NCBI GenBank assembly: GCA_937941455.1
Contig: CALDHM010000056.1
Coordinates: 1-42,468, forward strand
Length of the DNA stretch: 42,468 bases
Reading direction: 5' to 3'
Source of the DNA: an uncultured Pirellulaceae bacterium
Lineage (GTDB): Bacteria > Planctomycetota > Planctomycetia > Pirellulales > Pirellulaceae
Each line of letters starts with the position of its first letter. Position 1 is the first letter of the stretch. Position numbers and translations under genes: made by a program. The notes under the pieces are model-generated. The model was not told the origin of the DNA. It searched no databases and saw nothing but the letters and a program-made list of their open reading frames with translations. Shown here piece after piece: positions 1-42,468 of the stretch.

Positions 1-90
1 CCTGGCTTTTTCTGGATGAACTGGCCAAGGAGGGCTTATAAAAGTGAAGCCAAGGAGTGGTTTTCACGCAATACCAATCGCCACGGCTGA
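1..90 (+). CDS. possible C-terminal end of an unidentified protein (partial)
   Basis: Frame 1 is open from the first base to a TGA at 88-90, giving 29 codons rich in aromatic and basic residues (ending NTNRHG). It could be the tail of a gene that begins outside the window. Twenty-nine codons is too short to be sure, and I recognise no family. Confidence 0.2.
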   Translation, partial: PGFFWMNWPRRAYKSEAKEWFSRNTNRHG

Positions 91-236
91 GAGAAATTTA
101 GAAAATTTCGCTCAACGCCGCTAGACGAATTACGCAGTCATCCTATCACGACAGTGCCATTTGTGCCACCCATTTATTAACCATTGTTCCTGGTTCCCTC
201 CCCGTCTTCCAGGAAGGAAACTGCGAAGTACCGTGC

Positions 237-286
237 TTTTTGTGGATGGCACCTTTTATGTTTTTTGTTTTTTGTGGATGGCACCT
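237..286 (+). repeat. two direct copies of an 18-bp T-rich/GTGGATGGCACC motif
   Basis: TTTTTGTGGATGGCACCT occurs at 237-254 and again, identically, at 269-286, a 32-bp offset. A relative, GGGTGGCACCTTTTTT, starts at 611. The copies lie just 5' of the transposase-like coding remnant and supply the implausible Phe/Trp-rich start of that open frame. Confidence 0.75.
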
Positions 287-330
287 CTTTTGGGGCTTTG
301 GCTTTTTTGGCACGTTTTTTGCGTTTTTTG

Positions 331-575
331 ACGATGCTTGCCAGATAGTGCTTAGGTCCTGGCAGGAAGTTACGCAGATTCGAGACCCTGAGGAGTTGCT
401 TGCTTACAGTCGGCGGTTACTGAAAGAGATTTCGCAAGGCTTGATTGGCGATCGTCCGAGGCGGACCGAACCACGCGTCGTGAAGAAACGGAAGGATCCG
501 TATCGGCTAATGATGCAACCCCGCCACGAGCTCCGCGAGCGGCTGAAGACAGGAGACAATGCCTTTGAAAATTAA
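331..575 (+). pseudogene. IS4-type transposase, C-terminal remnant
   Basis: About 80 codons end in a stop at 573-575. The tail carries a basic block, RPRRTEPRVVKKRK, followed by DPYRLM and PRHELRERL. This is the usual ending of IS4-group DDE transposases (pattern RPxRxEPRxxKRRxKxYxLMxxPR). The catalytic D, D and E regions are absent, and the upstream part of the open frame comes from T-rich repeats, so only the last fifth of a transposase remains. It cannot be active. Assignment rests on recognising the terminal motif, not on an alignment. Confidence 0.6.
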
Positions 576-1140
576 AAAACCTCGCGTTTTTCTACGACAG
601 TGATATTGATGGGTGGCACCTTTTTTCTCTTTTTTTCTCTCTCTTTTTTCTCTTTTTTTGCTTCTTTTTGCTTTTTTTGTTTGTGTCCCTTATTTTGTTG
701 GCATCACCGCGAATTAGGGGTTGATCGAGACACGCGCAACCGACGTCTTGCCTTAAAGTGCATACCGAAGTTGTGAAGACCCAACTTTTGCGGATCGTTT
801 TGTGTTGCATGAGGCGGATCCACAAAGTCGGGCTGACGAAATGCATTTCGTGGTGGATAATCGGATATTCGCGCAACGCCGATGCCGCAAAATCGCCGCT
901 ATTCGAGTTGCCCCAAACTCCCGCCGTCGCCGATTTTTGCCAGCGCTTGCTCATGTCGAATTCCCGAACGAACGCTTCGCTCCGGCAAAATTCGGGCATT
1001 CTACCAAAAGCCGTAGGTTGGCGGCGTCCGTTTGACGGCAAAGTTAGGCCGGTCCTAGTTTAATAGGATCGTCGCAGCAATTAAATTTGATCAACACTTG
1101 GCTAACTCCTTAGTTTCCAATCCATCACCAAGGTGAATCG
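576..1140. other. gene-poor stretch with a polypyrimidine tract
   Basis: No gene is firmly supported here. Bases 619-659 are uninterrupted C/T on the plus strand, and the T-rich run continues with only a few G until about 685. From about 740 to 1040 both strands carry open frames. The minus-strand frame (about 955 down to 740) has fairly coding-like third positions but a low-complexity Lys-rich end made by the pyrimidine tract. I recognise no family in either strand. The 3' end is the hutU leader. Confidence 0.5.
1129..1134 (+). promoter_or_regulatory. ribosome binding site of hutU
   Basis: AAGGTG lies 6 bases before the ATG at 1141 and supports that start. Confidence 0.6.
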
Positions 1141-2802
1141 ATGTCGACCGCCACCGTTACACATGTCATCAAAGCTCCCACGGGAACCAAATTGCAATGC
1201 AAGAGTTGGCTGACCGAAGCCCCCTTACGCATGCTGATGAACAACCTCGATCCCGATGTAGCCGAGCGACCAGAGGACTTGGTCGTCTACGGCGGAATTG
1301 GCCGGGCCGCTCGGAATTGGGCGTGTTACGACAAGATTGTGGAGACATTGCAGCGGCTTGAGGTCGACGAGACCTTGCTCATTCAATCGGGCAAACCTGT
1401 AGGTGTGTTTCGCACGCACGCCGACGCGCCTCGGGTATTGATTGCCAACAGCAACCTCGTGCCGCACTGGGCGACTTGGGAGCATTTTCACGAGCTGGAT
1501 CGAGCCGGCCTGATGATGTACGGCCAAATGACGGCTGGTTCATGGATCTACATCGGCAGTCAAGGGATCGTGCAAGGAACCTACGAAACCTTTGTGGCCA
1601 TGGCCAAGACTCATTTCGGCGGCGATTTCTCCGGTCGCTGGATTCTCACCGCCGGGCTTGGTGGAATGGGGGGGGCCCAACCGCTGGCCGCCACCATGGC
1701 CGGGGCTTCGATGCTGGCCATCGAATGCGATCCCCGCCGCATTGAAAAGCGATTGCAGACCGGCTACCTCGATGAGCGGGCCGACACTTTGGATGAGGCC
1801 CTGTCCAAGATCGAGCGATCGTGCCAACGTCGCCAGCCGCTGAGCGTCGGCTTGCTCGGTAACGCCGCCGAGTTGCTTCCCGAGATCTATGCCCGCGGAA
1901 ATCGTCCCGACATCGTCACGGATCAAACTTCGGCACACGATCCGCTGAACGGTTACCTACCGGCTGGTTGGACGCTCGAGCAGGCGGCCGAAGCCCGCAA
2001 AACAGATCCCGAATCCGTGATCCGCGCGGCTCGGCGCTCGATGGCCCAACACGTGCGAGCGATGCTTGACTTCCACAAGTCCGGGATTCCCGTCGTGGAC
2101 TATGGCAACAACATCCGCCAGGTTGCCAAGGAAGAAGGGGTTGTTAACGCCTTCGACTTTCCCGGGTTCGTTCCGGCTTACATTCGCCCGCTGTTTTGCC
2201 GCGGAATCGGGCCATTCCGCTGGGCCGCCCTTTCCGGCGATCCGGCCGACATCGCGGCGACCGATCGAAAGGTCAAGGAATTGATTCCACACGACCCGCA
2301 TCTACATCGATGGCTAGACATGGCAGCCGAGCGGATTCATTTTCAAGGCCTACCCGCGCGGATTTGCTGGGTTGGTCTCGGCGATCGTCATCGCTTGGGG
2401 TTGGCCTTCAACGAGATGGTGCGCAAGGGCGAATTGTCGGCCCCGATTGTGATCGGACGCGACCATTTAGATTCGGGTTCCGTCGCTAGCCCAAACCGAG
2501 AGACCGAGGCGATGGCCGATGGCTCGGATGCAGTATCGGATTGGCCTTTGCTGAACGCTTTGTTGAATACCGCCAGCGGTGCGACGTGGGTTTCGTTGCA
2601 TCATGGCGGAGGCGTCGGAATGGGCTTCTCGCAACATTCGGGAGTAGTGATCTGCTGCGACGGTACCGAGGCCGCAGACCGCCGCATTGAACGGGTACTG
2701 TTCAACGATCCTGCCACCGGCGTGATGCGGCACGCCGACGCTGGCTATGACATCGCCATCCAGTGCGCCCACGAAAAAGGGCTCGATTTACCAATGATCT
2801 GA
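1141..2802 (+). CDS. hutU: urocanate hydratase (urocanase)
   Basis: Second step of histidine catabolism: hydrates urocanate to 4-imidazolone-5-propionate in the cytoplasm, using tightly bound NAD+ as an electrophile. The 553-aa length matches the family. The NAD-binding glycine-rich segment [10 protein letters not shown] lies near residue 180, and the conserved [10 protein letters not shown] motif contains Cys409, equivalent to the active-site region cysteine of the Pseudomonas enzyme. The C-terminal [16 protein letters not shown] block is intact. An RBS precedes the ATG. The next gene, miaB, starts 94 bases downstream and is functionally unrelated. No hutH, hutI or hutG lies in the window, so the pathway is not clustered here. 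Confidence 0.97.
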
Positions 2803-2849
2803 TCGCTGGCAGCCACGCGATTTTGCCTTTCGGTCGCGGGCGACGCGGT

Positions 2850-2855
2850 TATAAT
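2850..2855 (+). promoter_or_regulatory. possible -10 element upstream of miaB
   Basis: TATAAT sits 41 bases before the miaB ATG in a GC-rich context. No convincing -35 hexamer lies at the right spacing, so this is only a candidate. Confidence 0.3.
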
Positions 2856-2896
2856 GAAACGTTCTTAGTCGTGTTTCCATCGTCAACCGCTGTGCA

Positions 2897-4354
2897 ATGT
2901 CGTCCACTGAGCTACCCAAACACAAGCTGTACATCGAAACCGTCGGCTGTCAGATGAATGTTCTCGACAGTGAAATGGTCGTGGCCGACCTGCGCCGACG
3001 CGGTTACGAGTTGACCGACAACACGCGCGATGCCGATACGATCTTGTTCAATACCTGCAGTGTGCGACAGCATGCCGAGGACAAAATCTACTCAGCTTTG
3101 GGACGGTTGCGCTTGGCCAAGCAAAAACACCCCGAGAAGATCATCGGAGTGATGGGCTGCATGGCTCAAAAAGATCAAGGGTTGATTTTCCAGCGTGCCC
3201 CCTACGTCGATCTGATCGTCGGCCCAGGCCAACTCCACCAAGTTCCCGAGTTGATCGAGCGAGCGCGGGCCGGGGCGCGGCAACAAGCGGCCTTGAGCCT
3301 CGGGCGCAAGGACGGCCGCGTCGACGAAATTCGCCGCTCGCATGAGTCCTTCGATCCGCTGCGCGATCCCACCATGCGCCCCACCCCGTTTCAAGCGTAT
3401 TTGCGAATTCAAATCGGCTGCGACAAGTTCTGCACCTACTGCATCGTGCCGATGACACGCGGCCCCGAGCAAGGTCGCCCCCCCGACGTGCTGGTCGAGG
3501 AGGCGCGCCTTCTGGCAGCCCAAGGGACCAAGGAGATCACCCTGCTCGGGCAAACCGTGAACAGCTACCGATTCCAGGACAGCACCGGCCGAGTCACAGA
3601 TATGGCTGACTTGCTGCACTTGCTGCACGAAGTCGACGGGATTCAGCGAATCAAGTTCGTGACGAACTATCCGAAGGACATGACCTACAAACTGCTGGAA
3701 ACCGTCCGCGATCTGCCGAAGGTTTCACCCTATCTGCATGTTCCCGCGCAAAGCGGCTCGAACGACGTGTTGCGGCGAATGAAGCGGGGCTACACCGTCG
3801 AAGATTATCTCGCCATGATGGAACGTATTGGCGAGACCTTGGGCGATCGCGCCGCCGTCTCCAGCGATTTCATTGTCGGGTTCTGCGGCGAAACTGAGGG
3901 AGAATTTCAGCAAACGGTCGATCTGGTACGGCACTGCCGCTTTAAGAACAGCTTTATTTTTAAGTATAGCGAGCGACCAGGAACAAAAGCTGCGGAACTG
4001 CTCGCCGATGATGTCCCGGAAGAAGTTAAGAAGCGCCGCAACAATGAACTGCTCGCGATCCAAAATGCGATCAGCGAAGAAGACAATCAACGCTTTCTCG
4101 GACAGGTCGTCGAGGTACTGGTCGAGGGCCCCAGCAAGAAAGCCGACGCGGATGCTGCCGATCAGGGAGGGCCTTTGCAGCTCGTGGGTCGAACACTCGA
4201 TGACCGGATCGTCGTCTTCGATGGCCATCCACGACTGGTTGGGAATATTGTCAAGATTGGCATCTACGAAGTCAGCGCCTTCACCCTTATCGGCACACCA
4301 GTAACGCAACACATTGGCCCCAACCTGATGGCAATCGGCAGCCCCAGCCCCTAG
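2897..4354 (+). CDS. miaB: tRNA (N6-isopentenyl adenosine(37)-C2)-methylthiotransferase MiaB
   Basis: Radical SAM methylthiotransferase that converts i6A37 to ms2i6A37 in tRNAs reading UNN codons. The 485 aa show the full architecture. The N-terminal UPF0004 domain supplies three Cys for the auxiliary [4Fe-4S] cluster (VGCQMN, NTCSVR, GCMAQ). The radical SAM domain carries CDKFCTYC near residue 175, with the conserved PFQAYLRIQIGC and HVPAQSGS blocks. A C-terminal TRAM-like segment ends in FTLIGTP. The TRAM region carries a short Asp/Ala-rich insertion around residues 415-425. The ATG at 2897 begins just before the conserved KLYIETVGCQMN start; no clear RBS is visible. It converges on hrpB with a 153-base gap. 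Confidence 0.96.
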   Translation: MSSTELPKHKLYIETVGCQMNVLDSEMVVADLRRRGYELTDNTRDADTILFNTCSVRQHAEDKIYSALGRLRLAKQKHPEKIIGVMGCMAQKDQGLIFQRAPYVDLIVGPGQLHQVPELIERARAGARQQAALSLGRKDGRVDEIRRSHESFDPLRDPTMRPTPFQAYLRIQIGCDKFCTYCIVPMTRGPEQGRPPDVLVEEARLLAAQGTKEITLLGQTVNSYRFQDSTGRVTDMADLLHLLHEVDGIQRIKFVTNYPKDMTYKLLETVRDLPKVSPYLHVPAQSGSNDVLRRMKRGYTVEDYLAMMERIGETLGDRAAVSSDFIVGFCGETEGEFQQTVDLVRHCRFKNSFIFKYSERPGTKAAELLADDVPEEVKKRRNNELLAIQNAISEEDNQRFLGQVVEVLVEGPSKKADADAADQGGPLQLVGRTLDDRIVVFDGHPRLVGNIVKIGIYEVSAFTLIGTPVTQHIGPNLMAIGSPSP

Positions 4355-4507
4355 CCTCTCCGCACTCTTTGCGTTTCGCCACTAGTAAAGACGCGCAAAT
4401 CCTACCATGCTGCCGTAACACCCAACTTTGATGCCGCGCGATTCGCATTCAATTGAAAAAAATGCCTCGCGCTCTTGGCAACCTCCTGATTGATGATTAG
4501 CAATCCC

Positions 4508-7126
4508 TCACCGAGCGTCACGTTTTAGTCCGGATTTCGTGGGGGCGGCTTGGAGTGGGTTTTCCGGCCAATGATGCTTGGGATAGCGGCGCAGCAATTC
4601 TTTGCGAATGGTCGGATAGGTGTTCTTCCAAAAGCTCGCCAAATCGCTCGTCAGTTGCTGCGGGCGGTAGTTCGGGCCGAGCAACTCCAACAAACAAGCG
4701 ATCCGGCCTCCGGCCAGTCGCGGCGTTTCCGCCAATCCGAACAACTCTTGCAAGCGAATGGACAATTTGGGAGGCCGACCAACCTCGTAAGCGACGTCGA
4801 CCTGACTGCCACTGGGAGCCTTCCAGGTCACGGGCAACCATTGATCGAGTTGTCCTTGCCAAGACCCAAGGGCCGCGCGGAGATGATCTCCCCAACGAGC
4901 CGACCGCACCTCGTCAAGCGAGCGGCAACCGTAACTAACCGCGCGGGCCAATTCATGCAGATCCGCCTCATCGAACTTTGGCCATGGGTGCTCGGGCAGC
5001 CACGCGCGAGCACAAGCAAGTCGCGTGAGCAAGCCACCTACCTCGGGATCGTCAGCCGGGAAAACCCGTTCCCAATGGGCTAAGACCTGTGGCAACAAAA
5101 CCTCCGCAATTTTTTCTAGATCGGTGGCCGGCACTGGCTTTTCGTCGATAACCAAATCCATGAAGAATTCTCGCCGCCGCGCTTGCACGTTGCGCTGTGT
5201 CGGATGAAAAAAATACTCGGTTCCCTCGCTGACCCACTCGACCGGCAGCCGCTCCCGTTCTACTGCCGACGCGAGACGGACTTCGCTGTCTCCCGGTCGC
5301 TGCTCGACATCCAAGCAAACAAAGAACTCCGCATCGCGAACGGCCGAGGTTTTTGCAAGTTTGACGCCGACGCCGCCGACCATGACTCCGCGATCGCTCC
5401 CGATTTGGCGGCGACGAGCCAAGCGATCCCAGTACGCGGCGGCAATCGCTTGCCGCAGTCGATCGTCATCGGCGGCGGATGCAAAAGCAGTCGCGGGCCG
5501 GTATTGCTCCCCCTCTGCTACTGAGCGACCTGCTTCCTCGGCAAGCGCAGTGGAATCACTTTCTCTCAACTCCGCCAGTGCCTCGCACAGCAACCGCGCC
5601 GTGCGAGCGACCTGCCGCGCCGCGGCAACTTGCAGTTCGGGTCGCGGCTCGCCGCCCATGAAGGCCTCCATGGCTGCCACCCGATCCACCAGATCGGAGT
5701 CGCTGCGCGGGGTATCGCGGCTAGGTGCGGGGAGTCGCGGCTCGCGACCACTTGGTGCTCGAAAGGGATCGCGTTCGCTGAGAAGTGCAGCCGCCAGAGC
5801 TCCCCGTTCTCCCACCCCAAATTCTTGGGCGGCCAGCAGTAGGCGAGCCAGCCGCGGAGCAACAGGCATCGCTAGCATGGCTTGGCCACGCGGCGTCACT
5901 GCCTCTGCGGACAAAGCCCCAAGGCTGCGCAAAGTCCGCTTTGCCGATTCGATGGCTTCTGGCGAGGGGGGGGTCAACCAAGGAAACTCGGCCGTGTCAC
6001 GCTCGCCGAGGGACGCTAGTTGCAAAACAGCTCCGGACAAATCACCGCGCAGGATCTCGGGAGTATCGAACTCCGGCCGCCCGCGGTTCATGCTCTCTGT
6101 CCAGAGTCGAAAACAAATTCCTGGACCTTGACGTCCTGCACGGCCAGCTCGCTGATCAGCCGACGCCAGAGAAATGCTTTCGAGATTCAGGCGGGACAGC
6201 CCAACCGCCGGATCAAATCGGAGAACTCTGGCGCGCCCACTATCGATGACCCCACTGACTCCATCGATTGTCAGTGACGTTTCGGCGACGTTCGTCGATA
6301 AGATGATTTTCCGTCGCGTGGCTGGGGCCAGTACGCGATCTTGCTCGTCCGGAGGCAGATCGCCATACAATTCGAACACATCGCAATCCGCCTTGCTGGC
6401 GAGGTGCTCAATCGCTCGCCTGGTCCGTTTGATCTCTCCCACGCCCGGCAGGAAAACGAGCAAGTGCCCTGGCGTGCTGGACAGAGCCGTCGGCAAAATT
6501 TCCACAACTTGTCGGTCGAGGTCGTCTTGAGTGTATTGGCGAGCGTAGCGCATGGCGACCGGAAAAAGTCGCCCGGGGCTTTCCACCACCGGCGATTGCT
6601 CAAGGTACTCAACCAGCGGTCCACAGTTCAAAGTCGCGCTCATCACGACCAGCCGCAAGTCGGGTCGAACCGTTTCCTGAAGCCGCTTGATCATCCCCAA
6701 AGCCACATCCAATTCGAGCGTCCGCTCGTGAAACTCGTCGAGCGCGACGGTCGAAAAATTTTCCAAAAAAGGATCGCTTAACAGGCGTCTCAGCAAAACG
6801 CCCGTTGTCATGGCAATCAACTGCGTCCGCCCATGCCAACGCCGTTCGCCCCGCACTTGGTAGCCGATTTCTTCCCCTAGCGCTGTGCCCGCAAGCTGGC
6901 AAAGTCGCGCGGCAATCGCCCGGGCGGCAACGCGGCGCGGCTGCGTCAGAATTAACTTGCCCGGTTGGTTTCCGGACCTCAGGAGTGTTAGTGGCAGCAG
7001 CGTTGTTTTCCCGGCCCCCGGCGGCGCTCGCAAGATGACCCGATTGGTGCGGGACAGATGCTCCAGCAGTTGTGGCAATACCGCGGCGACCGGAAGGTTT
7101 TCCAGACCATCAAGCACGTTGGACAT
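4508..7126 (-). CDS. hrpB: ATP-dependent helicase HrpB (DEAH-box family)
   Basis: Large superfamily 2 DEAH/RHA-type helicase; the cellular substrate of HrpB is not well defined. I place the start at the ATG at 7126 (872 aa), preceded by GTGGAACGCC; an in-frame TTG at 7138 would add four residues. Motif I is PPGAGKTT near residue 40, motif II is the HrpB-type DEFHER, motif III contains SAT, and motif VI is QRAGRAGR. A helicase-associated domain follows, and the C-terminal HrpB-specific region ends with the YRPQQLTSDLASFWKNTYP-type block and a KHHWPENP tail. It is the last gene of a minus-strand run, 33 bases after the hydrolase stop, so co-transcription is likely. Confidence 0.95.
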   Translation of the reverse strand: MSNVLDGLENLPVAAVLPQLLEHLSRTNRVILRAPPGAGKTTLLPLTLLRSGNQPGKLILTQPRRVAARAIAARLCQLAGTALGEEIGYQVRGERRWHGRTQLIAMTTGVLLRRLLSDPFLENFSTVALDEFHERTLELDVALGMIKRLQETVRPDLRLVVMSATLNCGPLVEYLEQSPVVESPGRLFPVAMRYARQYTQDDLDRQVVEILPTALSSTPGHLLVFLPGVGEIKRTRRAIEHLASKADCDVFELYGDLPPDEQDRVLAPATRRKIILSTNVAETSLTIDGVSGVIDSGRARVLRFDPAVGLSRLNLESISLASADQRAGRAGRQGPGICFRLWTESMNRGRPEFDTPEILRGDLSGAVLQLASLGERDTAEFPWLTPPSPEAIESAKRTLRSLGALSAEAVTPRGQAMLAMPVAPRLARLLLAAQEFGVGERGALAAALLSERDPFRAPSGREPRLPAPSRDTPRSDSDLVDRVAAMEAFMGGEPRPELQVAAARQVARTARLLCEALAELRESDSTALAEEAGRSVAEGEQYRPATAFASAADDDRLRQAIAAAYWDRLARRRQIGSDRGVMVGGVGVKLAKTSAVRDAEFFVCLDVEQRPGDSEVRLASAVERERLPVEWVSEGTEYFFHPTQRNVQARRREFFMDLVIDEKPVPATDLEKIAEVLLPQVLAHWERVFPADDPEVGGLLTRLACARAWLPEHPWPKFDEADLHELARAVSYGCRSLDEVRSARWGDHLRAALGSWQGQLDQWLPVTWKAPSGSQVDVAYEVGRPPKLSIRLQELFGLAETPRLAGGRIACLLELLGPNYRPQQLTSDLASFWKNTYPTIRKELLRRYPKHHWPENPLQAAPTKSGLKRDAR

Positions 7127-7159
7127 GGCGTTCCACAAACAGAAAGCTGACGATCGGAG

Positions 7160-8014
7160 CTATCGCGGGGACCGGCGCTGCCCGAACAGCCATTCGTAGA
7201 ACGCCTCATCGCGATAGGTCTCGGTCCAACTATCATGGCCGACGCCCGGCAACTCGCGATACTTGAGCGAACCTTGCGCCTCCTTCAAAGCTCGCACCAT
7301 CCGCCGTGACCGCTCGACCGGAATGATCCGATCCGCGTCGCCATGGACAATCCAGAGGGGCACCGTTTTCAGGCGGTTGATCGCCTCGCCGCTATTGTCA
7401 CCGCCGCCGCAGATGGGTGCCGCCGCCGCGAACAACTCGGGCCAACGTGTGGCGGCGTCGAAGGTGCCATAACCTCCCATCGAAATCCCCGTGACATAGA
7501 CCCGGTCGGGGTCGATCGGCAGGGTCGCCAGCGCGTGATCCAGAAGTCCCTTACAAAGGGCCATGGTCGGACTTGGCTGTTCGGGCATGCGGTGCTCGTC
7601 GCTGCACCAGTTCACGGCCACCCAGGCCGTTTCGTGGGGGCATTGCGGGACGAGCACAAAGCACGGGTACCGGTCCCGCCGCGCCACGAACTCTCGAATG
7701 CCATGTTTGAGTTGAGCTTGATTGTCATGCCCCCGCTCCCCTGCGCCATGCAAGAACAAGATCAAAGGATACTTCTGGCCATCCTCCAACTGCTGCGGAG
7801 CGAGCTGGCGATATAACAATCGATCCCCCTCTGCCGAAATGAATTCCTCCCGGCTCAAGGCCGCTTGCCAATCGCCTCCGCGAGGGGGGTCGGTCAGAAC
7901 ACGATCCTTGCGCGAATCGGATGGTTGCTGAGAAAATAGCGAGTCTTCGTTCACGTAGGGCATCAAAGTACAGAGGGCAACAAGAATCATCCATCGAAGT
8001 GACTTGCGAAACAT
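7160..8014 (-). CDS. secreted alpha/beta hydrolase (prolyl-oligopeptidase/esterase-like, COG4099 type)
   Basis: 284 aa. The N-terminus (MFRKSLRWMILVALC) is a basic-hydrophobic signal-peptide-like segment, so the enzyme is probably exported. The fold signatures are LILFLHGAGERG (oxyanion loop), the nucleophile elbow GISMGG near residue 175 preceded by DPDRVYVT, an acidic residue in HGDADRIIP and a His in GVGHDSW. These give a complete Ser-Asp-His triad. This matches predicted peptidases/feruloyl-esterase-like hydrolases; the substrate is unknown. It follows the DUF1570-like gene by 72 bases and precedes hrpB by 33. Confidence 0.85.
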   Translation of the reverse strand: MFRKSLRWMILVALCTLMPYVNEDSLFSQQPSDSRKDRVLTDPPRGGDWQAALSREEFISAEGDRLLYRQLAPQQLEDGQKYPLILFLHGAGERGHDNQAQLKHGIREFVARRDRYPCFVLVPQCPHETAWVAVNWCSDEHRMPEQPSPTMALCKGLLDHALATLPIDPDRVYVTGISMGGYGTFDAATRWPELFAAAAPICGGGDNSGEAINRLKTVPLWIVHGDADRIIPVERSRRMVRALKEAQGSLKYRELPGVGHDSWTETYRDEAFYEWLFGQRRSPR

Positions 8015-8086
8015 GGGTTGAAGCTCTCTGTCGACGATACGAATGACAAACTAAGGCAACTTGTTCCGATTATACCGCGCCCAGGG

Positions 8087-9529
8087 CTACTTAACGAACT
8101 TGACCTCCAGCTTGCCCGAATTGTCATGCAGCTCCGCGGGTGATTCGTTGATTCGAAACACGACGGCACCGTCGGCGTTGGCGATCAATGTAGCTTCGGT
8201 ACCGATGGGAATCGGCGATGAAAGTTGATAATCTTCGTTGAGGATGGCCGCCATCAACATGCCCACGCGTTGCCCTTGATAATAGCGGAGGGAAACGCCA
8301 TTGGCTTCGCAAGGAATGGAAATTCTGGCGCTGTCCGCGGAGTCCTCTGCAGGTGGAGTGTCCGCAGCTTCGTCCCCAACGATCGGCAAGGCACGTTCGC
8401 CCCGATCTCCCTGAAAGTCCTGACGGCCGAGCGGACGCTGCGGATCGACCTGCATTACGATGAACTGACCGGAGGCGGAGATGCGAACTTCGTCGCCTTT
8501 CTGGACAAGTATCGTCGAGATTTGCCAGTTGCGGTCGGCGAAGATCGTGGCCACTTCGTAGCCGTCGCGCAATTCACACACAGCGGGCAGGATGGTGGTT
8601 CGATCGGCCGTTGTGCCGTAAGTGAGCTCACTCAAGAAGGTCTGCCAATCGCGTTCGATTTGCGCCCACCATTCTTTTTCGAACCAAGATTTGAACTTGG
8701 CACTGAAAGCCGCCGTCGTCACAGCGGCATGTTTGGGAAGTTTTCGATACTCTTCGGTCGTGAACGGGTGCCCGCTCAAAAACTCGCAAGCGGCCCAGGC
8801 CCACGCGTAACTTTCGGCGTCGTAGAAACTAATCGCCGACAAATCGAAAACTTGGTCCAGCCGCATCGTTTGTTTTCTGGCGACCGCATCACGGATCACC
8901 TTCGGTCGTCCCCAATATTCGCACTGATCCGCATGCGTGAGCCGAGCATTAAGTTCCAAACGGGCATTTTCCCACCGATGCAGTGCGAGTTTCTCGGCCA
9001 TCCCCTCGCTGTACCAAGCGGGGCCAGAACCTCCTAAAAACCATTGCATAAACGCATGGGTTCCCTCATGCAGCACCAAATGCCGTGTGTAGTAATTGCC
9101 AGGCTGTTCGACGACCCAAAAATGGTAACCGCGATTGTAGCCGGTCGGGAATTTCGGCAAATCATCGGGGAGCATCCCCGCCTGGCGAAACTTTTCGCGG
9201 TCCCGCATCAAAAACGCCACCAAGGACCAGTGCCGAGCCTTGCCCGGGTTGATCCCAAACAGCCGGCACCACTGCGGAACCGCCGCATCGAATACCGCCA
9301 CCAATTCATCGATATCCTCTCGAGACGGGATGTCCGTATACATTGTTAGGTAAGTTCCCGAAATCTTGCGCAGCCCGAGAGCATCCGCGCGGGCATCATC
9401 GATGTCGAGTGGTCGTCCCATTTGGGGGTTGAGCCGCGTCATTTCTTTGACATTGGGCTGCGCGAATGCCCAAGCCGATGCGAATAGGCATACCACAAAC
9501 GACCAAGAAAACAATGTCCAATATTTCAT
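8087..9529 (-). CDS. secreted DUF1570-like protein with HExxH-type metallopeptidase motif
   Basis: 480 aa from the ATG at 9529 (an in-frame TTG at 9544 would add five residues before the signal peptide). It begins with a clear signal peptide (hydrophobic core LFSWSFVVCLFASAWAFA). Around residues 150-185 it carries LVLHEGTHAF, a HExxH zinc-binding/catalytic motif, followed about 20 residues later by WYSEGMAE, whose Glu fits a gluzincin third ligand. This resembles the DUF1570/peptidase MA-like proteins common in planctomycetes. The C-terminal ~150 residues look beta-rich. The substrate is unknown. First gene of a probable three-gene minus-strand unit. Confidence 0.75.
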   Translation of the reverse strand: MKYWTLFSWSFVVCLFASAWAFAQPNVKEMTRLNPQMGRPLDIDDARADALGLRKISGTYLTMYTDIPSREDIDELVAVFDAAVPQWCRLFGINPGKARHWSLVAFLMRDREKFRQAGMLPDDLPKFPTGYNRGYHFWVVEQPGNYYTRHLVLHEGTHAFMQWFLGGSGPAWYSEGMAEKLALHRWENARLELNARLTHADQCEYWGRPKVIRDAVARKQTMRLDQVFDLSAISFYDAESYAWAWAACEFLSGHPFTTEEYRKLPKHAAVTTAAFSAKFKSWFEKEWWAQIERDWQTFLSELTYGTTADRTTILPAVCELRDGYEVATIFADRNWQISTILVQKGDEVRISASGQFIVMQVDPQRPLGRQDFQGDRGERALPIVGDEAADTPPAEDSADSARISIPCEANGVSLRYYQGQRVGMLMAAILNEDYQLSSPIPIGTEATLIANADGAVVFRINESPAELHDNSGKLEVKFVK

Positions 9530-9929
9530 GAGCAAATCTCGCAATTTTGATCAGGGTTGCGATAGCAATCGGGATCAGCGGGTGTCAAATCATCAGTATT
9601 CCCATTGTGTCGCATGGAAATCCGGCTTTGGCATCGCGTCCGAACCCGGGATCGGATCACTTTCGTCGATGGGCACTCGCCTCGGTCGTGACGGCAGTAA
9701 ATCGAGGCCAGCATTGGAGGGTGGACCGAAACTCGAGGTGTGACATGGCATCGCGGCTGCCAAGGGTTGCCAACTTTGATTCGTGCCGCGCCATCGTCGA
9801 CGCTATGTGACCATCGATTCAATCGGTCGCATGGCCCGATTCGCTGCGCCTTCAACCTTTTTGCAATGCCGGGAATTATACTCAAGGACGAATTTCAGGT
9901 CAGCATGAATTTGGGCGAGGCCAGGGGCG
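9530..9929. other. intergenic region between divergent genes
   Basis: About 400 bases separate the divergently transcribed DUF1570-like gene and the solute-binding protein gene. Short open frames here show no recognisable family. It must hold both promoters. A TATACT hexamer lies near 9876, without a well-spaced -35. Confidence 0.5.
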
Positions 9930-10940
9930 ATGTTAGGCAGACTCAATTTCTTCTTTCTCTTGGTCTCTTTGTTGTGCGGGTGCGCCGCGGAACGGTCGCG
10001 GGAAGTGATCGTCTATGTCGCACTCGACCGAGAATTCTCAGAGCCCGTTTTGAAACGGTTCGAGCATGAAACCGGAATCCGGGTAGTGCCGAAATACGAT
10101 GTGGAAAGCAACAAGACGGTGGGATTAGCGAACGAGTTGCTGGAATCGGCCGGCCGTGGTCGCGCCGATGTATTTTGGAACAATGAGGTACTACATACGC
10201 TCCGTCTGATGCGAGCCAATCGACTAGCACCTTATGCAAGCCAATACGCCGCCGACTATCCTGAGGAATTCCGCTCGCCCCAAGGGCTGTGGCATGGCTT
10301 TGCCGCAAGGGCCCGCGTCTTGATCGTCAACACGAAACTGTTGCCTGACCCTTCCGATCATCCCCGCTCGATCAGGGAACTCGCCAATCCGCGCTGGCAA
10401 AATAACTGCGGCATGGCCAAGCCGTTTTTCGGAACGACAGCCACGCAGGCCGCAGTGATTTTTTCCACATGGCCTGAGGAGGCCGCCGCAGATTTTTTCC
10501 GACAAGTCGTGTCCAACGCACGCCTCGAAAGCGGCAACAAGACCGTCGCACGGAGGGTTGCCGAGGGACATTACGCCTGGGGGCTCACCGACACCGACGA
10601 TGCCATCATCGAAATCGAGCGGGGATTCCCTGTCACCATCGTCTATCCAGATCAAGGTGCCGATGAGGAAGGCACGCTCTTGATCCCCAACACGCTCGGC
10701 ATCTTGGCCGACGCACCCCACCCTGAGGAAGCGCGGCAGCTCATCGATTTTCTGCTCAGCCCCGAAATCGAAAAAATGCTGTGCGAATGCCCCAGTGCGC
10801 AACTGCCCTTGAATCAACGCAATGCGGCTACCATCTCGCGCGTAGCGATCGAAAACATGCGCGTGCAAACGGCGAACTTCCCGAAGGCGGCCGCTCACTG
10901 GGAAAAAACCCTGCGCAAGTTGAAGTCGATCATTTACTGA
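9930..10940 (+). CDS. lipoprotein extracellular solute-binding protein (Fe3+/AfuA-FbpA-like)
   Basis: 336 aa. A short lipoprotein signal ends in SLLCGCAAERS, with Cys16 or Cys18 as the candidate lipidated residue. The mature part starts with EVIVYVALDREFSEPVLKRFE, typical of family 1 substrate-binding proteins for ferric iron, phosphonate-type or polyamine ligands. Blocks ADVFWNNE, GRADVF and the late AKPFFGTTATQ agree with the AfuA/FbpA/IdiA branch. An AGGGG stretch just before the ATG supports the start. No permease or ATPase gene is adjacent, so it is an orphan and its ligand cannot be deduced from context. Confidence 0.85.
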   Translation: MLGRLNFFFLLVSLLCGCAAERSREVIVYVALDREFSEPVLKRFEHETGIRVVPKYDVESNKTVGLANELLESAGRGRADVFWNNEVLHTLRLMRANRLAPYASQYAADYPEEFRSPQGLWHGFAARARVLIVNTKLLPDPSDHPRSIRELANPRWQNNCGMAKPFFGTTATQAAVIFSTWPEEAAADFFRQVVSNARLESGNKTVARRVAEGHYAWGLTDTDDAIIEIERGFPVTIVYPDQGADEEGTLLIPNTLGILADAPHPEEARQLIDFLLSPEIEKMLCECPSAQLPLNQRNAATISRVAIENMRVQTANFPKAAAHWEKTLRKLKSIIY

Positions 10941-11258
10941 GTAGCAGCGTCGCCAAGTTGTTAAACCCTACCGATTTTGTTCATTAAACGGCCACAGCTA
11001 ACCAAAAAATTGTTCTGCGGAGCGACGGTCACTCTGTTAAACTTTGCGGACCTCCGGTCCGGTCCGCGGCTCCTTCCGCCCGATCACGCGTTAGATCCGC
11101 TACAGGTTTTTACAAACTCGGTAAACCGTGCGGATCAGATAACAATTTTTTGATGAACCGCTCGAAGTCGTTGTGCCTGACATGGCGGTCGAAAGAAGAG
11201 AACGACCTGTGTCGAATCGACCAGTTTTTCAACTTTCTCCGCGAGTAGGTATTACACT
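10941..11258. other. intergenic region before the beta-barrel gene
   Basis: 318 bases without a gene. It holds a 7-bp perfect hairpin (GCGGACC at 11046-11052 pairing with GGTCCGC at 11061-11067) that has no T-tract. The 3' end is the leader of the next gene, with TAGGT about 9 bases before its ATG. Confidence 0.45.
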
Positions 11259-12407
11259 ATGAAAACGAACCTTCATCTAACGGCGAGCTTGTTGCTCTGC
11301 GTCTGCGCCTTGACGGCGGAGGTCGACGCCCAACAAGCCGTGACCAACATGGCGACGATTCAAAATGCGTCCTTAGCCAAGTCCTATGCTAATCCGCCCC
11401 GTGTGCCCTACGAGGAATCGACCGCTAACTCCACCGCAGGCTGTGACAGCGCCGGCGGCTGCTGCTCCAGCGGTGCTTGCGGTGGTGCTTGCGGTGGTGG
11501 ACGTCGCAGCCTGTTCGGTGGCTGGTCCGGACTGAGCCGATTCCGTCTCGGCGGAGGTTGCGGTTGCTCTGCCAATGGTTGCGACTCGGGTTGTGCAAGT
11601 GGTAGCTGCAACCTTGGTGGCGATTGCGGGGGTTGCGTTTCGGCCACTTGCTGCGGCACCGGACTGGCAGGCGGATTATCCGGCTTCGGCTTTAACTGCT
11701 GCCGCCGCAGCGATCGCGGTTGCTCCACCGGCTGCGACTCACAAGGAGGGGGAGGGGCGGGTTTCCGCGGATTCGGATTGCTTGGCCTGATGGGGGCACA
11801 TGGTTGCGGATCACCTTCGCCCTGCTGCGGGGTCTATCATAATCTGTTTGGCGGTTTTAGCGCGCCCCAAAACGTCAATACGAGCATCGCTCCGGATTTC
11901 GATATCGATCTGCACAGCGGCTGGCTGGTCGGCCGCGCGGTCGGACGGCAACTCAATTGTTGCTGGCGAACCGAAGTTGAATTCAGTTTCCGCAACAACA
12001 GCGTCGCCCGAGTCATTAATGCGGGCATTGCTGGACCAGAAATCGGCGGTCGAGCCAACGTCACCTCGGGGATGCTGAACATCGTTCGCGACTTGCCCCC
12101 ACGGGGAGCTTGCAACGATATCCGCCCCTATGCCGGGGTTGGAGCAGGTGTTGCCTATGTGAACTTTGAAGCCGACGATCCGTTAACCGGCTTTTACGAT
12201 GCTCGCGGCACGACGGGAGTCTACCAAGCTTTTGTCGGCACCTCGAAGCGCGTCCGCCAGTGCGTGGACGTTTACGGCGAGTATCGTTTCTTCGGTACGG
12301 ATAACTTCTGCGTTAACCTGACCGACCCCAATGGAGGCGCGGGAAGAATCGAGGCCAACCTCGCTCAGCACAATTTCATTTTCGGTGTACGACTCTGGAC
12401 GCGTTGA
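11259..12407 (+). CDS. secreted Cys/Gly-rich protein with C-terminal outer-membrane beta-barrel domain
   Basis: 382 aa in three parts. Residues 1-25 are a signal peptide ending at VDAQQA. Residues about 60-185 are very rich in Cys and Gly, with repeated CGG/GGC/CCSSGAC units. Residues about 200-382 look like an 8-stranded OmpA/opacity-type barrel: alternating hydrophobics, IRPYAGVGAGVAYV, VYGEYRFFG and a terminal strand HNFIFGVRLWTR. The Cys-rich part suggests disulfide cross-linking or metal binding at the cell surface, but that is inference. It is monocistronic, followed by a strong terminator. Planctomycetes have several secreted proteins of this general style; I know of no defined function. 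Confidence 0.7.
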   Translation: MKTNLHLTASLLLCVCALTAEVDAQQAVTNMATIQNASLAKSYANPPRVPYEESTANSTAGCDSAGGCCSSGACGGACGGGRRSLFGGWSGLSRFRLGGGCGCSANGCDSGCASGSCNLGGDCGGCVSATCCGTGLAGGLSGFGFNCCRRSDRGCSTGCDSQGGGGAGFRGFGLLGLMGAHGCGSPSPCCGVYHNLFGGFSAPQNVNTSIAPDFDIDLHSGWLVGRAVGRQLNCCWRTEVEFSFRNNSVARVINAGIAGPEIGGRANVTSGMLNIVRDLPPRGACNDIRPYAGVGAGVAYVNFEADDPLTGFYDARGTTGVYQAFVGTSKRVRQCVDVYGEYRFFGTDNFCVNLTDPNGGAGRIEANLAQHNFIFGVRLWTR

Positions 12408-12458
12408 TTCTCGTAGAGGAAAAGCTTAAGCTGAATGCGTCGAAAACGGCACGAAAGC

Positions 12459-12498
12459 AAGACAGTTTGGAGGTTGACTCCAAACTGTCTTTGTTTTT
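12459..12498 (+). terminator. strong intrinsic terminator of the beta-barrel gene
   Basis: A perfect 13-bp stem (12459-12471 with 12479-12491; arm AAGACAGTTTGGA) and a 7-base loop run into TTGTTTTT. It lies 52 bases after the stop codon. Confidence 0.93.
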
Positions 12499-12786
12499 AA
12501 GAGCCTTTCCCCAAACCGGTTAGTATGCGGCACCGGCGGAGGGGAGGCACATCGCCCGCCGCTGGGAGAGTACTGAACCAGCCGCAACAACAGCATCCGG
12601 GTTGGTTCAGCTGCTCATGGCGGTCGACCGACTCCGACGTTTCCGCTGCGGCTCGCTCCGCGCCGCTGCTGCGGCCCGGCTGGTTCGGAGCGAGAGCCGA
12701 AAAAAACGTTTCTGGTTATCCGAGGAGCACAGGTCGCTCTCTCCGGAGCAACCTGCGCCGAACTTCTCGAGCCTTTCAAATTGGCT
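12499..12786. other. GC-rich intergenic region with an inverted repeat
   Basis: No gene is seen between the terminator and the end of the baeRF gene. CGGCTCGCTCCG at 12649-12660 faces CGGAGCGAGAGCCG at 12686-12699, with a further ACGTTTC/ACGTTT similarity outside the arms. The structure could end baeRF transcription from the minus strand, but no T-tract follows it. Confidence 0.4.
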
Positions 12787-13908
12787 TTAAACTCGGAAGC
12801 GGAAAACTGCGGCCAAGCCCGAGGAGACATCATAATCACTTTGCCGAACGGCCATGACCCTGCCGCCGGCCAGCAGTACGCGGCAAGCGATTTCGTCCAG
12901 CACGTCATAGTTCTTTGCCGTCGCCGTTTCATCGAAACTGACTCGGCCATCGCTGTCGTCGACATGCCCGGGAACCTCACGATCGAGGTCGACGAGCAAG
13001 GTCTCGACGGCACCGCAGGTGGCTGCCCGAGCGACATCCGAAATTTGCTTCGATCCTCTCCCCTCGGAGGCTCGCCGGTCGAACAAGCGGGCGAAGGCTG
13101 CAATCTCCTCGGAGTTGATTCGATCCAGGATCTTGCGGGCCTCTTTTTCGAGAAACTCATTCGTCGCTTGGTCCGCATTCCCGCCGATGAAGTCAGTCGC
13201 CAAATGGGGATAGCTATTCACCGAGCGGTAGATCGAAGCGAGAGCATCGGTCGCGGCCAAGATCAGCGGTTCGGTGTGCCCACTGAGGATCGGCCGCAGC
13301 GCTGCATCGACATGGCGGGCGTATTGCCGCAAGCGAGTTTTTTGTCCTTCCTTGCCCTGGATGCGGCCTGCCGGCGAAGGATCGTTGATCGAAGCCTTCC
13401 CGACCGCCGAAGCGGCATCACGCGGCAGCGAAGGTATTTTGACTGGGGTCGCCGGGACGCCGTGATAAACCTCGTGCAGCGTCGCGCCATTTTCACCGAA
13501 GACGAGCACGAAAGCATGTTGCCGGAAGGTCACCGCACGCAACAGAGGCTTGAGATGAAAACGATCGGCGACCTCGAAGCCAGGATGCAGGCGATTGGGG
13601 AGACGATAAGTCAATAGTTGATCGGGGGTCGCGTAGACGGCCAGGCTATTTGCCTGCTGGGCCCAAAAATGATCGTCCTCGACGAGATCTTCGAGATGTT
13701 CTGCAATACTGCGTGCGGCAGATTTCCAAGCCGGGACTTGCTCCATTTGATGGATAGCATCGCGACTGAGATTCTTCAATTCGATGCGATCCCCTTGCGC
13801 TTGATTGGTCAGGGGAGTCGTGTTTAGCCAAATCGAAACGAGCCCTTCGCCGCGCGCCTGTGCCAAACGTCGCAACTCGGCAGCGGTGGGAATGTCGACA
13901 AATAACAT
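12787..13908 (-). CDS. bacterial archaeo-eukaryotic release factor family (baeRF) protein
   Basis: 373 aa. The N-terminal half (VSIWLNTTPL, EHLEDLVEDDHFWAQQANSLAVYAT, RLPNRLHPGFEVADRFHLKPLLR) and the middle VLVFGENGATLHEV block match the baeRF families, bacterial relatives of eRF1/aRF1 described by comparative genomics. The C-terminal segment (LAGGRVMAVR ... SSGLAAVFRFRV) matches the eRF1 domain-3-like ending. No GGQ peptidyl-hydrolysis motif is visible, so it is not a standard termination factor; a ribosome-linked or rescue/toxin-type role has been proposed for the group but is not established. Starts at the ATG at 13908 and stands alone on the minus strand. Confidence 0.75.
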   Translation of the reverse strand: MLFVDIPTAAELRRLAQARGEGLVSIWLNTTPLTNQAQGDRIELKNLSRDAIHQMEQVPAWKSAARSIAEHLEDLVEDDHFWAQQANSLAVYATPDQLLTYRLPNRLHPGFEVADRFHLKPLLRAVTFRQHAFVLVFGENGATLHEVYHGVPATPVKIPSLPRDAASAVGKASINDPSPAGRIQGKEGQKTRLRQYARHVDAALRPILSGHTEPLILAATDALASIYRSVNSYPHLATDFIGGNADQATNEFLEKEARKILDRINSEEIAAFARLFDRRASEGRGSKQISDVARAATCGAVETLLVDLDREVPGHVDDSDGRVSFDETATAKNYDVLDEIACRVLLAGGRVMAVRQSDYDVSSGLAAVFRFRV

Positions 13909-14323
13909 GGAAGTCCTTTCTTAGAAAATGGCCATGCGCTGTCAACGATTGATCTCACGATCAGCCACAACGCGCGGCGTATGGGTCAAGCTTGATTACA
14001 AAATGAACTGCCGGAATTCGTTAGTGTCCAGTTTTCACAAGAACCGCGGGCTTACCACTTTGCGGCTGGAATGTTTCGAGAATAATCCTGGTACGGAAAT
14101 TACAAGAGCTACTGCGCGTCGGCTGATTTGGCAAACCCTTGGCTCGAAATTCGTCAAAGCCCCAGTCGCGAATACTTCGGACCTCTTGGCCCTTACTGAC
14201 GATTGTCCCCATCAACGGACAGCGAACAAGAGGAGTGGCGTGAGTTGAATTGTCTCTCGCAACGGAAACGCTCCCGCTGTTGACGCGCGCCGCCGATGAG
14301 CGAAATCGCCCACCGTATTCCGA
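13909..14323. other. intergenic region between purQ and the baeRF gene
   Basis: About 415 bases. A minus-strand open frame at 14021-14215 (64 codons) has no RBS or family that I recognise, and I do not call it. It must contain the baeRF promoter, if that gene is not read from purQ. Confidence 0.4.
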
Positions 14324-15079
14324 TCAGCTGAAAAACGCGATGGCGTTTGCGAACAGTTGGCGACCTTGGGGTGCGGGCTCGTGCCGCTGCCGTGTCCAGG
14401 AGGGATGTTGCGTCGGGAAGATGAATCGCTCAGGGTGAGGCATGAGCCCGAAAATCCGCCCCGTCGGGTCACACAGTCCGGCGATGTCATCGTAAGAGCC
14501 ATTGGGGTTGTCGCTCGCCCCGTGGCTGCGATAGCGAAGGGCGACCTGGCCGCGCAGGCGAAGTTGCTGAAGCACCTTTTCATCGCGGACCACGAAACGG
14601 CCCTCGCCGTGGGCGATCGGCAATTCCAGCTTGTCGATCCCCCACAAAAAGACGCAGCGGCTGTCGCCGGGCACCAAACCGACCCACCGATCGAGGTAGC
14701 GACCGCTGGTATTCCAGGTCAGCGATGCGGGAAACCCCTGTTCATCTTCCTCGAACAGCAAACCTGTTTTCACGAGGACTTGAAAGCCGTTGCAAATCCC
14801 CAAGATCAGTTTTCCCTGCTCAGGAAACCGCGCGAGACGTTCGAACAAACGATTGCGGACTTGCTGAGCCAAAATTTGCCCGGCTGATAAATCATCTCCG
14901 TAGCTGAAGCCACCGGGAAATACCACGATTTGAAACTCATCCAGTCGTTGCGGCTCGTCGCGCAGCTGATTGATGTGCAGCGCGGTGGTCAGGCCCCCCG
15001 CCATCTCGAAGGCGTAGGCCGTCTCCGCATCGCAGTTCGTTCCTGGAGATCGCAAGACCAAGACTCGCGGTTGCACCAT
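14324..15079 (-). CDS. purQ: phosphoribosylformylglycinamidine synthase, glutaminase subunit PurQ
   Basis: Class I glutamine amidotransferase that releases ammonia for FGAM formation by PurL in purine biosynthesis. I choose the ATG at 15079 (251 aa, MVQPRVLVLRSPGTNCD): it lies 5 bases after the purL stop, with GGAA from the purL end as RBS. The longer frame from 15112 would overlap purL by 28 bases and lacks family support. The nucleophile elbow is LGICNGFQ with Cys near residue 95, and the His/Glu of the triad lie in MPHPERF near the C-terminus. Tight coupling to purL implies translation at matched levels. Confidence 0.96.
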   Translation of the reverse strand: MVQPRVLVLRSPGTNCDAETAYAFEMAGGLTTALHINQLRDEPQRLDEFQIVVFPGGFSYGDDLSAGQILAQQVRNRLFERLARFPEQGKLILGICNGFQVLVKTGLLFEEDEQGFPASLTWNTSGRYLDRWVGLVPGDSRCVFLWGIDKLELPIAHGEGRFVVRDEKVLQQLRLRGQVALRYRSHGASDNPNGSYDDIAGLCDPTGRIFGLMPHPERFIFPTQHPSWTRQRHEPAPQGRQLFANAIAFFS

Positions 15080-15084
15080 CGTTG

Positions 15085-18000
15085 TTATTTCCAATGGAAG
15101 GTAGCTTGCCAAATACGTTTCAACTCGACGAGCGACTCATCGACTAGCACGAGCGAATTACTGCGCAGTACCAGTCGCGGGGACGAGGTGACCGCACCGA
15201 CCACCGCTGCCGCTCCCGGTTCGAAACGATCGAGGAATTGCGTGAGATGTTCTGTGGGAACCTCGCACAAAAATCGGCTGGGCGATTCGGAAAACAATAT
15301 TTCGAAGTCCGTGAGGTTTCGTCCCGGCTCCAGCGGCAATCCCGCCAGATTGATCTCCGCCCCGCATCCGCCCGCGAACGCCATCTCGGCCGCTGCCACT
15401 GCCACCCCCCCTTCGCTGAGGTCGTGGCAGCTGCGCACCCAACCGCCGACAATCGCTCGGTGTAAATCTGAAAAGAGGCGAGCGGCCCGCGGCGGATTGA
15501 CCTTGGGGACTTCGCCGCGGCCGTGCTGGCCGAGGACCAGTGCCGCATGAGAGCCTCCCAAGTGTGGACCCGTCCACCCGACGGCGACCAGGGCGTTACC
15601 CGGCTCCTTCAGGTCCATCGTCACCGCGCGGCTGACATCGGGCAGTTGGCCCAAGGCGCTGATCAGCAGTGTCGCCGGAATCGAGATCGTTTGTTTCTGA
15701 CCGCTGGAATCGGTGTAACTGAATTCGTTGTTGAGGCTGTCCTTGCCACTGATGAATGGCGTGCGGAACGCGATTGCCGTATCGTGACAACCGAGTGCCG
15801 CTCGCACCAGCGTTCCCAACGTTTGGGGACGGTCCGTGTAGCCCCAGCAGAAGTTATCGAGCACCCCGATGCGACTCGGATCAGCGCCGACGGCCACGCA
15901 ATTGCGCACCGCCTCATCGATGCTGCAGGCCGCCATGTGGTAAGGATCGAGATCGCCCAGCAGCGGATTCATCCCGCAAGCCACTGCGATCCCGCGAGAT
16001 GAATCAAGCAACGGCCGAACTACAGCCGCATCGCTTGGCCCATCGTGTTCAGCGCCGACCAGAGGCTTGACGACGCTGCCGGCCAACACTTCGTGATCGT
16101 ACTGGCGAATGATCCATTCCTTGCTGGCGACGTTGGGCGCTGCCAATATCTTTTTCAAAACTTCGCCAGCTGTGACGCTTGCATTCCAGTCGTCAGCGAA
16201 CGATCGCACTGGCTGCTCGCGGAACACCGCGTTGCGAATCACAGGGGGGCGTCCGCTGTGGAGGAACTCCATGTCGAGTTCACCGACGAGGTGCCCTTCG
16301 TAGTACAACGAAAGCGTCCCTGTGGGAATGAACCGTCCGATCGCCGTGGCCTCGACTGACTCCGCCGCGCACAGTTCGGCGAACTCCGTCCATTTTTCCG
16401 CGGGCACGGCAAAGACCATCCGCTCTTGCGCCTCGGAAATCCAAATCTCCGTGTACGACAGACCAGCGTATTTCAAAGGAGCTCGCTCGAGCCAGACCTC
16501 CGCCCCGATGTCCTCGCCCATCTCGCCGATCGCGCTAGAAAATCCACCGGCCCCGCAGTCGGTGACGGCATGGTAAAGGCCGCGGTCGCGCGCCTGCAGC
16601 ATCACATCCAGCACCATTTTTTCGACGATCGCATTGCCAATCTGCACCGCGCCGCTGCTGACCCGCTCGCTGGCCTCGGTCAGCTCCACCGAGCTGAACG
16701 TCGCGCCATGGATGCCATCGCGTCCCGTGCGACCGCCGAGGACGACGATTAAGTCTCCCGGCTGAGCCTCCTTGAAGCTCATCTCGTGAGGCAGCAAGCC
16801 GACGTTGCCGCAAAAGACCATCGGATTGCCAAGGTAACGGTCGTCAAAGAAAACCGCGCCGTTGACGGTCGGGATGCCCATGCGATTGCCGTAGTCGCGA
16901 ACGCCCGCCACGACCCCCTTCATGATTCGTCGCGGGTGTAGTACGCCAGGGGGCAAGCTCTCGAAATCGCGCTCCGGCGACGCGAAACAAAAGACGTCGG
17001 TGCTGCAAATGGACTTGGCCCCCAAGCCTGTACCCATCGTGTCGCGGATCACTCCGCCGAGGCCCGTATTCGCGCCGCCGTAGGGCTCGATCGCCGAGGG
17101 TCGATTGTGCGTTTCCACCTTGAAGGTGACGTTGTAATTGTCGGTGAACTTCACGACCCCCGCGTTGTCTTTGAAGACACTTACGCACCAGTCGTTGTCG
17201 CCCAACTCGCGGCGGATCGTTTGGGTCGCTGCGAAAATCGTTTCCTTCAGCAAGTTGTCGAAGTGCCGCGATGTTACGCCATCGTCGTAAGTGACTCGGC
17301 CGCCAAGCGTTTTGTGGCTGCAATGCTCGCTCCACGTCTGCGCGATCGTTTCGAGCTCGATGTCGGTCGGCTCGCGACCGAGCTGCCGATAATGCTGCTG
17401 GATCGTCTGCATTTCGATGAGCGTCAGACTCAGCTGGCCTTCGCGGCTGATCCGCTGCAAGGCGTCGTCATCCGCCTCCCGAATCGGGATCCTATGCAAC
17501 TGGAATCGATATAGGGATCCGCTGTTAAGCCGATCGAGTTTCAACGGACCCCATACGAGGTCTTCGATCGAATCGTTGCACAACACGCGCCGCGCCAGAC
17601 GTTGCAGCGTCTCCTGGCCGATCCCCGAGAAGACGAATTTGCGAAACGTGCGCACCCCTTCGACGTCATAGCCTAACTCGCGAATCGCCAGCCCAGCGCT
17701 TTCGGCTTCGGGATCAGTCACGCCGACCTTGGGCAGGACGTACACCATGCGGTCGGTGGCCGCGCGGGGTGAAAATTTTTCGTCGCCGACTTGGCCAATC
17801 GTCGCTCGATGAACGACTGGCTCGGCCAACAGTCGCCGAGCCACCTCTGCGGTCTGGGCCGAGTCGAGGAAGCCCTGAACCAAAAACCCGCGGCACGACT
17901 GAACGCTCAGATCGGTCCCAGGCTGGAGCAATCCGAGTTCCGTCGCAGCGTCGAGGACCTCCTCAGCCAGTCGATCGGGGAAACCAGATGCGGCCGAGAG

Positions 18001-18102
18001 CTCGACTTGCCACAGGGTACTGGCTGTTGCCTGATTCGGTGCTGGACTTGACGATGATTCAACAGCATGAGCCACGAGATTCCCCGCAATAATGGAGGCC
18101 AA
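15085..18102 (-). CDS. purL: phosphoribosylformylglycinamidine synthase PurL, long form with PurS-like N-terminal region
   Basis: ATP-dependent synthetase of FGAM synthase, using ammonia from PurQ. At 1005 aa it is much longer than small PurL (~740). The extra ~210 N-terminal residues hold two PurS-like halves: LWQVELSAASGFPDRLAEE from residue 30, and YVLPKVGVTDPEAESA near residue 115. The second has the PurS signature K-x-G-V-x-D-P. This corresponds to the FGAR-AT N-terminal domain of large PurL. WSEHCSHKTL, PYGGANTGLGG and GGRTGRDGIHGATFSS mark the linker and AIRS-type domains. The glutaminase domain is absent and supplied by purQ. Start is uncertain: TTG at 18102 or GTG at 18075, where GGGGA precedes the codon; neither is certain. 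Confidence 0.95.
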   Translation of the reverse strand: MASIIAGNLVAHAVESSSSPAPNQATASTLWQVELSAASGFPDRLAEEVLDAATELGLLQPGTDLSVQSCRGFLVQGFLDSAQTAEVARRLLAEPVVHRATIGQVGDEKFSPRAATDRMVYVLPKVGVTDPEAESAGLAIRELGYDVEGVRTFRKFVFSGIGQETLQRLARRVLCNDSIEDLVWGPLKLDRLNSGSLYRFQLHRIPIREADDDALQRISREGQLSLTLIEMQTIQQHYRQLGREPTDIELETIAQTWSEHCSHKTLGGRVTYDDGVTSRHFDNLLKETIFAATQTIRRELGDNDWCVSVFKDNAGVVKFTDNYNVTFKVETHNRPSAIEPYGGANTGLGGVIRDTMGTGLGAKSICSTDVFCFASPERDFESLPPGVLHPRRIMKGVVAGVRDYGNRMGIPTVNGAVFFDDRYLGNPMVFCGNVGLLPHEMSFKEAQPGDLIVVLGGRTGRDGIHGATFSSVELTEASERVSSGAVQIGNAIVEKMVLDVMLQARDRGLYHAVTDCGAGGFSSAIGEMGEDIGAEVWLERAPLKYAGLSYTEIWISEAQERMVFAVPAEKWTEFAELCAAESVEATAIGRFIPTGTLSLYYEGHLVGELDMEFLHSGRPPVIRNAVFREQPVRSFADDWNASVTAGEVLKKILAAPNVASKEWIIRQYDHEVLAGSVVKPLVGAEHDGPSDAAVVRPLLDSSRGIAVACGMNPLLGDLDPYHMAACSIDEAVRNCVAVGADPSRIGVLDNFCWGYTDRPQTLGTLVRAALGCHDTAIAFRTPFISGKDSLNNEFSYTDSSGQKQTISIPATLLISALGQLPDVSRAVTMDLKEPGNALVAVGWTGPHLGGSHAALVLGQHGRGEVPKVNPPRAARLFSDLHRAIVGGWVRSCHDLSEGGVAVAAAEMAFAGGCGAEINLAGLPLEPGRNLTDFEILFSESPSRFLCEVPTEHLTQFLDRFEPGAAAVVGAVTSSPRLVLRSNSLVLVDESLVELKRIWQATFHWK

Positions 18103-18190
18103 ACAGGATTGCTGACCGACATTTTACGGGTTTTCGCTCGACGCGACAGGGGCGCCGATTTGGCCGCGGCGCGACGCGTGCGCTGGCCCA

Positions 18191-19375
18191 TCACGGGCCG
18201 CTTCGCAACAACTGCCGCAAGGCGGCCAGAAACCGTTCAATCTCCTCTCGGTCCGTGTGCAAGTGGCAGGAGACGCGCACATACCAGCGGTCTTGAAAAT
18301 GAATCACGGGAACTTCGATGCCGAACCGCTCCCATAATTCTCGTTGCAGCCGAGACCAATCTCCCGCAGGAAGCGGGACATGGGCCATCGTGCCGTACCA
18401 GCCAGCCGCACGATCGCCCAGCGGCCGCTGCCCAGTGATCTCGATCAAGCCCTGTTCCGCCACTCCAGCCAGCCAATAAGCCCGCTGGCGGAAGGCCTCC
18501 AGTCCGACCTCCTCCAAGAAGTCAATCGCTGCGGGTATCGCCAAAAACCCGCTGTAGTCGCGCGTCCCTTGCCATAGAAACTCCTCATCCCAACGCGACG
18601 GCATCGCCGGTGGCAGTAAGCCCCAACTCTTTATGAGCGGCTGCATGTAACCATGCTGCCGCGGATGAGCATACAAAAAACCCGTTCCCAGTGGCGCGCA
18701 CAACCACTTGTGACAACTCGCGACGTAAAAATCGCAGTCCAGGTCATCAATATCGAGCGCCACCTGGGCCGGAGCATGAGGACCATCGACGCATATCGCG
18801 AAATTCCGCTCCCGCAGTCGGACAGCCAGCTCCGCTACGGGCCAAATCAAGGCCGTGGGGCTGGTGATATGGCTGATCACCACCAACCGCGTGCGGTTCG
18901 TGATCCGCCGCAAGACGGCGTCGATAAGTTCGTCGGGAGTCTCGAATCGCCGCGGCATGTTGGCGACCACTACCGCCGCATCGCTCCGCGCCACGCGTCG
19001 CCGCCAGATCCGGTCGACCGCTCCGTATTCATGGTCGGTCAACACCACTTCGTCTCCGCGAGCCAACGGGAACGATTCGGCGACGACATTCATCCCGTAG
19101 GTCGCGTTATCGACGAACGCCAAATTGCCGGGCGCCGTGCCAACGAAATGCGCCAGCCGCTCCCGCGCCACGCGGAGTTGCCCCTCGACTTGGCGGCAAT
19201 AGACATCCATCGGCTGCCGATCGCAGTCATCCAGCCAGCGGCGGCGCACCTCGCGCACCGGCCGCGGAGAAACGCCGAACGAACCGTGGTTCAAGTAGAG
19301 TGTGTCAGGGCGAATATCCCACATTCCCCGCAGGTCTTCCCAGTCGGCACAATGGTCTACGCGGCGATGTTTCAT
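18191..19375 (-). CDS. class V aminotransferase-fold PLP enzyme (isopenicillin-N-epimerase-like)
   Basis: 394 aa from the ATG at 19375; the frame extends to 19516, but the added 47 residues are basic and not family-like. The start LRGMWDIRPDTLYLNHGSFGVSP is typical of CsdA/isopenicillin-N-epimerase-like proteins. Cofactor elements are LAFVDNATYGMN (PLP phosphate), the Asp in CVDGPHAPAQ and the Schiff-base lysine in ASCHKWLCAPLGTGFLY near residue 225. No catalytic Cys loop of a cysteine desulfurase is evident, so epimerase, lyase or aminotransferase activity on an amino acid or peptide is more likely. It ends 88 bases before purL, and might be co-transcribed with it. Confidence 0.85.
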   Translation of the reverse strand: MKHRRVDHCADWEDLRGMWDIRPDTLYLNHGSFGVSPRPVREVRRRWLDDCDRQPMDVYCRQVEGQLRVARERLAHFVGTAPGNLAFVDNATYGMNVVAESFPLARGDEVVLTDHEYGAVDRIWRRRVARSDAAVVVANMPRRFETPDELIDAVLRRITNRTRLVVISHITSPTALIWPVAELAVRLRERNFAICVDGPHAPAQVALDIDDLDCDFYVASCHKWLCAPLGTGFLYAHPRQHGYMQPLIKSWGLLPPAMPSRWDEEFLWQGTRDYSGFLAIPAAIDFLEEVGLEAFRQRAYWLAGVAEQGLIEITGQRPLGDRAAGWYGTMAHVPLPAGDWSRLQRELWERFGIEVPVIHFQDRWYVRVSCHLHTDREEIERFLAALRQLLRSGP

Positions 19376-19764
19376 GATAAGTCCAGAAGGAAAATCGGAT
19401 GACGGTTTCAGCTTTCGAGGCTGTACTATTGCGGCTTTGACGAAGAGAAATCGTAACCCGATGCGGTCCCGCAAGGGCGACACACGACGGCAGCTGATTC
19501 CGAGATCTCCCTTCATTCGCGCTGCGGGTTGGCTACGGGAGCGACTTCAAAAGTTGCAACCGGCGGCTTGTCGTTTTGCCGTAAGCCGTGCCACGAAATT
19601 AGACAATCTTGCCCGTCTTTTGGGCAGGCGTCTCAGGACGGCTACTAACGAAAGGCACCATTGCCGCGATACACCCGTGCGACGTTGTTTCTTTGCAGGC
19701 TGGCATGAGAGTTGCTGCGCAGGTCCGTTTTCGTTTGTCGGTTGATTTCCTCACAGGTGGATGA
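19376..19764. other. divergent intergenic region upstream of glnA
   Basis: About 390 bases between the aminotransferase and glnA starts. It contains the sigma-54 promoter described separately, leaving about 320 bases upstream for enhancer-binding sites. I see no canonical NtrC dyad (GCAC-N11-GTGC-like): GCAC and GTGC half-sites at about 19656 and 19678 are spaced too far apart. Confidence 0.5.
19701..19716 (+). promoter_or_regulatory. sigma-54 (RpoN) -24/-12 promoter of glnA
   Basis: TGGCATGAGAGTTGCT matches the consensus TGGCAYG-N4-TTGCW. GG at 19702-19703 and GC at 19714-19715 are separated by exactly 10 bases. The implied start of transcription near 19727 would give a leader of about 38 bases ending in the RBS AGGTGG. 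RpoN control of glnA through NtrC-type activators is classic in proteobacteria, which adds plausibility here. Confidence 0.75.
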
Positions 19765-21177
19765 ATGACCCCCAAAGAGATTCTTGCGCTTTGTCGCGAA
19801 AAAAGTGTTCGTGCTGTCGATTTGCGTTTTATGGATTTTATCGGCACATGGCAGCACACGACGATCCCCGTCAATCGCCTGACTGAGGACACGTTCGTCG
19901 ACGGCCAAGGCTTTGACGGTTCAAGCATTCGCGGTTGGCAGCAGATCAACGAGAGCGATATGCTGCTGGTTCTCGATCCCACCACTGCCTTCCTCGATCC
20001 GTTCACCGAATTAGCTACTCTGGTGCTGATCTGCAACGTGCAAGACCCCCTGACGCGCGAGGACTACAGCCGCGACCCGCGGAATATCGCACGCAAGGCC
20101 GACGCCTACCTCAAGCAAACTGGGATCGCCGACGTCGCTTATTTTGGCCCCGAGGCCGAGTTCTTTATTTTCGATGACGTTCGCTTTGATCAAAACGCGC
20201 ACTCGGGCTACTTCTATCTGGACAGCGAAGAAGCCGAGTGGAACCGCGGCCGCGAGGAGTTCCCCAACCTAGGCTACAAGATTCGGCACAAGGAAGGCTA
20301 CTTCCCCTGCGCGCCGACCGACAAGCTGATGGATATTCGCAACGAAATGATGCAAACCATGATCGATGTCGGCATCGAGGTCGAGGCGCAACACCATGAA
20401 GTCGCTACCGGCGGTCAAGCCGAAATCGACATCAAATTCAACGAGATGGTCCGGGTCGCCGATCAACTGATGATGTACAAATACATCGTCAAGAACGTGG
20501 CCTACAAGCACCGCAAAACCGTGACCTTCATGCCCAAACCAATCTACGGCGACAACGGGTCCGGCATGCATGTGCATTTCTCGCTGTGGAAAGGCGGCAA
20601 GCCGCTGTTTGCGGGAGACGGCTACGCCGGGCTAAGCCAAACCGCCCTCTACGCGATCGGTGGCATCCTGAAACACGCGCCCGCCATCTTGGCGTTCTCC
20701 AACCCGACCACCAACAGCTACAAACGGCTGGTGCCGGGCTACGAAGCCCCGGTCAATCTCGCCTACTCGCAACGCAATCGCTCGGCATCGTGCCGTATTC
20801 CGATGTACAGCAACAGCCCCAAGGCCAAACGGATCGAGTTCCGGTGCCCCGACCCCAGTTGCAATCCCTATTTGGCCTTCTCGGCCATCATGATGGCAGC
20901 CCTGGATGGAATTCAAAACAAGATCGATCCTGGTTCCCCGCTGGACAAAGACATTTACGACTTGCCCCCCGAAGAAGCCGCATTGGTTGAGAAAACCCCG
21001 GCGTCGCTCGACGCCGCGCTCGATGCCCTGGTCAAGGACCACGAGTTTCTCTTACGCGGCGATGTCTTCACAAAGGACGTCATCGAGAACTGGATCAAGT
21101 ACAAACGGCTCAAAGAGGTCGATGCCCTTCGCCTGCGGCCGCATCCCTACGAGTTCTGCCTGTACTTCGATGTCTAA
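19765..21177 (+). CDS. glnA: glutamine synthetase, type I (GSI-beta)
   Basis: Forms glutamine from glutamate, ammonia and ATP; the central ammonium-assimilation enzyme, a dodecamer in the cytoplasm. 470 aa, the usual GSI length. Visible blocks are FDGSSIRGW near residue 50, [12 protein letters not shown] (metal ligands), [13 protein letters not shown] (substrate loop), [18 protein letters not shown] and [26 protein letters not shown] contains Tyr398, which aligns with the adenylylated tyrosine of the enteric enzyme, and the GSI-beta-type insertion is present. This predicts GlnE-type regulation, although no glnE or glnB is in the window. A sigma-54 promoter lies upstream. Confidence 0.98.
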
Positions 21178-21551
21178 GCGATGGTGTTGTTGCCAAACGA
21201 ATCAACCACAGCCGCCTTGGCTTGGGCTCCCCTCCCACACCGAGATCACTTGCCCGCGTTTTCCAACTCCATGCTCCATCGTGGCGATAACCTCAAGCCC
21301 CATGTAGTGGTGCTGGAAAAATCTATTTTCCCACTGGGAGGGTCGCGGCCCAAGCAGAGCGCAGCCTCGAGGAGGGGATACTGCGAGGCCGTGGGATGAG
21401 GGCCGCTCAAGGGCCACCGGAAGGGTCGGCGACCGGCGAGGGGTCAGCTTCGCTTCTTCCTGACCTGCGGTCTGAGGCAGCTTCCCCTCTCTGGCCCTAG
21501 CAGGCCGACTTTCCCCCAAGGGAGAGTGCGGAGATGAAATGGATGTGTCAT
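21178..21551. other. GC-rich intergenic region with hairpins, possibly structured RNA or repeat
   Basis: 374 bases between convergent glnA and the ABC permease, with no plausible gene. It holds several self-complementary stretches: TTCCC-ACT-GGGAG near 21328, GGTCAG facing CTGACC within about 21442-21466, and an 8-bp hairpin with a CCAA loop at 21508-21527. The last could terminate either gene. The block from about 21345 to 21535 resembles dispersed non-coding repeats I recall from planctomycetes, but I cannot confirm that. Confidence 0.4.
21508..21527. terminator. small hairpin between convergent genes
   Basis: ACTTTCCC pairs with GGGAGAGT (one G-T pair) around a CCAA loop. It lies 24 bases beyond the permease stop. 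No run of T follows, so termination is only possible. Confidence 0.3.
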
Positions 21552-23426
21552 TTATTCTTTCTTCGTCACAATGTCGGCGATTTTGTGCCGGCGCGCCTGG
21601 AGTAGAGCAGCCAGGGAATTAATGATGGCGTAATACCCAGCGACGGAGGCCAGGGTACCGAGCATGGACCCTAACAAATACCAGGGGACCTCGCCAAGGA
21701 TCGGCGACCCTAGGAACCACCACTCAACGCCGAGCGGAACCACGCAGGGCACGATAAGCAAGGGCAGCAACGCGAAAATCAACAACTGGAGAAACGCCGT
21801 GGTCACACCGATGCTCCGCGGCTGCAACGAACCGGGCTTGACGGTCAGCGGTGTCACGATCGACAACAGATTGTTCACAAAAAAGTTGATGAACATGATG
21901 GTCACCAATTGGAAAGCATTGGCGAGCAGGTGCGACCACTCCAGCCGTACAAAAAATTGAAACACGAGCAAGGCCAGCCAGCCGAATAGCAAGCCGACGG
22001 GGAGAATGGCCATGTTCTTTCCCAGCAAGAGATCACGTGTCGAAATCGGCAACAGCAGATAGCTGCGGAAACCGTCTCGATCGAAGCCGAATTGGTTGGC
22101 AATCAACTGGTTGACGCTGGTTGACGCGATGAAGCAGACCCCCAAGCCGAGCAAGGTATTGATCCATTCGTTGCCACTCTCCACCACTTTGGAATTGAGT
22201 GCCGCCGCCATCACGCCGACCAAGACAAACCAGACCAAAACGGCGATTTTGATTTCGGGGGATCGGCTGTAACTTTTCAACGTGGCTAGTGCGATTGCCG
22301 TTTGTGTTGGGTTCAGCCAGAGCCAGTTCGCCTCAATCCAGTTACTCGATTGGTGAGCGGCCGCGTCGATTGCTGGTTCTCGCTCCATGACGGCGGACTC
22401 CTCACCCTGCGAGCGATCGTTGCCCATGGCAAGTTTTCTACGCCGATTTTGGTGATCTCCCGTATCGAGCAGACTCATGGCAATGGCCTGTCGGGTACCC
22501 CAGACCAATGCGAGTGCGCCCAGCGCGAGCATGCCAAATAAAGCCAGGCCAGCAGCCGCGGGTTGATTCCGTTGGATGGCCGTTATTCCGCCGGGCAGCC
22601 AAGCTACGGGAAGGTAACGATTCACTTGATCGAGCATCGCCAGCCAGCGCTCGCGCCGCTGTTGCCGTTCTTGCAAGCGGCGCTGATTGACTTGTTCCAT
22701 CGCTTGGGCGAAGGCTTGATCGTCGATCTCGCCTTGACTCCGCTGCCGGAGGAGTTCCAATTGCTCGACTGTAATCCGCTGGTTGACGGCGCGAAAACCG
22801 TTGGGAGCGATGGTTTGTAGGGTGTAAGGGATAAGGAACAGCAACCCGATCATGAACGAGCCCGCGGCGATCACGAGTCGGCGGCGGCGCTGGTTGCTCA
22901 TCAGGCTCACCAGCCAACTGCGGAACAGCCAGGTGACCGCTGTCACCATGAAAAAGAACGCCAGGACCAGAAACGGTGACAGCCAGTACCAACCGCCGTA
23001 GCGCAGCCCCAAGGCGCAGCCGAGGGCCAACATGCTGGGGAAAAAGTAGACCAGGTTCAGGCTGATCAGGGTCGCCGCATAATTTAGCCAAACCACTTGC
23101 TGGGGACGCATGGGCAAGTGGAGAAACTTGCTCAGCGTCAAGGCCTCGGATTGCTTGAGGTCCATCCAGACGCTGAGCAGCCAGGCGGCAAGGAATACCG
23201 TCACCAGTCCATCCCATAGATAAGGAATCCACCAGGGAACCTCGGCTGGAAATATGATGTTACTTGCCGTGAAAATCCCGCCGACAGTCCCGACCATAGA
23301 AAAGCCGATGATCGCCAGGAGCAACACGGTCAAGATGCGCGAGACGACGGTCAGCCTTAGGAACTGATTCTTCAGGATGGTGACTCGCAACCAAGCGACG
23401 GTCGCCAGGTGCCGAACGAACGTCAC
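21552..23426 (-). CDS. ABC-2-type transporter permease
   Basis: About 624 aa from the GTG at 23426. This start overlaps the ATPase stop as GTGA and is preceded 7 bases upstream by a perfect GGAGG; the longer frame from a TTG at 23447 would pass through that RBS. The protein has two membrane halves. The first has segments such as ILTVLLLAIIGFSMVGTVGGIF and WLFRSWLVSLM; a charged Gln/Arg-rich soluble section follows at about 210-270; then come further membrane segments such as LLPISTRDLLLGKNMAILPVGLLFGW and LLIFALLPLLIVPCVVPLGV. The FGFDRDGFRSYLLLPIS region is typical of ABC-2 exporter subunits. Partner of the adjacent ATPase; the exported substrate is unknown. Confidence 0.85.
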   Translation of the reverse strand: MTFVRHLATVAWLRVTILKNQFLRLTVVSRILTVLLLAIIGFSMVGTVGGIFTASNIIFPAEVPWWIPYLWDGLVTVFLAAWLLSVWMDLKQSEALTLSKFLHLPMRPQQVVWLNYAATLISLNLVYFFPSMLALGCALGLRYGGWYWLSPFLVLAFFFMVTAVTWLFRSWLVSLMSNQRRRRLVIAAGSFMIGLLFLIPYTLQTIAPNGFRAVNQRITVEQLELLRQRSQGEIDDQAFAQAMEQVNQRRLQERQQRRERWLAMLDQVNRYLPVAWLPGGITAIQRNQPAAAGLALFGMLALGALALVWGTRQAIAMSLLDTGDHQNRRRKLAMGNDRSQGEESAVMEREPAIDAAAHQSSNWIEANWLWLNPTQTAIALATLKSYSRSPEIKIAVLVWFVLVGVMAAALNSKVVESGNEWINTLLGLGVCFIASTSVNQLIANQFGFDRDGFRSYLLLPISTRDLLLGKNMAILPVGLLFGWLALLVFQFFVRLEWSHLLANAFQLVTIMFINFFVNNLLSIVTPLTVKPGSLQPRSIGVTTAFLQLLIFALLPLLIVPCVVPLGVEWWFLGSPILGEVPWYLLGSMLGTLASVAGYYAIINSLAALLQARRHKIADIVTKKE

Positions 23427-24208
23427 GGGGTGCCTCCTTCGAGCCAACTCAATCGTTGAGCGACTTCCTCGTGAGCGCCGACTCGTTGGAGGAAACTTTG
23501 TTCTAAGGTGCCCCCTTGGCGCAAGTCAGCCAAGGTCGATTGCTCCACCAGTTTTCCGGCGGAGATGATCCCCACATGAGTGCACAACCGTTCGACGATT
23601 TCCAGAACGTGGGACGTCAGAAAAACGGTCGAGCCCCGTTTGACGTATTCGGTCAGCACGTCGCGGATCACCCGCGAAGCCACGGCGTCGACTCCTTCGA
23701 AGGGCTCGTCTAAAAACAGCAGATCCGGATTGGGCAAGAGCGCGGCGGCCAGTGCCAGTTTCTTTTGCATGCCGTGCGAATATTCCATGGCCAGTTTTTT
23801 ATGTTCGCGATCGAGGCCGAGCAGTTGCAACAACTCCGCCGAGCGGTGGCGAATCGTGTCGCGGTCCAGCAAAAATACCCGGCCGACGAACGTCAAATAT
23901 TCCACTGCCGTCAAATTCTCGAACAACGAGAGTCCTTCGGGGACCACGCCAATCCGGCGGCGAATGGCCAGGGAATCTCGATCGGAATACGGATCGAGTC
24001 CCAGGACGCGAATCGAGCCCGCCGACGGTCGGAGAAGCCCTGTCAGCATTTTGATAGTCGTAGACTTCCCGGCGCCATTTGGCCCCAAGAATCCATAAAA
24101 GGTTCCTTGCTCGACCCGCAAGTTAATTTGATCGACGGCACATTGATCTCCAAAGAATCGTGTGAGATTTTCCGTTTCGATGGCGGGCGTGATTGAGTTC
24201 ATTGACAT
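23423..24208 (-). CDS. ABC transporter ATP-binding protein
   Basis: 261 aa. Drives the adjacent ABC-2 permease. Walker A is GPNGAGKST near residue 40, the signature-like region is YSHGMQKKLALA, Walker B is LLFLDEPFEGVD, and the switch His is in TSHVLEI. The MSMNSIT start offers two ATGs (24208 and 24202); GGAT upstream fits the second slightly better. The last four bases overlap the permease start, a sign of translational coupling. Similar to CcmA/NatA/YhcH-type ATPases of ABC-2 exporters. Confidence 0.93.
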   Translation of the reverse strand: MSMNSITPAIETENLTRFFGDQCAVDQINLRVEQGTFYGFLGPNGAGKSTTIKMLTGLLRPSAGSIRVLGLDPYSDRDSLAIRRRIGVVPEGLSLFENLTAVEYLTFVGRVFLLDRDTIRHRSAELLQLLGLDREHKKLAMEYSHGMQKKLALAAALLPNPDLLFLDEPFEGVDAVASRVIRDVLTEYVKRGSTVFLTSHVLEIVERLCTHVGIISAGKLVEQSTLADLRQGGTLEQSFLQRVGAHEEVAQRLSWLEGGTP

Positions 24209-24441
24209 CCTGAGACTTGGAAATTGGTAGTTGGTTTGGTCGACCAGCCGATCGACGTGTTGGCCGTTCGTGCCATATCGGAAGCCGGTGCGTCATTCCC
24301 CTGGATGATTTACTATTTTTTCAAATTTTCGGGTCGGTTCGCACATAGCTCGGGGTAATTTTTGCCGCGATCGATTCTGCCCGGACTTCCTGAAAAGTAT
24401 CGTAGCTTATTTCGCATTTTGTATCGGTTGCGAATGCCAGT

Positions 24442-24807
24442 TTGACCGCCGGTAATCGATCCTCTGAAGGTTACATCGCCATCATTTGCGAATCCAAAGC
24501 TAAGTTCCCGCGTCTTACTTTGGATCAATACGCGATGGGGATTACCGCCAAAATATTGTCCAAACTTCAGTCTCCTACTCAAACGGAGCGTATCGTTTCG
24601 ACAGTCAACGATCGCCCCTCGCTAATCATCAAAGTCGAGGGAAGCATCGATGGTGTTCGGATGGCCTACCGCGTCGAGATAGTCGACGGTACCCATCATT
24701 TTCACCAGGTGATCACTTCGACCGACGCGCAGAGGGCCGCCAATAACTTCCCCGCCATTTACAAGATCCGCAAATCGTTTCGCGAGCTGAACTACGGGTC
24801 TGCCTGA
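24442..24807 (+). pseudogene. DcrB/PsbP-like protein, probable 5'-truncated remnant
   Basis: 121 codons from a TTG; the frame is open from 24406 but has no ATG before residue 32. The segment YIAIICESKAKFPRLTLDQYA, then SLIIKVEGSIDGVRMAYRV, HFHQVITST and a terminal KIRKSFREL follows the C-terminal pattern of the small secreted DcrB/PsbP-like proteins (ESK...LTLDQYA...IEGxVDG...QV...SFRE). The N-terminal signal peptide and first strands of that family are missing. Either the 5' part is lost or the frame uses a weak non-ATG start. The base composition near 24300-24440 is AT-richer than its surroundings. Confidence 0.45.
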
Positions 24808-24988
24808 GAGGTTGCTCGTTTGCGTTCGAGATTGTGGCATGCTCGTCGTAACAATCGATTTAACCGTCACCATCGGCCAAGTTGGCGCCCATTTTTCCTA
24901 GCAAGACCAAGTCCGATCGGCCGTTCGAATTCTATGTTGTTGAGATACCACAATCTCAACATCTAGAATCGAATCGCCATCCAGCCTC

Positions 24989-26398
24989 ATGTCTCTCCCA
25001 ACGACCAAAATACGCCCGATGACGGCTTGGACCCGCCCGATCCTCAAAGTTCTTGATTTATGCGCGTTGCTGATCGGCTTGTGGATCATGATCACCTTGG
25101 TCCCGGAGGCCGACAGTCGATCGACGATCCTGGTGGCACTCGTCGGAATCGGATTGTTTTCGTTGGCCGCTGAAATCGTCGGGGTCTATCGGGATTGGCA
25201 AGGTCAAACGATCGAAAAAGAACTGGGCTGTGTTCTCCTGGCATGGTTGGCGGCCCATTTGTGTATTCTCTCGCTGGGGCAGTTCACCCAGTACAGCACG
25301 GAAATTTCTTCGCCCGTCGCTTATTTGTGGGGGCTATGGTCTACGCTGTTATCGCTAATCGGCCGGATCCTATTCCGGCATCTGATCGTCTGGGTGAGCA
25401 CGACGGGCATCAACACCCGTGGCTATGCCGTGATCGGTGCTACCGATTTGGGTGTGCAGTTGGTCCGGAACATCCAAAACCAACCCGACATGGGTTTGTC
25501 GTTTCTGGGGTTTTACGACGATCGACCTGAATCGCGATCGGCGTCCCTACCTCCTGAGATTTCGCGACGACTAGGAACGCTCAATCAATTGATCGAACGA
25601 GCCAAACGGGGAGAAGTGCCTGTCGTATTCATCACCTTGCCAATGCGTGCCGAGGGACGGATTCAGCAAGTCGTCAAGGAGCTGGCCGATACCACCTCGT
25701 CCGTGTATCTGGTTCCCGACTTTTTTGTTTTTCAATTGCTCCATAGCCGTTGGACGGACGTTGGTGGAATTCCGGCCGTCAGCATCTATGAAAATCCATT
25801 CTACGGTGTGGATGGGGTGGTCAAACGAATTTTCGATCTGGTGTTCGCATCGCTCGCCTTGCTGTTGGCCGCCATTCCGATGGTGATCATCGCGATCCTG
25901 ATCAAGCTGACCAGCCCTGGTCCGGTCTTCTTTCGCCAAAAACGCTACGGCCTGGATGGAAAAGAAATCCTCGTCTGGAAATTCCGTTCAATGGTCACGA
26001 TGGACAATGGCCCGCAGGTGCGCCAAGCCACGAAAAACGATCCGCGGGTGACCCGCATCGGTGCGATTTTGCGAAAAACCTCGCTCGATGAATTGCCCCA
26101 ACTGTTCAATGTCATCAACGGGACGATGTCCATGGTCGGCCCACGCCCTCACGCCTCAGCCCACAACGAATATTACCGCCAGCAAATCGATGGCTATATG
26201 CTACGGCACAAGGTCAAGCCGGGAATCACCGGCATGGCACAGGTCAATGGCTGCCGTGGTGAGACGGATGTGATCGAAAAGATGGAACGACGCATTCACT
26301 TCGATCACCGCTATATCAGGGAATGGTCGCTGTGGCTGGATATCAAGATTCTGTACCAGACGATCAAGGTCGTTTTCGCCCGCGAGAATGCGTACTAG
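24989..26398 (+). CDS. polyprenyl-phosphate sugar-1-phosphate transferase (WcaJ/EPS biosynthesis type)
   Basis: 469 aa membrane enzyme that starts exopolysaccharide or capsule units by moving a sugar-1-phosphate to undecaprenyl phosphate. N-terminal hydrophobic segments (residues about 12-125) form the membrane bundle, followed by a CoA-binding-like domain (YAVIGATDLGVQLVRNI, LGFYDDRP). The C-terminal catalytic Bac_transf domain begins at KRIFDLVFASLALLLAAIP, with KLTSPGPVFFRQKRYG, WKFRSM, SLDELPQLFNV, MSMVGPRP and KPGITGMAQVNG. No other glycan genes are nearby. Its TAG stop lies inside the left end of a palindromic repeat, an unusual junction. Confidence 0.93.
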   Translation: MSLPTTKIRPMTAWTRPILKVLDLCALLIGLWIMITLVPEADSRSTILVALVGIGLFSLAAEIVGVYRDWQGQTIEKELGCVLLAWLAAHLCILSLGQFTQYSTEISSPVAYLWGLWSTLLSLIGRILFRHLIVWVSTTGINTRGYAVIGATDLGVQLVRNIQNQPDMGLSFLGFYDDRPESRSASLPPEISRRLGTLNQLIERAKRGEVPVVFITLPMRAEGRIQQVVKELADTTSSVYLVPDFFVFQLLHSRWTDVGGIPAVSIYENPFYGVDGVVKRIFDLVFASLALLLAAIPMVIIAILIKLTSPGPVFFRQKRYGLDGKEILVWKFRSMVTMDNGPQVRQATKNDPRVTRIGAILRKTSLDELPQLFNVINGTMSMVGPRPHASAHNEYYRQQIDGYMLRHKVKPGITGMAQVNGCRGETDVIEKMERRIHFDHRYIREWSLWLDIKILYQTIKVVFARENAY

Positions 26399-26499
26399 GT
26401 TTTGTCCTAAAATCATCAGTCCTAACGCGCTAGCTTCCGGATTTTGGGGAATCGCAGGCTAGTGCCCTGCGGCTGATGGGTTTTGGAACAAAGCCTGGT
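26394..26499 (-). repeat. ~105-bp palindromic element, copy 1
   Basis: Imperfect inverted arms: ACTAGGTTTTGTCCTAAAAT at the left and, in reverse complement, ACCAGGCTTTGTTCCAAAAC from the right end. An inner dyad has GCGCTAGC facing GGCTAGTGC. Its reverse complement aligns along the whole length with the element at 40466-40570, at roughly three quarters identity by eye. It begins within the last codons of the sugar transferase gene. REP/MITE-like; no ORF. Confidence 0.8.
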
Positions 26500-26772
26500 T
26501 GGACAACGCCACTTTTTTGTAGCCACTCTCACCAGACCGCGCAAAATTTTGGGATTCCACCGTCTGGCTACGGTGGTTACATTCGCCGCTTTCAACCAAC
26601 AAACGTTGGCTGAATTGATGGAACCTGGCGATGACCGACTAGGATTCCCGCATTAGAAACATGGGCAAATTGCTTTCTTTTTGAAAAATTTGCCGCGAGG
26701 ATAATGCAACAGGTCGGCTTGCCTGAGACAAACCGACCTGTCGCTCGAATGATCTGCCTGCTCGCGCCGCAA
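26500..26772. other. remainder of intergenic region before the carboxypeptidase-regulatory-like gene
   Basis: No gene. It contains a TAGCCACTCTCACCAGAC...GTCTGGCTACGGTG-like dyad near 26520-26575 and the hairpin at 26709-26741. Confidence 0.4.
26709..26741 (-). terminator. hairpin downstream of the 519-aa surface protein gene
   Basis: ACAGGTCGGCTT (26709-26720) pairs with AAACCGACCTGT (26730-26741) with one mismatch. It lies 32 bases after the stop codon on the minus strand. There is no U-tract directly after the stem, so this may be an atypical terminator or a transcript-stabilising stem. Confidence 0.5.
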
Positions 26773-28332
26773 CTAGCGGCGAGCCGGACGATTTTGCGAG
26801 TTGAATGACATCGGGATCGGTGCTAATTCCCCGTCGAGAGTTTCAGGAGTAGGTACCGGGGCTGGATTGGGCACATTTCCGTTTACTGGAGCCGGTGTAT
26901 AGAGCGAGCCTGTCGGGCAGCACGGTTGCACCGGGGATGGGATCCCGAATCCGTAGGGATCATGGACTGAAACACCCATCGGCTGGCAGGTTGGACAACC
27001 TGCGCCACCACAGGCGTTGCAGCTGCCGGCCGGTCCGGGGTTGATCTGGCCGTAGCCGTTGTAGCCCCAGTTTCCATAGCCGTAGCCATAGCCACTGTAG
27101 CTGTCGCCGAAACCGCTGCGGCCATCGTAGTAATTGAATGATTCGCCGTAGAACAATTGGTCGCTGAATTGATTGAACGTATCCCAAAACTGCCGGAAGA
27201 AAGTGTTCCGCGTGCAATACAAGCTACGCAAGTCGCCACAAAATTGGTTGCATTCCTGGCATTCGCTTGGCGGCCGTTTACGATTGACAATCCGCTGGTA
27301 GGCTGCCTCGGCAGCGACATGGTTCAACCAGCCGACCGTCTCAGGGCTGACCAACGAAACATCCAGAACTTGAGCTCCTTGCGTCTCCTTCACCACGTCG
27401 ATACCGATGCAAGCCATGCCATCAGTTCCGACAGCCACGAGTGAGTATTGTCCTGGCGATACGTTTTCGAAGCGGAAGATACCGAAATTGTCCGCCGTTA
27501 CGGCAGCCACCACGTTGTCGTCGCCCAAGAGCATGACCCGTGTCGACCGAACATCAACAGGACGCCCATTCAGTTCATCAATCTGATGGATACGGCCAGC
27601 GAGTTCACCAGCCGGACCTAACAGAGCAGGGTGAAAATTGACCGAGGAACTGGGGATGGCGCTCGGTCCGTGGTTCGACAACCCATCTCGGCCGTACAAC
27701 CAAGCTGGATCGGTCGAGCCCTCGAGAGAAACGAATCGCCCATACACTCGGAATTGGTTCGAAGCAGCGAAGTGACGAATCCAGTCGAGATTGATTGTCG
27801 TTTTGTTCTGTACCGCTGGAATCCGCAAGGTCGACGGATGAGCAGTATGGGTCGAGTCCCGATAGTCGAGAATGTTGAGCGAAAACGCGAAGAACGTATT
27901 GGGGCCAAATCCAGCAATGGCGTAAGTTCCCTCGATTAAATTGTTGAAGCTAAATTTACCTTTCGCGTCCGTCCGTGTTTGATTGATGACTTGGCCGCGA
28001 TTGAGCAGAGTGATCAGGACATTGCCAACCTCGGCTTCTTGAGTCGCAATGATTTCCCCGTTGAGAATGCCGCTGGAGCTCAGCATTACCCAATTGGCTC
28101 GCAGCGCTTCGTCGATGCCGCTGCCATCGCGCTGGGCCTGGCGCCAGCCAGCAAACCGCTCCCGCACGATGATCCGTTGGGCCGGACCGTCCTCGTCGTC
28201 CATTTGATCGCGCGGCGCGGGGAGTCGCTCCTGCCAGGCTCCTCGAACCGGTTCGACAGTACTCAGAAAAGCCCCCAAGGAGCAGATGACAATGGCAGAT
28301 AGGTAAAGATTGCGTTGACGGCGGTAAGTCAT
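26773..28332 (-). CDS. secreted carboxypeptidase-regulatory-like domain protein with Tyr/Gly-rich and Cys-rich tail
   Basis: 519 aa from the ATG at 28332, preceded by AAGGGATCGGAA; an in-frame upstream start at 28359 is less likely. The signal peptide core is LYLSAIVICSLGAFLS. Two beta-sandwich repeats of CarboxypepD_reg type follow: GNVLITLLNRG...TDAKGKFSFNNLIEGTYAI near residues 100-140, and RVMLLGDDN...TADNFGIFRFENVSPGQYSLVAVG near 270-310. The region around 400-455 is Tyr/Gly/Asn-rich and ends in a small Cys cluster (CNACGGAGCPTC). The C-terminal 60 residues are Pro-rich. It is probably a cell-surface structural or adhesive protein; no catalytic residues are apparent. Confidence 0.7.
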   Translation of the reverse strand: MTYRRQRNLYLSAIVICSLGAFLSTVEPVRGAWQERLPAPRDQMDDEDGPAQRIIVRERFAGWRQAQRDGSGIDEALRANWVMLSSSGILNGEIIATQEAEVGNVLITLLNRGQVINQTRTDAKGKFSFNNLIEGTYAIAGFGPNTFFAFSLNILDYRDSTHTAHPSTLRIPAVQNKTTINLDWIRHFAASNQFRVYGRFVSLEGSTDPAWLYGRDGLSNHGPSAIPSSSVNFHPALLGPAGELAGRIHQIDELNGRPVDVRSTRVMLLGDDNVVAAVTADNFGIFRFENVSPGQYSLVAVGTDGMACIGIDVVKETQGAQVLDVSLVSPETVGWLNHVAAEAAYQRIVNRKRPPSECQECNQFCGDLRSLYCTRNTFFRQFWDTFNQFSDQLFYGESFNYYDGRSGFGDSYSGYGYGYGNWGYNGYGQINPGPAGSCNACGGAGCPTCQPMGVSVHDPYGFGIPSPVQPCCPTGSLYTPAPVNGNVPNPAPVPTPETLDGELAPIPMSFNSQNRPARR

Positions 28333-28788
28333 TTCCGATCCCTTGAGACGGCTGTACAACCAGTTCCAAACTTCTCTGCCCTCTGTATTCGGACAAAGGC
28401 TGACGATCGGTCAATTCGCTTCTTCCGAGCATGATAGATTTCCGTCGATTGTCGGACAGTCGTACTATCCACGAAAGACGAATCGTTTAACGCGAACAGG
28501 ATGATTACCCGTGTCGTCGCGGTCGACGCGTCGATAACCATGGATCTGAAGGAATCGATAATTCGGACTGGAGTGCTGACCGCGACGCCTCGGCAGTGGC
28601 GATTGAAGACGTCTGAACCAGTCCACCGGACTCGGATTGCTAGCACGATCGCCTGACTCAGGTCTTGTCGCCTGCGTGTCGACCTTGTCCGAAAGCTCTG
28701 TTTTCTCTACAACGCCCCCACGGCGGATACTGAAGCAGGATCGAAACTGCCTCGAATCCCGCGGCACGCACTGTTTCGATTGTTTTTT
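28333..28788. other. divergent intergenic region with possible decayed repeat
   Basis: About 455 bases between two divergent envelope genes. Bases about 28490-28660 (GATAACCATGGATCTGAAGG onward) resemble a short dispersed sequence I recall from Rhodopirellula-type genomes, but only from memory. No gene is called; both promoters must lie here. Confidence 0.35.
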
Positions 28789-30297
28789 ATGTTTGGTGAT
28801 TTTGGACAACGAGCGTTCGGCGGCTGTTTACTGCTGGCCTTGTTTTGCCTCGATGTAACGAACACGCTGGGGCAAACGGCAGGTGCCAGGATCAGCTTCC
28901 CCTACACGGCTTACGCTGCCAGGAGCGGGGTGCCGGTCCACAGTGGCCCAGGCGAGGAACATTACGCCACGCAGGAGTTGCCGCAAGGTGCGATCGTCGA
29001 GGTGTATCGCCACGATCCTGACGATTGGTGTGCCATTCGGCCTCCGGCAGGGGCCTTCAGCATCGTGCCCGCGGAAATGATGGACGTGATTTCTGCGGAC
29101 CGCGGCCGCTGCCGATCTGACGGTGTCCAGGTGTGGGTTGGTACCGACTTGGGACCAGTCGAGCGGCCCCTTTGGCAGGTGAAGCTCAAGGCGGGTGAAA
29201 CCGTCGAGCTGCTGGGTGAGATCAGCTACCCGAGCGAAGAGGGTTTTTCCACGCAATGGTATCAGATCGCCCCCCCCGCCGGTGAATTTCGATGGGTGCG
29301 GCGGCAAGATTTGCTCCTGCCCGATCCCAGCACCCGACAACTGGCCGCTCCGTCAACATCGGCACCGGCCCGCCGACATGGCGCGACTCCGCCCCCTTCG
29401 GCCGGGGCGATTCGCACCGTCCAAGAGACCGACACACTGGATAATCCCTTCCCCGACGATCAGGTAATCCTCGGCAATCCTCCCCTTCCACAAGCCGATT
29501 CCGCCCTAACCAACACTGACAACCAAGGCTGGCGCAAGGCGCGGATTCCACTGCGAATCGCGCAGGCCGATGCCAGCGGAGCAGGGATGACGCAGCGACT
29601 CGATGGGGCTGCGGCCGGGAACAAGGGCTCCGCTGTTTCAGGCTCTGACAGCCGAGGTGTCGCGGGTGCATTTTCTAGCTTCAATCCCAACAACCGATAT
29701 GAACCAGCTGAGGTGATCAATGCTCAGTTGACCCCGACCTTTGGCAGCGATCCTCTTTCGCCCCGGCTGCAGCAACTCGATTTAGAGTTAGCCTCGGAAA
29801 TCATCAAGCCGCCGGAGATGTGGCAACTCAGTGCGTTCGCCGATCGCCTCTTGCGCATCCAGGAGTCTGCCGAATCTCCGCTGGAGAGTCAGCAGGCCCG
29901 CCGCTTGATCGACAAGGTCGATCGCCTGCGCTCGACCCAAGCCCGCCTCGTCGAAACCAATGTCGGCTCGCGCCGCCCCCTTGCAGCTCAAACACCCGTG
30001 GCGGTTGGCTCCGGAGTCAACACCGAGGTGCAGTACGGCACTACCTACGATGCCTACGGCTGGTTGAGTCAGTTGACGCGCAGCAGCGGCAAGGTGGAGC
30101 CAGGTTATGTTTTGCAAGACGACCAAGGGAAAATCATCTGCATCCTTGAACCGAGTCCAGGCCTGAACTTGCATCGCTACTTGAACTCGAAGGTCGGCGT
30201 GGTTGGCACCCGCGGCTACGACAATCGGCTCAAGGTGAATCACGTCACCGCCGATCGGGTCGTTGTGCTCGAAAATCCCCGCAACATGCGGCGTTGA
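28789..30297 (+). CDS. secreted protein with two SH3-like domains
   Basis: 502 aa from the ATG at 28789; a TTG at 28780 would add three residues. The signal peptide spans residues 1-29 (GGCLLLALFCLDVTNTLGQ). Two bacterial SH3-like modules follow. The first covers residues about 37-95 (VPVHSGPGEEHYATQELPQGAIVEVYRHDPDDWCAIRPP in short blocks); the second covers about 105-175 with LKAGETVELLG and WYQIAPPAGEFRWV. After that come a long Pro/Ala/Ser-rich linker, a predicted helical stretch at 325-395 (LQQLDLELASEI, RLIDKVDRLRSTQARL) and a C-terminal globular part with GYVLQDDQGKIICILEPSPG. Probably periplasmic or cell-wall associated; the function is unknown. Confidence 0.7.
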   Translation: MFGDFGQRAFGGCLLLALFCLDVTNTLGQTAGARISFPYTAYAARSGVPVHSGPGEEHYATQELPQGAIVEVYRHDPDDWCAIRPPAGAFSIVPAEMMDVISADRGRCRSDGVQVWVGTDLGPVERPLWQVKLKAGETVELLGEISYPSEEGFSTQWYQIAPPAGEFRWVRRQDLLLPDPSTRQLAAPSTSAPARRHGATPPPSAGAIRTVQETDTLDNPFPDDQVILGNPPLPQADSALTNTDNQGWRKARIPLRIAQADASGAGMTQRLDGAAAGNKGSAVSGSDSRGVAGAFSSFNPNNRYEPAEVINAQLTPTFGSDPLSPRLQQLDLELASEIIKPPEMWQLSAFADRLLRIQESAESPLESQQARRLIDKVDRLRSTQARLVETNVGSRRPLAAQTPVAVGSGVNTEVQYGTTYDAYGWLSQLTRSSGKVEPGYVLQDDQGKIICILEPSPGLNLHRYLNSKVGVVGTRGYDNRLKVNHVTADRVVVLENPRNMRR

Positions 30298-30351
30298 AAA
30301 CCAGGGCCCGCTCGGCAATCGACTCGTCGATCGCGGCGCATCGTTAACCGT

Positions 30352-31458
30352 TCAGAACCGCACCGATTGCGGATGCAATTCCCTCCAAGCGGATTCAGGG
30401 ACCACAAACAACGGTACTGGCTCGAGCTTACGACCGGCATAGGGTCCACTGGTGCCACGTCCTGAGGCCATGTCCCACGTCGAGTCGGTCTGTCGATCAA
30501 CGATCTGCTCCCCCTCGCTATAGAAATCGAGTCGCTCACCGTTTAAGTCGGTACGAAAGGCTCGCAACTGGTTTCGCCCGAAATCCACCGCGATGACGGC
30601 CTCGCCTCCGCTGCTGAGCAGTAGTTTGGCATCGAGTAGTTGGCTGACACTTACGTGTTTGGCCTGATCGGCCAACAGTACGCCGACGATGGCTTTCGCC
30701 CGTTCGTTGAGGGGACGCAGTTCCGTCACGGGTTTCCCCTGAGTCTCACTCGGTGGCAACTCGATGCGCGCCGTATCGGGGTTCATCGTGCGCCATTCGC
30801 TCGCCGGCATGATCGTCGCGGCAACAATTTTCATCCGTGACTCCGATTCGCCCCGCAGCGGCGTCGTTGTCAGCGGTGACCACCAAACGCCCGATATCCG
30901 GTCGCGAAACAATGGGGTGGCGAGCAAACGATCTCGGATTTGTTGAAAGCTGGCCGCAGCGGCTGCCACAATTAGGTAGGGTTGATCGTGCGCCGAATCG
31001 AAGGCAACAGCGCAGGAAGTATTATCAAGTTTGAAATTGACGAGTGGCCGCTGGGAATCGAACACGGACAGCGAGCAAAAAATCGGCTTGTCACCGATCA
31101 CCGCGCAGATTCCGAGTTCCTGCGAGTCATCTTCCGAATCGCCTTCCGTCTCGCGCACCTCGCCGACGACGACCGGATACAGTGGTGGTTCTGCTGGCCA
31201 GTTGCTGGTAAAGACGCGCGGCGATGCCTCATCCGTTGACTTTGCATTCTCCGCTGCGGCCGATGCGTTGTTTGCAGCGCCTGCTGGCAAGGTCGGATCG
31301 ATGGGACTCGAGTCTCCTGAACCGACTGAGACGGCCGGCTTGGTTCGCTCTTTGTTTTTCAGCGTGACTGCCGTGGGCTCGGTCTCGGGGACCAGAAACA
31401 GGGCCACCACGGCTACGGCCAGAACTGCCAGCACGACGAGAGGGACGGTCAATTTCAC
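30352..31458 (-). CDS. membrane-anchored DUF3179-like protein
   Basis: 368 aa from a GTG at 31458 with GGGAG 8 bases upstream; a TTG at 31485 is also in frame. One transmembrane anchor (LVVLAVLAVAVVALFLV) is followed by a low-complexity Ala/Ser linker to about residue 95, then a globular part. The C-terminal pattern DRQTDSTWDMASGRGTSGPY, then AGRKLEPVPLF and WRELHP, follows DUF3179 (D-x-x-T-x-S-x-W-x-x-x-x-G-x-x-x-x-G-P-x-x-G-x-x-L). GICAVIGDKPIFCS fits its earlier Cys-containing section. The family has no established function. It converges on the SH3-like gene, with 54 bases between stops. Confidence 0.55.
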   Translation of the reverse strand: MKLTVPLVVLAVLAVAVVALFLVPETEPTAVTLKNKERTKPAVSVGSGDSSPIDPTLPAGAANNASAAAENAKSTDEASPRVFTSNWPAEPPLYPVVVGEVRETEGDSEDDSQELGICAVIGDKPIFCSLSVFDSQRPLVNFKLDNTSCAVAFDSAHDQPYLIVAAAAASFQQIRDRLLATPLFRDRISGVWWSPLTTTPLRGESESRMKIVAATIMPASEWRTMNPDTARIELPPSETQGKPVTELRPLNERAKAIVGVLLADQAKHVSVSQLLDAKLLLSSGGEAVIAVDFGRNQLRAFRTDLNGERLDFYSEGEQIVDRQTDSTWDMASGRGTSGPYAGRKLEPVPLFVVPESAWRELHPQSVRF

Positions 31459-31700
31459 GAATCGGCTCCCGCGGGATGAATCCAATAATCAATCGGCGAA
31501 TCAGGGTTGATGGCGGCTCCAACCCTTTCGTCGGCCGCCCCCCCTAGAGTCATTAAACGAGTCGAGCCGGACCGGATCAAGGTGCCGAAACATCAGTTTC
31601 GCTCGTGAATCGTCCGCATGTTCAAGCGGTCCAGTGAATAGAGCGATGTGCCATTTTTGCCGAAAACTCCCGATTTTTCTGACTTTAGGAAGTCGATAAA

Positions 31701-32552
31701 ATGGGGGCTTGGCAGGTCATCTCTTCGCATCAGTCCAAACAAGGGTACATCGTCTTGGAAACTGCACCTACCTCGGCAATACAGCAGACGTTTTTTCAGC
31801 GACACGAGTTCCTGTTGCGGCGATTGCACTCGCTCAGCGGTTTGATTCCCGTTGGTCTTTTTATGATGGTGCATCTGACGGCCAATGCGACGATTCTCAA
31901 CGGTGTCGACGCGTTTCAAAACGTCGTTTTCCAGATTCACACCTTAGGGAAAATTCTTCCTCTGGTGGAGTGGACGTTCATCTTTCTGCCGATCATATTT
32001 CACGCGGTGTTCGGCTTCGTGTTTCTGTGGAGCGGAAAATCGAACGCTAGCCGCTATGGCTACGCCGCTAATTATCGTTATACAGCACAGCGAATCACGG
32101 GCATCATTGCATTCGTATTCATTTTCTATCACGTGTTGCATATGCACGGTCTGATTCACGCCGAATGGTTCAAGACAGCCATCGCTGATCCGCTGGGGCT
32201 GGCCAGATTCCGCCCCTACAACGCCGCATCGACGGCTGCCCGGGCTTTGCAGTCCCCAATCATCTCGGCCATCTATGTCGTGGGAGTGCTAAGCTGCGTC
32301 TACCATTTTGCTAACGGGTTGTGGACGATGGGGATCACCTGGGGTGTTTGGGTGACCCCCAAAGCTCAACGTTGGGCCAGCCACGTTTGCATGGGACTCG
32401 GCCTTATCGTGGCCGTGATCGGGATGAGCGCGATCGTCGGATTCTGGAAAGTTGATGCCAATGCCGCCGAAGCGCGAGAAAATGAGATCTACGAACGGCG
32501 CGTGCAAGACGGCAGTATTTACGCCGCCGAGCACAAACGCTCTGGGCATTAG
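31701..32552 (+). CDS. sdhC: succinate dehydrogenase cytochrome b subunit (five-helix, type B)
   Basis: 283 aa; membrane anchor and quinone site of complex II. The ATG at 31701 has AGGAAG upstream. A TTG at 31755 with AAGGGT upstream begins closer to the conserved QTFFQRHEFLLRRLHSLSG and is an alternative. Five hydrophobic segments and His residues in RRLHSLSGLIPVG, MMVHL, PIIFHAVFGF, FIFYHVLHMHG and CVYHFANGLW fit a di-heme B-type cytochrome, as in Bacillus and Wolinella. First gene of sdhCAB, 48 bases before sdhA. Confidence 0.93.
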   Translation: MGAWQVISSHQSKQGYIVLETAPTSAIQQTFFQRHEFLLRRLHSLSGLIPVGLFMMVHLTANATILNGVDAFQNVVFQIHTLGKILPLVEWTFIFLPIIFHAVFGFVFLWSGKSNASRYGYAANYRYTAQRITGIIAFVFIFYHVLHMHGLIHAEWFKTAIADPLGLARFRPYNAASTAARALQSPIISAIYVVGVLSCVYHFANGLWTMGITWGVWVTPKAQRWASHVCMGLGLIVAVIGMSAIVGFWKVDANAAEARENEIYERRVQDGSIYAAEHKRSGH

Positions 32553-32600
32553 TCGTGGTCGCTTGGAGATTTTTTTCTTTCAACCAAAGAAGCAAGAACT

Positions 32601-34577
32601 ATGAGTAAGCAACGGGTCGTCGTCGTCGGGGGTGGTTTGGCCGGTTTGTCGTGCACGATGAAATTGTGCGAACTCGGCCTCGATGTGGACCTCATAAGCT
32701 TGGTGCCGGTAAAACGTTCCCATAGTGTCTGCGCCCAAGGCGGAATCAATAGCTGCAACGACCAAACTCGGCAACTCGGCGATTCGGAATGGCTGCACCT
32801 GGACGACACCGTCTATGGTGGTGACTTTTTGCAGCACCAGCCCCCCGTCAAAGAAATGGCGATGTGGGGTCCGAAAATCATCGATTTGATGGATCGTTTG
32901 GGAGTCCCCTTCAATCGTACCGGTGAGGGATTTATCGATCGCCGTCGATTCGGCGGCACGCTATATAAAAGAACCGCATTCGCCGGGGCCACGACTGGCC
33001 AGCAATTGCTCTACGCCCTGGACGAACAAGTCCGTCGTTGGGAGGTCGAAGGACGAGTCAAAAAATACGAGCATTGGGATTTTTTGGGGCCGGTTCTGAA
33101 CGATGCAGGGGTTTGCCGCGGCGTCGTTGCGCAGAATTTGCTGACGATGGAGATTCGTGCCTTGCCGGCCGAAGCCGTCGTGATCGCGACCGGTGGACCA
33201 GGCCTAGTCTACGGCCGCTCGACGATGTCGGTCATGTGCACGGGTTCGGCCGCTAGCCGCTGCTTCCAAGCCGGCGCGAAATATGCCAACGGAGAATTCA
33301 TCCAAGTCCACCCCACCGCGATCCCCGGCGCGGACAAGCTGCGTCTGATGAGCGAGTCAGCGCGCGGTGAGGGGGGGCGCGTTTGGGTGCCGCGCAAGCC
33401 CCAGGATCCTCGCGATCCGAAAGCCATCCCCGAGTCGGAGCGTTTCTACTTTTTGGAGGAACGTTACCCCAAATACGGTAACTTGGTCCCCCGCGATATT
33501 GCCACTCGCGAGATCTTCGATGTCTGCGTGAATGAGGGTTTGAGCGTCGACAAGGACCGCCTGTGCGTCTATCTCGACTTGACGCATATTCCCGCGTCAG
33601 AACTCGACCGCAAGCTAGGGGGCATCCTCGACATCTATCAAAAATTCCAAGGGGTCGACCCACGCAAGACACCCATGAAAATTTTCCCGGCAGTTCATTA
33701 TTCGATGGGCGGACTATGGGTCGATTACCAACGGCATGGCGATGGCGGTCTGGTCGTGGGGCACCCGCGCAACCATCAAACCAACATTCCCGGGCTGTAC
33801 GCCATCGGCGAATGCGACTACCAATACCACGGTGCCAACCGTCTGGGCGCAAACTCTCTGCTGAGTTGCATCTTCAGCGGTTTGCTGGTCGCCCCAAGCA
33901 TCGAGACATTGATCAAGTCGACCAAACGGACCGCGGCTGAAGACGCGACCAACCTTTGCGAACAAGCGCGCAAAGACCACCAGGCTCGCCACGACGCGAT
34001 GCTATCTCGCACCGGTGGCAACGAGAACCCGTATCTCATCCACCGGGAGTTGGGCGATGTGATGACGAAGGCAGCTACGGTAGTCCGCCGCAACGACCAA
34101 CTTGCTGCAGCCTACGAAACCGTTTCGGAGCTTCACGAACGAGCCAAGCGGTGCAGTCTGTCTGACACCGGAACGTGGACCAACCAAAATGTGGCATTCA
34201 CGCGCAGTCTGCTCGACATGTTCCCGCTGGCCAAGACGATTCTCAAAGGGGCCTTGCAGCGGGACGAGTGCCGGGGTGCTCACTACAAGCCCGAATTCGC
34301 CATGCCTTCGCTCAAGGCTGATACGCCGGAAGGCCGTCGCATCGAGGCCGAGGCTTGGTGCGATGCCTTCGAGGCCAACACCGCCCGTTGGCTCAAGTCC
34401 ACGATTGCGGTTCTCGATGGTGACCACCCGCTACTGTCCTACGAGGACGTCGATACGTCGATCATTCCGCCGCGGCCTCGTCTTTACGGTCTGGTAGGCG
34501 CCGAGGAAATTGACGCCGTGTGGAAGGAGCGATCGCAGCGGCGTGCCCACGAGTCAAAATTGCAACCGGTCGGTTAA
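32601..34577 (+). CDS. sdhA: succinate dehydrogenase/fumarate reductase flavoprotein subunit
   Basis: 658 aa; oxidises succinate to fumarate with covalent FAD in the TCA cycle. The Rossmann motif VVVGGGLAGLSC is at the N-terminus. HSVCAQGGINSC holds the His that links FAD. Substrate-site blocks are EFIQVHPTAIPG, SESARGEGG and VHYSMGGLWVDY. LGANSLLSCIFSG and the C-terminal helical domain (RSLLDMFPLAKTILKGAL) complete it. Length and sequence style match the type-B enzymes that pair with five-helix SdhC. sdhB follows after 81 bases. Confidence 0.98.
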   Translation: MSKQRVVVVGGGLAGLSCTMKLCELGLDVDLISLVPVKRSHSVCAQGGINSCNDQTRQLGDSEWLHLDDTVYGGDFLQHQPPVKEMAMWGPKIIDLMDRLGVPFNRTGEGFIDRRRFGGTLYKRTAFAGATTGQQLLYALDEQVRRWEVEGRVKKYEHWDFLGPVLNDAGVCRGVVAQNLLTMEIRALPAEAVVIATGGPGLVYGRSTMSVMCTGSAASRCFQAGAKYANGEFIQVHPTAIPGADKLRLMSESARGEGGRVWVPRKPQDPRDPKAIPESERFYFLEERYPKYGNLVPRDIATREIFDVCVNEGLSVDKDRLCVYLDLTHIPASELDRKLGGILDIYQKFQGVDPRKTPMKIFPAVHYSMGGLWVDYQRHGDGGLVVGHPRNHQTNIPGLYAIGECDYQYHGANRLGANSLLSCIFSGLLVAPSIETLIKSTKRTAAEDATNLCEQARKDHQARHDAMLSRTGGNENPYLIHRELGDVMTKAATVVRRNDQLAAAYETVSELHERAKRCSLSDTGTWTNQNVAFTRSLLDMFPLAKTILKGALQRDECRGAHYKPEFAMPSLKADTPEGRRIEAEAWCDAFEANTARWLKSTIAVLDGDHPLLSYEDVDTSIIPPRPRLYGLVGAEEIDAVWKERSQRRAHESKLQPVG

Positions 34578-34658
34578 GGCGCGGCCCGCAACCAAGCGGC
34601 CGCCTTCAGCCAGCCTCAAGTTTCCGTTCACTAGCCATCATTCACAATAGGTTCGAAC

Positions 34659-35504
34659 ATGATCAAAGATGCCTACGGCGAGACGTTGAAACATTTCTCG
34701 GTCAAGGTCCGGCGCCAAGCCGGTCCTAATGCGAAACCATACTGGGAAAACTTTCGCGTCGAATACGAATCGGACATGAATGTCATCAGCGTCCTGCAAA
34801 AGATCGCGGCCATGTCGAAAACCGCCGACGGCCGGACGACGACACCTGTCGCTTGGGACTGCGGGTGCCTCGAAGAGGTCTGCGGCGCCTGCACGATGGT
34901 CATCAATGGCCGTGTCCGCCAGAGTTGCTCGGCATTGGTCGATCGCTTGCTCGGCGATAGCAAAGAAATCACTCTGGAACCCATGAGCAAATTTCCCGTG
35001 GTTCGCGACCTGGTGGTGGATCGCTCGCGTCTGTTCCATAACCTGAAGCGAGTCAAAGCCTGGGTGCCCGTCGACACTTACTACGACATGGGGCCGGGTC
35101 CACTACAACCGCGTTCGCAACAGGAAGAAAACTATCCGCTGAGCGAGTGCATGAGTTGCGGCTGCTGCTTAGAAGCTTGTCCGCAATTCACCAAGGTTGA
35201 AGTCAAGCGACAAGCGAACGAAACCGACGAACAATTCGAGGCCCGGAAGGCGGCTGCCTATGACACGGCCTTTTTGGGCCCCCACGCCATCAGTCAGGCG
35301 ATGTTGTTCAATAATCATCCCACCGGCAAAAACATTGCCGACGAGCGGCTCGAAGCTCTTTCAGGCCCCGGCGGTATCCAGGTTTGCGGCAACGCGCAAA
35401 ATTGCGTTGCGGTCTGTCCGAAACACATTCCGCTGACAACGTCCATCGGGCGTGCAGGCCGCGCGGTGACACTCAACAAACTTCGCAAATGGTTTGGCCG
35501 CTAG
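34659..35504 (+). CDS. sdhB: succinate dehydrogenase/fumarate reductase iron-sulfur subunit
   Basis: 281 aa; carries electrons from FAD to the quinone site through three clusters. The [2Fe-2S] ligands lie in WDCGCLEEVCGACTMVING near residues 66-83 with a downstream Cys in RQSC. The [4Fe-4S] site is CMSCGCCLEACP near residue 165, and the third cluster uses CGNAQNCVAVCPKHIP near residue 245. An AGG 8 bases before the ATG supports the start. Last gene of sdhCAB; a gap of more than 1 kb follows. Confidence 0.97.
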   Translation: MIKDAYGETLKHFSVKVRRQAGPNAKPYWENFRVEYESDMNVISVLQKIAAMSKTADGRTTTPVAWDCGCLEEVCGACTMVINGRVRQSCSALVDRLLGDSKEITLEPMSKFPVVRDLVVDRSRLFHNLKRVKAWVPVDTYYDMGPGPLQPRSQQEENYPLSECMSCGCCLEACPQFTKVEVKRQANETDEQFEARKAAAYDTAFLGPHAISQAMLFNNHPTGKNIADERLEALSGPGGIQVCGNAQNCVAVCPKHIPLTTSIGRAGRAVTLNKLRKWFGR

Positions 35505-35800
35505 GCAGTGCAGGGGACCGATCGGGCTCCTGGTGATCTCGATAGCAACATCCCTGAAATTCGGCGGTAATTGCTACCGATGACGATGCGGCCGACAGAG
35601 CTTGACCTTGTCGCGGGTATCGATGGATCTCTTAGCTAAGAATCAAGGTTTCGATCACAAGGCCAGACATCCCTCTGGCCCTGCCGTCCTGTGAGAGACC
35701 AGACGCTCGACTGAATGAAGCAGCGGCCGGATTGCCCCGATTGCTTGCGAATCATGCACATGCTCCGCCGAATGTCGCCTGAGCTCGCGCATAAATTAGG

Positions 35801-36166
35801 TTGTTCGTCAGGACAATCGTACTCGTACTCAGTGCAACGGTACTCGTGCTCGTACTCGAAAAGATCGTGTTGGCAGAACCGACCTTCGATCATGAATGTC
35901 TGGACATTTATCGGCTCGCGATCGAGAACGTTGAGTTCTCGTATCGCTCCGCTACATCTCTGTCTGATGTCAAGCGACAAGCTCGGGATCAATGGTTGCC
36001 TGTGGCACGATCGATTCCGCTAATCATTTCCAAAAGCAATAGCCAGCTACTTCTCCTGGACAAGAATCGATTCCTTGAAATCGCTCGCGGTTCGACCTTA
36101 GATTGTGGCTCGATTCACGACCTCTTGCGTCTTTGCAAGGCGATTGACGACGAATCGAATCGTTGA
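35801..36166 (+). CDS. hypothetical small protein with signal-like N-terminus (doubtful)
   Basis: 121 codons from a TTG. The first 25 residues are hydrophobic (TIVLVLSATVLVLVLEKIVLA) and look like a signal peptide, followed by a polar domain with two Cys. However, the hydrophobic stretch is encoded by the GTACTC repeat cluster, the start is TTG without a clear RBS, and an overlapping frame is equally open. I recognise no family. Confidence 0.25.
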   Translation: MFVRTIVLVLSATVLVLVLEKIVLAEPTFDHECLDIYRLAIENVEFSYRSATSLSDVKRQARDQWLPVARSIPLIISKSNSQLLLLDKNRFLEIARGSTLDCGSIHDLLRLCKAIDDESNR

Positions 36167-36266
36167 AGAAAATCGGACTTGAACCGGTTCATGTCGATGC
36201 TCAGTCGGATGATCCAACGAACGGAAACCTAGCGGAAGTTTGAATCGATTACGAGCACGGGTACCG
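35817..36266. repeat. inverted copies of a 17-bp TACGAGCACGRGTACCG motif
   Basis: The reverse complement of 35838-35854 is TACGAGCACGAGTACCG. Bases 36250-36266 read TACGAGCACGGGTACCG, 16 of 17 identical in the opposite orientation. Both sit among further CGTACTC or TACGAGAACG units. About 395 bases separate them. Confidence 0.65.
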
Positions 36267-36444
36267 CGAAGCCAGGTACGAGAACGAAGGAAACGACACG
36301 ACAAAATCCTGACGAATCAGCGGATTCACCTAGGCCGGCGATGGGGCGGTTGTTGGCCGTGGATCATCGACGTCCCCGCTCGGTGATCCCAGGCGTTATT
36401 CGCCGTCGAGATTTTGGCGCTGACAACCGGCCCGACCAGATTAA

Positions 36445-36513
36445 GAGTCTATCCCAAAACCCACAGCACCTGTAACCCGAAGCGTGAGCGAGGGCCGCTT
36501 TTGGGATAGGCTC
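36445..36513. repeat. 69-bp palindromic repeat with ACCCGAAGCGTGAGCGAGG core
   Basis: GAGTCTATCCCAAAA (36445-36459) pairs with TTTTGGGATAGGCTC (36499-36513), 14 of 15 positions. The core between the arms reads TAACCCGAAGCGTGAGCGAGG, which I recall as abundant intergenic sequence in planctomycetes. A relative of the core, reversed, appears at about 38896-38911. Confidence 0.7.
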
Positions 36514-36645
36514 GCGCGGCTTCTTGCGCAGTAACTTGACGCTGCGCAGGATCGGGTTTATTCTCGACGGACGGTGTGAGTCGACAATCGATCGGCGCGC
36601 GCCGCCCAGTTGAGATTTGTCTGTTACTTGCTGGTTTCGCTGAGG

Positions 36646-38808
36646 ATGCCGTTTGTGTTCACGTCAAGATGTCTCTTGGGCCTGATCGCGGCCCTGATCA
36701 TGCTAGGTGGTGGATTGGCAACAGGTCAAGGTTTAAAGTACCCGGCGTCGAAAACCGTCGATCAAGTGGATGAGTATTTCGGCAAGCGCGTCGCTGATCC
36801 CTACCGTTGGCTCGAAGATGACGTACGGGTGTCGCCCGAGGTCGAGGCTTGGGTCGCAGCGCAGAATGCCGTCACGTTTGGTTACTTGGAAACTCTCCCC
36901 TACCGCGAAGAGATCAAGCGGCGTTTGACGAAGCTGTGGGACTTCGAAAAATACGGCGTCCCATCGAAAGAGGGCGATTATTACTACTTCGCCAAAAACG
37001 ATGGCCTGCAAAATCAGTTCGTGATCTATCAACTCCGGTCACTGGATGGCGAGCCGAAGGTGTTTCTCGATCCGAATCAATGGTCGGCTGACGGGACGGT
37101 TGCCTTGGGAAGTATGTCCTTCAGTCACGACGGAAAGATTGTTGCCTATTCATTTTCGGAAGGTGGCTCGGACTGGATGACTTGGAAGGTCATGAATGCC
37201 GAAACCGGCGAATTGTTGCCCGATGAGATCCGCTGGACGAAGTTCACCAATGCGTCATGGTCGGCCGACAACCAAGGCTTTTTTTACAGCGCCTATGACC
37301 CTCCGGCTGAGGGCGCTGCCTTTCAAAGCCTGAATTTGAACCAGAAGGTCTACTACCATCGGCTCGGAACGAAACAAACCGATGATCAATTGATCCTTGC
37401 CGATCCGGCCAATCCGGAGTGGGGCTTCAATGCCGAAGTGACCGAGGATGGACGCTTCTTGATCGTCACCACCTGGAAAGGGACCGACGACAAGTACCGT
37501 ATCCTCTACCGAGACTTACGCCAACCGGCGACCGATTTCGTGACCCTGGTCGACAACTTCGATCAGGAATACACCTTCATCGGCAACGAAAGAGGTCAGC
37601 TCTACTTCAAGACTGACAAGAACGCGCCCAATCGCGCGATTGTAGCGATCGATATCGACGCGGCACAACCGACATGGACAACAATCGTCCCCGAGGCGGA
37701 GGAGACGTTGACAGCTGCAGGTATGGTTGGGAATCTGCTGTTCACGGAGTATCTCAAAGATGCGGTGACCCTTGTACGCATTTTTCAGCTCAATGGACAA
37801 CACGTTCGCGATGTCGCGCTCCCCGGAATCGGCACCGCATCGGGTTTTTCGGGCAAACGGTCCGATCGTGAAACGTTCTATTCGTTCTCCAGCTTCAATC
37901 GGCCATCCAGCATTTACCGCTACGATCTGGCCACCGGTGAGAGCACTCTTTGGCGCGAATCGGCCGTGGATTTTCGCCCTGATGATTATGTGGTCTCTCA
38001 AGTTTTCTACACGAGCAAGGATGGGACGCGCGTCCCGATGTTCATCGCCCATAAACAAGGTCTGCAACTCAACCGCAAGAACCCGACGTTGCTGTACGGT
38101 TACGGTGGATTCAACATTTCTTTGACGCCGACCTTCTCCGTGTCGCGTCTGCAATGGATGGAAATGGGGGGTGTCTTCGCCATGCCAAATCTGCGTGGGG
38201 GGGGCGAATATGGCGAACGTTGGCATAAGGCGGGGACAAAAACCAACAAGCAGAACGTGTTCGATGATTTCATCGCCGCGGCGGAATGGTTGATCGCCAA
38301 TGGATACACCAGCCCCGAGCGCTTGGGGATCCAAGGTGGCAGCAATGGCGGTCTGCTGGTAGGAGCGTGCATGACTCAACGGCCCGATCTGTTCGGGGCC
38401 TGTCTACCCGCTGTGGGAGTGATGGACATGCTTCGCTTTCAAGAATTCACCGCGGGCCGATTTTGGGTTGATGATTACGGTAGTAGCCGCAATTCGCCCG
38501 AGGAGTTTGCCGCGCTCTATGCTTATTCCCCTTACCACAACCTGCGGGATGGCGTTCTCTATCCGCCAACGCTCATCACCACGGCGGATCACGACGATCG
38601 CGTTGTGCCTGGACATAGTTTCAAGTTCGCCGCGCGGCTGCAAGCCGCGCATGCGGGGGACCAACCGGTGTTGATCCGTATCGATACCAAGGCCGGTCAT
38701 GGCGCGGGCAAACCAACCGCTAAACTGATCGACGAGGCGACTGACCTGTGGGCCTTCTTGGTAAAACATCTGGGAATGACGCCGTATTTTCCGGACAGCA
38801 GGCAATGA
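36646..38808 (+). CDS. secreted prolyl oligopeptidase (S9A family)
   Basis: 720 aa from the ATG at 36646. Alternatives are a TTG at 36610 and a GTG at 36655; the GTG has GAGG at better spacing. A signal peptide (CLLGLIAALIMLGGGLATGQG) predicts export. Serine endopeptidase cleaving after proline in short peptides. The N-terminal YPASKTVDQVDEYFG...DPYRWLEDD block and the seven-bladed propeller region (about 75-450) precede the hydrolase domain, with LLYGYGGFNIS, the nucleophile Ser566 in QGGSNGG, an Asp in TADHDDRVVP and a His in KAGHGAG. All triad elements are present. It converges on glyA with 129 bases between stops. Confidence 0.95.
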   Translation: MPFVFTSRCLLGLIAALIMLGGGLATGQGLKYPASKTVDQVDEYFGKRVADPYRWLEDDVRVSPEVEAWVAAQNAVTFGYLETLPYREEIKRRLTKLWDFEKYGVPSKEGDYYYFAKNDGLQNQFVIYQLRSLDGEPKVFLDPNQWSADGTVALGSMSFSHDGKIVAYSFSEGGSDWMTWKVMNAETGELLPDEIRWTKFTNASWSADNQGFFYSAYDPPAEGAAFQSLNLNQKVYYHRLGTKQTDDQLILADPANPEWGFNAEVTEDGRFLIVTTWKGTDDKYRILYRDLRQPATDFVTLVDNFDQEYTFIGNERGQLYFKTDKNAPNRAIVAIDIDAAQPTWTTIVPEAEETLTAAGMVGNLLFTEYLKDAVTLVRIFQLNGQHVRDVALPGIGTASGFSGKRSDRETFYSFSSFNRPSSIYRYDLATGESTLWRESAVDFRPDDYVVSQVFYTSKDGTRVPMFIAHKQGLQLNRKNPTLLYGYGGFNISLTPTFSVSRLQWMEMGGVFAMPNLRGGGEYGERWHKAGTKTNKQNVFDDFIAAAEWLIANGYTSPERLGIQGGSNGGLLVGACMTQRPDLFGACLPAVGVMDMLRFQEFTAGRFWVDDYGSSRNSPEEFAALYAYSPYHNLRDGVLYPPTLITTADHDDRVVPGHSFKFAARLQAAHAGDQPVLIRIDTKAGHGAGKPTAKLIDEATDLWAFLVKHLGMTPYFPDSRQ

Positions 38809-38892
38809 CGCTCCGGCGCACTAATTTTTGCTCGTCGGCCGTTTCAACTCGCACTAGTCCTGGAAAACATTTGAAGGCTGGACCTCGACGGG

Positions 38893-38915
38893 CCGTCGCT
38901 AACGCTTCGGGCTTC
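38893..38915 (-). repeat. fragment similar to the 36445-36513 repeat core
   Basis: TCGCTAACGCTTCGGG matches the reverse complement of the core at about 36473-36491 (TCGCTCACGCTTCGGG) at 15 of 16 positions. It lies between the convergent prolyl oligopeptidase and glyA genes. Confidence 0.5.
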
Positions 38916-38937
38916 GCATCGGAAAGAACGGCGCGTT

Positions 38938-40188
38938 TTAGATTGCAATGGCTTGAGCGGGAACCGGGAAATGCTGGCAAAGATCGGAGACTTCGCCGCG
39001 GATCCGGGTAAGCACCGCTTCGTCTCCTGAGTTCTTAAGAACCGTCAGAATCCAGCGGCCAATCGTTTCCATTTGATTGGGGCCCATGCCGCGGGTGGTC
39101 AGGGCAGGGGTACCGATACGGATGCCACTGGGGTCCATCGGCTTGCGCAGGTCGTAAGGGATCATGTTTTTGTTGACGGTAATACCGCAACGATCGAGGA
39201 CTTCCTCGGCTTGTTTGCCACCGATGCCGAAGGGGGTCACGTCGACGAGCATCAGATGCGTGTCGGTGCCTCCAGAAATCAAACGTAAACCGCCGGCCAT
39301 CAACGTTTCTGCCAACGTTTTGGCATTTTGGATGACGATTTTCGAGTAGGTTTTGAACTCGGGTCGGAGCGCTTCACCGAAACATACGGCTTTACCTGCG
39401 ATCACATGCATCAGCGGGCCGCCCTGACAACCCGGAAATACCATCCGGTTGACCTCTTTGGCGTAACTTTCACGCCCGATGATCAATCCTCCACGCGGTC
39501 CTCGCAAGGTCTTGTGAGTTGTGGTGGTGACAAGGTCGGCGACCTCCACCGGATTGTTGTACAGCCCCGCCGCGACGAGTCCTGCATAATGGGCCATGTC
39601 GACAAACAGTTTAGCTCCGACCTCGTCAGCGATTTCTTTGAATTTGCCATGGGGTATTTCGCGGGGATAGGCGCTGGCTCCGGCGACGATCAATTTCGGT
39701 TTGTGCTCACGCGCCAGCCGAGCGACCTGGTCGAAGTCCAGCAGATGATCCTCGCGTCGAACGCCATAGTGAATGAAGTTGTACATTTTGCCAGACACAT
39801 TCAACTTCATGCCGTGAGTCAAATGCCCGCCGTGAGCCAAATCCAGTCCGAGCACTGTCGTGCCTGGTTCGATCAGGCTCCAGTAAACAGCTTGGTTGGC
39901 TTGCGAACCGCTGTGGGGTTGCACGTTAGCGAATTGGGCACCGAACAATTGACAGGCGCGGTCGATCGCTAATTGCTCGACTTTGTCGACTACCTCGCAA
40001 CCACCATAGTATCGGCGTCCCGGATAGCCTTCGGCGTATTTATTGGTAAGCACACTGCCCACCGCTTCCATGACTGCGGGACTTGTGTAGTTCTCGCTGG
40101 CGATCATCTCCAGTCCGTCGTGTTGCCGATGCGCTTCGTCGTTGATCAGTTCAGAAATCTCGGGATCTTGGTGTGCTAGTGAATGCAT
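38938..40188 (-). CDS. glyA: serine hydroxymethyltransferase
   Basis: Interconverts serine and glycine with tetrahydrofolate and PLP; a main source of one-carbon units. I place the start at the ATG at 40188 (416 aa, the normal length); the frame runs to 40314 but the added 42 residues are not family-like. Blocks are [50 protein letters not shown], the PLP lysine in [13 protein letters not shown] near residue 230 and the C-terminal [13 protein letters not shown]. The RBS is weak (GCAGCGA). Monocistronic, with a 417-base gap to the TPR gene behind it. Confidence 0.97.
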
Positions 40189-40605
40189 AATATCGCTGCG
40201 AAAAGGAGAATGAATCAAAGGAAATTCGTTAGTCGAATACCTCCGCTCCCACAAGTCTCGAAGAACGTGGTGTGCCGAAAGACCGTGGTGTGTGCCGCGC
40301 GTCGGCCCGTTCAATTACGATAGCAAATTCGCCATGGATATGGGGCGTATGTCGTCGGCCATGTTTGGCAAAACATCATGAATTGTCCCCATTTTTCGGC
40401 TGTTGTTCATGGTATGGGACGACGTGCCCTTCCCCGACCCTGCTGGCTGTGCCGGTTAGCCGCGGCTAGGCTTTGTGTCAAAATCCGTCAGCCGCTGGGC
40501 GTTAGCCCGCGGTTGTCGCGAAAACCGCATGCTGGCGCGTTCCGACTGATACTCTCAAGACAAAGCCTAGTAAATCGCTGATTGATTTGGCTGGGAACGC
40601 GAGAG
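40189..40605. other. intergenic region upstream of glyA
   Basis: About 415 bases with no gene. It holds the glyA promoter region and the second copy of the ~105-bp palindromic element. Confidence 0.5.
40466..40570 (+). repeat. ~105-bp palindromic element, copy 2
   Basis: CTAGGCTTTGTGTC at the left end faces GACAAAGCCTAG at the right end; inner GCGTTAGCCCGCGGTT faces AACCGC and GCTGGCGCG. It is colinear with the reverse complement of 26394-26499, including AGCCGCWGGG, TAGCCYGCG and GCGCGTT...GACTGAT. It lies between two minus-strand genes and has no ORF. Confidence 0.8.
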
Positions 40606-41295
40606 CTATGACGCGCCGGTCCATGCCAGTTCCTCTGCCAACGCGAGTTCAACGCTACGCTGGGAATGGCTAGGGCACCCAGCGAAAGTCGTACTCAGAC
40701 TGCCGATCCGGGCGCTTTGCCGACTATTCAAAGTATACTGGCCGGCTAACGACAGCCGACTTAGTCCCTCCAGGGACGACACGTTGTCTGGATTGATCGA
40801 CAGAGCTTGATCGTAAGCCGCGATCGCCTCCGCGACTCGTCCGCTCGTTTCGTAGATTTTGGCGATTTCTGTCAACGCTGCGTCGGCGAAACCCGGCTGG
40901 TTGGCTCGGGCGAGGCAAGCCAAGGCTTCCGTGAAGCGACCCTGTTCTCCATAGACACAGCCGAGTTGCAGCCAAGCCTCGATTAGGTCGCTATCTTCAT
41001 CGATCGCCATTTCTAGCAGCGTTTCCGCTCGCGTCAGCTGTCCCTTACCCCGGTAGATTTGTGCCAGTGTCAGCAGATACACCCCATGAATTTCGAGATT
41101 GATGGCGTGCTCTATGGCGGCAATGGCTTGTAACGTGTATCCCGTTTGGTACAAGACTAAACCTGTTTGATACCAAACTTCTGGATGTGTTGGGTCAAGC
41201 AGGATTGCCTGGGCTAGAGCATCAGCGGCTATACCAAGATTCCCTCGCGCCAGGGCTTGGCTTGTATCCCTCAGCAACTCGTCGGTACAACCCAT
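40606..41295 (-). CDS. tetratricopeptide repeat protein
   Basis: 229 aa with no signal peptide. About five TPR units span residues 15-190 (AADALAQAILLDPTHPEVWYQTG, then AEHALINLEI-type, AETLLEMAIDEDSDLIEAWLQ, and AIAAYDQALSINPDNVSSLEG in part). A short polar tail of about 45 residues follows. TPR folds serve as protein-binding scaffolds; no partner can be named from context. The ATG at 41295 has GGAATG upstream. Confidence 0.8.
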   Translation of the reverse strand: MGCTDELLRDTSQALARGNLGIAADALAQAILLDPTHPEVWYQTGLVLYQTGYTLQAIAAIEHAINLEIHGVYLLTLAQIYRGKGQLTRAETLLEMAIDEDSDLIEAWLQLGCVYGEQGRFTEALACLARANQPGFADAALTEIAKIYETSGRVAEAIAAYDQALSINPDNVSSLEGLSRLSLAGQYTLNSRQSARIGSLSTTFAGCPSHSQRSVELALAEELAWTGAS

Positions 41296-41510
41296 GCGTT
41301 CATTCCATGTTGAATCAACCTGGATGGCGGGTCACCCAACTGAATCCAACCGACGCCCATCCTCTCGCGACATGCGATAGGGTTGGCATCGGCGGACGAC
41401 GGGCTATTGTTTACCCTCGGTTCCGACTTGCCGCAAAATGCGAACAGAAGTGGGCTTCCGTCGGCTGACCGATGCTAGTAGTTTTCCTTGAGTTTGCTGG
41501 TTGATCCGAT

Positions 41511-41864
41511 TTACCAGCGTCGAGGCGGTCCCGGAGGCCGCGGGGGAAAATACTGGGGTGGTGCTGGAGCGTAATGGGGATGGCTGTAATACGGTGCATT
41601 CTGGTACGGGCTGGGACCCCATTGGGGGCCGTAGTAGCGAGCATCGCGGTTTCGACCCACCTCTCGCCCTACCAAGCCACCGACTACGGCTCCCGTAATG
41701 ATTCCCGTCGCCGGGCGATCGTTTTTGGCGCCAATAATCCCGCCGACAATCCCACCAATGACCGCGCCGCGGCGAGTCCCCTGGGCTTTGAAGGACTGAG
41801 CTTCCGCTGTTCCCGCACCAAGCAGAAACAATCCTGTGCCGACGATGACCGCTCTCAATAGCAT
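41511..41864 (-). CDS. small secreted glycine-zipper protein with Pro/Tyr/His-rich tail
   Basis: 117 aa. A signal peptide (residues 1-22, ending AEAQ) is followed by a glycine-zipper segment (about 32-70: RRGAVIGGIVGGIIGA ... ITGAVVGGLVGREVG) and a tail rich in Pro, Tyr and His ending PPRPPGPPRRW. Glycine zippers of this kind associate with or insert into membranes. GGAG at a good distance before the ATG supports the start. Monocistronic; the specific function is unknown. Confidence 0.85.
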   Translation of the reverse strand: MLLRAVIVGTGLFLLGAGTAEAQSFKAQGTRRGAVIGGIVGGIIGAKNDRPATGIITGAVVGGLVGREVGRNRDARYYGPQWGPSPYQNAPYYSHPHYAPAPPQYFPPRPPGPPRRW

Positions 41865-42108
41865 GATGGTTCTCCTTTGGATCCGATTGAATCAGTTCCT
41901 AATTGTTTTCCAACCGCGCGGTGGGTCAACCGCCACAGCCATATTTTCAGCCTTTTGCGATGTCCTTTCTCGCGCTGTCGGCTTGGCTATTTGGCTCACC
42001 GGGCAAAATGGATGCTATCGTCTTGACCCGTATCATGGTCCATTTCCGGCCGACTTGGGATGATTCTTCTTGCCTAGCTGCTGCCGCTTTGACGTTTCGC
42101 GACTGCCC

Positions 42109-42468
42109 CTAGATGGCATATTCTTCTCCTTGCCAATCCCGTTTCGTCCAACCGTAATCAACGAATTGGTAGCTGAAGGTGCCGTCGTCATACTGATCGA
42201 GTTGCTCATAACAAGGCGGAAAACCGTACTGCGATCCGTTCCGCCAGGCTCCCGAGGCTGCAACGCCACTTATGTACCATACGCCGCGATACTCGCAGCG
42301 ATCGCTGGCGTGCATGTGTCCGCTGAGAGTGAGCGTTCGGTCAACTACACGTGCTTTGCTTTTCGTTCGGCGCGGCGGATTTGGTCGATCGTCCAGCGGT
42401 GGGAAGGATTGCCTCGCAGCCAGATGTCGGGCAGCAAGTAGTCTAACTCGGTCGAGGTTACCGGTTCG
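42109..42468 (-). pseudogene. calcineurin-like metallophosphoesterase C-terminus, apparently frameshifted (partial)
   Basis: Two minus-strand frames abut. From the window edge to a TAG at 42345-42347, one frame reads 40 codons with strong coding-type third positions (LPDIWLRGNPSHRWTIDQIR then RAERKAKHV). In the next frame, from about 42348, sequence continues as VVDRTLTLSGHMHASDRCEY and ends at 42109 with CYEQLDQYDDGTFSYQFVDYG. The SGHMHASDR motif and the following G-V-x-Y-I-S-G block fit the final metal-binding GHxH region of calcineurin-like phosphoesterases. A -1 or +2 change at about 42345 would join them. The alternative is two separate genes, with only 68 codons from the ATG at 42315. 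Confidence 0.5.

Follow-up and report, generated by a model that had tools for sequence, protein, structure and literature searches.

A 105-bp dispersed repeat of a Pirellulaceae genome, probably a non-autonomous element with IS5-type ends and a captured REPIN

Results

The window, the whole stretch of DNA analysed here, comprises 42,468 nucleotides of contig CALDHM010000056.1 (assembly GCA_937941455.1) from an uncultured Pirellulaceae bacterium, and contains three copies of a repeat of about 105 bp (Table 1). Copy 1 is intergenic, flanked by a gene for a TPR protein and a gene for serine hydroxymethyltransferase. The start of copy 2 falls on the stop codon of a gene for a sugar transferase (CDS 24989-26398). 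Copy 3, again located between genes that have recognised domains, overlaps a 106-amino-acid frame without a Pfam match.

A sequence-only reading of the window had described copies 1 and 2 as colinear, non-coding and opposite in orientation. Both are real: they align end to end, on opposite strands, at 75.5% identity, with an alignment score of 52.5 where 300 shuffles reached no more than 4.5, and the arms, both inner dyads and the central spacer are colinear between them. Neither is located within a gene that carries a recognised domain. The limits of copy 1 (40466-40570) stand as first given, and those of copy 2 move from 26394-26499 to 26395-26498. When folded, each strand of both copies surpassed 200 of 200 dinucleotide shuffles (z from -4.4 to -6.7).

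Table 1. Copies of the repeat in the window and parts of copy 1
Feature	Position	Strand	Remarks
Full element, putative chimera, copy 1	40466..40570	+	105 bp; 83.8% identity to the family consensus
Left arm CTAGGCTTTGTGTCAAAATCCG, predicted IS5-type terminal inverted repeat and a few bases	40466..40487	+	
REP-b half of the REPIN core, TCAGCCG..CGCGGTT	40488..40514	+	hairpin by folding
Spacer separating the two REPs	40515..40522	none	
REP-a half of the REPIN core (inverted), AACCG..CTGAT	40523..40550	-	hairpin by folding
Right arm ..GACAAAGCCTAG, inverted copy of the terminal repeat	40551..40570	-	
Copy 2	26395..26498	-	CTAG end overlaps TAG (26396-26398), where the sugar-transferase gene stops
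Copy 3, more decayed, absent from the sequence-only reading	13986..14091	-	60.2 bits, E 8.5e-13; 68.9% identity to the consensus

The repeat is an old, decaying small mobile element with at least 157 copies in the host genome. A first DNA search of the assembly (4.04 Mb in 77 contigs) gave 99 candidates, of which the best 40 were scored. In a profile search with model R1, all of the best 150 of 1871 candidates had E ≤ 2.5e-7, and 149 of these 150 covered the full model span (1-105). Seven further places, found by a second search only and mapped to the genome, add to these and bring the total to at least 157, rather than just the two copies from which a family had been proposed. R1 is mainly a sequence profile, since RNAalifold gave a poor structure of 8 pairs on the underlying alignment A2 (31 candidates, L028 excluded, 30 aligned). 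The arm motif TAGGCTTTGTNCCNAAA, with up to 2 mismatches, matched the host genome 192 times, against 4 matches for the reversed control.

For measures of divergence, 194 matches were reduced to 150 aligned sequences and, after removal of opposite-strand duplicates, to 113 distinct places. These copies are on average 81.5% identical to their consensus and 69.2% identical pairwise; the latter value is near that expected from a star-like burst, and the expansion looks old and may have been roughly star-like. Conservation is about equal along the element (arms 85% and 80%, REP-b 82%, spacer 82%, REP-a 84%). The many dispersed copies are non-coding and lie mostly outside long ORFs, as expected of a MITE: ORFs of at least 150 amino acids cover 21% of element sequence versus 79% of the flanks in 73 copies, and the centre of the element falls within such an ORF in 14 of the 73. 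In this genome the arms, hereafter the shell, and the core move as one unit. Today the copies are probably inert relics.

The inner 64 bp of the element is a REPIN, an inverted pair of REP hairpins with a spacer, in which REP-b reads TCAGCCGCAGGGCGCTAGCCCGCGGTT and the inverted REP-a reads ATTAGCCGGAACGCG, C or T, then TAGCGTCCGGTT. As the tag is TTAG or TCAG and the GTAG tag of classical REPs is absent, the label REPIN rests on architecture and gene linkage and not on membership of the GTAG family. When one copy was used as query against 60 genomes, 15 had matches, including the host genome; in the 14 others none extended across all 105 bp, most covering about positions 20-86 of the element, with extremes at 11 and 98.

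An initial hunt for a RAYT gene, using PF01797 and a loose motif on 30 loci and 20 further stretches out of 116 Y1 matches, found the core beside none of them and only related REPs beside their Y1 frames. In genome G032 a Y1 frame (PF01797, 28.4 bits, cut-off 23) is embedded in REPs that share the architecture of those in the core and have the tip GCAA instead of GCTA (stretch L123), and this array supplied the query that led to genomes G055 and G033. On contig C61 of G055 (stretch L160), REPINs at 1936-2013 and 2507-2583, with the same a/b make-up as the core of the element, lie on both sides of an uninterrupted frame (2030-2485). Its product is 44% identical to the G032 protein and scores just 14.2 bits against PF01797 (E 0.05, cut-off 23); no NCBIfam family was reached. 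On contig C143 of G033, a fragmented RAYT-like homologue lies between a REPIN and, at its opposite end, two diverging REPs. The REPIN motif had 0 matches in 112,963 bases of control sequence. Homologues of the G032 protein were present in 40 of 117 genomes, and the host genome had none in this search. The sequence-only reading had suggested a search for a RAYT-type or other transposase with matching ends; a RAYT-like gene with matching repeats does exist, in relatives, and none was found in the host genome itself. In genome G017 (stretch L153), a tandem array of about 94 bp with REP-like units GAGCCGCGACGCGTAAGCGGCCGGGT lies on both sides of a RAYT-like homologue.

The arms of about 20 bp (CTAGGCTTTGT..CCAAAA) are, judged by their resemblance to the termini of transposase-encoding elements, IS5-type ends. 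The nearest parent found is what appears to be a complete IS5-family insertion sequence in the Phycisphaerales MAG WB-IL-13 (stretch L416), where 953 bp lie between CTAGGCTTTGTCTCAAAA and its inverted partner, with 0 mismatches over 17 nt. Two overlapping frames inside these ends match NF033580 at positions 2-117 (104.9 bits) and 113-255 (132.4 bits; cut-off 110) and jointly span 2 to 255 of its 258 positions; they also match PF01609 (50.5 bits, cut-off 23) and, above cut-off, PF13340. In a Deltaproteobacteria MAG (stretch L394, reverse complement of 6267-7897), such ends are 1,631 bp apart and enclose an IS5 N-terminal frame (NF033580, 115.1 bits), a C-terminal piece (19.7 bits) and a Y1 frame (PF01797, 78.6 bits; NF033573, 60.2 bits, cut-off 55); by eye, CCCGGGC-type hairpins are close to both arms and inside the IS5 gene. 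Compared with the arms of L416 and L394, those of the element (CTAGGCTTTGTGCCAAAA left, CTAGGCTTTGTCCCAAAA right) show differences of 2 and 1 bases. To within these 1-2 bases, a transposase-encoding IS5 element with the same terminal inverted repeats was found in other bacteria and not in the host genome. Related ends, CTAGGCTCTGTTTGAAAA with one end TTAG, bound two IS5-type copies in genome G260, and those of IS5-type copies in G093 and G001 are less similar. In four further stretches (L343, L386, L402 and L409, the last being the complete Planctomycetes chromosome Pan216) the arm leads, by eye only, into an apparent IS5 C-terminus.

In a Myxococcota MAG (stretch L349, 4352-5429), the order is arm, hairpins, a Y1 piece (PF01797, 50.7 bits) and the C-terminal half of an IS5 gene (NF033580, 89.2 bits, under the cut-off for the whole protein). 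L394 and L349 are IS5-type elements, from MAGs named as two other phyla, with a HUH (IS200-like) transposase frame and hairpins just within the arm. They show the existence of such composites and not the descent of this family from one, since their hairpins differ from this REPIN, their MAGs are assigned by name to other phyla and their transposase genes are fragmented.

In the host genome, searches for DDE_3, for Y1, for one RAYT-like protein and for one IS5 N-terminus found no transposase with matching arms. There is one Y1 frame, interrupted by a stop, and one IS5 relic that contains two stops and has different ends (single N-terminal query). A driver of the IS630/Tc1 type, an idea suggested by the TA ends, was abandoned as DDE_3 had no match. 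These results weaken a claim of present mobility and leave the claim of origin as it was. At 19 loci with unpaired CTAGG arms, no transposase was recognised by eye in frames of at least 110 codons (first 120 residues).

The first base of the element is C or T in 107 and the last is G or A in 103 of the 113 copies, and the next two end positions are T and A (72-75% each), a level of conservation that most of the arm exceeds. A longer target duplication was seen in none of the 29 copies tested of these 113, and odd dinucleotides at one end had no correspondence at the other (69 of 113 copies). Insertion at YTAR-like sites with duplication of TA alone would fit these end sequences, which do not prove it. 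For IS5 itself, the accessible part of PMC11677980 gives a target duplication of 4 bp.

Shells of this type occur in other genomes with other interiors. With up to 1 mismatch, CTAGGCTTTGTNCCAAAA was found in 25 genomes among 241 from the host's family, several of them with single hits, as the reversed control gives too. The interiors are GTAG-tagged hairpins in G001 (same genus), G020, G260, G261 and G093, GGGAGGGCGAGGCTCC hairpins in G068 and GGGTCTGACCC hairpins in G064, G180 and G242. A scan of the genome contigs collection with CTAGGCTTTGTCYCAAAA yielded 114 stretches, 101 of them planctomycete-named, 9 from Myxococcota and 1 from Deltaproteobacteria; the remaining 3, one each from Clostridium, Alcaligenaceae and Bacteroidales, may be chance. 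The 131 exact arms in these 114 stretches have a partner within 260 bp in 94 cases, only farther away in 2 (L394 and L416) and none in 35, some of which sit at contig edges. In stretches L325, L335, L339, L355, L371, L373, L375 and L428 the shell encloses a pair of REPs with the GCTA tip and otherwise different sequence.

Among 22 representative shells, hand-picked at one per genome, the interiors fell into 14 groups without mutual BLAST match (E ≤ 0.001). Fold z values, from mononucleotide shuffles, were -3 or lower in 15 interiors, above -1.5 in 5 (SJ86, OFTM250, MB_PLM_2, AS06rmz and HKST-UBA45) and intermediate in 2, namely the host's own example (-2.65) and SRR5739202_bin.32 (-2.36). In the Pirellulales genome SJ86 (stretch L317), the interior of the CTAGG shell has a short tandem run of GGGGAGGGTTA units.

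Conversely, the REPIN class of the element occurs within other shells: CTAGTG.. in G018 (two types) and G055, TAAGGACT.. in G032, and CAGGGCTA.. in G010 and G020. In G010 the CAGGGCTA.. end adjoins, with no mismatch, a broken frame of the ISAs1 family (PF13808, 56.6 bits, one stop; stretch L254), and exact 10-bp target duplications were present at 3 of 8 places examined. Three stretches of this genome (L187, L188 and L189) carry ISAs1-type mini-elements that enclose this REPIN class and have exact 10-bp target duplications.

Discussion

Arms and core have separate identities and lead separate lives elsewhere. The proposal of the sequence-only reading, a dispersed non-coding REP/MITE-like family, was largely right, the element being REP-like in its REPIN core and MITE-like in its insertion-sequence arms. 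The element is, with good probability, a non-autonomous MITE that combines ends of the IS5 family with an interior REPIN taken over from a RAYT system. A transposase of the IS5 type, of which the searches of the present host genome found none with these ends, would have moved the 105-bp unit in trans through its CTAGG ends. It would have inserted mostly into intergenic DNA, at YTAR-like sites with probably TA alone duplicated, and the REPIN would have been passenger cargo with no further need of its RAYT. Less certain is how the chimera arose: a HUH transposase unit with its REP hairpins may have entered an IS5-type element, and later deletion of the transposase genes from this composite may have left the arrangement arm-REP-REP-arm.

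The same chimera may possibly have had another origin, which we hold to be a real but lesser prospect, namely repeated insertion of REPINs into the middle of MITEs, perhaps at single-stranded hairpin tips, instead of deletion from a composite. The occurrence of one REPIN class within differing ends (CTAGTG.., CAGGGCTA.. and TAAGGACT..) would be in keeping with this, as would the REP dimers described as "inserted within long palindromic sequences" in the portion of PMC3733652 at hand. However, none of the short shells seen was free of cargo with a matching junction, and a composite stage is visible in L394 and L349. The sole short shell, in G242 (stretch L234, 958-1005), retains part of a GGGTCAGACCC cargo; this 48-bp palindrome joins a pair of CTAGG arms to one arm of that cargo and is probably a deletion derivative.

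That the arms are simply extended REPIN sequence and that a RAYT moved the whole unit is improbable. Relatives do carry the core as a REPIN with a RAYT-like neighbour, and RAYT genes with flanking terminal inverted repeats in place of REPs are on record in the part of PMC3733652 available. Against this, the matches in relatives exclude the arms of the element, arms of this kind elsewhere enclose unrelated interiors and, in L416, an IS5-family transposase, and no homologue of the RAYT-like protein was found in the host genome.

The sequence-only reading had named compensatory changes between the arms as a point that would support a family and their absence as one that would refute it. No excess was found: over the full palindrome, with the structure folded from the consensus, the 113 copies had 63 double-change cells, compared with 60.9 ± 6.8 after shuffling (63 or more in 130 of 300 shuffles). 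The two-hairpin structure likewise had 19 double changes versus 17.6 ± 4.0, and there was no excess in the best 40 and the last 40 of the 113 copies. The share of paired cells, 77.9%, was marginally over the 77.6 ± 0.23 of the shuffles, 27 of 300 of which reached it. Missing covariation is what the decay of a palindromic ancestor predicts, and since copies average 81.5% identity to the consensus without clear covariation, the element is unlikely to be a conserved structured RNA. The reading as a family of regulatory RNAs or terminators kept by selection was dropped as very improbable in spite of the strong hairpins on both strands, the mostly intergenic copies, one of which adjoins a stop codon, and the slight surplus of paired cells, because double changes stay within the shuffle range for both structures, conservation is as high in the spacer as in the stems and the window had no Rfam match at gathering cut-offs.

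Beyond this genome, a wider proposal strikes us as nearly an even matter: DDE transposons and HUH (RAYT-type) transposases would form recurrent composites, shells of the IS5 and ISAs1 types would repeatedly acquire the current REPIN of a genome and exchange cargos across genera in a modular manner, and REPINs would outlive their RAYT by riding a DDE transposase.

Relation to known systems

REPINs are thought to depend on their own RAYT. A REPIN present at 157 copies or more within insertion-sequence ends, in a genome that yielded no homologue of the RAYT-like protein tested, points to an alternative route for the spread of REPs, of which the same ends with unrelated hairpin cargos in other genera would be a part. 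Caution is also called for with hairpin repeats that emerge from structure searches, as they may be transposon cargo and not functional RNA. In the open-licence literature we did not find an exchange of shell and cargo across genera, or an assignment of such palindromes to insertion-sequence ends.

REP dimers within palindromes were reported in three species in 2013: GTAG-15 of A. variabilis, CGTC-1 of H. neapolitanus and GTAG-23 of T. roseum (PMC3733652). They resemble the present element in that the REPs are enclosed by a longer outer palindrome, but the part of that paper available gives these palindromes no transposon family and describes no different cargo for other genera. QMITE2, said in the accessible text of PMC10969869 to be a MITE containing a GTAG REP, is like the element a REP-containing MITE; it differs in its host, and that text makes no mention of cargo exchange between shells.

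With IS5-family insertion sequences of the NF033580 type and their MITEs, the element shares near-identical ends, dispersed non-coding copies and what are probably YTAR-like sites. It differs from them in that its interior is a REPIN and not the remnant of a transposase gene, and in that no parent with the same ends was found in the host genome. Like the REPIN/RAYT systems, as far as the available part of PMC3116915 describes them, it has two inverted REPs with a spacer, forms hairpins and is mostly intergenic, and in a relative its REPIN type lies on both sides of a RAYT-like gene. Unlike those systems, it has the tag TTAG or TCAG instead of GTAG, a RAYT-like homologue was not found in its host genome, and its REPIN comes with insertion-sequence arms in 149 of the best 150 matches.
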